Of a stretch of DNA of 45,358 bases, positions 1 through 45,358 are shown piece after piece. The notes beneath the pieces were generated by a model that worked only from the letters and a program-made list of their open reading frames with translations, had not been told where the DNA came from and did not search any database. The stretch comes from Chroococcidiopsidaceae cyanobacterium CP_BM_ER_R8_30 (GTDB lineage Bacteria > Cyanobacteriota > Cyanobacteriia > Cyanobacteriales > Chroococcidiopsidaceae), in assembly GCA_019244235.1 (NCBI GenBank), contig JAFASY010000181.1, positions 1 through 45,358 of the forward strand, read 5' to 3'. The stretch's first letter is position 1. Every line of letters begins with the position of its first letter. Made by a program: the position numbers and the translations under genes.

Positions 1-284
1 ATTTAATGGAGACGCTGGAAGCACCTCCAGATATTCCCCCAATTCTGGAAACGACAAGGCGCTGGGCTTGGGCAGATCCTGATGGTGAGTTACGTCGCAT
101 CCATATCCAAGAACGACCCGACGTAACTTGTCAAGTCTTGATCTTGCAACGATTGCCTCCAGAAATCCAGTGGGAGAAGTTATCTACCGAGTTTGGTTTA
201 GCAGTACCAACTTTGAGCAGTTTTTATCAGCGACAGTGCCTTCCTCGTTTACGAGAGTTTGGTAAATCTCAAGGATATCTGTAA
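1..284 (+). CDS. C-terminal part of a sigma-factor-like helix-turn-helix protein (cut by window edge)
   Basis: The reading frame is already open at the first complete codon (position 3, Leu), so the Met at position 6 is probably internal and the gene begins outside the window. The visible 90 or so residues end in a helix-turn-helix-like stretch (WEKLSTEFGLAVPTLSSFYQ, then RLREFGKSQGYL) that resembles region 4 of sigma-70-like proteins seen in cyanobacteria. This is family resemblance only: the core-binding region 2 would lie upstream and cannot be seen. It is followed after about 40 bases by crtH on the same strand. It could also be a non-sigma DNA-binding protein. Confidence 0.5.
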   Translation, partial: LMETLEAPPDIPPILETTRRWAWADPDGELRRIHIQERPDVTCQVLILQRLPPEIQWEKLSTEFGLAVPTLSSFYQRQCLPRLREFGKSQGYL

Positions 285-323
285 AGGCGCTACACTGTAA
301 GACCAGGTACGAAAGAGTTGGAG

Positions 324-1844
324 ATGACTGCCTACATGTCTGCTGCACCAGCATTTGATGTCATTGTGATCGGATCTGGGATTGGCGGGTTGGTAACAGC
401 CACCCAGTTAGTCGCAAAGGGCGCTAAAGTGTTGGTGCTAGAGCGCTATGTGATTCCAGGGGGCAGTGCTGGGTACTTCGAGCGAGCTGGGTACCGATTC
501 GACGTCGGAGCCTCGATGATTTTTGGGTTCGGCACTCAAGGTACAACTAATCTCCTCACCAGAGCGCTTGACGCGGTGGATGTGAGTCTAGAGACAATTC
601 CCGACTTTGTGCAGATTCACTACCACCTGCCTAATGGGTTGGAACTCAAAGTCCATCAGGATTATAAGAAATTTTTGCAACAGCTGCAGCTTCATTTTCC
701 CCACGAACGTCAGGGCATCCGCCAATTTTATGACGAGTGCTGGAAAGTCTTCAACTGTCTAAACCAGATGGAACTGCTGTCGCTAGAAGAACCACGGTAT
801 CTAGCAAGGGTGTTCTTCCAGCATCCGTTGGCTTGTCTGGGTTTGGTAAAGTACCTCCCTCAGAATGCTGGGGATGTCGCTCGACGCTACATCAGCGATC
901 CACAATTATTGCAATTTATTGACATGGAGTGCTACTGCTGGTCAGTTGTGCCAGCCGATCTGACACCAATGATCAATGCTGGTATGGTTTTTTCTGACCG
1001 ACATTATGGTGGAATTAATTACCCCAAGGGGGGCGTAGGGCAAATTGCCCAAAAACTGGTTGAGGGGCTTGAAAAAGCAGGGGGGCAGATTCAGTACCAA
1101 GCTAGGGTAACAAAAATTTTGACAGAGTCGGGACGAGCCGTGGGCGTCAAACTGGCTAATGGAAAAGTTTATCGAGCTAAACGCATTGTCTCCAATTCCA
1201 CACGCTGGGATACCTTTGAGAAGTTACTGCCTGCTGATGAAATGCCTGTTAGTGAGAAGCAATGGCAACAGCGCTACCAGAAGTCACCTAGCTTTCTCAG
1301 TCTCCATCTCGGGGTAGCAGCAGAAGTGCTGCCTAAGGGGACTGAATGTCACCACATCTTGCTAGAAAACTGGGACAAAATGGCAGATCCAGAGGGGACA
1401 ATTTTTGTTTCGATTCCAACGCTGCTCGATCCTGAGCTTGCACCAGTTGGGTATGACATTATCCACGCATTCACGCCAAGTTGGGTCGAAGATTGGCAAG
1501 GTTTTTCTCCCAACGAGTACGAACAGAAAAAGGAGACAGCTGCCGGACGGATTATCGAGCGACTGGAAAAGATTTTTCCGGGCTTAGATGCTGGACTAGA
1601 CTATATGGAAATTGGGACACCTAAAACCCATCGACGCTTCTTAGGTCGAGAAGATGGCACCTACGGACCAATTCCTCGCCGCAAGCTGCTGGGATTATTG
1701 GGAATGCCGTTTAATCGCACAGCGATTCCAGGGCTTTACTGTGTTGGAGATGGGACATTTCCAGGACAAGGGTTAAATGCAGTGGCGTTTTCGGGTTTTG
1801 CCTGCGCTCATCGGGTGGCTGTAGATTTGGGGTTGAAGTCTTAA
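324..1844 (+). CDS. crtH: Prolycopene (carotene) cis-trans isomerase CrtH
   Basis: FAD-dependent carotenoid isomerase that converts poly-cis lycopene to all-trans lycopene in the cyanobacterial poly-cis route, downstream of CrtP and CrtQ and associated with thylakoid or plasma membrane. The protein opens with a Rossmann dinucleotide fold ([17 protein letters not shown]) and the [21 protein letters not shown] segment typical of the CrtISO/CrtH group. It ends with the C-terminal FAD-contacting motif ([22 protein letters not shown]). About 506 residues, normal for the family. A TTG at 318 is also in frame, but ATG 324 has a GAAAGAG stretch about 7 bases upstream; ATG 336 is a third option. crtQ lies 21 kb away, so the pathway genes are scattered. 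Assignment is firm; the start is not. Confidence 0.93.
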
Positions 1845-1909
1845 GTTCATTGTTTGCTATTGTGGCAGTTGGGTTAAAATCTCAAGCTGGCTGCGCTAGC
1901 AAATGCTCT

Positions 1910-2743
1910 ATGCAAGTCCAATGGCAAACCGCCAAAACCTATGAAGATATCCTCTATCACAAAACTGATGGCATTGCCAAGATCGCGATCAACCGTCCGC
2001 ACAAGCGAAATGCCTTTCGGCCTAAAACCGTCTTTGAACTCTATGATGCCTTCTGTGATGCTAGAGAAGACAGCAACATCGGTGTTGTCCTCTTCACAGG
2101 TACTGGACCTCACACCGATGGCAAGTACGCCTTCTGCGCTGGGGGCGATCAAAGTGTTCGCGGCACGGCTGGGTATGTAGATGAAGAGGGCATTCCGCGC
2201 TTAAATGTGCTGGACTTGCAGCGTCTAATTCGCTCCATGCCCAAAGTTGTGATTGCTCTTGTGGCTGGATATGCTATTGGCGGAGGTCATGTCCTGCATC
2301 TAATTTGTGATCTAACGATTGCTGCTGATAATGGAATTTTTGGTCAAACTGGTCCTAAAGTTGGTAGTTTTGATGGTGGGTTTGGTGCCAGCTATCTTGC
2401 TCGGAGCGTTGGTCAAAAAAAGGCGCGGGAAATTTGGTTTCTCTGCCGTCGGTATACTGCTGCTCAGGCGCTAGAAATGGGCTTAGTCAATTGTGTTGTA
2501 CCAGTGGAGCAGCTTGAATCAGAAGGCATCCAGTGGGCTAACGAAATATTAGCGAAAAGTCCGATTGCTATTCGGTGTCTGAAAGCTGCGTTTAATGCCG
2601 ACTGTGATGGTCAAGCTGGCTTACAAGAACTGGCGGGAAATGCTACTTTACTTTATTACATGACTGAAGAGGGCGCTGAAGGGAAACAGGCGTTTTTGGA
2701 GAAGCGTCAACCCAATTTTCGTCAATACCCCTGGCTTCCTTAG
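1910..2743 (+). CDS. menB: 1,4-dihydroxy-2-naphthoyl-CoA synthase MenB
   Basis: Crotonase-fold enzyme that closes the naphthoate ring of o-succinylbenzoyl-CoA. In cyanobacteria this pathway makes phylloquinone, the photosystem I A1 cofactor. Family hallmarks are the start [20 protein letters not shown], the substrate segment [11 protein letters not shown], the [20 protein letters not shown] loop and the oxyanion-hole region [20 protein letters not shown]. The frame is open upstream to a TTG at 1850, but homologues start at the [14 protein letters not shown] segment, so ATG 1910 is chosen, giving 277 residues, the usual length. It lies 65 bases downstream of crtH on the same strand, so co-transcription is possible. 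Confidence 0.95.
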
Positions 2744-2793
2744 AACTTGGATTTTTTAAAGAATTTGTTGCAACCCCAACCCTGATGAGCTAG

Positions 2794-2833
2794 CACCGCC
2801 AGAGGAGGGTTTTCCTATGAGCAACTGGCGGTG
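2794..2833 (+). terminator. Nested stem-loop downstream of menB
   Basis: Perfect 9-base arms, CACCGCCAG at 2794-2802 and CTGGCGGTG at 2825-2833, enclose a smaller AGGA/TCCT hairpin. It sits 50 bases after the menB stop. There is no T-run right after the stem, so an intrinsic terminator is only one reading; it could also be a 3' end stabiliser or a small dispersed repeat. Confidence 0.35.
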
Positions 2834-2880
2834 GTCAAGCGTCCTTTGAGCGCAGGGCATGGGGTGTGGGAAATGCGCGC

Positions 2881-3171
2881 CTATGCACCCCGCACCCTAC
2901 ACCCTACACTCCGTTCTCGGTCAAGCCTAGGCTCTAGTCTAGAGACGAGCGGTTGGGAAACAGGTAAAACTCTGGGATCATCGCTTGACCACTTTATCAT
3001 CCCTTCTAAACCTTCCCAAGTCGACGTAAATGGTGGCTTTGCCAAAGCGCAAGCTTTCCAACTACCTTGAACTGGCACTTCAAGAGAAAGACATACACCA
3101 CCACGTCGTCCCTCCGGCTGGTAAAACCGACAATATCGGCAAGCGGAAGTAAAAAAGTTTAGAGGCTTCAT
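2881..3171 (-). CDS. Cyanobacterial conserved small cysteine-motif protein, function unknown
   Basis: The N-terminal part reads MKPLNFFTSACRYCRFYQPE, followed by GRRGGVCLSLEVPVQGSWKACALAKPPF. I recognise this Cys-x2-Cys...Cys...Cys arrangement as a conserved cyanobacterial protein without known function. Four cysteines in the first 45 residues suggest a small metal (zinc or Fe-S) site, which is inference. The C-terminal half (WSSDDPRVLPVSQPLVSRLEPRLDRERS) looks poorly conserved. The frame is open 24 codons further upstream, but homologues begin at the MKPLNFF methionine, so start 3171 is used. It points away from the DciA-like gene's far end and converges on menB. About 96 residues. Confidence 0.75.
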   Translation of the reverse strand: MKPLNFFTSACRYCRFYQPEGRRGGVCLSLEVPVQGSWKACALAKPPFTSTWEGLEGMIKWSSDDPRVLPVSQPLVSRLEPRLDRERSVGCRVRGA

Positions 3172-3561
3172 GAAAATACCATTTGAGGAATGGTTTACGT
3201 GTTTTATTTTGCATTTATGGTTAAAAGCAGATTCCGGCCACAAATAGTGAATTGGTCTAGGTTGTAGCGATCCCCACGCAAAAATAATCTTCAGAATTTA
3301 TTTATACTGTTGTTATAAATTTCAATATTTGTGTAGAAGGATTGTGCCAAAAGTCGTAGTGTCACCCAACCAGTTTTGAACTAAACAGGCAAGGGATCAA
3401 GTTAAGATGGCAAAAACAGGGATAGAATAGCCCTTGGCATTATGCATAAAGAATATAATTTGTCTACGCTATGTGAATTGATAAGGTCCATCAAAGTAGA
3501 AAAAAATAGAATTAAAGTGTATTTCTTACCAAAGACAGATGCAGTTTATCAATTAGTCTCT
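3172..3561. other. Intergenic stretch, 390 bases, no convincing gene
   Basis: It lies between the start of the minus-strand cysteine-motif gene and the 3' end of the minus-strand DciA-like gene. It is AT-rich and should hold the promoter of the gene at 2881-3171. A 73-codon plus-strand frame at 3442-3663 runs antisense into the DciA-like gene and has no recognisable motif, so it is not called. Confidence 0.5.
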
Positions 3562-4119
3562 CTATCTCTTTTTAGTCGTGCAGATGGCGCAGACAGCCCA
3601 TCGCTGAAGTTCACCTACAGGAGTAGGACATTGGCATTGGGGACAAAGCGGCAATCCCTGTGATCGCGCTTGCATAACCTGAGCCCAATGTTGAAAAGCT
3701 GCTTTGGGGTTTTGGAAGTTGGGCGTTTTAGTCAGTTTGGGTACGCGAGGCATCTCTACAAGACTAGGATGCTCTCGCCAAAAATCTGTTTGGAGCTGAT
3801 TGGTAGCATTTAATCCTTTGTCTCTAGAACGCTGCCATTGAGCTGTAGAAAAGCGAATGTCTGCTAAAGGTATGGTCAAATAAGTGTTTAACTTGGTGAG
3901 AAGTTGCTGGCGACCGAAGGTCAGTTCCTGTGCCCACACAGCACTAGAAGTTGCTACCCACAGTACATCTCGCTGAATTGAGAGAGGTCGAGTATGAGAA
4001 GCAACCACAGTTCCCACGACTTCAGGCCAACATTTGATTAAGCAGTGCAATGGCTGTTCCTGCCATCCAGCCTGCCCTTGTAAAGTGCCTATGATGCGAT
4101 CGAGTGATTTAAAGCCCAT
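3562..4119 (-). CDS. DUF721/DciA-family protein with C-terminal zinc ribbon
   Basis: The N-terminal 100 residues match the DUF721 (DciA, Pfam PF05258) pattern: LDRIIGTLQGQAGWQ, then CWPEVVGTVVASHTRPLSIQ, then LWVATSSAVWAQELTFGRQQ and LLTKLNTYL. Proteins of this family in other bacteria act as the replicative-helicase loader or operator. The C-terminus adds a four-cysteine ribbon (CPQCQCPTPVGELQRW then VCAIC) common in cyanobacterial versions. 185 residues, ATG start at 4119. It is transcribed divergently from pspA across about 200 bases. The family call is strong; the DciA role in this organism is inferred. Confidence 0.85.
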   Translation of the reverse strand: MGFKSLDRIIGTLQGQAGWQEQPLHCLIKCWPEVVGTVVASHTRPLSIQRDVLWVATSSAVWAQELTFGRQQLLTKLNTYLTIPLADIRFSTAQWQRSRDKGLNATNQLQTDFWREHPSLVEMPRVPKLTKTPNFQNPKAAFQHWAQVMQARSQGLPLCPQCQCPTPVGELQRWAVCAICTTKKR

Positions 4120-4326
4120 TTATGCCGTTATCCGTTGCTATCGACAATTCTCACTCACAATTTTGGCAGAGCTACAGGCTTAAGCGAAAAGTTGGGAACG
4201 GAAATACGATACGATGAGACAAATAGTCCAAGTAGGTTTACTCCATCTGTTAGCTGTATGAGAGTTACAGGAATGGGTAGAGGGCGACCTGGCTAAGAAC
4301 CTCAGCAAGCAGAATGGAGCGTCGTC

Positions 4327-5049
4327 ATGGGGCTGATTGACCGTATCCTTCGGATAATTCGCTCTAACACCAGCAGTCTAGTTAATCAAGCGGAAGATCC
4401 AGAAAAAATCCTGGAACAGGCAGTTGCAGATATGCAGGAAAATCTGGTGCAGCTGCGGCAGGCAGTGGCAAGCGCGATTGCTAGTCAAAAACGTACTGAA
4501 AGGCAGGCTCACCAAGCCCAGACAACAGCCGAAGAATGGTACCGCCGTGCCGAACTCGCGCTTGCTAAAGACAATGATGCCCTAGCGCGGGAAGCACTGA
4601 CCAAGCGGAAGTCTTATCAGGAAACAGCAAGAGCGCTCTTAGCTCAGTTAGAGCAGCAAAGCACTGTGGTAGAAAGACTGAAGCAAGATATGCGGACGCT
4701 GGAAAGTAAGATTGCTGAGGCGAGAACTAAGAAGGATATGTATATTGCTCGTGCCCGCTCGGCGCAAGCGACTCAGAAGCTCAACGAAATGTTAGGTGGA
4801 TTTGACACCAAAAACTCCTTGAGTGCCTTTGAACGCATGGAAGATAAAGTGCTAGAGCTGGAAGCCCAGTCACAGGCGATCGCCGAACTCGGAACTGACG
4901 ATCTGCAAAAGCAATTTGCCGCTCTAGAATCTAGCGGTGATGTAGATGCGGAACTAGCAAGCATGAAAGCGCAGATGCTATCTAGCACTAGAGAACCCTC
5001 CCAACTGCCTGAATCAGGAACTACTGTGAAAAGGAATGAAGGAGAGTAG
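4327..5049 (+). CDS. pspA: PspA/IM30-family membrane-remodelling protein (short paralogue)
   Basis: A 240-residue all-helical coiled coil of the PspA/Vipp1 (ESCRT-III-like) superfamily. The N-terminal amphipathic helix (MGLIDRILRIIRSNTSSLVN) is followed by the family signature QAEDPEKILEQAVADMQENL. Long coiled-coil helices follow, then the FERMEDKVLELEAQSQA segment. It stops soon after the LASMKAQML helix and lacks the extra C-terminal helix that marks Vipp1, so it is the PspA-type member of the pair. These proteins oligomerise on stressed membranes. It sits 166 bases upstream of vipp1 and clearly arose by duplication. A GGAG lies about 8 bases before the ATG. Confidence 0.88.
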   Translation: MGLIDRILRIIRSNTSSLVNQAEDPEKILEQAVADMQENLVQLRQAVASAIASQKRTERQAHQAQTTAEEWYRRAELALAKDNDALAREALTKRKSYQETARALLAQLEQQSTVVERLKQDMRTLESKIAEARTKKDMYIARARSAQATQKLNEMLGGFDTKNSLSAFERMEDKVLELEAQSQAIAELGTDDLQKQFAALESSGDVDAELASMKAQMLSSTREPSQLPESGTTVKRNEGE

Positions 5050-5149
5050 CACTATCTCTCGTTCCCCACTGCAACAGCCTCTCTTTTCGATCAAAACGCT
5101 CTTACAGCTAGCTACTATAGAGCTAGTTGACTTCAGTGATTAGGGAGCC

Positions 5150-5177
5150 CTTGATAAGCGTCTGGCGTTCTATCAAG
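5150..5177 (+). promoter_or_regulatory. Hairpin in the vipp1 leader
   Basis: CTTGATA (5150-5156) and TATCAAG (5171-5177) form perfect arms. The inner AGCG/CGTT pairs with one wobble, leaving a 5-base loop. It ends 38 bases before the vipp1 ATG and is not followed by a T-run. It could be a 5' UTR structure or an operator; a second small inverted repeat (CTAGCT/AGCTAG) lies just upstream near 5108-5126. Confidence 0.4.
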
Positions 5178-5215
5178 TGGGAGTGTCAAGTTAAACATAA
5201 GGAAAGACAAGGGTT

Positions 5216-6004
5216 ATGGGATTATTTGATCGCGTGAGTCGAGTCGTTAGAGCTAACCTGAATGACCTTGTTAGCAAAGCGGAAGACCCAGAAAAAATTC
5301 TAGAACAGTCTATCCTGGACATGCAGGAAGACTTAGTGCAGCTACGTCAAGGCGTTGCCCAATCTATTGCTGCTCAAAAACGCACTGAGCAACAGTACAA
5401 TCAATCCCAAAGTGAAGCCACAAAGTGGGAACGTAATGCTCGCTTGGCGCTGGAAAAAGGGGATGAGAATTTGGCAAGGCAAGCGCTGGAACGTAAGAAG
5501 ACTTACAGCGAAACTGCCATCACACTTAAAGCTCAGCTAGATAATCAAAGCGGTCAGATTGAAACCCTCAAACGCAACCTAATTGCCTTGGAAAGTAAAA
5601 TTTCCGAAGCCAAGACTAAGAAAGATATGCTCAAGGCTCGTATCACAGCTGCCAAAGCTCAGGAACAGCTTCAAAGCACTGTAGGGCGGATTGGCAACAA
5701 CAATGCGATGGCAGCTTTCGAGCGGATGGAAGAAAAAGTCTTGATGCAAGAAGCTCGGGCTCAATCAGCAGGAGAGTTGGTAGGCAATAACTTAGAAAGC
5801 CAATTTGCGGCACTGGAAGCTGGCAGCGATGTTGATGATGAATTAGCTGCTTTGAAAGCCCAGGTGCAGAACAAATCGTTGCCCGCGACACCACAGCATC
5901 AGCCTCAATTGCCACAGGCACATCAGCAGTCAACAGGCTCACAGTCTGATCAAGTTATTGATGCGGAATTAGAACAGTTGAAAAAGCAGTTGGATCAACT
6001 TTGA
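5216..6004 (+). CDS. vipp1: Vipp1 (IM30), thylakoid membrane biogenesis and protection protein
   Basis: Same family as the preceding gene but with all Vipp1 features. The amphipathic first helix is MGLFDRVSRVVRANLNDLVS, followed by KAEDPEKILEQSILDMQEDL. The C-terminus carries a Gln/Pro/Ser-rich linker (about residues 222-243) and then the Vipp1-specific final helix QVIDAELEQLKKQLDQL. The protein is 262 residues, close to the well-studied cyanobacterial Vipp1. It forms ring and rod polymers on membranes and is needed for thylakoid integrity. A GGAAAG lies about 10 bases before the ATG. Confidence 0.93.
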   Translation: MGLFDRVSRVVRANLNDLVSKAEDPEKILEQSILDMQEDLVQLRQGVAQSIAAQKRTEQQYNQSQSEATKWERNARLALEKGDENLARQALERKKTYSETAITLKAQLDNQSGQIETLKRNLIALESKISEAKTKKDMLKARITAAKAQEQLQSTVGRIGNNNAMAAFERMEEKVLMQEARAQSAGELVGNNLESQFAALEAGSDVDDELAALKAQVQNKSLPATPQHQPQLPQAHQQSTGSQSDQVIDAELEQLKKQLDQL

Positions 6005-6021
6005 AGAGAACTGCAAAAAAC

Positions 6022-6072
6022 GGAGAGACAGGGAATGGGCAATCGTCCCTGTACTCCCTAATAGAGTTTTTT
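6022..6072 (+). terminator. Probable terminator after vipp1
   Basis: The stem GGAG-(AG)-ACAGGGA at 6022-6034 pairs with TCCCTGT-(A)-CTCC at 6046-6057. A run of six T follows at 6067-6072 after a 9-base spacer. The spacing is longer than ideal, so termination may be partial and the thioredoxin gene just downstream may receive read-through. Confidence 0.45.
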
Positions 6073-6100
6073 GTATTCTATACGGTTTGTAGATGGGACT

Positions 6101-6436
6101 ATGAGCAGCGTTACTGTGGTAACAGATAGTGAATTTGAATCAGCAGTCTTGGAAGCTGAGCAACCAGTATTGGTTTACTTCTGGGCTTCATGGTGTGGAC
6201 CTTGTAAATTGATGTCACCACTAATGGAATGGGCTGCTGACACGTACAGTGATCGCCTAAAAGTCGTCAAGATGGAAGTCGATCCTAACCCTAGTACTGT
6301 GAAGCAATATCAGGTGGAAGGGGTACCAGCACTCAGATTGCTTCAAGGGACTGAGGTGCTGGAATCTTCAGAGGGAGTTATTGGGAAACAGAAGTTGGGC
6401 AGCCTCCTAGAAAATCACTTGCCAAAGCAAGGCTGA
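6101..6436 (+). CDS. Thioredoxin
   Basis: Small redox protein that reduces disulfides of target enzymes. It has the classic active site WCGPC at residues 31-35 (FWASWCGPCKLMSPLMEW) and the cis-proline loop VEGVPALRLL about 45 residues later. Length is 111 residues, as expected for a single thioredoxin domain without signal peptide, so it is cytosolic. The frame is open to a TTG at 6071, but the ATG at 6101 gives the standard domain start. The Trp-Cys-Gly-Pro-Cys site is canonical; which thioredoxin type (m, x, y) it is cannot be settled by eye. Confidence 0.9.
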   Translation: MSSVTVVTDSEFESAVLEAEQPVLVYFWASWCGPCKLMSPLMEWAADTYSDRLKVVKMEVDPNPSTVKQYQVEGVPALRLLQGTEVLESSEGVIGKQKLGSLLENHLPKQG

Positions 6437-6486
6437 AAGCTGAATTAACTTTTGCATATCATACTTTTTTAACTAAGCTAAAGATT

Positions 6487-7656
6487 ATGCAGTTTGCTAA
6501 GCGTTTAGAACCCCTGCAAGCCAACGTATTTGCAGATATGGACCAGGCTAAGGCAAGGGCCAAAGCTATTGGGCGAGACTTAATTGACCTGTCGTTGGGG
6601 TCTTCAGACTTACCAGCTGGATTACACGTGATTGAGGCAATCGCTCAAACTCTATCTGACCACAGTACCCATGGCTACTTGTTATTTCATGGGACTCAAG
6701 CTTTTCGTCAGGCAGCTGCTAACTGGTATGTACAGAAATTTGGCATTCCTGTCGATCCAGAAACCGAGGTTTTGCCCCTCATTGGTTCTCAGGAAGGCAC
6801 AGCCCATTTACCTCTAGCAGTACTGAATCCAGGCGACTTTGCCCTCTTGCTCGATCCGGGCTATCCTTCTCATGCTGGAGGGGTTTACTTAGCTAGCGGT
6901 CAGATCTACCCAATGCCGTTAAAGGCAGAGAACGGCTTTTTGCCAGTGTTTGAAGAGATTCCTTCCCCAGTCTTAGACCAGTCCCGGATGATGGTGCTTA
7001 GCTATCCTCACAATCCCACTACAGCGATCGCGACTTTGTCTTTCTTCCAAGCTGCTGTTGCTTTTTGTCAACAGCACAATCTAGTACTAGTACATGACTT
7101 TCCCTATACCGATCTCGTATTTGAGGATGCAACCGCCCCCTCAATTCTCCAAGCCGATCCAGAAAAAAGTGTCTCGATTGAGTTCTTCACTCTTTCCAAG
7201 TCTTACAACATGGGGGGCTTCCGAATTGGCTATGCAATTGGTAATGCTGAGCTGATCCGAGCTTTGCGACGGGTGAAGGCAGCAGTCGACTTCAATCAGT
7301 ATCAGGGGATTTTGCAGGGAGCGATCGCTGCCCTTAGTGGACCTCAAGCAGGGGTAAAGGCTACCATTGCTAAGTTTCAAGAGCGGCGAGATGCATTTAT
7401 CAGTGCTTTACATCGGTACGGCTGGCAGGTTCCCACCCCAGCTGCCACGATGTACATTTGGGCTCAGCTGCCAGAACCCTGGACTCAGGACTCTATTAGG
7501 TTTTGCACTCAGTTAGTTGAAGCCACTGGTGTCGCTGTTTCACCTGGAGCTGGCTTTGGGAAATCTGGGGAAGGGTATGTTCGATTTGCCTTGGTGCATG
7601 ACCCACAAGTATTGGAAACAGCTGTTAGCAAAATTGCTCAGTTTTTGCATAGTTGA
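6487..7656 (+). CDS. Class I/II PLP-dependent aminotransferase (LL-diaminopimelate aminotransferase-like)
   Basis: Fold type I aminotransferase of 389 residues. The pyridoxal-phosphate lysine is K238 in FFTLSKSYNMGGFRIGYAIG. Other family landmarks are IGSQEGTAHLPLAVLNPGD, LDPGYPSHAGG, the LSYPHNPTTA motif and the VHDFPYTDLVFED region. The closest subgroup I recall is the set annotated as LL-diaminopimelate or succinyl-diaminopimelate aminotransferase, which would place it in lysine and peptidoglycan precursor synthesis. Substrate cannot be proved from sequence. lysC, the entry step of the same pathway, is 23 kb away, so this is not an operon. ATG start at 6487, 50 bases after the thioredoxin gene. 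Confidence 0.85.
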   Translation: MQFAKRLEPLQANVFADMDQAKARAKAIGRDLIDLSLGSSDLPAGLHVIEAIAQTLSDHSTHGYLLFHGTQAFRQAAANWYVQKFGIPVDPETEVLPLIGSQEGTAHLPLAVLNPGDFALLLDPGYPSHAGGVYLASGQIYPMPLKAENGFLPVFEEIPSPVLDQSRMMVLSYPHNPTTAIATLSFFQAAVAFCQQHNLVLVHDFPYTDLVFEDATAPSILQADPEKSVSIEFFTLSKSYNMGGFRIGYAIGNAELIRALRRVKAAVDFNQYQGILQGAIAALSGPQAGVKATIAKFQERRDAFISALHRYGWQVPTPAATMYIWAQLPEPWTQDSIRFCTQLVEATGVAVSPGAGFGKSGEGYVRFALVHDPQVLETAVSKIAQFLHS

Positions 7657-7861
7657 AGTTTAGGGTACAGATTGCCAGAGATTTGACGCTGTACTGTCAG
7701 TGTCTAATTAGAGCAAACCTAGTAGATTTACTGATGCCAATTGGGATAGTGACATCAGAGGATGATTGCAGTAGTGTCTTGAAGATCCCTGATACCTAGA
7801 TCCATGTAAGCGAACCTAATTTTAAGCACCACTGTTACAGAGGGAGGCTCAATTTTTTCAT

Positions 7862-7902
7862 GCAGAGCAAGGTTGGAAACATTAGGTCACAACCTTGCCT
7901 GC
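7862..7902 (+). ncRNA. Strong stem-loop, candidate structured RNA
   Basis: GCAG-A-GCAAGGTTG (7862-7875) pairs with CAACCTTGC-CTGC (7890-7902), giving 13 base pairs with one bulged A and a 14-base loop. The loop starts GAAAC; with the closing G this gives GGAAACA, a motif I recall from cyanobacterial Yfr2-type small RNAs, though the resemblance is slight. No T-run follows, so it is not a terminator. Whether it is transcribed is unknown. Confidence 0.3.
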
Positions 7903-8054
7903 CTTGAAGCAGCTGGCGTTGACATTACTGCTTTCCGGTTAGTCTTGTAGAGACACTCCAGGTTTGTATAGTTACGTGAAAAGCGGTTTTTCAGCCTGTA
8001 TCATTGACACTTATGATACATCAACTGGATGTAAACGAGTGTTTCTATGGCGGA

Positions 8055-8108
8055 CTTGAGCTTGCGGTAGAGCGCAGCCGGAGTAGAACTCCGGCGCTCC
8101 CTTTGAGT
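8055..8108 (-). repeat. Dispersed hairpin repeat, copy 1
   Basis: Read on the minus strand this begins ACTCAAAG and ends CGCAAGCTCAAG. The same ends and a related middle occur at 34952-35004 on the plus strand. The core is a perfect hairpin, CCGGAGT (8078-8084), loop AGA, ACTCCGG (8088-8094), extended by GAGCG (8070-8074) with CGCTC (8095-8099). An outer stem, GGCGGACT (8049-8056) with AGTCTGCC (8106-8113), can also pair with one wobble. It belongs to a small palindromic repeat family of the kind scattered in cyanobacterial intergenic DNA. Confidence 0.7.
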
Positions 8109-8259
8109 CTGCCTTTAGCTTTCTTCCCTAGGCTAGATCTGCATGGTTTTCAGCATGTTCCTTATAACTCATTAGCTAAAGTTACTGTCCAATTTAGCTG
8201 CATTGCTGAACCTAGTTTTAAGTGTCACTCTCAAAGCGATTCCTTTGTCGGAAAAGATT

Positions 8260-8688
8260 GTGAGCAGTAAGCGAACAATAAAACAGGGTATAAACCCCCC
8301 TGCAAACCCACCTCCTTGGCGAATTTTGCTGGTTGAAGATAACGAAGTCAATCGGCAGATGTTAAATGACTATCTCGTCTATTGTGGATTTCAAGTCCAG
8401 GGCTTAGCGGATGGTACGGAGCTGTTCCAAGCTTTAGCTGGTTTTCAGCCTCACTTAATTTTGCTAGACTTAAAGTTACCAGACGTTGATGGCTATACTC
8501 TACTTCAGCATATCAAGCAGAGAGCCGACTTTCAACACATTCCTGTGATTGTGGTTTCTGCATTTGCTTTTAGAACTGACCAGCAGCGTGCTCTGAGTCT
8601 AGGAGCGAGTCGTTACTTTGTAAAACCAGTAAATCTTGGTGATTTAATACTAGCTATTGAAGACGAGTTATCTAGCTCAATAACCTGA
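8260..8688 (+). CDS. Single-domain response regulator (CheY-like receiver)
   Basis: One receiver domain and no output domain. The acidic pair and N-terminal strand are in ILLVEDNEVNRQMLNDYL, the phospho-acceptor aspartate is in LILLDLKLPDVDGY, the conserved Ser is in IVVSAF, and the lysine is in YFVKPVNLGDL. Such proteins relay phosphate between histidine kinases or bind partners. The partner kinase is not in the window. The start is unclear: the frame is open to a TTG at 8203, but GTG 8260, preceded by GGAAAAG, gives a short linker (about 20 residues) before the domain and is preferred. 142 residues. Confidence 0.85.
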   Translation: MSSKRTIKQGINPPANPPPWRILLVEDNEVNRQMLNDYLVYCGFQVQGLADGTELFQALAGFQPHLILLDLKLPDVDGYTLLQHIKQRADFQHIPVIVVSAFAFRTDQQRALSLGASRYFVKPVNLGDLILAIEDELSSSIT

Positions 8689-8723
8689 ATTGAGCTATTG
8701 CAATTTATTCATCTCTTTGTTGA

Positions 8724-10640
8724 ATGATCGAGCAAAAGACATCCACCTCAGCGGTAGAACAGCCGTCGTCCAGGGTAACATCAGTACCGTTGCTGAAAGA
8801 TCCAGAACGCCTCACTCAGCGGCTGAAAGAAATTCCGCCTGAGCCTGGAGTCTATCTCATGCGCGATGCAGCAGACCACATTATTTATATAGGGAAATCT
8901 CGAAAATTGCGATCGCGGGTCCGCTCATATTTCCGTGACTCTCAGCAGTTGAGCGAACGTATTAGCCTGATGGTGAAGCAAGTGACAGAGATTGAGTTCA
9001 TCGTCACAGATACAGAAGCAGAAGCTTTAGCATTGGAAGCAAACCTGATTAAGCAGTACCAACCGTATTTTAATGTTCTACTGAAGGATGATAAGAAATA
9101 TCCTTACGTGTGTATTACTTGGTCAGAAGATTATCCGCGAATTTTCATTACTCGCAACCGCCGTTTAGGCAAAGAGAAGGACAAGTACTACGGACCTTAC
9201 ACAGATGCTAGATTACTGCGAGATATACTCCGATTATCTAAGCGGATCTTTGCACTGCGTCAACGACCTCAACCACTGTTCAAAGACCGTCCCTGTCTTA
9301 ATTACGATTTAGGGCGTTGTCCAGGTGTTTGTCAAGGACTGATTCCTCCTGAAGAGTACCGCAAAACTGTGCAAAAGGTGGCAATGGTATTTCAAGGGCG
9401 AACCCAAGAGCTGCTGGAGATATTGGAACAGCAGATGCAGCGCTCAGCAGATGAGTTAAACTTTGAGGCTGCAGCTCGGATTCGAGACCAAATAGCTGGA
9501 CTTAAGTCATTGGGGGCCCAGCAGAAGGTATCGCTGCCAGATGATACGGTTTCTCGAGATGCTATTGCCTTGGCAGCAGATGAGAAACATGCTTGCATCC
9601 AGTTATTTCAGATCCGTGCTGGGCAACTGGTGGGGCGCTTGGGTTTCGTTGCCGATACTCGTGCCGAACCGGGAGCAATTTTACAACGGGTGTTAGAGGA
9701 GCATTATCAAACAGCCGACTCTGTAGAAATTCCCACTGAAATTTTGGTGCAGCATGAGTTGCCAGAAGGGGAGCTGTTGGCGGAAGTTTTAGCAGAGCGT
9801 AAAGGGCGTAAAGTCAGCATTCTATCTCCACTACGCTCTTCTAAAGCTGAACTTATAGAGATGGTGGAGCGCAACGCCGAGTACGAACTGCAAAGAACTC
9901 AGCGCTTGGGCGATCGCAATGCTCAAGCTATGGAGGATTTAGCTGCCATTCTTGATTTGCCCGACTTGCCTCACAGAATTGAAGGCTATGACATTTCCCA
10001 TATTCAAGGGGCGAATGCAGTTGCATCTCAGGTGGTATTTATTGATGGTTTGCCAGCTAAGCAGCACTATCGTCATTACAAGATCAAGAATCCTAATGTA
10101 ACGGCTGGTCACTCAGATGACTTTGCTAGTCTAGCGGAGGTCATTCGCCGCCGCTTCCGTAAGTATACTGAGTCGCCACAGTTGCAGCGAGTGGGAAATC
10201 CAGATTGGCCCGATCTCATTATGATCGACGGTGGCAAGGGCCAGTTATCCTCTGTTGTCGCTATATTGCAAGAGCTGAATTTGATGGAAGATTTGCGAGT
10301 TGTGAGTTTGGCTAAGCAACGAGAGGAGATTTTCTTGCCCTGTGAATCTCAACCCCTGCCAACTGAGATGGAGCAGCCGGGAGTGCAGTTGTTGCGGCGT
10401 CTGCGAGATGAGGCACACCGATTTGCAGTCACCTTCCATCGGCAGCAACGGAGTGATAAGCTAAGGCGATCGCGCTTAGAGGAAATTCCGGGGTTGGGAT
10501 ACCATCGGCAAAAGCAGCTCTTAGCGCATTTTCGCTCCATTGACTACATTCGGGAGGCGATGCCAGAGCAGTTAGAAACTGTACCTGGGATTGGTCCTCG
10601 TTTGGCTCAGGAAATCTACGATTATTTTCATCCAACTTGA
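8724..10640 (+). CDS. uvrC: UvrABC excinuclease subunit C
   Basis: Makes both incisions in nucleotide excision repair together with UvrB. Domains in order: GIY-YIG nuclease (GVY at 42-44, YIG at 55-57, [13 protein letters not shown]), a cysteine cluster ([15 protein letters not shown]), the UvrB-interacting UVR motif ([16 protein letters not shown]), the RNase H-like endonuclease domain ([24 protein letters not shown]) and C-terminal tandem helix-hairpin-helix ([35 protein letters not shown]). 638 residues, full length. The first 22 residues are a low-complexity extension. ATG 8724 is 36 bases after the response regulator stop. Confidence 0.97.
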
Positions 10641-10713
10641 GGAAGCAATCGTACAAGGCTTATATGGGGACAAGAGCAAGTTAGTTAAAAGTATGCTATG
10701 ATAAGTTTCCTAT

Positions 10714-10787
10714 GGACGCATAGCTCAGTTGGTTAGAGCACCACGTTGACATCGTGGGGGTCCGCCGTTCGAGTCGGCGTGTGTCCA
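10714..10787 (+). tRNA. tRNA-Val (anticodon GAC)
   Basis: A full cloverleaf can be drawn. Acceptor GGACGCA (10714-10720) pairs with TGTGTCC (10780-10786) with one G-T; discriminator A at 10787. D-arm GCTC/GAGC, anticodon stem CCACG/CGTGG with loop TTGACAT, T-arm CGCCG/CGGCG with loop TTCGAGT. The anticodon GAC reads valine codons GUC and GUU. CCA is not encoded, as is common in cyanobacteria. An integrase fragment 130 bases downstream suggests the gene served as an integration site. Confidence 0.96.
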
Positions 10788-10914
10788 TCGAAGGCTTCTC
10801 CTCAAACATCCTCCAACCCTTGTACAGCAAGGATTCCACCTTTCTCCCCAGTACATCAAGTTCTGGGGATTAGTTTTTCCAGCCCAAAATATTGACGTTT
10901 GAGTATGATTTTGA

Positions 10915-11175
10915 GTATGCTATTTGAGCACCACGAATCATATTCAAATTAGAGAAAAGCATTACTACCCATATGTATACTTTAAGCTGTTTACTGGAGT
11001 GAGAACAGGTGAAGCAGCAGGGTTAAATTGGGGAGTAATCGCGGAGGATTTTTCAACCGCTTGGATAAGAAAAGCTTTTAGCAAGGGAAAGTATAGAACC
11101 ATCAAGAGAAACAAAGCTCATACTATTAATCTCCCCAATGCATCTACTGCTCATACTTCAGAGCTAAATATGTAG
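10915..11175 (+). pseudogene. Tyrosine recombinase (integrase) fragment
   Basis: The frame opens just after a stop at 10912 and encodes only the first half of a phage-type integrase catalytic domain: YYPYVYFKLFTGVRTGEAAG. This holds the first catalytic arginine in the TGxRxGEAxGLxW motif. The segment KAFSKGKYRTIKRNKAHTINLPN follows, where the family has its beta-hairpin lysine. The N-terminal core-binding domain and the C-terminal HxxR...Y boxes are missing, so it is a dead remnant. Its position just downstream of tRNA-Val is the classic place for an island integrase. The duplicated TTTGAGTATG (10898-10907 and 10910-10919) lies at its truncated start. Confidence 0.75.
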
Positions 11176-11623
11176 TATAGAAACAATATAGAAGTGCTAC
11201 CAAGCAAAAGTAAAGGGATTATTTCTTGAGGCAATCGAGTAACTAATTCAGGTTAGTCTTCACTTTTTACCGAACGTTCGGTAAAAATAAATGTCTCAGG
11301 GAGCGGTGTTAGTTCAGCAAACATACTCACTGAGAGATTCCAACGAAGCAAGTTAAGAATAATAAGAGTAATAAGCATTTATGCTTAAACAGCAATCTAC
11401 AACACGGGTATAACAATCGTCATACCAGAGTAGAACATAGCAACGAACAAAGAGAGAACATAGCAGCGAAAGAATGCCGCCCGGATTAATTTAGCGACTT
11501 CTGTGATTGTTTTTGAATTCAAGTGAGACGTATGAAAAGAATGCAGTGTCAAATACGATAATTGTGTAGCTTCTTAGCTTTCTTAGTAGTTTTTTTAATC
11601 TGCAATGCCATTATGAACTTTCC
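11176..11623. other. Island intergenic DNA, no gene seen
   Basis: About 450 AT-rich bases between the integrase remnant and the next minus-strand gene. Apart from the perfect palindrome at 11264-11287 I see only very short frames. A 21-codon frame starting at 11291 directly after the palindrome has no recognisable motif. Confidence 0.5.
11264..11287. promoter_or_regulatory. Perfect 24-bp palindrome, TetR-type operator-like
   Basis: The centre is ACCGAACGTTCGGT with five T on the left and five A on the right, so all 24 bases are self-complementary. ACCGAACG/CGTTCGGT half-sites are typical of TetR-family operators; this is knowledge of the class, not proof. No TetR gene is present nearby, and the genes it would control may have been deleted with the rest of the island. 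Confidence 0.5.
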
Positions 11624-11917
11624 TTATTCTGGTATATCAAGTTCATCTTCATCATCTAGTTCACTAATATTAATTTGCTGACAAAGAGCATCAAAATATT
11701 CAACTGTTGGTAGCTCAATATCTTCACTAGTGAAATACAGGTCTAATGCTGCATCAATAAAATCCTTACTCCAATTCCCCAACCCTTCAAATTCATGTTG
11801 AAATAACCGTATTGAAGCTAGTATTGTAGCAATATCTCTTGCTGTTAATGCAACTAGATACTCTCCATTAAGGAAAAACTTACCTATCCGGTGATGAGTA
11901 TAGAAATTGTGTACCAA
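11624..11917 (-). CDS. Hypothetical protein, possibly with a damaged start
   Basis: Function not recognised. The readable body is GEYLVALTARDIATILASIR, LFQHEFEGLGNWSKDFID and an acidic tail ending ISELDDEDELDIPE; it is soluble and mostly helical. No ATG is in frame; the only usable codon is a TTG at 11917 lying inside the neighbouring methylase remnant. On the minus strand an ATG at 11868 reads ATG-GAG-AGT-ATC-stop. Removing one duplicated AG would give ATG-GAG-TAT-CTA-GTT and join it to the body. It may therefore be a frameshifted gene whose product began MEYLVAL. Real sequence origin likely, expression doubtful. Confidence 0.45.
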   Translation of the reverse strand: MVHNFYTHHRIGKFFLNGEYLVALTARDIATILASIRLFQHEFEGLGNWSKDFIDAALDLYFTSEDIELPTVEYFDALCQQINISELDDEDELDIPE

Positions 11918-12185
11918 ATGAGAATGCCATTAAGTTAAGGCTAAATCGAGTCTGTCAGGAAACAGGTTTAACGATTTCCAATGAACCCATTTTCTCTGGT
12001 GATACCAGAGCATTTTTTACTCACCTCTACGGTTTAGATAATTTCGGTAAGCTGTTCATCTCTCGACAACTGCTAGCACTGATGGCATTTGTGAAGTGGG
12101 TTAGGCTGGCGCATGAAGAAATGATGTAGCAAGAGCATGAGGAGGAGTTTGGAAAAGCGATCACGTCCTGCAACTCCGTACCCAC
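11872..12185 (+). pseudogene. DUF1156 adenine-specific DNA methylase remnant
   Basis: In one frame the sequence encodes DTRAFFTHLYGLDNFGKLF followed by ISRQLLALMAFVKWVRLAHEEMM, an in-frame TAG at 12127, then QEHEEEFGKAITSC. The segment YGxxxFxxLFxxRQLLAL is the pattern I know from the C-terminal half of DUF1156 (COG1743) DNA methylases. No methylase catalytic motif is present and both ends are missing, so it is an internal fragment. At about 12185 it runs into a DUF499 ATPase remnant in another frame, a deletion junction. The part before about 11950 is not clearly alignable. Confidence 0.6.
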
Positions 12186-12665
12186 TTTGGAGGCGGTAAG
12201 ACTCATTCCATTGTCAGTCTCTATCACATTGCTACCAGCTGCGAACAGTTACAATTCTTTCCAGAATTAGCAGTGCTATGAGAGCCCGGATCGGTAAAGG
12301 TTGCTATTTTTATTGGTCTTGATGTTGGTGCTAGTACAGGTATTCAGATTGAAAATGGTCCCCACATTCTAACGCCTTGGGAATATTCGGCTTGGCAGAG
12401 CGGTGGAGTTGAGGCTTATGCTTTGGTAGAAACAGAGGATCAGCAGCGTATTGCTCCTAGGAGTGACGTACTGAGAAAAATCTTTGGTGACAAGCCCATA
12501 CTACTGCTGATGGAAGCTTTTTCCATGCTATCAGCAATTTTTGAGGACTTTCGCTGGCAGCAAGGTTGGTTATCTATTGTGAAGATATTTCGTCAAAACT
12601 ATCCTCAATGGGAGCCAGTTTTAGATGAGGTAATCGAGCAGTTGAAGGTTAGGATTGAAAATTGA
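12186..12665 (+). pseudogene. DUF499 (COG1483) AAA-type ATPase remnant
   Basis: Reading from 12186: FGGGKTHSIVSLYHIATS is the unusual Walker A of DUF499 ATPases. An in-frame TGA at 12279 follows, then VKVAIFIGLDVGAS, WEYSAWQSGGVEAYALVETE and DVLRKIFGDKPILLLM, which corresponds to the strand leading to Walker B. The catalytic DE is lost: after LLLM the sequence jumps to EAFSMLSAIFEDF, probably another deletion joint. The N-terminus before Walker A is missing. DUF499 ATPases occur in BREX-like and DUF1156/DUF499/helicase phage-defence cassettes, in which the methylase gene sits next to the ATPase, matching the order here. Non-functional. Confidence 0.65.
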
Positions 12666-12764
12666 AATAGAGATATGTGAGGCGTACTCCATACTAAGGA
12701 GAAGAAGCATGAAACCTGATTGAATCTTCAGACGCTACGCTGCCACTAGAATAAAAATAGCTTA

Positions 12765-13397
12765 ATGATACCTTTGCCAACGCCCATTTATCATTTTACG
12801 CATGTCAATAATCTAGTATCTATTCTTGCTCAGGGATTGTTGTCAAACAATGTACTGAAGCAGGGCGATATCAGCTACACCGACGTAGCTCATCGAAGTG
12901 TTCAGGATCGACGTGCTACAAAATCCGTATCTTGTGGACCAGGTGGAGTTCTACATGACTATGTGCCTTTTTATTTCGCGCCACGCTCCCCGATGTTGTT
13001 TACCATCAGCAAAGGTAATGTAGAAGGTTATTCCCAAGGACAAGAGCCACTAATTTACATATCCTCAACAGCACAAGCAGTTAAAGCGGCAGCACTACCA
13101 TTTGTGTTCACAGATGGTCACGGCATTATGGCCATTACTAAATTCTTTGATGACCTTATTGATTTAAGAGAGATTGACTGGGCTGTGATGGCAAGGCGGT
13201 ATTGGAAAGATACTCCAGAAGATAATGAACGCTGCCGACGACGGCAAGCAGAGTTTTTAATTCATGGTTGTTTCCCTTGGAATTTAACCAGAGAAATTGG
13301 TGTTATGAATTTTGCAAGAGAGACCCAAGTGAGGCGAATAATAAAAATTTCACCTCATCAACCACAGATAAGGGTACATAGTGAGTGGTATTATTAA
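12765..13397 (+). CDS. darT: DarT family DNA thymidine ADP-ribosyltransferase toxin (DUF4433)
   Basis: The toxin half of DarTG. It uses NAD+ to attach ADP-ribose to thymidine bases in single-stranded DNA, blocking replication, including that of phages. 210 residues. Seen: the NAD-binding start IYHFTHVNNLVSILAQGLLS (H10, T12), the HRSVQDRR helix, YVPFYFAPRSPML (66-78) and the catalytic glutamate E163 in RRRQAEFLIHGCFPW. All key positions look intact. ATG 12765 gives the standard family N-terminus. It is followed after 170 bases by its antitoxin darG, a wider gap than usual. It lies in the eroded island after tRNA-Val, next to dead defence genes. Confidence 0.9.
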   Translation: MIPLPTPIYHFTHVNNLVSILAQGLLSNNVLKQGDISYTDVAHRSVQDRRATKSVSCGPGGVLHDYVPFYFAPRSPMLFTISKGNVEGYSQGQEPLIYISSTAQAVKAAALPFVFTDGHGIMAITKFFDDLIDLREIDWAVMARRYWKDTPEDNERCRRRQAEFLIHGCFPWNLTREIGVMNFARETQVRRIIKISPHQPQIRVHSEWYY

Positions 13398-13510
13398 GTT
13401 GTATAGATCGCAATCTTTTACCATATCCCCAAAATTCTAACTTAGTAGTGATCGAAATCACCTTGTTCAGAGAAAACATTAAGCAGGATGCTGTTGAGAT
13501 GTTATAAATA

Positions 13511-13535
13511 GCACAAACTCTTTGTGTGTTTGTGC
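13511..13535 (+). promoter_or_regulatory. Hairpin or operator upstream of darG
   Basis: GCACAAAC (13511-13518) and GTTTGTGC (13528-13535) are perfect 8-base arms around a 9-base loop. It is placed 32 bases before the preferred darG ATG and overlaps the alternative GTG start at 13526. It could be an autoregulatory operator or an RNA structure separating darT and darG expression. Confidence 0.4.
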
Positions 13536-13567
13536 AACGCTTTTATAGGCAAGGGCAAGCAGAGCAA

Positions 13568-14608
13568 ATGATTGAGCTTAGGCAAGGCAACTTACTTGAA
13601 ACGGATGCAGAGGCATTAGTCAACACAGTCAACTGTGTTGGTGTCATGGGTAAGGGTATTGCTTTGCAGTTTAAGCAAGCATTCCCCGATAACTTCCGCC
13701 ACTACGAACGAGCTTGTCGAGATAGAGAAGTACAACCAGGCAAGATGTTTACTGTATCTACTGGTAAACTACTCAATCCTAGGTACATCATTAACTTTCC
13801 AACCAAACGCCACTGGAGAGGTAAATCACGATTAGAAGATATTCAGTCTGGACTCTTGGCTTTGATTGCAGAAATTAAGCGTTTAGATATTCATTCCATT
13901 GGTATCCCTCCGTTAGGCTGTGGCAATGGCGGTCTGGAATGGTCGCAAGTAAGACCACTAATTGAGTCAGCCTTTGCAGAATTACCAGATGTGCAAGTAC
14001 TGCTATTTACACCGCAAGGCGCTCCTGATGTTGATTCAATACGCGTCGCTACTAATAAGCCTAAAATAACCCCCGCGCGTGCCTTATTTATCCGCTTATT
14101 GGAACTGTACGGTATCCCTGGTTATCGGTTGACTTTGCTAGAAATTCAAACATTGGCTTATTTTCTTCAGGTAGCTGGCGAGCCACTAAAACTGCAATAT
14201 GTTAAGGAAAAGTACGGTCCCTATGCAAACAATTTAAACCACGTCTTGCAAAGGATCGAAGGACATTTTATCCGAGGCTATGGTGATCGCAGCCAGGAGG
14301 CAGAGATTTATGTGCTTGCCGAAGGTCGGGAAGCCGCACAAACATTTTTGGAAAATGCACCTGATGTGACCAAAGAACGTTTAAACGAAGTCAGCAAACT
14401 AATTGAGGGTTTTGAAACCCCGTATGGATTGGAACTGCTTGCTAGCGTGCATTGGGTGGCGCAAGAAGATCCACGAGCTGCAACTGATGAATCACAAGCA
14501 ATCACTCTAGTGCATAGATGGAGCGAGCGTAAGCACAAACTATTCAAGCCGGAACATATTAGCAAGGCTTGGCAACGTCTTCATGACGAGAATTGGTTAA
14601 CTAAGTAA
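13568..14608 (+). CDS. darG: DarG macrodomain antitoxin (DNA ADP-ribosylglycohydrolase)
   Basis: Antitoxin partner of DarT. The N-terminal macrodomain (about residues 1-155) removes ADP-ribose from DNA: IELRQGNLLETDAEALVNTV, NCVGVMGKGIALQFKQAFP, PTKRHWRGKSRLEDI, and the phosphate loop IPPLGCGNGGLEW. The C-terminal domain (KITPARALFIRLLELYGIPG to AWQRLHDENWLTK) is the DarG region that binds and blocks the toxin. The frame is open to GTG 13526, but ATG 13568 starts exactly at the macrodomain, as in homologues, giving 346 residues. Both domains look complete, so the pair is probably functional. Confidence 0.9.
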   Translation: MIELRQGNLLETDAEALVNTVNCVGVMGKGIALQFKQAFPDNFRHYERACRDREVQPGKMFTVSTGKLLNPRYIINFPTKRHWRGKSRLEDIQSGLLALIAEIKRLDIHSIGIPPLGCGNGGLEWSQVRPLIESAFAELPDVQVLLFTPQGAPDVDSIRVATNKPKITPARALFIRLLELYGIPGYRLTLLEIQTLAYFLQVAGEPLKLQYVKEKYGPYANNLNHVLQRIEGHFIRGYGDRSQEAEIYVLAEGREAAQTFLENAPDVTKERLNEVSKLIEGFETPYGLELLASVHWVAQEDPRAATDESQAITLVHRWSERKHKLFKPEHISKAWQRLHDENWLTK

Positions 14609-14826
14609 TTAGTAGATTAGTACTTCAACATCTTCCAAAAGTTTGCAACATCGAGACTGCTGTTAAAGTCCATTGGGTACCATTGGATTAACTTTGTTAG
14701 GGCTTTGAGTTGTGCTAGCTCCTATATCCGTTATAAGGTTAGGGCTGAAGTCTATGCTAGAGACTGCTCGAAATCTCTCCAGCTAACACAGAACTTATAC
14801 TCAGACGCTATGGAGGGAGTGCAGCT

Positions 14827-14955
14827 ATGAATTCAGATACCAACAGCAGCGATCACCTAGATAGCATCGATCGGCGTCCAGCCCAACTCGTGACCATCAA
14901 GAGCGGCAAGCAAAAGACTACGAAGAAGTATCAAATATTAAAGGGGCAATTGTAA
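14827..14955 (+). CDS. Possible small protein of 42 residues, unknown
   Basis: ATG with a GGAGGGA 8 bases upstream encodes MNSDTNSSDHLDSIDRRPAQ, followed by a basic tail (TIKSGKQKTTKKYQILKGQL). Function not recognised. The excellent ribosome binding site is the main support; composition (acidic then Lys-rich) is compatible with a small DNA-associated or truncated protein. It could be a decayed start of a longer gene. The 218 bases between darG and this frame hold nothing I can identify. Confidence 0.35.
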   Translation: MNSDTNSSDHLDSIDRRPAQLVTIKSGKQKTTKKYQILKGQL

Positions 14956-15077
14956 ATTAGAACAGCTGTTCTATCGTCAAAGTGTAATGGTATGACAGAG
15001 TAGAGTGAAAATGATCAATATATATGGCTGTGCCCATCTTCAGATTGAAGAAGCAATTCGATGTGAACTCTAGCTGA

Positions 15078-15377
15078 CAGCATGAACTTGTCAATCGCAT
15101 TTGTTTTTTTATCAGTAGAGCTTTAGGAAATCACAGTGTTGCAGAAGCACTACGTAATGCGGGGGCTTGTGTTGAGATTCAGGGAGATCACTTTGCTGCT
15201 GATGAGCAGGACGCAGTGTGGCTTTCAGAAGTTGCTCTCCGAAATTGGATAATCCTAACAAAAGATCAGAATTGGGATATAGAGGCTTTACTTCATTTGC
15301 CTATGTATAGCAGTAAACAAAGCTATTATTGCTCATGTGTAACGCTAGGCATAAAATATTTTTTTGGGTTAATATAA
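15078..15377 (+). pseudogene. PIN-like toxin (VapC45-type) fragment
   Basis: An open frame without a start codon, directly after a TGA at 15075, encodes FFISRALGNHSVAEALRNAG, ACVEIQGDHFAADEQDAVWL and SEVALRNWIILTKDQNW. The family pattern is FxDRxLGxxxVxxALRxAG...DxHF...DxxWLxxVxxxxWxxLTKD. Here the first catalytic Asp is replaced by Ser (FISRALG), and after LTKD the conserved tail is replaced by unrelated sequence. It is therefore a dead copy. Orphan toxin fragments like this fit the island's decay. Confidence 0.55.
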
Positions 15378-15469
15378 ACATTCTTTTTACATAAATCCAT
15401 CAAATTTCTACTTGCAGAGTAAATTAGATTGTTACTATTACAGACGTAAATGTCTCTGAGAGGTTTCTT

Positions 15470-15721
15470 ATGTCTGAAGATCTTTTATTAGATTTATCTG
15501 CTGAAGAAGCAGCAAGTATTGCAGGTGGTGCAACCTATGGTTTCTCGTACTCACCATCTAGCTCGCCGTTCGCTGGTCAATTCGCTGTAAACGGTCAAAC
15601 CTTTGGTTACAACTACGTGGCAGGACAGCAAGGTCAATTCGCATTTTCGAATCCTTATACTGGGAAGACATACAATGTAGCATGGAATGGCACGGGTGCA
15701 CCGAGCTACTCAGCTGCTTAG
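15470..15721 (+). CDS. Double-glycine-leader peptide, bacteriocin-like precursor
   Basis: 83 residues. The first 20 form a leader of the type cut and exported by peptidase-C39 ABC transporters: MSEDLLLDLSAEEAASIAGG, with the LSxEExxxIxGG pattern. The 63-residue mature part is rich in Gly, Tyr, Phe, Ser and Gln, has no cysteine, and shows two loosely repeated halves (YGFSYSPSSSPFAGQFAVNG and FGYNYVAGQQGQFAFSNP). No modifying enzyme or transporter is adjacent, so export would rely on a distant system. GAGAGG lies 6 bases before the ATG, and a clear terminator follows. The nearest group I recall is the cyanobacterial bacteriocin-type signal-sequence proteins. Activity unknown. Confidence 0.7.
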   Translation: MSEDLLLDLSAEEAASIAGGATYGFSYSPSSSPFAGQFAVNGQTFGYNYVAGQQGQFAFSNPYTGKTYNVAWNGTGAPSYSAA

Positions 15722-15803
15722 CCATGTGTTCAGGAATTAGCCCTAAAAATTTAAATGACGAACAGCTTACACCTGTTACTGAGGTGTTCATTTGAATTGA
15801 AAT

Positions 15804-15856
15804 AGAAGTACCTACTTGAGAGCACCCAAGATCCATTTAGGTGCTTCTATTTTTTT
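15804..15856 (+). terminator. Intrinsic terminator after the GG-leader gene
   Basis: AGAAGTACCTA (15804-15814) pairs with TAGGTGCTTCT (15838-15848) with a single G-T wobble, and ATTTTTTT follows at 15849-15856. A nested AGCACC/GGTGCT pairing is an alternative. It makes the gene at 15470 a monocistronic unit. Confidence 0.75.
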
Positions 15857-16100
15857 ACTAATAAGTTTCTGTTATTACTTTATACAATGTTTCACCTCAG
15901 TAGCACAGATCCGAGAAGCAGTGTTAGCAGTAACAATAGATTTGCTACAGTTACAGGGACAGAATGCATACAGTGAGCTACATAGAGCTTATATTCGTAA
16001 CAAGCAGTAAGCCAACTATAGCTACTGACTAAGAACTAGCCACAAAAAAAGCTTTACAATTTTTATTTCTAGTCAGATTTTTCCCCACAATTTCCCCAGT

Positions 16101-16196
16101 TTTTCCACATTGAAAGTTAGCTTTTTCCACAGAAAATCATTCATTTTCCCCAAAACGTTAGGCTGAAATTGGGCAGGTTCGTTCAGCTGTGGATTT
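16101..16196. other. Cluster of DnaA-box-like sites
   Basis: TTTTCCACA, the cyanobacterial DnaA-box consensus, occurs exactly at 16101-16109 and 16123-16131. A reversed looser box (TGTGGATTT) lies at 16188-16196, and near-boxes with CCCC in place of CCAC surround them (16077-16098, 16144-16151). The whole sits in a gene-free stretch of about 660 bases (15857-16516). It could be a replication origin of the chromosome or of a former mobile element, or a DnaA titration site. No dnaA or dnaN gene is in the window. Confidence 0.45.
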
Positions 16197-16516
16197 TAGA
16201 GCAAAGAAAGGGAATACTTAGAAACAGAACGCTTATGTGAAGTTTAGTAAAGAAAAATGCTTCATAAGCTTAATCTTTCGTGGAGCGTTCTGAACAACTA
16301 AGGTTAGCCGTAAAATTTCGCAACATTGACAACTTCCTACTTTAGCCGTCACAATAGTGCGACTAACTCTTTCAACCCCTTGCTCCAACTACTTGCTTGG
16401 GAGAACCCTTTGAGGTTATTTCAGCATCCTCAGAAAGATTAGAGATAAGCTAAAGCCCTAATCTGGTTGGTTGGGAGTAAAGTACAATTTATTTTTTTGA
16501 AAAGGAAAGATTCTCA

Positions 16517-16714
16517 ATGAACGTGACTGTTAGTATTACCAGCGAAATTCCAGAAGAGTTGCACGAATCGCTCAAAAGTTATTTAGAGTCTCATCCTAAC
16601 TGGGACCAAGATCGAGTCGTCACTGCAGGGATGTCATTGTTTTTACTTCAGAACAGTAATGGCGACCGCCGTGCTTCTCGTGTCTATTTGGAAACTCTAT
16701 TTGATCGCAGCTAG
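16517..16714 (+). CDS. DUF2811 family small protein
   Basis: 65 residues with the pattern I know from cyanobacterial DUF2811 proteins: VTVSITSEIPEELHESLKSY, LESHPNWDQDRVVTAGMSLF and a RASRVYLETLF end. Function is unknown. The first half resembles a short ribbon or helix module of the kind found in small DNA-binding proteins, which is a guess. GGAAAG lies about 10 bases before the ATG. It marks the return to conserved chromosome after the island and precedes the nuclease gene by 65 bases on the same strand. Confidence 0.8.
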   Translation: MNVTVSITSEIPEELHESLKSYLESHPNWDQDRVVTAGMSLFLLQNSNGDRRASRVYLETLFDRS

Positions 16715-16779
16715 CTAAGCAAGTCAGTAAGCAGTGTTCGCACCAGTAGGTGATTCTCTAAACAAAGAGAGTATAGAAT

Positions 16780-17574
16780 ATGGCTTATCCTCTGTCGGCA
16801 ACTAAACTTCAACTCTACCATCGCTGTCCTCAAGCATATTACTTTCGCTATGAGTTGGGTTTGAAAGCAGCATCGTTCTTCGGTTCAACGGCAATGGGGA
16901 CAGCTTTGCATCAAACCTTGGCACAGTTTTACCAGAACTGGCATTATCTAGAACCATTGCCACAACTTAAATGGATTCATCAGTGCTGGCAGCAGCACTC
17001 TCATCACCTCAATCCTTCCCAGATGGATGAAGGGAAGGAGATACTAACAAACTATTATTTCCGATTCATTGCTTCCCAAACGGTCCTGCGACGACCCCTA
17101 GCTGTTGAAGGCAAAATTCAGGCTCAAATACGCGCGGCAAACCTGGAGTTTTCCATCACTGGACGGTACGATCGCCTTGACTATATGGAGGACGGGATAG
17201 AACTGATTGATTACAAGTCAAATCGACAGCTCGATTCTCCCAAGTTAGAAGATATCGATTTACAGATTGGGCTCTACTACCTAGGACTGGAACAGCGTTA
17301 TCACCAAAGCTTGCGGCGGCTGAGCCTGTTGTATCTGAGGACAGGAGACAAACTTGTCTACGATGCCAACCCTAAGCAGAAACGGCTAGCTCGAGCAGCG
17401 ATCTCAGAACTAGCCGTACGGCTGCGAACGGATGAGGAGTGGGAGCCGAATCCAGGAGAACACTGCCAGCAATGCGCTTACAAGCGATATTGTCCAGCGG
17501 TAACTTCTCATCCCGAATCACCGCCGATAGGAGTGAAGAGAGAGCGTCAAATGCAGTTAACGTTAAGTCTTTGA
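16780..17574 (+). CDS. RecB-like PD-(D/E)XK nuclease with Cas4-type Fe-S cysteines
   Basis: 264 residues. An N-terminal cysteine C16 in LQLYHRCPQAYYFRYE and a C-terminal set C229, C232, C238 (CQQCAYKRYC) match the four-cysteine [4Fe-4S] arrangement of Cas4/AddB-like nucleases. The catalytic core is D131 (GRYDRLDY) and D144-x-K146 (ELIDYKSNR), followed by the QIGLYYLGL helix. It would be a DNA exonuclease in repair. There is no CRISPR array or cas gene in the window, so it is not evidence for CRISPR. Cyanobacteria commonly carry this stand-alone form. ATG 16780 starts right at the SATKLQLY motif. Confidence 0.88.
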   Translation: MAYPLSATKLQLYHRCPQAYYFRYELGLKAASFFGSTAMGTALHQTLAQFYQNWHYLEPLPQLKWIHQCWQQHSHHLNPSQMDEGKEILTNYYFRFIASQTVLRRPLAVEGKIQAQIRAANLEFSITGRYDRLDYMEDGIELIDYKSNRQLDSPKLEDIDLQIGLYYLGLEQRYHQSLRRLSLLYLRTGDKLVYDANPKQKRLARAAISELAVRLRTDEEWEPNPGEHCQQCAYKRYCPAVTSHPESPPIGVKRERQMQLTLSL

Positions 17575-17758
17575 GTCTTCCTCTGTACATTTCAAACGGT
17601 GACTAGCGTTGTACAGCTACTGACATTAAGGACTTTCTCACTTCTTCAAAGCGTTGCCTGCTTGAGTCAGTACAACCTTAGATACTGCAAAGTTTGCTGC
17701 TGATTATGCAAAAGCACTTAAATCCAGCAGTCAGTAGTACAAGCGATCGATTCAGCCA

Positions 17759-18076
17759 CTAAGACTTGAGGGAATTACCTACTTCAATCAATAGGTTACC
17801 TAGCTGTTTGATTTTGGCTTCAAACTCATCGACACTACGGCTAGCCGATTCATCCGTAGTATCTTCACCTACTTCGGTGAGAATTTCTGCAATGACTTGC
17901 TTATCGCCGCTATTGATTGCCCGCTTGAGCTGCGCCAAATCTTCACCAAGGTCATGTCCCTGAAAGTGCTCTTCCCAGTTTTCAATAATGGCGATCGCAT
18001 CACTAGCAGAAACCGTCGTAAGGTCTTGCTGTAAGGTAGCGATTGTCAAATCGAGATTGGTACCTAATTCTGGCAT
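17759..18076 (-). CDS. Conserved hypothetical protein
   Basis: 105 residues, acidic, helical throughout: LDLTIATLQQDLTTVSASDA, then IAIIENWEEHFQGHDLGEDL, AQLKRAINSGDKQVIAEILT. No signal peptide or membrane segment. The repeated helix pairs resemble small cyanobacterial proteins without assigned function. ATG start at 18076. It is convergent with the nuclease gene across about 185 bases and lies 90 bases downstream of the TPR gene on the same strand, so the two may share a transcript. Confidence 0.7.
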   Translation of the reverse strand: MPELGTNLDLTIATLQQDLTTVSASDAIAIIENWEEHFQGHDLGEDLAQLKRAINSGDKQVIAEILTEVGEDTTDESASRSVDEFEAKIKQLGNLLIEVGNSLKS

Positions 18077-18166
18077 AAGAATTTTCTGTGAGGAATGAAA
18101 CGTCTTATATCCTGTTCAACTTTAACGCTTTAAATCTTCTGTCTCTAGAGAGAGCAAGTAAAGATC

Positions 18167-18553
18167 TCAAGCAATTAATTTTCGCTTGAGCCAGATATCT
18201 TCCATCGCGTGCAGATATTGGGGTTCTGGAACAATAGCAATCGCCCGTTCGTATGATTCTAAGGCATTACCATATGCTCCTATCTCAGCCAACAATAACC
18301 CCCTATTAAACCAGGCTTGGTGGTACTGTGGTTGGATAAAGATTGCTCGATCGTAGGATGCTAGAGCTTCAGCAAATCGCTTCAAACCAGACAAAGCATT
18401 GCCGCGGTAATTCCAAGCTGTGCTATATTTACGGTCAATAGCAATAACCCGATCAAAGACAGAGAGAGCCTCGATGTATTGTCCTTGCTGACACAACTCA
18501 CAGCCTTGTCTTTCCCAATTCCGGCTATCTTGCTCCTGATCAATAGTAGTCAT
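18167..18553 (-). CDS. Tetratricopeptide repeat protein
   Basis: 128 residues with three consecutive TPR units: GCELCQQGQYIEALSVFDRV, WNYRGNALSGLKRFAEALAS and WFNRGLLLAEIGAYGNALES, each with the Trp/Leu, Gly, Tyr/Phe and Ala-Leu positions of the repeat. It is a soluble protein-protein interaction module; the partner is unknown. No signal peptide. ATG 18553. Confidence 0.85.
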   Translation of the reverse strand: MTTIDQEQDSRNWERQGCELCQQGQYIEALSVFDRVIAIDRKYSTAWNYRGNALSGLKRFAEALASYDRAIFIQPQYHQAWFNRGLLLAEIGAYGNALESYERAIAIVPEPQYLHAMEDIWLKRKLIA

Positions 18554-18927
18554 AGTAGAGTCTTCAATCCTTTATTTTGTCAATTTAATTCCATTGTGAG
18601 ATAAACTCTAACAATTACAGAAGCAGGTATCTCTACTGTTTCAGGTTCGGTTGTTCCCACTATAAAAAGCCTAAATTTGACTCTTCAGCTTGAGCCATCA
18701 TGCTAAGCAAGTGAATTCCTAGTAGGCAGGTACTTAGCCGTCAGAAACTTTAATTCACTGATTTTTCGCCAGTCTATGATTTTCAGTTTACACTACATTA
18801 ATAGCACTTTTTTCAAAAGTTTACTGCTGTTGTAGCACCACAAGCTCAGCTGTTGTCTGCTTTTTTACAAAGGTCTCTTCTCAAAAAAGTTCAATTTTGC
18901 TGTTAGTTAGTTTTTTATATAAGTCAA
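18554..18927. other. Divergent promoter region, nothing else seen
   Basis: 374 AT-rich bases between the divergently transcribed TPR gene and the ThyD-like gene. It must hold both promoters. I see no inverted repeat longer than 7 bases, no RNA gene and no convincing small frame. Confidence 0.5.
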
Positions 18928-19845
18928 ATGAAAGTAGCAATCACTGGAGCCACAGGATTTGTTGGTAGCCTGTTGGTGAAGCGGCTACAAGCCGAAGGTC
19001 ATCAGTTATTAGTTTTAACCCGCAATTTGGCCAGAGGTCAAAAGGTCTTTCCTGCTTCTGCTTTTCCTAATTTGGAAATTGTGGCTTATACCCCCACTGA
19101 ATCTGGTTCTTGGCAGCAAGCGATCGCAGGTTGTGATGGTGTGGTTAACTTGGCTGGAGCTTCCATTTCGGAAGGGCGTTGGACACCACAGCGCAAGCAG
19201 GAAATTCTCAACAGTCGCCAAGTTGGGACGCAGAAGTTGGTGGAAGCTATTGCTCAGGCTAACCCTAAACCCAGTGTCTTAGTAAGTGCCTCAGCTATTG
19301 GTTACTACGGCACGAGCGAAACTGCCACATTTGATGAAACAAGCCCGCCTGGGGATGACTTTTTAGCCCAAGTTTGTCAAGCCTGGGAAGCAGAAGCAAA
19401 AAAGGTAACGGCTAATGGCACTCGACTGGTCATTCTACGATTTGGAATTGTTTTAGGTCAGGGTGGAGCGATTGCTAAAATGGCAACTCCTTTTAAACTC
19501 TTCGCTGGTGGTCCCCTTGGCAGTGGTCGTCAGTGGTTCTCTTGGATTTACCAAGATGACTTAGTCGACCTCATTGTGCAAGCTTTGACAAGATCTGATA
19601 TCTCAGGCGTATTTAATGCAACCGCCCCCAATCCGGTACGGATGGCGGAACTTTGCCAAACTATGGGGCAAGTCCTAAAGCGACCTTCGTGGCTACCAGT
19701 CCCTGGCTTTGCCTTAGAGACACTCTTGGGGGATGGAGCAATGGTAGTACTAGAGGGTCAACAGGTTTTACCCAAGAGTACCCAGGCTCTAGGCTTTCAA
19801 TACCAGTATCCCAAGCTAAAACAGGCGCTAGAAGCAATTTTTTAA
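18928..19845 (+). CDS. thyD: TIGR01777-type NAD(P)-binding epimerase-like protein, ThyD-like
   Basis: Extended short-chain dehydrogenase fold of 305 residues: nucleotide-binding start [27 protein letters not shown], the SASAIGYYG motif holding the family Tyr, and the C-terminal [14 protein letters not shown] and [18 protein letters not shown] typical of TIGR01777. The cyanobacterial orthologue was linked to cell division (SulA-like) and to thylakoid membrane, hence the ThyD name I recall. The enzymatic reaction is unknown. Its stop overlaps the convergent small membrane protein by 4 bases. Confidence 0.85.
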
Positions 19846-20102
19846 AGTTGGCTATTTGGCTGTTGGGAATTTAGACGTTTGGTAATCCAACGAGCCGATC
19901 CACTAACAATCGTACCAGCCATGAGGATGCCGATGGCTGGGGTAAAAACTGGTTGCCACAGCTTGTACCACAGTTCTAAACCTAGTGGCACATGTACTGC
20001 ATGACCTATAACTGCAAGCACCAGCCATAAAAAGCTAAATAAAACCAGGAAAAAATCTGCCACTAAAGCCAGGTTTAGCCAGTTCAAAAGTTTGTCCTTC
20101 AA
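19842..20102 (-). CDS. Small membrane protein, unknown function
   Basis: 86 residues with two hydrophobic helices, [20 protein letters not shown] (about 13-32) and the [20 protein letters not shown] region (about 53-72), joined by a loop with [18 protein letters not shown]. Likely a two-pass membrane protein with both ends on the same side. Function not recognised. It overlaps the stop of the ThyD-like gene tail-to-tail and lies 18 bases after the TPR gene, so it probably ends a minus-strand operon with the A-type Fe-S carrier and the TPR protein. Confidence 0.75.
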
Positions 20103-20120
20103 TTATCTCTACCCCCTCTT

Positions 20121-20540
20121 CTACTCAAACAGCCACTTTCTCACCCGCTCTAGATTCTTCCATTCAGGTTTTCTACTCAAGCCGTCAGCAATACTTTGTT
20201 TAATTTCATCTCGCATTTCTGAATCGACGATAATCAACTGCATAGCTGAATCGATCTGCTCTCGCACACCTGCTTGACCAGTCTCTAGCATCGCAACGGC
20301 TAGGTTAACTCTTGCCTGGGCGTCTTGTGGGTTAAGCTTCACTGCTTTTTGTGCTGCTTTGTATGCCTGACTAGATTTATTCTCTAATAAGTACAGCCAA
20401 GCCAAACAAGTCCAAGCTGCGGCACTTTTAGGAGCGCGGTTGCATAGATCTTTAAAAACCGGAATCAGGGCACTCGGCTCTTCCCCAGCCTGATAGCGTT
20501 CTAAACCTGCCTGAAATAGGGCTTCCACCGTCTCGGACAT
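20121..20540 (-). CDS. Tetratricopeptide repeat protein
   Basis: Start taken at ATG 20540 (MSETVEALFQAGLERYQAGE), since the upstream part of the frame overlaps the previous gene. 139 residues with TPR-like helices: LIPVFKDLCNRAPKSAAAWT, CLAWLYLLENKSSQAYKAAQ and NPQDAQARVNLAVAMLETGQ. The tail, LSRKPEWKNLERVRKWLFE, is conserved in the cyanobacterial set I recall. Probably an adaptor protein. It lies 23 bases after the A-type Fe-S carrier gene on the same strand. Confidence 0.82.
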   Translation of the reverse strand: MSETVEALFQAGLERYQAGEEPSALIPVFKDLCNRAPKSAAAWTCLAWLYLLENKSSQAYKAAQKAVKLNPQDAQARVNLAVAMLETGQAGVREQIDSAMQLIIVDSEMRDEIKQSIADGLSRKPEWKNLERVRKWLFE

Positions 20541-20563
20541 AGATATCTTTGTACCTGCAAACG

Positions 20564-20923
20564 TCAAACTCCGAATGACTTACCGCAGCCGCAGGTTTGG
20601 GAAGCATTGGGATTGCTGAACTGGAAGCCGCCACCAATCAGAGCGTCGCTGTAGTCTAACATGAGACCATAGAGATACAACAGACTTTTGCGATCACAGA
20701 CGATTTTGAAGCCATCATAGTCGAACACTTCGTCAATCTCCTCTCGGATCTGACTGAGTTCTGTAAAATCCATCATGTAAGACATGCCAGAGCAGCCACC
20801 CTGCCGCACCCCTACCCTTAGACAGAGGTCTTTTCCTTGTTTATCGCGCAAGGATCGAACTTGCCGCAGAGCTGCTTCACTCATTTGAATGCCCCGTTGT
20901 TGAGACTGGGTTGCTGATGTCAT
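20564..20923 (-). CDS. A-type iron-sulfur cluster carrier (IscA/SufA/ErpA family)
   Basis: 119 residues. The three cluster-ligand cysteines are present: C44 in [14 protein letters not shown] and C111/C113 in the C-terminal TCGCGKSF. The segment [20 protein letters not shown] and the [11 protein letters not shown] turn are also typical. These carriers deliver Fe-S clusters to apo-proteins such as photosystem I components. Assignment to IscA, SufA or ErpA cannot be made by eye. First gene of a minus-strand set with the TPR and small membrane protein genes. Confidence 0.93.
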
Positions 20924-21108
20924 AGTATTACATAACTCCTTGCGTCAATTAAACTACACACTTTTTGCAGCTTACTCGTTTATTTTAGCGACATATCAGC
21001 AGGACTTTAGGAATTGCAAATAATCCTTCAAAACCAGCCTAAAGGTCTCTATCCTAGTATTGATATGGAGTGGAACCCATTCGCATTGTCTTTCCGATTG
21101 GTTGGTCT

Positions 21109-22752
21109 ATGACAACTTCTCTGAATCGCTCTACCCGTCGCCGATTGAAACAGTTAAATCAGATTCCTTGTGTGTGGGAAGGCGATCGCCGTCCATTGTC
21201 AACCCCAACCATGGATTCAGACCCAAAGACCAACGGCGAATGTATTCTTTGGGTGGATGGCTCTCAAGGAGTTGTCCGGGCTATGGACATGGTAGCTTCA
21301 GAAATTGGTCCAGAAGCAGTCGTGCGCACTTTACTGCGGGCAATGGAACATCCTCATGGACCCGCCCGACCTGCCCGACCTCAGAAAATTGTAGTTCGCG
21401 ACCGAGAACTCCAGTTTTTCTTACGTGGGGTGCTTCAAGAACTAGAAATTGCCATTGACTACGTCCCTGATCTGCCACTGATAGACGAGTTAGTACGGGG
21501 ATTTCAAGAAGTGGTTGATACTCACACCCCCGACTTACCCCCTCAATACGCTGAACCTCTGAAGCAAAGGGCGTTTGAGCTTTGGCAAGCAGCTCCTTGG
21601 GAGTTTCTCGAAGAGCATCAGATTTTGGCAATTGAGCTGAACCAATGGGATATCGGGACACTCTATGCCTCAGTTATGGGGATGCTAGGCATGGAGTATG
21701 GGATTTTACTCTATCGCTCAGAAGAATCCCTTAAGCGATTTCGAGCTAAAGTGTTAATGGACGAGGAGTCGCCAGAGCAGCTAGAAGAAGCTTTCCTGAA
21801 GCAGGATTGTCTGTTTTTGACTTTTGAGCGAACTGACGAAGCAGAAGCAGCGGATGAGGACGAGGAAGAAGTTATTGATTTGGCAGAGCTACCATTATCG
21901 GAGATTCAACCGTCTTTTGGTAATATTCATCCGTTAGAAGGGCTGCGGTCTGTGCTCTACGAAGAAGAGGCAGGTGCTGTCTTAATTGCGTTAGAAGCTC
22001 TAAATCGCTTTGTCCGCGCTCAACGCAGTCAACTCAGTGGGGAAACATTTCCTGCATTAAGCCGTCGCTATCGCATTGCCCTCCCTCAGCCAGAGGCAAA
22101 GCAGCCACCGATTTCCGTAACCGTTACGACAATGCCAGAGCTAGCAGCAGAACTCGAGGAGCTAGCTGGCTATGATGACGAGGACGATGAGGAATTGAAC
22201 GGTATGGAGATGTTCCGCTCGTTGCGGGATGACCTGATCCCAGAAGACTCTTTCCTCAGTCTAGGCGTATTGTCTTGGGATATGGTAGAGTCTCTCCGCT
22301 CAGGTGTGGAATGTTATCAATCACGTGAGTTGACAAAAGCGGGAGATGGTTTACCAGTGATTTTGGTGCAAACGTCTCGTCCCAAGGCTAAGGCAGTGAT
22401 TCAAAAACTTCAAGAAGCCGGAGGACTTAAAGGAGTTTGCTTTAATCCAGGTGCCGATCCCTTTGGGGGTGATCGCTATGACTTAGGAATCATCCAAGCC
22501 GAAAACGGTGACATGTTCTTATTTGGCGAATTTTTAGATGACGATCGGATTCATGTCGTGGCTCGGAAGAAGTGGGACGAGCGGTGTAAACGTACTAAGG
22601 GCTACTGTGGCTTGATTGTGGCTCGGGGACTGATGGGCGCCTCCCGAGGACAACCGCAGTTACGTGACATGATGGCTTTATTCGAGACGCGATCACTCTC
22701 TCCCAAAGATTTAGGAATTGGGCTCCTCCAACTGATGCCGCAGCTTGAATAA
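21109..22752 (+). CDS. Cyanobacterial conserved protein (DUF6930-like)
   Basis: About 547 residues. I recognise the start MTTSLNRSTRRRLKQLNQIP and the interior EHPHGPARPARPQKIVVRDR as a conserved cyanobacterial family of unknown function, which I believe is now filed as DUF6930. The middle has acidic low-complexity stretches (DEAEAADEDEEEVIDLAELP and YDDEDDEELNG) separating an N-terminal, a central and a C-terminal domain (ICFNPGADPFGG-like segment, then FGEFLDDDRIHVVARKKWD). No signal peptide or membrane helix. The frame extends to GTG 21070, but ATG 21109 fits homologues. crtQ follows after 38 bases on the same strand. Confidence 0.75.
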   Translation: MTTSLNRSTRRRLKQLNQIPCVWEGDRRPLSTPTMDSDPKTNGECILWVDGSQGVVRAMDMVASEIGPEAVVRTLLRAMEHPHGPARPARPQKIVVRDRELQFFLRGVLQELEIAIDYVPDLPLIDELVRGFQEVVDTHTPDLPPQYAEPLKQRAFELWQAAPWEFLEEHQILAIELNQWDIGTLYASVMGMLGMEYGILLYRSEESLKRFRAKVLMDEESPEQLEEAFLKQDCLFLTFERTDEAEAADEDEEEVIDLAELPLSEIQPSFGNIHPLEGLRSVLYEEEAGAVLIALEALNRFVRAQRSQLSGETFPALSRRYRIALPQPEAKQPPISVTVTTMPELAAELEELAGYDDEDDEELNGMEMFRSLRDDLIPEDSFLSLGVLSWDMVESLRSGVECYQSRELTKAGDGLPVILVQTSRPKAKAVIQKLQEAGGLKGVCFNPGADPFGGDRYDLGIIQAENGDMFLFGEFLDDDRIHVVARKKWDERCKRTKGYCGLIVARGLMGASRGQPQLRDMMALFETRSLSPKDLGIGLLQLMPQLE

Positions 22753-22790
22753 TGTAACAATATGTGAGGTAAATGAGAAGGAAACACTGA

Positions 22791-24314
22791 ATGCGTGCTG
22801 CAATCATCGGGGCAGGCTTAGCTGGGTTGACGACTGCTGTGGAGTTAGCTGATGCTGGCTGGGAAGTAGAAATTTTTGAGTCCCGTCCTTTTGTCGGAGG
22901 AAAAGTTGGTAGCTGGGTTGATGCTGCTGGCAACCATATAGAGATGGGGCTGCACGTGTTTTTTGGTAACTACTACCAGTTATTTGAATTGATGCGAAAA
23001 GTGGGAGCGTTTGCTCACGTACACAAGAAGGAGCATATCCATACCTTTATTAACAAAGGAGGAAGAACTGGCGCTTTAGATTTTCGCTTCCTTGCAGGTG
23101 CACCGTTTAACGGTTTAAAAGCATTCTTCACCACCTCGCAATTGCCATTGCAAGATAAAGTGCAGAATGCCATTGCCCTCGGCACTAGTCCTATAGTTCG
23201 CGGCTTAGTTGACTTTGATGGTGCCATGAAAACTATCCGCAACTTGGACAAAGTCAGTTTTGCCGACTGGTTCCGCAGTCATGGTGGTAGTGATGGCAGC
23301 GTTAAACGGATGTGGAACCCGATAGCCTATGCCCTTGGCTTTATTGATTGTGAAAACATCTCTGCTCGGTGTATGCTAACAATCTTCCAGATGTTTGCTG
23401 CCAGAAGCGAGGCATCGGTACTGCGAATGTTAGCAGGTTCGCCATATGAGTATTTACATAAACCGATTCTGGAATATCTAGACGCAAGAGGGACAAAAAT
23501 TCATACTCGTCGTCAAGTTCGAGAGATTCAGTTTACTGAGCAAGGCGAAATGATGCGAGTCACCGGGCTGAGTGTTGCTCAAGGTGAAATAGAAGAAATC
23601 GTTACCGCTGATGCCTATATCTGTGCTTGCGATCTCCCAGGAATTCAGCGTGTTTTACCTCAGGCATGGCGTCAGTGGTCTGAGTTCGATAACATCTATA
23701 AGCTGACGACAGTACCAGTTGCCACAGTGCAGTTGCGGTTTGATGGTTGGGTAACAGAACTGCAAGATGCGACGGAACGTCAGCAACTCACTCATGCTGC
23801 TGGCATCGATAACTTACTCTATACCCCTGACGCTGACTTCTCCTGTTTTGCTGATTTAGCCTTAACGAGTCCGGCTGATTACTACCGCGAGGGACAGGGC
23901 TCGTTGCTGCAGCTGGTGCTAACTCCTGGAGATCCGTTTATTAAGGAGAGTAATGAGGCGATTACCCAACATGTACTCCAGCAAGTCCATGAGTTATTTC
24001 CTTCCTCACGGCAGTTATCGATGACTTGGTATAGCGTTGTGAAGCTAGCTCAGTCTCTTTACCGTGAAGCTCCTGGAATGGAGCCTTATCGCCCACCGCA
24101 ACGAACTCCAATTGCTAATTTCTTTTTAGCAGGTAGCTATACTCAGCAAGATTATATCGATAGTATGGAAGGTGCGACTCTTTCTGGTCGGCTTGCTGCA
24201 AGAGCGATTTTGGAGAATCTGGGAACGAAACGAACCGCAGAGGAGCCAGCCGCATGGGCGGGTTTCCCGACTTGGGCGGACTGGCGTGCGCGGAGAGCGC
24301 AGAGGAAGAGTTGA
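22791..24314 (+). CDS. crtQ: Zeta-carotene desaturase CrtQ (Zds type)
   Basis: FAD-dependent plant-type desaturase that turns zeta-carotene into poly-cis lycopene, the substrate of CrtH at 324-1844. Rossmann fold [20 protein letters not shown], then [32 protein letters not shown], and the C-terminal motif [20 protein letters not shown]. 507 residues, with a Lys/Arg-rich tail ([13 protein letters not shown]) longer than some homologues. Membrane-associated. A 1-base overlap with the following SRPBCC gene (TGATG) indicates translational coupling. Confidence 0.95.
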
Positions 24315-24757
24315 TGTCTGATTGGTTAGAGCATAGTGTGCAGGTGGAGATTGAGGCTCCGATTGAGTTGGTGTGGGGGTTGTGGTCGGATTTGGAGCAG
24401 ATGCCTCGCTGGATGAAGTGGATTGATTCGGTTAAGGTTTTGGAAGATAATCCAGAGCTGTCGCGATGGAAGTTGGATACGGGGGGTCTGCAGTTTACTT
24501 GGCTATCTCGCATCACCCGAATTGTGCCACATCAGATTATCCAGTGGGAATCTGTGGATGGACTACCTAATCGAGGGGCTATCCGTTTTTACGATCGCCA
24601 CACCAGTAGCATTGTCAAACTGACTGTGGCTTACGCCATCCCTGGCATTCTCGGCAAACTCATGGATAACCTATTCCTAGGACGCGCCGTCGAATCCACC
24701 CTCCAAGCCAACTTAGAACGCTTCCGCGAATACGCCCTCCAAATTAAATCCTCATAA
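24314..24757 (+). CDS. SRPBCC (START-like) family protein coupled to crtQ
   Basis: 147 residues with a helix-grip lipid-binding fold of the polyketide cyclase/dehydrase type: EHSVQVEIEAPIELVWGLWS, DLEQMPRWMKWIDSVKVLED, and a C-terminal helix VESTLQANLERFREYALQIK. Its ATG shares one base with the crtQ stop and is preceded by GGAAGAG inside crtQ. I recall the same zds-SRPBCC order in other cyanobacteria (slr0940-slr0941 in Synechocystis), so the gene may bind or pass a hydrophobic carotenoid or quinone; that role is inference. Confidence 0.85.
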   Translation: MSDWLEHSVQVEIEAPIELVWGLWSDLEQMPRWMKWIDSVKVLEDNPELSRWKLDTGGLQFTWLSRITRIVPHQIIQWESVDGLPNRGAIRFYDRHTSSIVKLTVAYAIPGILGKLMDNLFLGRAVESTLQANLERFREYALQIKSS

Positions 24758-24775
24758 CTCCTCCTCTTTTGGCGC

Positions 24776-24890
24776 TCTTGGCACATAACGCCTACGCGCT
24801 CCGCGCATGCTAACGGCTGACGCCAACGCTAAGTCGCTGGCGCAAACGGCTAACGGCTTCGCGCAACGCTTGCGCTGGCGCTGCGCTAAG
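24776..24890. repeat. GC-rich degenerate tandem repeat, about 40-base period
   Basis: GCTAACGGCT occurs at 24809-24818 and again at 24849-24858, and CAACGCT at 24824 and 24864, both exactly 40 bases apart. A third, weaker unit begins near 24785 (CATAACGCC...). The stretch is far richer in GCGC than its neighbours and lies between the convergent SRPBCC and ferredoxin genes. It resembles short tandemly repeated sequences of cyanobacterial intergenic DNA. Confidence 0.6.
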
Positions 24891-24902
24891 ACGGTTCGTC
24901 TC

Positions 24903-25142
24903 CTACCAACTCGGATCAACCAAAAGATTAACAGTCAACTCCGCTCGCCCCATTGGTACCGCTGTAATACAGGCACGAACACTCTCGCCCTCCTCTATCT
25001 CAACTTCACAGGCATAACAAGAACCCATGAGACAACCCGTGGGAATGACAACGCCTGCCCGTGCCGCTACTGCCAACAGGGACTCTCCTGCCTCTGCTTC
25101 AACCGTCACATCATCTGGTAAAAAATGCACAGTGCAGCTCAT
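24903..25142 (-). CDS. Short [2Fe-2S] ferredoxin-like protein
   Basis: 79 residues. Four cluster cysteines, C37, C42, C45 and C58, in the plant-type spacing Cx4Cx2C...C (TGCLMGSCYACEVEIEEGES then VRACITAVP). It is shorter than photosynthetic ferredoxin and has the start CTVHFLPDDVTVEAEAGESL, as in the short adrenodoxin/plant-like domain proteins. An electron carrier for a specific partner. It begins 12 bases after the cobQ stop on the same strand, so both are probably one transcript; a link to cobalamin synthesis (for instance cobalt reduction) is only suggested by this position. Confidence 0.88.
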   Translation of the reverse strand: MSCTVHFLPDDVTVEAEAGESLLAVAARAGVVIPTGCLMGSCYACEVEIEEGESVRACITAVPMGRAELTVNLLVDPSW

Positions 25143-25154
25143 CAGTTACCCATC

Positions 25155-26639
25155 CTAGGACGACACAATCGGTGTTAAGTCTAAATGAGCTTTAATCGTT
25201 GTTGCGAGGGAGTCTAATGTTGCTTCTCGCTGCTCGCGATAGTTAGCAACACCTGTCGGCAACGATTTTAACCCTCGTTGTTGACGTAGACGATTCAACC
25301 AAGTGCGCCGCCAAGGACCATTGTCAAACAGCCCATGTAGATAAGTACCCCAAACTGATAGACGATTATCCACCATTCCGAGATATGGATCGTCAAATAG
25401 GGAAAGGCATGTATCTACCTCCTCCGCAGGCATTTCGACTCGGCGCGATCGCCCCTGATGAATTTCAAACCCAGTCACTGGCAATCCTAATTGAGGATAG
25501 TTAGATGTCACTTCTCTTTGACGAGCAACTTTCTGTCCTGTAATCACAGTTTTAATGGGCAGTAGTCCCAATCCTGGAAGCCGCCCAGCTTCTCCTTCTA
25601 TCCCTTCAGGATCGGCAATCATTTGACCGAGCATTTGGAAACCGCCGCATATTCCAAGGACAGTGCCGCCTGCTGTAGCATAGTGTTGAATTGCCTCTGC
25701 CATACCAGTTCTTTGCAAGACCATTAGGTCAGAAAGCGTTGTTTTAGAGCCGGGGAGAATGACTGCATCTGGGTGTCCCAAATCTTGCTTAGGATTGAGG
25801 TATTTCACTGTCACACTGGGTTCGGCTTCGAGTGGGTCAAAATCAGTGAAATTGGAGATACGTGGCAAGCGGATTACAGCTATGTTAAGGTCGCTTTGCT
25901 CTTTATAGTGTTTGCGCTCTAGTAAGTCAAGGGAGTCTTCGGCTGGGAATAACTGGTCGAGCCAGGGAATAACCCCAAGCACAGGAATACCTATGTGTCC
26001 TTCCAACCATTTGATACCTGGTTCTAGTAGCGAACGCTGTCCTCGGAACTTGTTAATCACCACGCCTCGAATTAAGGCTCTTTCCTCTGGTTCAAGCAAC
26101 TCCAAGGTTCCCACCACATGAGCAAAAGCACCACCTCGGTCAATATCGACAACCAGCAAGGTTGGAGCATTTAAATATTTTGCCACCCGCATGTTGGTTA
26201 AGTCGCGGTGCTTGAGGTTAATTTCTGCGGGACTGCCAGCACCCTCACAAACAATCACATCGAATTCTGTGGCTAAATACTCTAACGATTCCTCAATTGC
26301 CTGCCATCCCAAATCGAAATACTGTTCGTAGTACTCTGCCGCGCCTACCTTCCCAGCAACTTTTCCTTTAAGAATCACCTGGGAAGTCATGTCACCTTGC
26401 GGTTTGAGTAAAATTGGGTTCATTTCTGTCAAAGGGTTAACACCAGCAGCCCAAGCTTGTACTGCTTGCGCATAGCCGATCTCTCCACCGTTAGCGGTAA
26501 CGTAGGCATTTAGTGCCATATTTTGCCCTTTAAACGGAGCCACTCGCCAACCACGCCGCGATAGTATGCGACATATGGCAGTAGTTAGGAGCGATTTTCC
26601 AGCGTGGGATGTCGTTCCCACAATCATGAAGGCTTTCAT
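25155..26639 (-). CDS. cobQ: Cobyric acid synthase CobQ/CbiP
   Basis: Amidates four side chains of adenosylcobyrinic acid a,c-diamide using glutamine and ATP, late in B12 (pseudo-B12) synthesis. The N-terminal DTBS-like P-loop domain is MKAFMIVGTTSHAGKSLLTT, PFKGQNMALNAYVT; the NPILLKPQGDMTSQVIL segment is diagnostic for CobQ. The C-terminal class I glutaminase has the nucleophile cysteine in GGTVLGICGGFQMLG and the His in TYLHGLFDN. The frame runs to 26708, but the family start is the Met at 26639; 494 residues. Full length. Confidence 0.96.
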   Translation of the reverse strand: MKAFMIVGTTSHAGKSLLTTAICRILSRRGWRVAPFKGQNMALNAYVTANGGEIGYAQAVQAWAAGVNPLTEMNPILLKPQGDMTSQVILKGKVAGKVGAAEYYEQYFDLGWQAIEESLEYLATEFDVIVCEGAGSPAEINLKHRDLTNMRVAKYLNAPTLLVVDIDRGGAFAHVVGTLELLEPEERALIRGVVINKFRGQRSLLEPGIKWLEGHIGIPVLGVIPWLDQLFPAEDSLDLLERKHYKEQSDLNIAVIRLPRISNFTDFDPLEAEPSVTVKYLNPKQDLGHPDAVILPGSKTTLSDLMVLQRTGMAEAIQHYATAGGTVLGICGGFQMLGQMIADPEGIEGEAGRLPGLGLLPIKTVITGQKVARQREVTSNYPQLGLPVTGFEIHQGRSRRVEMPAEEVDTCLSLFDDPYLGMVDNRLSVWGTYLHGLFDNGPWRRTWLNRLRQQRGLKSLPTGVANYREQREATLDSLATTIKAHLDLTPIVSS

Positions 26640-26725
26640 CAATAAACTCCAGAACCCTTTAGACCCAATGCGAGCTAGGTAAGAGAAGATTACATCTTCA
26701 TAGCACAAAGATTATGAAATCGCTG

Positions 26726-27133
26726 TTAGAAAGCAAGTCTAAACCAACGATTTAATGTTTCAAGAATACGATCGCGCCGGGAGGGAGTAGGGTAACTTGC
26801 ACTTCCTTGATACTGTTCTACCAATTGCCTGCCCAAGGGTGTGAGGCGAAAACTATCAGTAATGCCCTGCCCATCGACCTCTCGCCGCAACACGCCAACC
26901 TGAATTAACCGCAGTAACGCATTCTCTGCTCCCAGCTCAGACAGTGAGCGTTTAGTATAGCCGCGCTGAATACCCGCATCTAGAGCGATCGCTTTTAAGG
27001 GAACCCCCTCTAGACGCATCGTTTCAAACAAGGGCATTTGGAAGGGGGAACATAGTAATGCTCGATCTGCTCTTGTTCGGGTGCGATAGGGATAGGTCAG
27101 CGATTTCGGTTTTTTGGACTTAAGTGCAGACAT
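26726..27133 (-). CDS. Npun_F0494-like conserved cyanobacterial protein
   Basis: 135 residues, basic at the N-terminus. The readable core is RADRALLCSPFQMPLFETMR, VPLKAIALDAGIQRGYTKRS and the end VGVLRREVDGQGITDSFRLT, PLGRQLVEQYQ. I recall this last block as strongly conserved in the Npun_F0494 family of unknown function. The predicted winged-helix look (VDGQGITDSFRLTPLGRQL) suggests a DNA-binding or regulatory role, by analogy only. It lies 86 bases upstream of cobQ on the same strand. Confidence 0.75.
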   Translation of the reverse strand: MSALKSKKPKSLTYPYRTRTRADRALLCSPFQMPLFETMRLEGVPLKAIALDAGIQRGYTKRSLSELGAENALLRLIQVGVLRREVDGQGITDSFRLTPLGRQLVEQYQGSASYPTPSRRDRILETLNRWFRLAF

Positions 27134-27254
27134 TTTTGTATATATGAATACAGTTAATGAAATGAGAAGCTTGGTATCTATTTACTATAGTTGTTACTTA
27201 TTTGTTCTAGATAACCTCTTTAACAGATAGTAAAAGCTTGAAAAATTAGATAGT

Positions 27255-27402
27255 CTCTAGGGTTCCGGCTTAGTTCGCAGATAAACTGACTGCGATTTGG
27301 GTGCCTGGACCGAGAGGGGCAAGCTGGTCTAGAAATGTTTTTACCAAAGCAGGGGAAAACGCTAGGTCAGCCACACGGCGGGACAAAAGCCCGGGAGAAG
27401 TA
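27255..27402 (+). promoter_or_regulatory. Guanidine-I riboswitch (ykkC RNA)
   Basis: All three signature blocks of the ykkC/guanidine-I class are present in order: CTCTAGGGTTCCGG (from 27255), GGACCGAGAGG (about 27306-27316) and CACACGGCGGGACAAAAGCC followed by CGGGAGAAG (about 27373-27400). Downstream, GACAG/CTGTC and AGCCC/GGGCT can form a hairpin that competes with the last conserved helix (27388-27437), a plausible expression platform, though its T-run is weak. It precedes the ABC importer genes at 27616-30326 on the same strand. In this class guanidinium binding turns expression on. Confidence 0.92.
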
Positions 27403-27615
27403 GAGGACAGCAATCTGTCTTTGCTCTTCCTGGGCTTTGTGTATTGAGCAAGCTATGCTTGGAGGTCATTTGAGCCTTCGCGAATCCTTGAGTATTCATT
27501 TTCACACAATGTGAGGTATAAACGGATAGAACGTTCGGCATTACGACAGTGAACAGCCTATGCATCAAACCTTTGATGCAGCTTTGGAGATTGACAAGTT
27601 GATTGAGGAGATGAG

Positions 27616-28674
27616 ATGAAGATTCGTAAGCTTTTGTCTTGGTTTAGCCTATTTTTAGTCAGTTTAGTTATTGCAGTTAGCTGCACTACGTCTCAAACGC
27701 CTACTGCTAGTACTTCCTCATCTTCCCCGACTTCTACTACTCCTGCCTCATCTGAAACATCAGTTTCTCTCGGCTACAGCGCTTGGCCTGGCTGGTTTCC
27801 CTGGAAGGTTGCTCAAGAACAAAAGATATTTAATACCAATAAGATTAATGTGGACTTAAAGTGGTTTGATAACTATACAGATTCAATCAATGGTTTGACA
27901 GCCAGCAAATTAAATGCTAACTCTCAAACTTTAAATGACACGCTTAGCCCAGTTGCTTCAGGAGCTGATGAAGTTATTGTCTTAGTCAATGATAATTCGA
28001 CAGGAAATGACCAAATTATTGCTCGCCCAGGAATCAATACGGTTGCCGATTTAAAAGGTAAAAAGGTAGCTGCGGAAGAGGGGACAGTTGATCATTTTCT
28101 CCTATTATTGGGATTAAAAAAAGCTGATTTAACTCAAGCAGACATTCAGTTTCAACCCTTAGAGACAGGAGCAGCAGCAGCAGCATTTGCAGCGGGAAGA
28201 GTAGATGCAGTTGGGGTGTTTGCTCCTTTTACAACCAAGGCACTAAGTTTGCCTGGTAGTAAAGCCTTATTCACTTCCAAAGATTTTCCAGGTGCTATCC
28301 CCGATCATTTGGTAGTCAGTAGAAAAATGATAGAGGAACGACCTCAAGACGTCCAAGCTATGGTTGATGCTTGGTTTGCTACATTAGACTATATCCAAAA
28401 GAATCCAGGAAAAGCAGATGAGATTATGGCAAAACGAGCCGGAGTTTCAGTTGCAGACTATAAGCAGTACAACGCTGGAACCAAAATCTTTACTTTGAAA
28501 GAAAACCTAGAAGCTTTCAGTCCGGGTAAAGATATGACTCATCTAAATTATGCGGCAGAACAGATTAGTCAATTCTTGCTGCAAACTAAATTGATTAAGA
28601 AAACTCCGGATATGAACAAGCTATTCGACGATCGATTTGTCAAAGCATATGCAGCCAAGATAAAAAAAGCTTGA
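27616..28674 (+). CDS. ABC transporter substrate-binding lipoprotein, probable guanidine importer
   Basis: 352 residues of the NitT/TauT (SsuA/ThiY-like) binding-protein type. A lipoprotein signal ends at about residue 23 (LVSLVIAVSC), followed by a Ser/Thr/Pro linker. The mature part starts SVSLGYSAWPGWFPWKVAQE and contains the ligand-lobe segments VADLKGKKVAAEEGTVDHFL and AAAFAAGRVDAVGVFAPFT. Sequence class alone would suggest nitrate, taurine or sulfonate, but the riboswitch directly upstream points to guanidinium. First gene of a three-gene operon; the next gene starts 8 bases after its stop. Confidence 0.9.
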   Translation: MKIRKLLSWFSLFLVSLVIAVSCTTSQTPTASTSSSSPTSTTPASSETSVSLGYSAWPGWFPWKVAQEQKIFNTNKINVDLKWFDNYTDSINGLTASKLNANSQTLNDTLSPVASGADEVIVLVNDNSTGNDQIIARPGINTVADLKGKKVAAEEGTVDHFLLLLGLKKADLTQADIQFQPLETGAAAAAFAAGRVDAVGVFAPFTTKALSLPGSKALFTSKDFPGAIPDHLVVSRKMIEERPQDVQAMVDAWFATLDYIQKNPGKADEIMAKRAGVSVADYKQYNAGTKIFTLKENLEAFSPGKDMTHLNYAAEQISQFLLQTKLIKKTPDMNKLFDDRFVKAYAAKIKKA

Positions 28675-28681
28675 GGATATA

Positions 28682-29530
28682 ATGAATCAATCCCTCGAAA
28701 GGTTACCGGATACCAACTTTTCTAATCCTCAACGAATGTTACCGCCAACAGTTTTCTGGCGGATTGCAGAGGAGATACCCAAGCCTCTAACCTGGAGTTT
28801 GATGGCTCTATCAGTTGGTATTCCTTTTTGTGCGTGGCTAGTTATCTCCAATGCTGGACTAGTTCCGCCCCTGTTTCTTCCTACTCCAACCCAAGTTTGG
28901 ACAGCTGGTCAACATCTTTGGGAAAACGGCGATCTACAGCAGGATATTGCTTATAGCTTGTTTCGTGTTCTTACTGGTTTTTTGCTTGCTGCTATCATTT
29001 CGATTCCTTTAGGAACGTTGATGGGAACCTTTGCCAGTATTCGGGCTCTTATGGAACCAATTGTTGGCATTGTACGCTATATGCCTGCACCTGCTTTTAT
29101 CCCGCTGCTTATTTTATATTTCGGGTTGGGCGAATTACCAAAAATTCTCCTAATTTTTATTGGTACGTTATTTTTTAACACATTAATGATTATGGATGCT
29201 GTTAAATTTGTTTCTAAGGAATTGATCGAAACTACATATACATTAGGAGGTCGGCGGATACAAGTTTTGCTACAAGTCATTTTTCCCTTCATTTTACCTA
29301 ACATTATTGATGCTTGCCGAGTGAACATGGCTGCATCGTGGAACTTGGTAATTGTCGCAGAATTGGTGGCAGCAACCGAAGGCTTAGGCCACCAGATTAC
29401 TCTGGCTCAGAGATTTTTGAGGACAGATGAAATTTTTGTGGGATTAATTGTCATTGGCTTGATTGGTTTAACAATTGACCTGTTATTCCGCTTATTACTG
29501 TGGGTAACATGTCGATGGGCAACTCGATAA
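28682..29530 (+). CDS. ABC transporter permease (NitT/TauT type)
   Basis: 282 residues with about six membrane helices, starting after a 40-residue cytosolic N-terminus. The inner-membrane-component (BPD_transp_1) landmarks are SLFRVLTGFLLAAIISIPLG, the PAPAFIPLLILYFGLGELPK helix and the EAA-type loop ETTYTLGGRRIQVLLQVIFP, which docks to the ATPase. The ribosome site GAGGA overlaps the stop of the binding-protein gene. It forms the channel of the importer. Confidence 0.92.
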   Translation: MNQSLERLPDTNFSNPQRMLPPTVFWRIAEEIPKPLTWSLMALSVGIPFCAWLVISNAGLVPPLFLPTPTQVWTAGQHLWENGDLQQDIAYSLFRVLTGFLLAAIISIPLGTLMGTFASIRALMEPIVGIVRYMPAPAFIPLLILYFGLGELPKILLIFIGTLFFNTLMIMDAVKFVSKELIETTYTLGGRRIQVLLQVIFPFILPNIIDACRVNMAASWNLVIVAELVAATEGLGHQITLAQRFLRTDEIFVGLIVIGLIGLTIDLLFRLLLWVTCRWATR

Positions 29531-29549
29531 CACTCTTTACTCTCTACTT

Positions 29550-30326
29550 ATGCATCTAGCAGTTACTCAACTCTATAAACAGTTCAAAACTCGACAAGGA
29601 CCACTCGTCGCTCTCAAAGATATCAACTTAAGCATTGAAGAAGGAGAGTTCATCTGTGCTGTTGGTGCTTCGGGTTCTGGTAAGTCAACACTCTTAAGAC
29701 TGATTGCTGGGCTGGACACACCAACAGCTGGTGAGATTCAAGTTGATGGGGTACCTGTCACTGGACCAGGACCAGACCGAGGTATGGTATTTCAAAAGTA
29801 CACGCTCTACCCTTGGATGAACGTAGCGCAGAATGTGGGATTCGGGTTAAAGCTACAGGGTGCATCTCACATCCAACGGCGGGAGAGAGTCACTCACTAT
29901 TTGGAAGTTGTCGGGTTGTCACAGTTTGCTAGAGCTTTACCGCAAGAATTATCAGGTGGCATGCAACAACGAGTGGCGATCGCTCGCGCCCTGGCATCTG
30001 CGCCTAAGATTCTCCTCATGGATGAACCGTTTGGGGCTTTGGATGCTCAGACCAAGGAAACAATGCAACAATTCCTCTTAGAGTTATGGAGACGTACTAG
30101 GACAACTATTCTGATGATTACCCACGACGTGGAGGAAGCTGTGTTTCTATCTCAACGAATTTATGTTCTCACCTCTCGTCCTGGCAGCATCAAAACCGAA
30201 ATCAGAATGGATCTACCGAGCGAACGGAACTATCACACCAAAAGCCATTCCACATTTCAGGATTGTAAAGAAACTGTGCTAGATTTACTGCGCAACGAAA
30301 GTGGAAGAGAAGCAGCGGTAGTTTAG
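29550..30326 (+). CDS. ABC transporter ATP-binding protein (NitT/TauT type)
   Basis: 258 residues. Walker A is GASGSGKST (39-47), the Q-loop is MVFQKYTLYPWMN, the signature is ELSGGMQQRVAIARALA, Walker B is ILLMDEPFGALD and the switch histidine is in MITHDVEEA. All sites are intact. It powers the importer encoded with the two preceding genes. The start is 19 bases after the permease stop. The operon ends here; no guanidine hydrolase or carboxylase gene is adjacent. Confidence 0.94.
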   Translation: MHLAVTQLYKQFKTRQGPLVALKDINLSIEEGEFICAVGASGSGKSTLLRLIAGLDTPTAGEIQVDGVPVTGPGPDRGMVFQKYTLYPWMNVAQNVGFGLKLQGASHIQRRERVTHYLEVVGLSQFARALPQELSGGMQQRVAIARALASAPKILLMDEPFGALDAQTKETMQQFLLELWRRTRTTILMITHDVEEAVFLSQRIYVLTSRPGSIKTEIRMDLPSERNYHTKSHSTFQDCKETVLDLLRNESGREAAVV

Positions 30327-30358
30327 TTTTCTTGCTCCCCCTGCCTCCCCTGCTCTCT

Positions 30359-32200
30359 TTAGACGGGCACCTGAACCTTTTGACTCCCAGCTAGCCCAAA
30401 GGCAGCGTGGATAGCTGTCAAAGCGCGGACTCCGTCTTCTTGAGCCACAACGCAGCTGATCTTGATCTCAGAGGTGGCAATCATCTGAATATTGATTCGT
30501 TGCTGAGCTAGTGCCTCAAACATTCGCGCCGCAATGCCCGGTTGTCCAACCATCCCTGCACCAACGATACTCACCTTAGCGATCGCACTGTCAACGACAA
30601 CTTCACCCCACTCCAATTCTGCTGCCGCTTGCGAAAGAACTGCTTGGGCTGCGTTGGCATCCACCTGCGCTACTGTGAAAGCAATATCTCTTGTTGGTAC
30701 GCCATTCACCACGCGACAGCGCTGGGACTGGATGATCGTGTCAACGCTAATACTGTGCTGAGCCAAGATGCCAAACAACCGCGCTGCCATTCCTGGACGA
30801 TCTGGTACATAGCGAATGGCAAGGCGGGCTTGGTTGAGATCTAGGGCAACGCCCCGTACTGGTATTAGAGAACTAGTTGATTTTAATTCCTGGGTTGTTG
30901 CCAGATGGGCTGGGGCAGAGATAGGGTTGATTGTGTCTCGACTGATTTCAAAGGCTTGGCAAAGAGCAGCAATTGCGCGATCGCTATCTGCTGCATCAAT
31001 CACACAGCTAACTTTTACTTCCGAGGTGGAAATCATCTGGATGTTAATTCCAGCTGTCCAGAGCGTTGCGAACATCAGAGCCGCTACTCCAGGACGCCCG
31101 ATCATTCCTGCCCCAGCAATGCTAACTTTAGCAATTCGCCGTTGGACTATGACTTCAGCTTCTTCGAGTTGAGAAGGCTCCCCAGAGCGTAGTACAGGCG
31201 CAATTGCTGCCGCTACAGCTTCTGCCCGCTTGAGGACAGGTGTGTTGACAGTAAAGGCAATGTCATTTGTATTACCTTCATGGATTGACTGGATAATCAA
31301 ATCAACATCCAAGTTCTGACGGGCAATTTCGCCAAATAACTGTGCTGCGACTCCTGGTCGATCTGGCACTCGCAACAATGCCACCTTCGCTTGATCTGTA
31401 TCAATCTCTACCCCATCTACAGGGCGAGCAATTTCTAAGTTCAACAGAGAACGAGGTTGGGGTGTTGGAGAGATCACCCTTGTACCGGGATCATCTGTCC
31501 AACTAGAGCGCACGACCAAAGATACGCCGTAGTTCCTAGCAATTTCTACAGCACGAGGATGCAGGACCTTTGCCCCTAGACTTGCAAGTTCTAGCATCTC
31601 ATCGCAAGTAATTTCTGACATGAGTTGGGCATCCGACACTAAACGAGGATCTGTAGTTAAGATTCCGGGAACATCAGTGTAGATTTCGCAATAGCTTGCT
31701 CCCAACGCCGCTGCCAACGCAACAGCTGAGGTGTCCGAACCGCCGCGCCCTAAAGTTGTAATTTCCAATTCAGAGGTGCTGCTTATTCCCTGGAACCCAG
31801 CTACTACAACCACTTTGCCATTTTGTAAGTGTTGAGAAATCCGTTCGGTCTGGATATGTAGAATCCGAGCACGGGTGTGGTGAGCTTCTGTTACGATTCC
31901 CACCTGTGTACCAGTAAGGGAAATTGCTGCTTGTCCCAATTCCTGCAAAGCCATACTTAGTAGGGCAATCGAGACTTGCTCACCAGTCGAGAGCAACATA
32001 TCCATTTCCCGACGGCTGGGAGTCTTTGAGATGGAGTGAGCTAATTTGACCAGCTCATCAGTGGTCTTACCCATGGCTGAAACAACCACCACTAGGGAAT
32101 GACCTGCCTTAGCTGTTCTCAGAATGCGAGCTGCAACTGACTGAATGCGTTCAACTGAACCAACAGAAGTGCCACCGTATTTCTGAACAATTAGCGCCAT
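30359..32200 (-). CDS. lysC: Aspartate kinase with four ACT domains
   Basis: First step of the aspartate family (lysine, threonine, methionine, diaminopimelate). N-terminal kinase domain: [58 protein letters not shown] region and the [10 protein letters not shown] end. Then two tandem ACT pairs, about residues 265-425 and 445-610, each with the DRPGVAA/DRPGMAA and [24 protein letters not shown] motifs. The duplicated four-ACT layout is typical of cyanobacteria and mediates feedback inhibition. The frame is open to 32236, but homologues start at [10 protein letters not shown]. 613 residues. Confidence 0.96.
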
Positions 32201-32386
32201 AATTCCAATCTCACCTATCCTACCTAGATACCCCAATTATGACCAAGCACTAAGCCCATCTAGAATGCTTATGAGCATTGAAGATACAAGGCAGTTACTG
32301 GGAAAGACCTGATGCGTCTGGGATCTTCACCCTAGCCTCTAATTATATTCTCTATCTAGTGGGTGTGGCATGTATTTTTTTCTCTT

Positions 32387-32422
32387 CTTGATATCTCGAA
32401 GAATTCTAGCTCTGATATCAAG
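32387..32422. other. Inverted repeat between lysC and the FAD oxidoreductase
   Basis: CTTGATATC (32387-32395) and GATATCAAG (32414-32422) are perfect 9-base arms around 18 bases. It sits 25 bases beyond the stop of the minus-strand oxidoreductase gene. On that strand the stem is followed by A, not T, so it is not a standard terminator. Confidence 0.35.
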
Positions 32423-32446
32423 CTTCTATGTATTCATGTAATTTAT

Positions 32447-34102
32447 CTAAGTTACTGTCACTTGACGCCGTTCTTCTGGAGTTGTCTTTATTCTTGTATC
32501 ATCTGTACTAGCTGTATTAGCTTTGGTTTCATGATAGTCTTTTTCGGTATTGATCTGCCAGATATTATTTTTATCTCTTATACCATATTTTATGTTGCTT
32601 ACTGCAGCCATAGCAGTAAGCATTGAGTGGTCTTGATTGTTATACCTATGCATGCCATTTCTACCAACTAGGTAAAGGTTTTCAAATTGGTTAACATAGG
32701 ATTGAACTTTCTCAAATTCAGGATAAGTCCCGAAATAAGCTGGATAAGTTTTTGGTACCCTAATTACAGTATAATCCAGTACATCTTCTGTAAGAATAAA
32801 TTTTATCTTTACAAGTTCATCAATGGCAAACTTTGCCATCTCTTTGTCTGTCATATTCCACAAGTTATCAGACTCGTAGCAAAAATACTCTAGCCCTAGC
32901 CAGACTTTAGTACTGTCCTGTACTAAATCAGGACTCCAATTGTTAAAAATTTGAATCCTGCCCAGCATGACATCAGATTCTTGGACGTAAATCCAATTAT
33001 CTTTTATTAGTTGAACACTCTTATCATTATCTCTAATAGTTAGTTTTTCAACCAACAAACCTACTGTAATGAAGTCCCGATAAACTAAGCCTTCACTAAT
33101 TCTTCTCACGTCTGATGGCACGCGCGTCTGCAAAGACCTAATCAACTGTTTAACAGGCATTGTGGAAATAAAGTAATCGCCCTCTACTCGCTTTACTTCT
33201 CTAGTATCTGAATGATAGATATCTACAGCAGTCACCTGATTTCCATCAATGAATATTTTCTGCACCTGAGAGTTTAGATGGACTTCTCCTCCCATAGCTT
33301 TGACTTTTTCAGCAACATTTTCCCAAAGCTGGCCAGGACCTAATCTAGGATACAAAAATCTTTCAATCAGAGATGTTTCCACATCTTTTTGCTTTACTGA
33401 TTTAGAATTAAGAGAGAGAACCTTCTTCGCCATATGGGTAATTGCTTTCGTAATAGACAAGCCTTTAATCCGTTGAGCTCCCCACTCGGCACTAATTTCA
33501 GAACAAGGAACCCCCCATACCTTTTCTGTATAAGACTTGAAAAATGTTTGGTACAAAACCTTCCCAAAACGATTGATAAAAAATTCCTCTAAATTTACTT
33601 CCTTTTTAATCGGGAATATCCTAGTATGAATATAGCTTATAAGAATGCTTAAGGTTCTGATAAGCCCCAGGTTTACAATCGTATTTGTACTCAATGTGAT
33701 AGGATAATCAAAAAACTTCCTTAAAAAAAGAATTCTCGACTTACGATTGCGAACTAACATTACACGCTCGGCTTGCTCCAAAGAAGCTCTTTTAGAAAAA
33801 GTCTGTATTTGTCTAGTTTGATTTTGATAAGTAATAGCTATGTCTTGGTCTTCTATAGTTTCTATAGGCAAAAATTTTAGCCACCAATCCATAACAATAT
33901 CAGACTTGGAAAAGAAACGGTGACCACCAATATCCATGCGGTATCCCTTATAGTTCACTGTTCTAGAAATGCCGCCAATCTCATCACTCATCTCATAAAT
34001 AATCGGCTTAATATCTGTCTTTTCTAGCAGCTCATAAGCAGCTGTTAAGCCAGCAGGACCAGCTCCAATGATAATTGCTCTCTTCTGATATTTCTTGTAC
34101 AT
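32447..34102 (-). CDS. NAD(P)/FAD-dependent oxidoreductase (protoporphyrinogen oxidase/UGM-like)
   Basis: 551 residues. N-terminal FAD site [20 protein letters not shown], then [20 protein letters not shown] and [13 protein letters not shown]. The middle contains [20 protein letters not shown] and the end [20 protein letters not shown]. This resembles the group of amine-oxidase-like proteins found beside glycan or exopolysaccharide genes, related to UDP-galactopyranose mutase; the substrate is unknown. The gene is visibly more AT-rich than its neighbours and stands alone, suggesting horizontal acquisition. The last 30 residues ([20 protein letters not shown]) are a disordered tail. Confidence 0.82.
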
Positions 34103-34576
34103 AGATTCTCCTCACCTAGTGCTTGAAAAACTCAGACTTCGATTTCGCTACTTCTACTTTCAATAAATTGTTTGCAAAAACAGCTGCAAATCTAAAGGAC
34201 TCTAGCATTTAATAATCTTTTTTGCAACTGTAAACTTACAATTTTACAGCTGCATGATTCAACTCGTCTTTGCATCTATCCAAAGACATGACAGAAAAGG
34301 CAGTTTGTAGCAGGGGGGACTAGGTTCCCTGGGAATTTAGGGACAAGTGGGGAGAGGGTCGCACCCAAAGATGAATCCAGAGGCTTCAATATAGGCTTTT
34401 TTTCGTCAGCACTCACCTCTAAGTTATGAGCGTCGCTCTTTTCAGCTGGGCTTGCACAGAAGGAGACAAGCTACCCAGCATAGTGACTAATCCCAGGCTA
34501 GCAACTGTTCGGTTAATGAGGTTAATAACATTACAATAGAAAGACTACTGCAAGCTGAAAAAAGAAAATATCAGCA
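34103..34576. other. Intergenic region, 474 bases, no gene seen
   Basis: Divergent promoter region between the oxidoreductase and the single-TM protein. A purine-rich tract around 34310-34370 and a T-run at 34398-34404 (after TATAGGC) are the only irregularities. I find no RNA gene or credible small frame. Confidence 0.45.
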
Positions 34577-34918
34577 ATGCTAATATTTGTGGTCTTATTT
34601 AACTTAGCTTTAGCCTTGATACTTCTTTACGCAGCTTGGCGAGTGTGGCGGCTGCGACGACCAATTGGGCAAGTAGCAGATAAAATCTTGGCATATGAGC
34701 GTAGCATCAATGTAGTGTTACATAAAGCACCGAATGCTATTACAAAAGGGCAAGTAGGTGTTAGCCAACTGAGGCAAAAGCAGCAGCAACTAAGACCACA
34801 ACTCCAACGAATACGTCAGGTTTTAGCTCTGATTGGTCTGGGACAGCGAATTTGGCAACAGTTTGTTCGCACAAGACGAACACAACTTTTCCAAAAGTCT
34901 TTAGCAAAATACAAGTGA
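34577..34918 (+). CDS. Single-TM conserved hypothetical protein
   Basis: 113 residues. One N-terminal membrane helix (LIFVVLFNLALALILLYAAW) is followed by a basic, helical cytosolic part (WRLRRPIGQVADKILAYERS, then QLRQKQQQLRPQLQRIRQVL, probable coiled coil). Function not recognised. Its neighbours downstream are also small membrane-anchored coiled-coil proteins (YtxH, DUF948-like), a combination that points to envelope stress or membrane scaffolding. Confidence 0.72.
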   Translation: MLIFVVLFNLALALILLYAAWRVWRLRRPIGQVADKILAYERSINVVLHKAPNAITKGQVGVSQLRQKQQQLRPQLQRIRQVLALIGLGQRIWQQFVRTRRTQLFQKSLAKYK

Positions 34919-34951
34919 GAGCAGTTTCCTAGAAGTCTCTATTGAGCTAGA

Positions 34952-35004
34952 ACTCAAAGCGGCAGCCGGAGGCAACTCCTTGGCTACGCTCTCGCAAGCT
35001 CAAG
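34952..35004 (+). repeat. Dispersed hairpin repeat, copy 2
   Basis: Begins ACTCAAAG and ends CGCAAGCTCAAG, the same ends as the copy at 8055-8108 in opposite orientation. The middle (GCAGCCGGAGGCAACTCC, then TTGGCTACGCTCT) aligns with the other copy with scattered changes and two small gaps. It lies in the gap between the single-TM gene and the YtxH gene. Confidence 0.7.
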
Positions 35005-35102
35005 AAAGCATATTGAGGCAGAGTTTTTGGATATCCTAATCAATAAATACCAAGATAATGGCTAGTAACCTGATTAGAATAGGTGTAAGGAGAGACTACG
35101 AG

Positions 35103-35459
35103 ATGTCTAACAATCGTTCTGGAGTCTTTATCGGCGGTGTATTGCTGGGTGCTGCCATTGGTACTTTGACTGGTTTACTGGTGGCTCCGCGTACTGGTCA
35201 GGAAACACGGCAGATACTGAAGAAATCTGCTAATGCTTTACCAGAATTGGCAGAAGATTTATCAACAAGCGTTCAAATCCAGGCAGATCGGCTTTCTGAA
35301 TCTGCGCTACGTAGTTGGGATGAAACCCTAGAGCGACTGCGGGAAGCGATCGCGGCTGGGGTAGATGCTTCCCAGCGCGAGAGCCAGACATTGAACCGGG
35401 GAACGACAGGTGCTGAAGTTCCCCCAGATTCCCCCCCACCCCTTTTGGATCGCCTATAG
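35103..35459 (+). CDS. YtxH-domain small membrane protein
   Basis: 118 residues from ATG 35103, which has a strong AAGGAGA 8 bases upstream; the in-frame start at 35058 lacks this. The YtxH glycine-rich membrane segment is SGVFIGGVLLGAAIGTLTGL followed by LVAPRTGQETRQIL. Then comes a helical part (QIQADRLSESALRSWDETLE). YtxH proteins are general-stress-associated in other bacteria; the molecular role is unknown. The stop is 10 bases before the next gene. Confidence 0.85.
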   Translation: MSNNRSGVFIGGVLLGAAIGTLTGLLVAPRTGQETRQILKKSANALPELAEDLSTSVQIQADRLSESALRSWDETLERLREAIAAGVDASQRESQTLNRGTTGAEVPPDSPPPLLDRL

Positions 35460-35469
35460 GCTGCATGCC

Positions 35470-36033
35470 ATGACTAACCCCATATTTTGGCTTGGACTAT
35501 CATTTTTGTTAGTTGCATTCAGCCTCACTGTATTTTTAGTAGCAGCTTTGCCTGCCTTCCAGGAGATAGCGAGGGCAGCTCGCAGTATCGAAAAATTGGT
35601 TGATACCCTACGGCGGGAGTTGCCACCAACCCTGGAAGCTATTCGCCTGACTGGAATGGAGATTAGCGATCTAACAGATGATGTCAGCGATGGAGTGAAG
35701 AGCGCTGGTCAAATTGTTAAACAAGTAGACCAAAGCCTTGATGGTGCTAAAAAACAGGCACAAAAAGCACAAGTCACTACTAAAAGCGTTTTTGTCGGTA
35801 TCAAAGCAGCTTGGAGTAGCTTGACTCGTTCACCCTCTACTCGTCCTAAGAGCGAACGTCTCTCGCCTAGTCAAAGAAGAATGAGATCGTCAAGGTTGCA
35901 GCAGGCAAGTTTTGATGAGAATCGCGTTGAGCCTTTGGTGTATCGCGATCGCTACCTTGAAGACTCTCGTCAGCTAAGCAGTGACAACCCTCATTTTCAG
36001 CCTGAGCCCGAGGATTTTGAGCGGGAAGATTAA
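35470..36033 (+). CDS. DUF948-like membrane-anchored coiled-coil protein
   Basis: 187 residues from ATG 35470. One membrane helix (FWLGLSFLLVAFSLTVFLVA) is followed by a coiled coil with the DUF948-type repeat VDTLRRELPPTLEAIRLTGM, EISDLTDDVSDGVKSAGQIV. The last 70 residues are polar and disordered (SPSTRPKSERLSPSQRR). It starts 10 bases after the YtxH stop, so both are one operon. Frames upstream of the ATG overlap the YtxH gene and were not used. Confidence 0.82.
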   Translation: MTNPIFWLGLSFLLVAFSLTVFLVAALPAFQEIARAARSIEKLVDTLRRELPPTLEAIRLTGMEISDLTDDVSDGVKSAGQIVKQVDQSLDGAKKQAQKAQVTTKSVFVGIKAAWSSLTRSPSTRPKSERLSPSQRRMRSSRLQQASFDENRVEPLVYRDRYLEDSRQLSSDNPHFQPEPEDFERED

Positions 36034-36051
36034 AGACGGGTAGGAGCAAAC

Positions 36052-36648
36052 ATGTTAGACAATGTATTGAAGACCGATCGCAAGAACCGATATGACGGTG
36101 TTTTTACCCTAATCGTGATTAACTTAGCGGTGTTCATTGCTGACCACCTGCTAGGCATCGGTCTGATTCATAACTTATACCTTAATCAATCCTCACCAGC
36201 ATGGTACCAGTTCTTCACTGCCATGTTTTGCCATGCTAGTTGGGTACACATATCAGGAAATCTCTTTTTCCTCTACATCTTTGGTAAGTTAGTGGAGGAA
36301 GAAGAGGGAGCCTTCGGAGTTATCAGCTCTTACTTAGTTTGCGGTTTAGGCGCAAACCTGATGAGTTGGCTATTTCGTAGCGGGGATGGATATTCGCTCG
36401 GAGCTTCAGGCGCGGTTTTTGGCTTATTCATGGTCAGCGTCTTGATTAGGTTGAGTTGGAATTGGCGGAAGATCGTTGAAGTCTTGATTCTCGGACAATT
36501 TGTCATCCAGCAAGTCATCTTTGAATTCCAGCAGACAGGCAATCATGACGGAATAGATCACATCGCGCACTTGGGTGGGGCGCTAGTGGGCGTAGCGCTG
36601 ATTTTGGCACTGATGCGTTTCAGCCATCGCAGTACCAAGGTCAGCTAG
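36052..36648 (+). CDS. Rhomboid-family intramembrane serine protease
   Basis: 198 residues with about six membrane helices. The catalytic serine is S119 in YSLGASGAVFGLF and the histidine H173 in DGIDHIAHLGGALVG. The HASWVHISGNLFFLYIFG segment is the conserved first-half motif (HxxxxHxxxN). It cleaves substrates inside the membrane; the natural substrate is unknown. The ATG is 18 bases after the DUF948-like gene, so it is probably the last gene of that operon. After its stop, GTAAAG-A-AGTA and TACTCTTTAC (about 36670-36703) can form a stem. Confidence 0.92.
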   Translation: MLDNVLKTDRKNRYDGVFTLIVINLAVFIADHLLGIGLIHNLYLNQSSPAWYQFFTAMFCHASWVHISGNLFFLYIFGKLVEEEEGAFGVISSYLVCGLGANLMSWLFRSGDGYSLGASGAVFGLFMVSVLIRLSWNWRKIVEVLILGQFVIQQVIFEFQQTGNHDGIDHIAHLGGALVGVALILALMRFSHRSTKVS

Positions 36649-36751
36649 ATTAGATTAAAGTAAATAAATGTAAAGAAGTATCATTTTTCGTCTACTCTTT
36701 ACAGTTATCACTTCTTACGCGTCCAATTTTGAGATTTCTATAGAATCATCC

Positions 36752-37561
36752 ATGCAACGTTTTCTTTGGCGACGACTTCTGGTATCTCTAATCTTCTTGT
36801 TTTTCCTCGCTAGTTCAATCTGGACTCTGCTGCCCTCAGCAGCACTAGCCTATAACAACCCCGACTTACTCCCCAACACTCAAACCCCAATCATCGACCT
36901 AGCCAACTCCCTCACCAGCATTCAAGAAGAACGCCTTGTCCAAGAGCTAGAGCAATTTGAAACCGAAACAGGCTGGAAACTGCGAGTCTTGACTCAGTAC
37001 GACCGCACACCCGGTTTAGCAGTGAAAGACTTCTGGGATCTAGATGATAAAAGCATTCTGCTTGTTGCTGATTCCCGTGGTGGCAATATTCTTAACTTCA
37101 ATGTTGGCGACGACGTTTACAAGCTCTTACCTCGGACTTTTTGGGTAGAGTTGCAAACGCGCTTCGGGAATCTTTACTTTGTACGAGAGGAAGGCGAAGA
37201 CCAATCCATCTTGCAATCATTGGCATCAATAGAAACCTGCTTACGCCAGGGCGGTTGCAATGTTGTGCCAGGACTCCCACGAGAGCAATGGATTCTTACT
37301 CTCGTTAGTTCAGTGGTTGGTGGAATTATTTGTGGATTTGCGGCTCATCCCCGGCGTGAAGGACAGATTGTTGCTTGGCAGTGGGCTTTGATCTTTTCAC
37401 CTCTATGGGGAATCTTATTTTTTGCTTTCGGAGTTGGACCAGTGGTGACACGTACTTCAGAATGGTTGCCCTTGATGCGTAACTTTACTGGCTTCCTTAT
37501 AGGTGCTCTGGTTGCCTACCTGTCACCTGCATTCAGTCGGTCTTCTGCCTCTGAATTGTAA
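36752..37561 (+). CDS. TPM-domain (Psb32/TLP18-like) membrane protein
   Basis: 269 residues. A signal peptide ends near residue 34 (LLPSAALA-YNNP). The TPM domain is NPDLLPNTQTPIIDLANSLT, EERLVQELEQFETETGWKLR and ILLVADSRGGNILNFNVGDD. Two or three C-terminal membrane helices follow (WILTLVSSVVGGIICGFAAH, WGILFFAFGVGPV, FTGFLIGALVAYLSP). Plant and cyanobacterial relatives are linked to photosystem II repair or biogenesis (Psb32). It faces the lumen or periplasm. Monocistronic by spacing. Confidence 0.85.
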   Translation: MQRFLWRRLLVSLIFLFFLASSIWTLLPSAALAYNNPDLLPNTQTPIIDLANSLTSIQEERLVQELEQFETETGWKLRVLTQYDRTPGLAVKDFWDLDDKSILLVADSRGGNILNFNVGDDVYKLLPRTFWVELQTRFGNLYFVREEGEDQSILQSLASIETCLRQGGCNVVPGLPREQWILTLVSSVVGGIICGFAAHPRREGQIVAWQWALIFSPLWGILFFAFGVGPVVTRTSEWLPLMRNFTGFLIGALVAYLSPAFSRSSASEL

Positions 37562-37642
37562 GCACCCCGCTAAGCTGTCTCTATTAGTAGAGTGATATCT
37601 ATAGCTCACTTTTACAAGGAGTTCAGCTCAATCCCTATCTCC

Positions 37643-38154
37643 TCATGCTAGATCAAACAGCAATATTTCCGCTCCGACATCAGTACTAAATTCCAACTCT
37701 TCTATCTTACTTACAGCTACCCCATCACCTTCTCTCAGCAAATTGCCGTCCAATGTGGCTCTGTCTCGCGCTATCTGTATCCAGGCATAACGATGGGGTC
37801 GCAAGTGATAGGATACTTGCTCATCTGGCTCTAGAACAGAAGCATACAGATCGCCCTCTTACTGGACTGTGATAGCACCTTCTCGCCCGTCTTTGGCTGC
37901 AATCAACTGTCTTTGTGTTCTAGGGCTCCTTCTAGCACATAGGTAATAATTTCCATGTCGCGGTGGCTGTGGGTAGTAAAACCAGCACCAGGAATGACAT
38001 GATCATCATTAATCACCCGTAGAGAGCGAAAGCCCATGCGGTTCGGATCTAGAAATCCTCCAAATGAAAATGTGTGGTAACTGTTAAGCCAGCCGAGTTT
38101 TGTATGTCCGCGTGCATGTCTATCGTGTATTAGGTTAATGGTATCTTGGCTCAT
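37643..38154 (-). pseudogene. Pirin-family protein pseudogene with internal deletion
   Basis: From ATG 38154 the N-terminus of a pirin is intact: [40 protein letters not shown], the metal-ligand motif [22 protein letters not shown], then a stop at 37903. Directly downstream another frame carries the pirin C-terminus: [15 protein letters not shown], a TAA, and after a frame shift LYASVLEPDEQVSYHLRPHR, TLDGNLLREGDGVAVSKIEE, AEILLFDLA-stop at 37643. About 90 residues between them, including the second cupin-motif histidine and glutamate, are missing. It cannot make a working protein. Confidence 0.8.
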
Positions 38155-38256
38155 ATTTGGCACCTCACTTACTTAGCATAAAATCTATTTTTTCAAACTT
38201 TTATTTGAGGTTTACTTAAAGCTTAGTAGGTATAAAGTAAGTAAGACAAGTAGCTA

Positions 38257-38283
38257 CTTTAAGGTAATATACTTACCTTAAAG
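38257..38283. promoter_or_regulatory. Perfect 11-base inverted repeat, operator-like
   Basis: CTTTAAGGTAA (38257-38267), spacer TATAC, TTACCTTAAAG (38273-38283). It lies about 100 bases upstream of the pirin pseudogene start. TAAGTAAG-type elements surround it (38168-38175 reversed, 38239-38246). The layout suits a dimeric regulator such as an HxlR/DUF24 or MarR protein; the family is a guess. No regulator gene is adjacent. The flanks are AT-rich and otherwise empty. Confidence 0.5.
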
Positions 38284-38394
38284 ATACTATCTTTTAAAAA
38301 GACTAGGAGTTAGGAGCTAGGGTTGTCCATGTTTGCTCATTCGCAGGCGTAATGTATTGCGCTTACCGTTGTCCCAAGGTAGCCATAACTATTG

Positions 38395-39282
38395 CTATCG
38401 AGGGTAATTGCGATCGTATTCTACTCGATTCAGAAATTCGTCCAGTACTTGCAGAAATCTTTCTGTTTCTTCCAAGTGGGGCATATGTGAACTGTTCTCA
38501 AACAATACCCAATCTGAATCAGAAATTCCTTGCTTTAATTGTTCGATGCAAGCTGGAGTGACTTGATCGTATTGACCAGAAAGCAGCAGTGTTGGTACAA
38601 AAATTTCACTCAAGCGGTTTTCAACATTCCAGTTAATGATTTTGCCAGCACCCCGAAACTCTATACCTGCTTTGCTGTACGCGCTAGTTAAACAACTCGG
38701 CCAAGGGTCTAAACGACAGAGAAAACAATGGTTAAAGACCTCGATTGCCTGTTTATATTCTGGGTCTTGGGTTGTACCTGCGGTTTCATGTTGGTGAATG
38801 ATCTCTTTCACATCTTCGGGTAAGCTATTCATCAAGCCATAAGCTTCATTCACAAATTGTTGAACACTAGCAGGCGTATTAGCCAAAACTAGACTTGCTA
38901 AACCCATTGCTTGAGAAAGGGCATGCTCCAGTGCCAAACAACCGCCCCATGATTGTCCAAAAAGATGAATCTGCTCTAAGTTCAACGCGCTACGAATGGC
39001 TACGAGTTCATCCTTAAATAAATCAATTGAGTATAGATCTGCGTTCCTTGCGCGATCGCTATTTCCGCATCCTAGCTGAGCGTAGAAAATAACTCGTCTT
39101 CCCATGTACGCGATCGCTTCTAAAGGTTCTAAGTAATCGTGCGGGATTCCTGGACCTCCGTGAAGACATAACAGGGGTAATTTGCTAGATTCTTCTTGGT
39201 TCGGTTTAACAATGCGATACCATACTTGATGCTCATGAAACGAGATAAAGCCTTCGACAAAAGTTAAGGACTGTTTATTCAT
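38395..39282 (-). CDS. Proline iminopeptidase-family alpha/beta hydrolase
   Basis: 295 residues. The HGGPG motif (41-45) and nucleophile S111 in GQSWGGCLALEHAL mark the prolyl-aminopeptidase group. The acid is in LLLSGQYDQVTP and the histidine in FENSSHMPHLEE. The region normally read YDQLGCG has YAQLGCG here (A68 instead of D), an unusual change close to the active site that may alter specificity. No signal peptide, so cytosolic; likely cleaves N-terminal proline or a small amide or ester. Monocistronic. Confidence 0.88.
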   Translation of the reverse strand: MNKQSLTFVEGFISFHEHQVWYRIVKPNQEESSKLPLLCLHGGPGIPHDYLEPLEAIAYMGRRVIFYAQLGCGNSDRARNADLYSIDLFKDELVAIRSALNLEQIHLFGQSWGGCLALEHALSQAMGLASLVLANTPASVQQFVNEAYGLMNSLPEDVKEIIHQHETAGTTQDPEYKQAIEVFNHCFLCRLDPWPSCLTSAYSKAGIEFRGAGKIINWNVENRLSEIFVPTLLLSGQYDQVTPACIEQLKQGISDSDWVLFENSSHMPHLEETERFLQVLDEFLNRVEYDRNYPR

Positions 39283-39500
39283 ACCTTAGCGGAGAATTAA
39301 CAATAGACTCACATTACAATATTTCGAAAATTTTAGTTAGCAATAGTGCTGTAATTGGAGCGACAAATGCCGCGAAAAGTGCATAACACCCTCTAGCTAC
39401 TTACCGCCCCTTCTTGTCAAGCTACATTATTTAATTTGAAAATTCTAAAAGAATGTTGGAAAATAGAAAGTATATTTTCTTCGTGTTGAAAGTAGACAAT

Positions 39501-39887
39501 ATGACTTACTACGTCATCTACGATGGCAACTGCAATCTTTGCACCTCTTTAGTCCAACTCTTGGAAAATCTAGACCAAGGGAAAAGGTTTCGATATGCTC
39601 CTATGCAAGATGAGCAAACGCTGAAGCGCTGGAGCATTACGCCCCAAAATTGTGAACTAGGAATAATTTTGATTGATACTGAGTCTCCTGAACGTCGATG
39701 GCAAGGTAGTGCAGCAGCTGAAGAAATTGGACGGCTATTGCCGTTGGGTGATGTATTCGTCTCGGCTTACCAATCACTACCTGGACTCAAGTGGGTAGGC
39801 GATCGCACTTACGAGCAAATCCGCGATAACCGCTACAGTTGGTTCGGCAAGCGTTCTAGCACCTACCAGACAGCGTATAAGGCTTGA
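39501..39887 (+). CDS. DCC1-like thiol-disulfide oxidoreductase family protein (DUF393)
   Basis: 128 residues from ATG 39501 (MTYYVIYDGNCNLC). The DxxCxxC pattern that names the family has cysteines C11 and C14. Other landmarks are FRYAPMQDEQTL and the helix AAEEIGRLLPLGDVFVSAYQ; the tail RDNRYSWFGKR is also typical. Thioredoxin-like fold; substrates unknown. The upstream extension to 39453 is not conserved in type and is left out. It converges on crtW with a 21-base gap. Confidence 0.88.
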   Translation: MTYYVIYDGNCNLCTSLVQLLENLDQGKRFRYAPMQDEQTLKRWSITPQNCELGIILIDTESPERRWQGSAAAEEIGRLLPLGDVFVSAYQSLPGLKWVGDRTYEQIRDNRYSWFGKRSSTYQTAYKA

Positions 39888-39908
39888 AGGCAAAATTTCT
39901 ATCATCCA

Positions 39909-40658
39909 TCATACCTGCTGAGGCAACTTACGCGCAGAAGGTAATTTGAACCATGGTATGTGAGGATATTCGTGATGCTCCCAATGGTAGCCAAAGTGGT
40001 AGCAGGTAAAAAATGACCACACACACGGAAAATAGCTACTCTTGGCACAATGAATGTTAGTGTATCCCTCTTTAGGTTGTCGGTGTGGTAGGAATGTACC
40101 AAAGTAAAACAGTTGTATTGAACTGAGCAACGATGGCAGTGCCCAGAATAAAACTAGGTTCATCCCGGGTATATGTAGTCCTAGTCTCAAACTGTGAAAT
40201 ATAATAGTCATCAAAACAGTTAAAGCTAGATTCTGTTTCCAATCCAAGTAGCCCAACATGAACCTTACATACCAAGCAATTGGGTTTTTATGCTTACCAT
40301 TATGGAAATCTGGATCGTCGGGGCTAGCCACATAAATATGATGCTTCCAGTGGTTTTCTACAAACTTTTTGTAAGATAATAAGGCATAAAAAGTAATCGC
40401 TAGAGCACCAATGAGATGATTAATCTTACGATAGGGAAGTATTGCTCCATGTGCAGCGTCGTGCGCTACAATGAACAGTCCTGTATGTAAAAATGTCCTG
40501 CCGAATACAGCCATTAGAACCAAGATAACTGGGAGCTTAGCAACATTGACGTAACTAAGTATTACGAAACTGCCTAGCCACATAATAAAAATCATAAATG
40601 TGCTAAGAATACCCAAGCCCGAATCTAGGAGGGTATCTTTGTCTTTTAATACTGCCAT
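39909..40658 (-). CDS. crtW: Beta-carotene ketolase CrtW
   Basis: Membrane di-iron enzyme adding 4-keto groups to beta-carotene (echinenone, canthaxanthin). 249 residues, four membrane helices. Histidine boxes: HDAAH (66-70), HWKHH (103-107) and HWEHHEYPHIPWFKLP near the C-terminus. LLSSIQLFYFGTFLPHRQP and TCYHFGYHWEHHEYP match the CrtW group rather than ordinary acyl desaturases. ATG 40658 chosen; TTG 40676 adds six residues. Keto-carotenoids such as echinenone serve the orange carotenoid protein and membrane protection; no OCP gene is in the window. Confidence 0.92.
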   Translation of the reverse strand: MAVLKDKDTLLDSGLGILSTFMIFIMWLGSFVILSYVNVAKLPVILVLMAVFGRTFLHTGLFIVAHDAAHGAILPYRKINHLIGALAITFYALLSYKKFVENHWKHHIYVASPDDPDFHNGKHKNPIAWYVRFMLGYLDWKQNLALTVLMTIIFHSLRLGLHIPGMNLVLFWALPSLLSSIQLFYFGTFLPHRQPKEGYTNIHCAKSSYFPCVWSFFTCYHFGYHWEHHEYPHIPWFKLPSARKLPQQV

Positions 40659-40782
40659 GAATAAGCGTCCTAGCAATATACCAACCCATCCACTACATTT
40701 TTAGCTACTATACATATATTTTCTTAGACTTTGGACAAATTTAGCTGAGTTAGAGAATAATATACAGATTGAGGCTAACTTG

Positions 40783-41091
40783 ATGAGAGCCAGAATTGAG
40801 AACATGGTTCTTTTTCTCAACCATGAGGATTTGCCGGAGCTTAAAAAGGGAGGTTCAGTGGTGCGAAACAGTTATTTCTGGGCACTACGTTCAATCGCTG
40901 GCAAAGCCTCTCGCTATCGTGACTGGGAATATGAGTCAGAAGTTTGGCTAGCATTTTCTAGGATGCTGCTATCTTTTAGCGAGTCTGGCTATCTTGGTTT
41001 TCGAGAAACTATTCTAGAGTTTCCGCGATCTCAACTAGAAATTCCTACAATTCTGCGACCGATTTCTACTTGGGTCGATGATGGGGCCTGA
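40783..41091 (+). CDS. Hypothetical protein, unknown
   Basis: 102 residues, not recognised. It reads RIENMVLFLNHEDLPELKKG, then SYFWALRSIAGKASRYRDWE, YESEVWLAFSRMLLSFSESG; soluble, mixed charge, rich in aromatic residues. No signal peptide or membrane helix. ATG 40783 directly follows an in-frame TTG and has no clear ribosome site. It may be a lineage-specific gene. It is divergent from crtW across 124 bases and might share its control region. Confidence 0.5.
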   Translation: MRARIENMVLFLNHEDLPELKKGGSVVRNSYFWALRSIAGKASRYRDWEYESEVWLAFSRMLLSFSESGYLGFRETILEFPRSQLEIPTILRPISTWVDDGA

Positions 41092-41344
41092 GTAGTAATA
41101 GATACTATCAGTAGGTTCATCCTATTTACAAGTTTTGTCGGGCTCAGTATGAAGATAGAGCGAGGATTTTCAAGCGACTTTAGTCAACGTCTCTTTTGCG
41201 TGGCACGCCGAGAGCTGCGTTGACTTCGTCAAAACTAGAGCAGAAAGCCGACCATAGATCGGGTAGAATCCGCTCGGTTTATAGTCAAGGCAAGCTTACG
41301 TGCACAATTATAATAGTAAGTAGTTAATTAAACCATAAACAGCA

Positions 41345-41701
41345 GTGAGAATACAGTCAGCAGTACTAGTCCATTTAGGATTTGGTAAATATGTTCGCTC
41401 TGACCAGGTAACAGCAGTGGTACCGATTGAAGAAGAGCGGGGACCAGGACGGCGTACTTTTGTTCATGTACAGGGGCAAACCGATCCAATTGTGGCTTCA
41501 CGAGCTGAAGACACCATTGTGCGCGACCTTGTACAGGAGCCGCGTGAAGTCACCCAAGCACGTCAGCAGCAGGAAATTTTGCAAGACCTATTGGTTGACC
41601 TGGGCAATGTCAATGCCACCGTGCGCCGTATCAGTCGTGATGAAGGAGGGCTAGATCTTGAACGTTTAGAGCGACGCATCCATCAAGTCCTAGAGCAGTA
41701 A
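41345..41701 (+). CDS. RemA/DUF370-like small protein
   Basis: 118 residues from a GTG start. The first half, VLVHLGFGKYVRSDQVTAVV, and the GRRTFVHVQGQTDPIVASRA segment resemble the DUF370/RemA fold (short DNA-binding protein that controls matrix genes in Bacillus). The second half is a helical extension (EVTQARQQQEILQDLLVDLG, RLERRIHQVLEQ) that normal RemA lacks. The match is by pattern and moderate. Preceded by 253 bases (41092-41344) in which I see no gene. It converges on the DoxX gene. Confidence 0.55.
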   Translation: MRIQSAVLVHLGFGKYVRSDQVTAVVPIEEERGPGRRTFVHVQGQTDPIVASRAEDTIVRDLVQEPREVTQARQQQEILQDLLVDLGNVNATVRRISRDEGGLDLERLERRIHQVLEQ

Positions 41702-41707
41702 CGCTCA

Positions 41708-42244
41708 TTATCCAAAAATTAAAGCATCCAGCGAGTATGCACCGGGGCCTAAAAGTGCCAGCGTAATCAGCATGACGCAGTAAATAAACGCCTTTTCCCA
41801 GCTGGGCGGTTCACCCTGTCCTTTTGGACCCTTATATTGATCGGGCGGAATTAAGTATGGATCGCGAGCAACAAAAGGCAAGCCTTGAGAAATCTCTAAA
41901 AACATTGCAAACGCCATCGAGCCTAAAATTGCTACGCTCGATACTAATGTAAGGAATCCACAAATTAGACAAATGCCGCCTAGCAACATAGACAATGCTG
42001 ATAGAAAGCAAAGAAAGACTGGCATATGCAGAGAATTAGCCCACTGTCGAAGATGTGTGATCTTCGGGTAACCATGCAGCAGAAATAACACGCCAACACT
42101 AGCTCTTAGGAGGAAAAGCGCTGCGCCTGGGGCTCCACCAGGGTAAGTCACATTAACTGCACTTATTAAATGTGGACCTAATAAGGGATTAGTAGTGGCG
42201 AGTAAAAACGAGAGTGCGAAGCCGATAGCAAATCTGTAAATCAT
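41708..42244 (-). CDS. DoxX-family membrane protein
   Basis: 178 residues, four membrane helices: IYRFAIGFALSFLLATTNPL, the LFLLRASVGVLFLLHGYPKI helix with the DoxX RxxxGxxFLxHGxxK pattern, FLSALSMLLGGICLICGFLT and FIYCVMLITLALLGPGAYSL. DoxX proteins are often coupled to oxidoreductases in thiol or quinone metabolism. The frame starts at ATG 42244. It lies 94 bases downstream of the SMP-30 gene on the same strand. Confidence 0.82.
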   Translation of the reverse strand: MIYRFAIGFALSFLLATTNPLLGPHLISAVNVTYPGGAPGAALFLLRASVGVLFLLHGYPKITHLRQWANSLHMPVFLCFLSALSMLLGGICLICGFLTLVSSVAILGSMAFAMFLEISQGLPFVARDPYLIPPDQYKGPKGQGEPPSWEKAFIYCVMLITLALLGPGAYSLDALIFG

Positions 42245-42338
42245 TTCAGGTTTAACCCTTGCTGGCTGAATTTGGCTAATGATCTAAAACCTCTTCCACA
42301 CAATCTGTAAGTTAGAAAAAAATTTGTCAATCGTACCT

Positions 42339-43247
42339 TCAAGGCTGCTGCACGCCATGAGTGTTGAGGTCAATGGCATATAAGGATTTGCCTGCTGCGA
42401 TCAAAAGGCGATCGCGTTCCTGCCCTCCGAATGTAAGGTTAGCGCATGTCTCTGGCACTAAGATTTTTCCCAAACGGGTGCCGTCGGGTGCGTACACCTG
42501 CACACTATCCTGGGAGCTAGTAAAGACATTACCATGTTCATCCACCCGCAGCCCATCTGGTTGCCCTGGATCGATAACTGCAAATACACGACCGTTGGTA
42601 ACATGCCGACCATTCACAACCTCATATACGCGGATATGATGAGGTCCTTGAGGAATATTGAAGGCAGCTGTATCCGACACATACAGGAGCTGTTCATCAG
42701 GGCTGAAGGCAAGTCCATTGGGACGCACCATGTCTGTCACAACAGCATCGATTTCATCAGTTGCTGGGTCAAAGCGGTACACGAAACTTCCGGGTTGTTC
42801 CTGCTTGCCGCCATAACCCTGATCTGGTTGAGTAATGCCGTATGGCGGGTCAGTAAACCAGATTGTGCCGTCACTCTTCACAACCAGATCGTTCGGGCTG
42901 TTGAGGCGTTTACCCTGGTAAGAGTCTACTAAAACCCTCCACTGACCGTCATATTCGCGGCGTATAATTGCGCGGTTGCCTGATGAGCAGGCGACAAGAC
43001 GCCCCTCTTGATCGCGATAATTCCCGCTTTGATAGTCAGAGGGATCTCGCAGAATGCTTACTCCATCATCAGCGCTCCAGCGCAGTAAGCGATTACCATG
43101 GGCATCGCTCCACACAACACTGTCATCTTCGTAGAAGTAAACAGGACCTTCACTGTGAACCGCATTGTTAGCAATTTTTTGCAGTGAGGCACCAGGTCGC
43201 AAGAGTGAGTGGAAACGCTCATTATAGATCTCGATAAATTCTGCCAT
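42339..43247 (-). CDS. SMP-30/gluconolactonase-family protein
   Basis: 302 residues, six-bladed propeller lactonase. The metal ligands are suggested by NAVHSEGPVYF (Glu), LNSPNDLVVKSDGTIWFTDP (Asn-Asp) and VRPNGLAFSPDEQLLYVSDT (Asn and Asp). It would hydrolyse sugar lactones such as gluconolactone. The product fits the neighbouring GMC oxidoreductase, since lactones are typical GMC products; this is inference from position. ATG 43247, no signal peptide. Confidence 0.88.
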   Translation of the reverse strand: MAEFIEIYNERFHSLLRPGASLQKIANNAVHSEGPVYFYEDDSVVWSDAHGNRLLRWSADDGVSILRDPSDYQSGNYRDQEGRLVACSSGNRAIIRREYDGQWRVLVDSYQGKRLNSPNDLVVKSDGTIWFTDPPYGITQPDQGYGGKQEQPGSFVYRFDPATDEIDAVVTDMVRPNGLAFSPDEQLLYVSDTAAFNIPQGPHHIRVYEVVNGRHVTNGRVFAVIDPGQPDGLRVDEHGNVFTSSQDSVQVYAPDGTRLGKILVPETCANLTFGGQERDRLLIAAGKSLYAIDLNTHGVQQP

Positions 43248-43733
43248 AGATATTTAACTTGGTTTTTAAAAGGGTATTATTGCAGATTATTAACCAATCC
43301 AAGCTAATTTTAAAAAATCACTTGTCTAGCAGCAGCTGAAAATGTTTTTCCATTATCAACATCTGTCTCATTCTCAATAAAAATGCTTTGTCAGATTAAT
43401 TTAACAACGCTATTTTGAATGAGACTAATCTGCTAGATAAGTGAGTCGTGTTTCCAGAACAAGGAGCTTCAATGTGGAGCATGTATAGTATGATTAAACA
43501 CCTTTAACCATAAAATTGAAATGAAAGCAAAGTCTTTCGTTAGACAGAAATGACTATTAGGTCGTTAGATAGATGTTATTTTGAATTTAAAGCAATAGCC
43601 TGGGCCCAGGCATCTATCTATACAAGTTTTTTATACTGCTAAGCCAATAGCTACTTGGGGCTTTTTGTTGAAAAATCACTGTGCAGCAGCTTTTACTGGA
43701 TAGAGGCTAAACAAACTTTGGAGCCTTCACGGA
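43248..43733. other. Divergent control region between the lactonase and GMC genes
   Basis: 486 AT-rich bases with promoters for both directions. The only clear structure is the nested inverted repeat at 43566-43620. No gene or RNA was recognised. Confidence 0.5.
43566..43620. promoter_or_regulatory. Nested inverted repeats upstream of the GMC gene
   Basis: TAGATAGATG (43566-43575) and CATCTATCTA (43611-43620) are perfect 10-base arms. Next to the right arm is the 14-base perfect palindrome GCCTGGGCCCAGGC (43598-43611), unusually GC-rich for its AT-rich surroundings. It lies about 115 bases before the GMC start. Confidence 0.45.
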
Positions 43734-45305
43734 ATGAATGTCACCGAACACTACGACCTAATCGTTATTGGTACGGGAGCGGGTGGAGGAACACTAGCAC
43801 ATTGGCTGGCACCAACTGGGAGGAAAATTTTGGTGCTGGAGCGGGGTGACTTTTTACCTAGGGAAAAAGCTAACTGGAGCGCTTTAGAAGTTTACCAAAA
43901 GGAACGTTATCACGCTGACGAAGACTGGTATGACCGAAGTGGTAGGACATTCCGTCCTCAGACAGGCTATTGGGTGGGCGGAAATACTAAGCTGTATGGC
44001 GCATCATTGCTACGCTTGCGGGAGCGAGATTTTGAGCGAGTCATTCACAAAGGTGGCATTTCACCCGCTTGGGAACTGAAGTATCAGGACTTTGAACCCT
44101 ACTATACCCAGGCAGAAAAGCTATATGAAGTTCACGGAGAGCGAGGTAAAGATCCAACTGAACCGCCTTGTAGTGCCTCGTATCCATATCCTCCCGTAAG
44201 CCATGAAAAAGATATGCAGGTGATCGCCGACGGCATTCGCGAACTGGGCTACTACCCCTTCCACCTACCGTTGGGACTGAAGCTGAACGAGGCAGAGCGC
44301 ACCAAGAGTCCTTGCATTCGCTGTGATACCTTTGATGGCTATCCTTGTCTTGTACATGCAAAAGCCGACGCTGAAGTGAATGCCATGCGTCCTGCTCTTG
44401 ACGCTTACCCTAACCTAACGCTCATCACAAATGCCAAAGTTCTTAAGCTGCATACAAGTGCATCTGGGAAAGAAGTGACCGCAGTCGAAACGAGTGTTAA
44501 TGGAGAGTTGCACCACTTCTCGGCGGCCATTGTCGTGGTGGCATGTGGTGCTATCAATTCTGCTGCATTGCTGTTGCGTTCTGCAAACAACCAGCATCAG
44601 AACGGACTGGCAAACAGCTCCGATCAGGTAGGGCGTAACTTTATGAAACATCAGGCAATTGCGCTTCTGGCGTTGGGGCTAGAACCTAATCGCGCTACGT
44701 TTCAAAAGACTATTGCGGTCAACGATTTTTACTGGGGAGAACCTGACTTTCCTTTTCCCATGGGTATGGTGCAAAATAGCGGGAATGTTGTGGCAGATAT
44801 GATTCCAGCAGAAGCACCACCCCTATTAGCACCCTATCTCAAACTGGTTCCTGAGTGGGAATTACATCTTGTTGCAGAAAGATCAGTCGGTTGGTGGCTG
44901 CAAACCGAAGACTTACCCGATTCGAATAACCGCGTTCGTATCGTTAAAGATAAAATTCATCTAGACTACACGGTAAATAATACCGAAGCTGCCGAGCGTC
45001 TCGTTCATAGGTGGACCTCAGTTCTTAAAGGGGCAAATCGGGATGTTAAACATGTCATTCCCTTTAGCATCTACCCCCGGAATAATATTCCCATTCAAGG
45101 GGTGGGTCATCAGTGTGGCACTTGTCGCTTTGGCTCTGACCCCAAAGCTTCTGTGCTAAATCTCGACTGTCGCACGCACGACGTTGATAATCTCTATGTC
45201 GTCGACAGTAGCTTTTTCCCTTCCCATTCTGGGGTTAACCCAACCCTAACAATTATGGCAAATGCGCTGCGCGTGGGCGATCATTTAGCAGAGCGATTGC
45301 AGTGA
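43734..45305 (+). CDS. GMC-family FAD oxidoreductase
   Basis: 523 residues. FAD-binding start LIVIGTGAGGGTLAHWLAPT (GxGxxG at 13-18), the GMC loop TGYWVGGNTKLYGASLLRLR, an FAD-covering segment VVVACGAINSAALLLRSANN, the active-site histidine in GVGHQCGTCRFGSDP and the C-terminal VDSSFFPSHSGVNPTLTIMA. It oxidises an alcohol or sugar; the acceptor is unknown. Three cysteines near residue 190-205 (SPCIRCDTFDGYPC) recall the bacterial GMC subgroup with a cysteine-rich insert. ATG 43734, divergent from the lactonase gene. Confidence 0.92.
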   Translation: MNVTEHYDLIVIGTGAGGGTLAHWLAPTGRKILVLERGDFLPREKANWSALEVYQKERYHADEDWYDRSGRTFRPQTGYWVGGNTKLYGASLLRLRERDFERVIHKGGISPAWELKYQDFEPYYTQAEKLYEVHGERGKDPTEPPCSASYPYPPVSHEKDMQVIADGIRELGYYPFHLPLGLKLNEAERTKSPCIRCDTFDGYPCLVHAKADAEVNAMRPALDAYPNLTLITNAKVLKLHTSASGKEVTAVETSVNGELHHFSAAIVVVACGAINSAALLLRSANNQHQNGLANSSDQVGRNFMKHQAIALLALGLEPNRATFQKTIAVNDFYWGEPDFPFPMGMVQNSGNVVADMIPAEAPPLLAPYLKLVPEWELHLVAERSVGWWLQTEDLPDSNNRVRIVKDKIHLDYTVNNTEAAERLVHRWTSVLKGANRDVKHVIPFSIYPRNNIPIQGVGHQCGTCRFGSDPKASVLNLDCRTHDVDNLYVVDSSFFPSHSGVNPTLTIMANALRVGDHLAERLQ

Positions 45306-45358
45306 ACTCCAAAGGAAGAGAAGTTTATTAGCTACTACTTCCAAACGAAAAATATGTA

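Follow-up and report, generated by a model that had tools for sequence, protein, structure and literature searches.

Among the closest described systems is the Bacillus subtilis gene for the small protein Sda. According to excerpts of PMC4447404 and PMC8203912, sda is activated by DnaA, and its promoter region prefers the ATP-bound form. The site discussed here resembles it in that an array of DnaA boxes lies upstream of a gene, in this case of the DUF2811 family; unlike at sda, the array is regularly phased and of one orientation, with a promoter-like element about 180 bp downstream and an HLR1-like motif between the two, and the regulation of DUF2811 is a prediction from sequence. In E. coli, DnaA regulates transcription at the nrdAB and dnaA promoters, with an effect that depends on the bound nucleotide (PMC8203912, in part); number of boxes, their placement and gene function all differ from the DUF2811 site. 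E. coli datA, DARS1 and DARS2 and the DnaA-box clusters of Bacillus also have boxes away from oriC; abstracts, however, describe datA and DARS as non-coding elements of control whose distances from oriC are conserved, whereas the present site is bound up with a single family of genes and their promoter region. The last likeness is with the cyanobacterial oriC, which lies between dnaA and dnaN or beside dnaN and has the same box consensus, the same TTTTCCCCA variants and the same phasing of 21/22 bp, but adds opposed boxes at steps of about 18-19, 11, 53-54 and 9 bp, where no more than one reversed box, at +44, is seen at DUF2811.

Searches of the open-licence PMC literature brought up no description of a DnaA-controlled gene in cyanobacteria or of the box site upstream of DUF2811, and no paper that names DUF2811 or PF10929. 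We consider it quite probable that the cluster is an assembly site for DnaA in the control region of a DUF2811 gene, in other words a DnaA-controlled promoter comparable to that of Bacillus sda.

Boxes and gene in the window

The window, i.e., the whole stretch of 45,358 nucleotides analysed, is contig C107 of a genome assembled in 328 contigs. The initial annotation had reported two exact TTTTCCACA boxes 13 bases apart, several near-boxes and a reversed loose box, and all of these are present (Table 1). The main boxes follow each other in the order TTTTCCCCA, TTTTCCACA, TTTTCCACA, TTTTCCCCA, all on the + strand and at steps of 22, 22 and 21 bp; this helical phasing, the single orientation and the recurring +44 offset of the reversed box go beyond what had been noted. 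With up to one mismatch the window as a whole holds 19 boxes against 15.1 expected, which is near chance, whilst a run of four TTTTCC[AC]CA at 21/22-bp steps compares with a maximum of one when the window was shuffled 400 times under a first-order Markov model. The boxes are hence unusual in their clustering and order, not in their number.

The stretch around them had been taken as free of genes, which is wrong: a DUF2811 gene that passes the Pfam gathering score follows the array. An RNA element at the array was considered and rejected: when the window was scanned with Rfam at gathering thresholds, a tRNA and a guanidine-I riboswitch were the sole matches, and both lie away from the array. 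On the other side of the array, a DarTG-type toxin-antitoxin pair ends about 1.5 kb before it. In other bacteria DarT acts on DNA by modifying thymidines. The 83-amino-acid peptide between the pair and the array has, by eye, a double-glycine-like leader and is perhaps the precursor of something like a bacteriocin; it has no Pfam match.

Table 1. Position of features in the window (position 1 is the first letter of the 45,358-nucleotide stretch)
Feature	Position	Strand	Remark
DarT (PF14487)	12765..13397		DarTG-type pair with the next
Macro-domain protein	13526..14608		
83-aa peptide	15470..15721		
Box 1, DnaA-box variant TTTTCCCCA	16079..16087	+	next box +22
Near-box ATTTCCCCA, 2 mismatches	16090..16098	+	at 11-bp half step
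Box 2, exact TTTTCCACA	16101..16109	+	
Box 3, exact TTTTCCACA	16123..16131	+	
Box 4, DnaA-box variant TTTTCCCCA	16144..16152	+	
Reversed loose box AAATCCACA, 2 mismatches	16188..16196	-	44 bp past box 4
HLR1-like (RpaB-type) motif, 2 mismatches	16234..16251	-	
Promoter-like TTGACA-18-CACAAT	16326..16355	+	sequence match
DUF2811 (PF10929) gene, 65 aa	16517..16714	+	E 9.5e-28, 96.7 bits, cut-off 26.6
Guanidine-I riboswitch	27246..27399		66.2 bits

The array and its surroundings across cyanobacteria

Of 291 genomes sampled from the phylum, 129 gave a match to DUF2811 (one being weak and below the cut-off), as did one of 14 control genomes, that of Synechococcus elongatus. Upstream DNA was collected for 183 distinct loci, 177 of them with at least 650 bp; loci with an identical last 250 bp were counted once, and many of the remaining ones are close relatives. 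When an array is defined as a pair of boxes on the same strand, 20-23 bp apart and no more than 700 bp upstream, such a phased pair is seen upstream in 162/177 loci and downstream in 0/122, and in none of the mononucleotide shuffles. Removal of the 15 loci recruited by DNA similarity to the window or as first stretches, so that those found through the gene remain, leaves 147/162 upstream and 0/107 downstream. At least one phased array occurs in 32 of the 33 families, among loci with an assigned family, the exception (f22) being represented by a single genome, G039. Spacings between adjacent boxes peak at 22 (204), 21 (92) and 11 (36) bp, 550 boxes share the strand of the gene and 37 do not, and a locus has on average 3.3 boxes upstream as opposed to 0.1 downstream. 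At one locus, L191, the boxes have the sequence TTATCCACA of the E. coli-type DnaA box. A pair is missing from 15 loci: those of G030, G288 and G039, in which dnaA is not detectable, those of G025, G100, G104 and G117 in genus g14, one of the two copies of G193, and seven of family f34, where in five a box is accompanied by a reversed one 44 bp further along and in two a box stands alone. The g14 and f34 genomes concerned do carry dnaA; in g14 the HLR1-like motif is partly kept as well and the array has decayed. As judged from sequence, boxes that normally mark the start of replication thus sit in the putative control region of DUF2811, and are kept there across cyanobacteria.

The elements 3′ of the array keep their places too. 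HLR1, the site of RpaB, consists of direct repeats of (G/T)TTACA(T/A)(T/A) spaced by 2 nt (excerpts of PMC9241938 and PMC11633204). A similar motif with up to three mismatches is present in 150/178 loci, compared to 33/178 after one shuffle each, and is exact in three; in 111/178 the best such match falls +90 to +94 past the last box. TTGACA-N17..19-CACAAT/TATAAT, with up to two mismatches, follows the array in 162/164 loci (20/164 in shuffles); in 136 of these 164 array-bearing loci its offset from the last box is +180 to +184. Its spacer is mostly 19 nt (131/162), which is long for sigma-70, and 18 nt in the window. Both motifs were searched for after they had been sighted in the window or the consensus, so the shuffles are a mild, post hoc test and the positions are the stronger argument. 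From the promoter-like element to the start codon, on the other hand, there are between about 20 and more than 300 nt, so that the array and the promoter-like element are in register and the leader is not. The boxes, then, stand at a fixed place relative to an element that is recognised as a promoter by sequence match, and they are kept with the gene. The reversed box at +44 is well formed in a minority of loci only: it has at most two mismatches in 15/178 and at most three in 35/178, the next-best offset between 36 and 53 being +45, with five loci at up to two mismatches.

Gene and array also move together. When 77 loci (75 named ones, that of the window and a second one on contig C82 of the same genome) were compared over 3 kb per side by same-side BLAST, the commonest downstream neighbour was, by eye, a convergent response-regulator gene, common to 63 other loci, and the commonest upstream neighbour a hisIE-like gene, common to 43 others. 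The copy on C82 has the usual downstream neighbour, whilst that of the window shares no neighbour with any of the 76 other loci; by its surroundings, it is a relocated second copy, the one in the usual neighbourhood being that on C82. This lends the island border proposed by the initial annotation support of an indirect kind only. The two proteins are 77% identical, and the two upstream regions align in boxes, reversed box, HLR1-like motif and promoter-like element, with an extra 100 bp or so before the gene in the window copy. Since the latter has kept its array without any of the common neighbours, array and gene have moved as one. In family f34, all 20 further copies that were read carry one or more near-boxes in the region from -266 to -421, and DUF2811 occurs on eleven plasmid records, where seven of the eight copies read have near-boxes 20-23 bp apart and one has no array.

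The pattern TTTCCMCA-13/14-TTTCCMCA was searched across 55 genomes, with matches within 500 bp merged into sites. It is present in 43/55, and the reversed control pattern gave two matches in total. Merged sites number 35 at DUF2811, 11 at dnaA/dnaN and 31 elsewhere (24 in genomes with dnaA, seven in those without); sites with at least two pairs number 19, five and four respectively, one of the last being a plasmid array. In the seven family-f1 genomes covered (G000, G001, G005, G006, G012, G013 and G014) all 15 sites are either oriC or DUF2811. Fifteen of the 24 other sites in genomes with dnaA were inspected, together with the plasmid site. Those of G113, G196, G213, G304, G115 and G199 and one of the two in G306 look like oriC, and so does an eighth upstream of dnaN, at G047:414977. 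Another class of sites, in which three perfect TTTTCCACA follow each other every 20/21 bp, occurs in G107, G084, G306, G123, G062 and G047 (loci L358, L359, L361, L363, L364 and L365); those of G062 and G047 adjoin, by eye, a guaA-like gene, those of G107 and G084 have common neighbours, and they are possibly titration sites. On contig C2 of G133 (26.7 kb, taken as a plasmid), a genome with no detectable dnaA, three perfect TTTTCCACA at 21-bp steps (L376, 2651-2701) have an iteron-like appearance. In three genomes with no detectable dnaA, TTTTCCACA nevertheless outnumbers the reversed control, at 112/19 in G030, 93/49 in G031 and 88/37 in G034.

Gain and loss with dnaA

Both genes were scored in 160 genomes chosen with knowledge of their DUF2811 status: 145 with DUF2811 and, among the genomes listed as lacking it, the 15 of the order, leaving out five f34 genomes, the weak G130 and the incomplete f1 genomes G017 and G018. 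DUF2811 is present in 140 of the 140 genomes with dnaA and in five of the 20 without it (G030, G039, G170, G205 and G288), for which Fisher's test, ignoring descent, gives 3e-17. In G035 there are only remnants of dnaA with stops, and no DUF2811. In the four dnaA-less DUF2811 genomes whose upstream DNA was read, the array is gone or reduced, which speaks for DnaA-type sites: in G030 the boxes have disappeared altogether, G288 retains one, G039 has two near-boxes separated by 11 bp, and G205 has a weak pair by the automatic rule, one member of which reads TTTTCCAAA. The HLR1-like motif has one mismatch in G039, three in G205 and four each in G030 and G288; being kept in the first two and weak in the others, it outlasted the array in some of these genomes only. 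G039 was scored as dnaA-less, but since there is a box cluster by dnaN and the assembly, at 95% completeness, is in 130 contigs, the genome may have a dnaA that was not assembled.

A dnaN tree of 29 genomes requires seven changes of dnaA status, five of them forced by well-supported branches. In independent pairs, with G170 and G039 left out and G205 scored as array-bearing, DUF2811 goes with dnaA in three of five and the array in four of five, with none against (sign tests, p 0.25 and 0.125). Once corrected for descent, the apparent joint loss of DUF2811 or its array with dnaA is only suggestive. In the one-contig genome G080 there is no dnaN match at 1e-60. Contigs C2 of G005, C2 and C3 of G006, and G012 encode proteins, most of them 285-328 aa long, that contain an ATPase domain of the DnaA type; they are present in several copies with identical scores and perhaps come from transposons.

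According to excerpts of PMC7198777, Synechococcus sp. PCC 7002 and Synechocystis PCC 6803 can do without dnaA, and the authors state that the function of DnaA in DnaA-independent cyanobacteria 'remains unclear'. Four genomes studied here (G027, G084, G145 and G166) have dnaA and intact DUF2811 arrays, with no box cluster flanking dnaA (1-2.5 kb read) or upstream of dnaN. In these, the array is a candidate for the unexplained role of DnaA. Genus g14 is the opposite case, with dnaA retained and a decayed array.

Alternative readings and a possible second role of DnaA

The initial annotation had taken the cluster for a possible origin of replication or a titration site. As to the former, the array, by its box variants and phasing, does resemble one half of oriC: in relatives the dnaA-side half goes mostly in 21/22-bp steps and in G006 includes the TTTTCCCCA variant (21, 22, 21), which supports the boxes being of the DnaA type. 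It has, however, none of the opposed box pairs typical of oriC, and the source genome has a cluster of the oriC type elsewhere, with eight boxes (up to one mismatch) on contig C14 between dnaA (C14:25871-27193) and dnaN (C14:27738-28868), neither of which lies on C107. The same succession of dnaA, boxes and dnaN is found in G005 and G006, and a cluster of this type beside dnaN, away from dnaA, in G001, G013 and G014. GC skew, sampled as 20 pieces of 20 kb, is irregular and uninformative in G005; in G062 it is roughly V-shaped, with its minimum at oriC near base 1, its maximum at about 2.3-2.4 Mb and the DUF2811 array mid-arm at 3.75 Mb. With dnaA and dnaN on another contig and, in G062, the skew minimum away from the array, we reject it as oriC, and that it should be an origin at all, main or spare, is hardly credible. 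Predictors that count boxes could nevertheless take such an array for oriC.

The array could be a site for titration or nucleotide exchange of DnaA, like datA, DARS or the box clusters of Bacillus, with the adjoining gene there incidentally; it ranks with oriC as the principal phased array of the genomes searched, it is bound to hold some DnaA, as any array of this kind would, and its distance from oriC varies between genomes, for instance between G005 and G006. A sink without a gene would, on the other hand, require neither linkage to a gene nor spacing to a promoter, yet the array stays with a single gene family when this relocates, duplicates or enters plasmids, and keeps its distance from the promoter-like element, which points to control of transcription. 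We regard titration as the purpose of the array as improbable, and as a side effect as possible. It is less probable still that the boxes bind another protein, be it a regulator with the same motif or DUF2811 itself, which by eye could suit a ribbon-helix-helix dimer. The decayed arrays of genus g14, where dnaA is present, would agree with this; but motif, variants and phasing are those of oriC, the boxes of L191 are of the E. coli DnaA type, and in the dnaA-less G039 and, more weakly, in G205 the array has suffered more than the HLR1-like motif. Nor do sequence and fold searches, both weak tests, give the ribbon-helix-helix any support. Monomer models of DUF2811 have mean pLDDT of 64 and 70, a low to middling confidence, and no predicted strand; with them Foldseek gave no match at E up to 0.001, a structural second look gave nothing above Z 4.3 (those being unrelated proteins), and neither list contains a ribbon-helix-helix chain. 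PDB sequence searches, NCBIfam and PHROGs returned nothing usable for DUF2811, and no phage record matches it at E 1e-5.

We thus favour a DnaA-controlled DUF2811 promoter. Most likely, cyanobacterial DnaA would bind the boxes phased by 21/22 bp in a cooperative manner, as at that half of oriC which has a similar phasing. Excerpts of PMC4674748 report that domain IV of Cyanothece DnaA binds paired TTTTCCACA boxes, a single box not clearly, and those of PMC7198777 that DnaA from three cyanobacteria, expressed in S. elongatus, binds the oriC of this species. From its position about 180 bp upstream of the promoter, DnaA on the array could then switch transcription of DUF2811 according to its amount or ATP state, whilst the presence of an HLR1-like motif on the way from array to promoter hints at a further input, of light or redox via RpaB. 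The product of the gene would act in, or report on, processes dependent on DnaA. Binding of DnaA at this place, the direction of regulation, the binding of RpaB and the promoter itself are all things we infer from the sequence.

An array that is conserved with its gene and seems to fade where dnaA is lost suggests a second, overlooked job for DnaA. A more tentative extension, possible in our opinion but short of probable, is that DUF2811 is a dedicated partner of DnaA and its promoter the main conserved target of DnaA outside oriC, the switch being what retains dnaA where replication is independent of DnaA and oriC, with array and gene following once dnaA is lost. DnaA would there be chiefly a transcription factor, reporting the state of replication or energy to a small regulator. 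For cyanobacteria that replicate without DnaA, the array would offer a concrete site and a concrete gene for the role of this protein. If the proposed control is real, it would give a DnaA-controlled gene in cyanobacteria and a first handle on DUF2811, a family present in all 140 of the 140 dnaA-bearing genomes scored.

Follow-up and report, generated by a model that had tools for sequence, protein, structure and literature searches.

A putative riboswitch-controlled guanidine importer in a Chroococcidiopsidaceae cyanobacterium, probably derived from a GdmH operon by in-place deletion of the hydrolase module

Introduction

The closest described system is the operon of Synechocystis sp. PCC 6803 (sll1077 gdmH-hypA-hypB-sll1080-1082), which is preceded by a Guanidine-I riboswitch (PMC8390497, PMC12186494). 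The proteins encoded by sll1080-1082 rise in guanidine-producing strains (PMC8390497), and the Synechocystis ABC transporter is described in reviews as a guanidine importer (PMC12186494, PMC12930504). For this riboswitch class, guanidine binding has been described as preventing terminator formation and thereby switching the operon on (PMC11410670). The subtypes are distinguished by a marker position, occupied by A in guanidine aptamers and by a pyrimidine in the ppGpp and PRPP subtypes (PMC6031431).

Here we analyzed a 45,358-nt stretch of DNA from Chroococcidiopsidaceae cyanobacterium CP_BM_ER_R8_30 (JAFASY010000181.1:1-45358), referred to below as the window. Like the Synechocystis operon, it carries a Guanidine-I riboswitch followed by genes for an SsuA-like binding protein, a permease and an NrtD/SsuB-like ATPase. 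Whereas Synechocystis has gdmH, hypA and hypB, the window retains only a relic of about 40 nt from the hypA/hypB junction. By its sequence, the locus is a member of the known cyanobacterial guanidine-I-controlled importers and is not a complete GdmH operon. The pairing of switch and importer has been published for cyanobacteria (PMC8390497, PMC10119275, PMC12186494), so the system is less novel than the original prediction implied.

Results

Features of the locus

The following features were assigned, with positions counted from the first nucleotide of the window.
27138-27151 (+), NtcA-type site GTATATATGAATAC (GTA-N8-TAC), assigned by motif and followed 23 nt later by a -10-like TATCTAT
27246-27399 (+), Guanidine-I (ykkC subtype 1) riboswitch aptamer, assigned by the full RF00442 model (66.2 bits) and the marker adenosine
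27388-27438 (+), terminator-like hairpin (putative expression platform) sharing AAAAGCCCGGGAGA with the aptamer, with a weak U tail, CUUUGUGUAUUG; z -4.7 for the fold of 27376-27450, kept in relatives
27553-27576 (+), hypA 3'-end relic (T-A-Y-A-S-N-L-stop) that, as in relatives, overlaps the start of hypB in a different frame
27557-27596 (+), hypB 5'-end relic, MHQTFDAALEI..., assigned by alignment; intact relatives read MHQTFDAALEINLLHANQ
27605-27610 (+), Shine-Dalgarno-like GAGGAG, read directly, 5 nt before the importer start
27616-28674 (+), substrate-binding lipoprotein of the SsuA/NMT1 family, guanidine-operon type, assigned by Pfam and NCBIfam families and by the tree
28682-29530 (+), ABC permease (BPD_transp_1), assigned by family match, with 78% identity to the L007 and L020 orthologs
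29550-30326 (+), ABC ATPase (ABC_tran) with intact Walker A (GASGSGKST), signature (LSGGMQQR) and Walker B (LLMDEP) motifs

Riboswitch and leader

The window was searched against all Rfam families using Infernal. Only two features reached gathering level in the 45 kb: one is a tRNA, and the other, on the plus strand, is a Guanidine-I aptamer (E 1.1e-9) that matches the model over its whole length and exceeds the RF00442 gathering cut-off of 63 bits. This aptamer is the sole RF00442 match above cut-off in the 5.54-Mb genome, and its bit score is below that of most relatives. The position equivalent to A46, reading CTGGACCGAG-A-G, is the A expected of guanidine aptamers (73/75 of the aptamers tested carry it), and the ACACGG..GGGA.AAAAGCCCGGGAGA block is intact. 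Assignment of this RNA to the guanidine-sensing class is well supported by the covariance match and the marker nucleotide, in agreement with the original prediction, which had located the aptamer correctly but, by starting at 27255, cut off about 10 nt of it. The only G at the marker position among 75 aptamers occurs in Leptolyngbya FACHB-36 (L021), in one of two aptamers (at 3543 or 6356; CTGGTCCAAGGG), and may be a sequence variant.

The aptamer 3' strand AAAAGCCCGGGAGA doubles as the 5' side of an extended hairpin that reaches to about 27438, and from sequence and folding the two structures are predicted to be mutually exclusive. Folding of 27376-27450 gave -35.1 kcal/mol, and 0/200 shuffles were equally stable. 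Similar hairpins follow the aptamer across the 94 leaders folded, with variable U tails. Because the hairpin shares an aptamer strand, guanidine binding should block the terminator and turn the operon on, and the switch in the window would thus act as a guanidine-ON antitermination device.

The NtcA consensus, GTA-N8-TAC (PMC3898017), was sought within 210 nt upstream of the aptamer core in 94 Guanidine-I leaders from related loci. The motif was present in 61/94, with 5.8 expected from mononucleotide shuffles; the leaders are related by descent and hence are not 94 independent trials, although the excess is still large. A TA-rich, -10-like box often follows the site at a distance of about 22 nt. 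The motif predicts that nitrogen control by NtcA is likely combined with guanidine control by the RNA.

Importer and its ligand

Behind the riboswitch, three intact ORFs spanning 27616-30326 encode a complete lipoprotein, permease and ATPase, as originally described, and their NMT1/SsuA-type, BPD_transp_1 and ABC_tran families account for the NitT/TauT-like label given from sequence. Searches with Pfam and NCBIfam profiles indicated that the binding protein passes only the broad SsuA_fam subfamily cut-off, and the importer missed every NCBIfam equivalog cut-off for taurine, sulfonate and nitrate subunits. SsuABC, TauABC and NrtABCD belong to the same NitT/TauT-type ABC importer superfamily, but differ from the window in their operon partners and regulators as well as in these cut-offs. 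The closest solved relatives of the binding protein bind sulfonates, nitrate or taurine.

In a 91-protein tree, the binding protein, which has 74% identity to its Chlorogloeopsis ortholog, falls in a clade of 40 rows, 29 of which are members of GdmH operons, with support of 100/99. The protein sits on a long terminal branch, and its grouping with L008 as sister has moderate support (85/92). Across cyanobacteria, the orthologs are encoded with GdmH/HypAB or with a guanidine carboxylase behind the same switch. Invariant residues of the binding protein include many that are acidic or aromatic (W57, W60, W63, D85, D126, D132, E154, E155, D159 and E183), which would suit a cation. Orthology and regulation point to guanidine as the transported ligand, and the proposal of probable guanidine uptake is upheld by the covariance match, the marker nucleotide and a binding protein orthologous to its counterparts in GdmH operons. 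Differences in the importer at codon positions 1/2/3 are about 0.22/0.12/0.49; the genes show the signature of purifying selection over a long time, not specifically since the module deletion described below.

A deletion scar between switch and importer

The hairpin is separated from the importer by about 180 nt. Within this spacer, approximately 40 bases (27557-27596) align to the hypA-hypB overlap of relatives, with a best local alignment score of 45; shuffling the region 50 times gave no score above 30. In the hypA frame (frame 2), the window encodes TAYASNL*, and the HypA proteins of relatives end in YASNL, YASNI or YAPNL. The relic is mutated relative to intact relatives. What is left of it can be read as a 19-codon ORF (27560-27619), with its stop codon and the start codon of the importer overlapping in ATGA.

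The hypA/hypB junction relic between hairpin and importer indicates that the enzyme module was lost by deletion at this very site. What survives is a mid-module fragment with sequence missing on either side, which requires no fewer than two deletions. On this sequence evidence, the ancestral locus held uptake and breakdown together before gdmH-hypA-hypB was lost. The earlier observation that no guanidine hydrolase, carboxylase or exporter adjoins the importer holds for intact genes, but overlooked the hypA/hypB remnants in the leader.

Comparison with related loci

A total of 80 related loci, nearly all cyanobacterial, were compared. Most have the order riboswitch-gdmH-hypA-hypB-binding protein-permease-ATPase. 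Within the same family, five loci have Npun_F0494 as a flanking gene and four of these also have cobQ, both as in the window. Relatives at this cobQ/Npun_F0494 locus carry gdmH-hypA-hypB between switch and importer. Operons of the Gloeocapsopsis/Aliterella type from this family (L023/L111, L113 and L028/L114) share the cobQ-Npun_F0494-riboswitch locus and importer order with the window, but keep the hydrolase module that the window lacks.

Two further loci show decay of the module. In Desmonostoc geniculatum (L010, 4793-5526), the riboswitch is followed by about 46 N-terminal GdmH residues, including a stop, fused to the HypB C-terminus; the importer is intact, and the remainder matches the sister locus L009 at 91-96%. 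This is an independent in-place deletion in which switch and importer were kept, as in the window, although the scar has a different composition and the D. geniculatum genome, unlike the window's assembly, contains a carboxylase (G061:C14). The other locus (L120, G015:C6:56000-68000), from the same family and the same cobQ/Npun_F0494 locus, has decayed and carries stop codons and deletions, in a genome with an intact guanidine operon elsewhere (L115). The independent decay of L010 and L120 indicates that loss of the gdmH-hypA-hypB module is recurrent.

In G003, G009, G050, L052 and L080, the riboswitch directly precedes the importer and gdmH is absent, as in the window. These systems have a DUF1989 pair and a carboxylase, either adjacent or at a separate site and in some behind a second Guanidine-I switch, whereas such a carboxylase was not found in the window's assembly. 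In some relatives (L105 and L052), the guanidine carboxylase lies behind a second such switch together with a DUF1989 pair. In L052, L055, L066 and L079, two Guanidine-I switches are arranged divergently close to the importer; the second switch of L052 is oriented towards a DUF1989-like pair and a guanidine carboxylase.

Genome inventory for guanidine breakdown

The source genome (G000; 5.54 Mb in 328 contigs, 97.2% complete) was searched for enzymes that could act on imported guanidine. No GdmH was found in the operon or in the assembly. The original prediction had proposed a genome-wide search for a guanidine hydrolase of the ureohydrolase family; the sole arginase-family gene, on a different contig (C64), encodes a 299-aa agmatinase-like protein. 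This gene was rejected as a hidden GdmH: its product is nearest to agmatinases, and its score of 229 bits is in line with that of paralogs found alongside GdmH. Most close relatives have such an agmatinase-like paralog in addition to a GdmH of about 400 aa. Of the nickel chaperones HypA and HypB, only the leader relic was found; there is no operon-type HypB, and the best genomic HypB-like match has 30% identity. No SMR exporter was found in the genome, and urease is present.

A full urea/guanidine carboxylase (TIGR02712 over cut-off) was likewise not found in the assembly; the best match, a 452-aa biotin carboxylase on contig C11, was rejected, as it covers only profile positions 1-444. We checked for this enzyme in 25 genomes, comprising the source genome and those whose importer lacks GdmH. 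It was above cut-off in 22/25 and below in three, namely the source genome, G065 and G066. These counts fit a simple rule in which a carboxylase is normally present where the hydrolase is absent.

An intact allophanate hydrolase (G000:C215:2720-4405, 775 bits, over cut-off) adjoins a biotin ligase (L131:1701-4420). The pair starts 1.7 kb in from the contig end, with VapBC-like genes in between, and is without its usual companion, the guanidine carboxylase. In each of the six other genomes where the allophanate hydrolase reaches full score, the carboxylase is present too (6/6). Together with the intact hydrolase gene, this suggests that the carboxylase route exists or was recently lost in the source genome, which we consider more likely than not. 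As no carboxylase turned up in the assembly, however, this route does not yet explain what becomes of the imported guanidine. The original statement that uptake and breakdown are genetically separate is the weak part of that prediction: the module was deleted in place, neither hydrolase nor carboxylase was found elsewhere in the assembly, and breakdown is, on present sequence, missing or unassembled and not demonstrably located elsewhere in the genome.

A second ykkC-type RNA

The same genome contains a second ykkC-type RNA (L117:7621-7516 (-), equivalent to G000:C238:16620-16515), whose score of 41 bits is below cut-off; its guanidine marker is C and its 3' block is altered. An ORF for an EamA transporter (175 aa, apparently truncated) follows 20 nt downstream, and close by are a TauE/SafE gene, a LysR gene and genes for a luciferase-type monooxygenase and an SsuA-like binding protein. 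The marker C and the differing 3' block, which fit ykkC subtype 2, led us to reject both this RNA as a guanidine switch and the EamA gene as a riboswitch-controlled guanidine exporter. No close relatives of the EamA gene were found among 39 related genomes, and a plasmid search with the element gave no match. Orphan ykkC subtype 2d RNAs are described as controlling EamA and TauE transporters, with an unknown ligand (PMC7266159); by that description, the position of this RNA beside EamA and TauE makes it a candidate 2d member. Its sulfonate-utilization neighborhood possibly hints at the 2d ligand.

Discussion

The window very probably encodes a guanidine-inducible guanidine importer that descends from a GdmH operon by in-place deletion of the enzyme module. 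In the proposed mechanism, transcription would start upstream, probably aided by NtcA under nitrogen shortage. Without guanidine, the leader would fold as a terminator and transcription would stop; with guanidine, the aptamer would hold AAAAGCCCGGGAGA, no terminator would form, and binding protein, permease and ATPase would be made. The ancestor would have had the common cyanobacterial riboswitch-gdmH-hypA-hypB-importer order, from which in-place deletions would have taken gdmH, most of hypA and most of hypB. With the module deleted, the switch now drives the importer directly. Imported guanidine most likely is, or until recently was, degraded through the carboxylase route. The points against this explanation are the weak U tail, an aptamer score below that of most relatives, the carboxylase that was not found in the assembly, the sulfonate, nitrate or taurine ligands of the closest solved relatives of the binding protein, and the long branch and moderately supported sister placement of that protein.

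The most serious competitor, which we nevertheless regard as unlikely, is that both breakdown routes are truly lost and that the orphan importer takes up guanidine or a guanidino compound while decaying or serving another use. The lack of GdmH, full carboxylase and operon-type HypB in a 97%-complete assembly speaks for it, as does the carboxylase found in 22/25 genomes checked but not in this one. Set against this are the roughly 3% of the genome missing from the assembly, an intact allophanate hydrolase just 2.6 kb from a contig end, the 6/6 other genomes that pair this enzyme with the carboxylase, and the intact importer genes. That the importer has been kept under selection with both known routes gone is doubtful; if true, guanidine or a related guanidino compound would be imported for a use beyond the hydrolase and carboxylase pathways.

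Transport of sulfonate, taurine or nitrate, with the riboswitch coincidental or repurposed, would agree with the SsuA_fam match and the ligands of the best solved relatives, but is improbable given the missed equivalog cut-offs, the orthologs that sit with GdmH/HypAB or carboxylase behind the same switch, and invariant residues that suit a cation. It is still harder to attribute the deletion to an assembly artefact, with the gdmH-hypA-hypB module in truth still intact between switch and importer. Although the sequence is split into 328 contigs, the junction lies within a 45-kb contig, the relic is mutated and at least two separate deletions are required, unlike a simple misjoin, and the single-copy genes, expected elsewhere in the assembly, were not found. 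An aptamer of ykkC subtype 2, sensing ppGpp, PRPP or nucleoside diphosphates, would have the overall fold common to all ykkC RNAs (PMC6031431); the marker A in place of a pyrimidine, the intact ACACGG..GGGA.AAAAGCCCGGGAGA block and the guanidine-related gene context make this reading the least credible of all.

Under the favored explanation, a guanidine importer descended from a GdmH operon, the lack of an enzyme nearby would reflect a deletion scar and not a different design. For annotation, the lesson is that a NitT/TauT label can conceal a guanidine importer. The conserved NtcA-type site suggests that guanidine operons sense nitrogen hunger and guanidine jointly. The hydrolase module has been lost repeatedly while switch and importer stay, which provides natural cases for asking whether the importer is of use with the carboxylase route alone.
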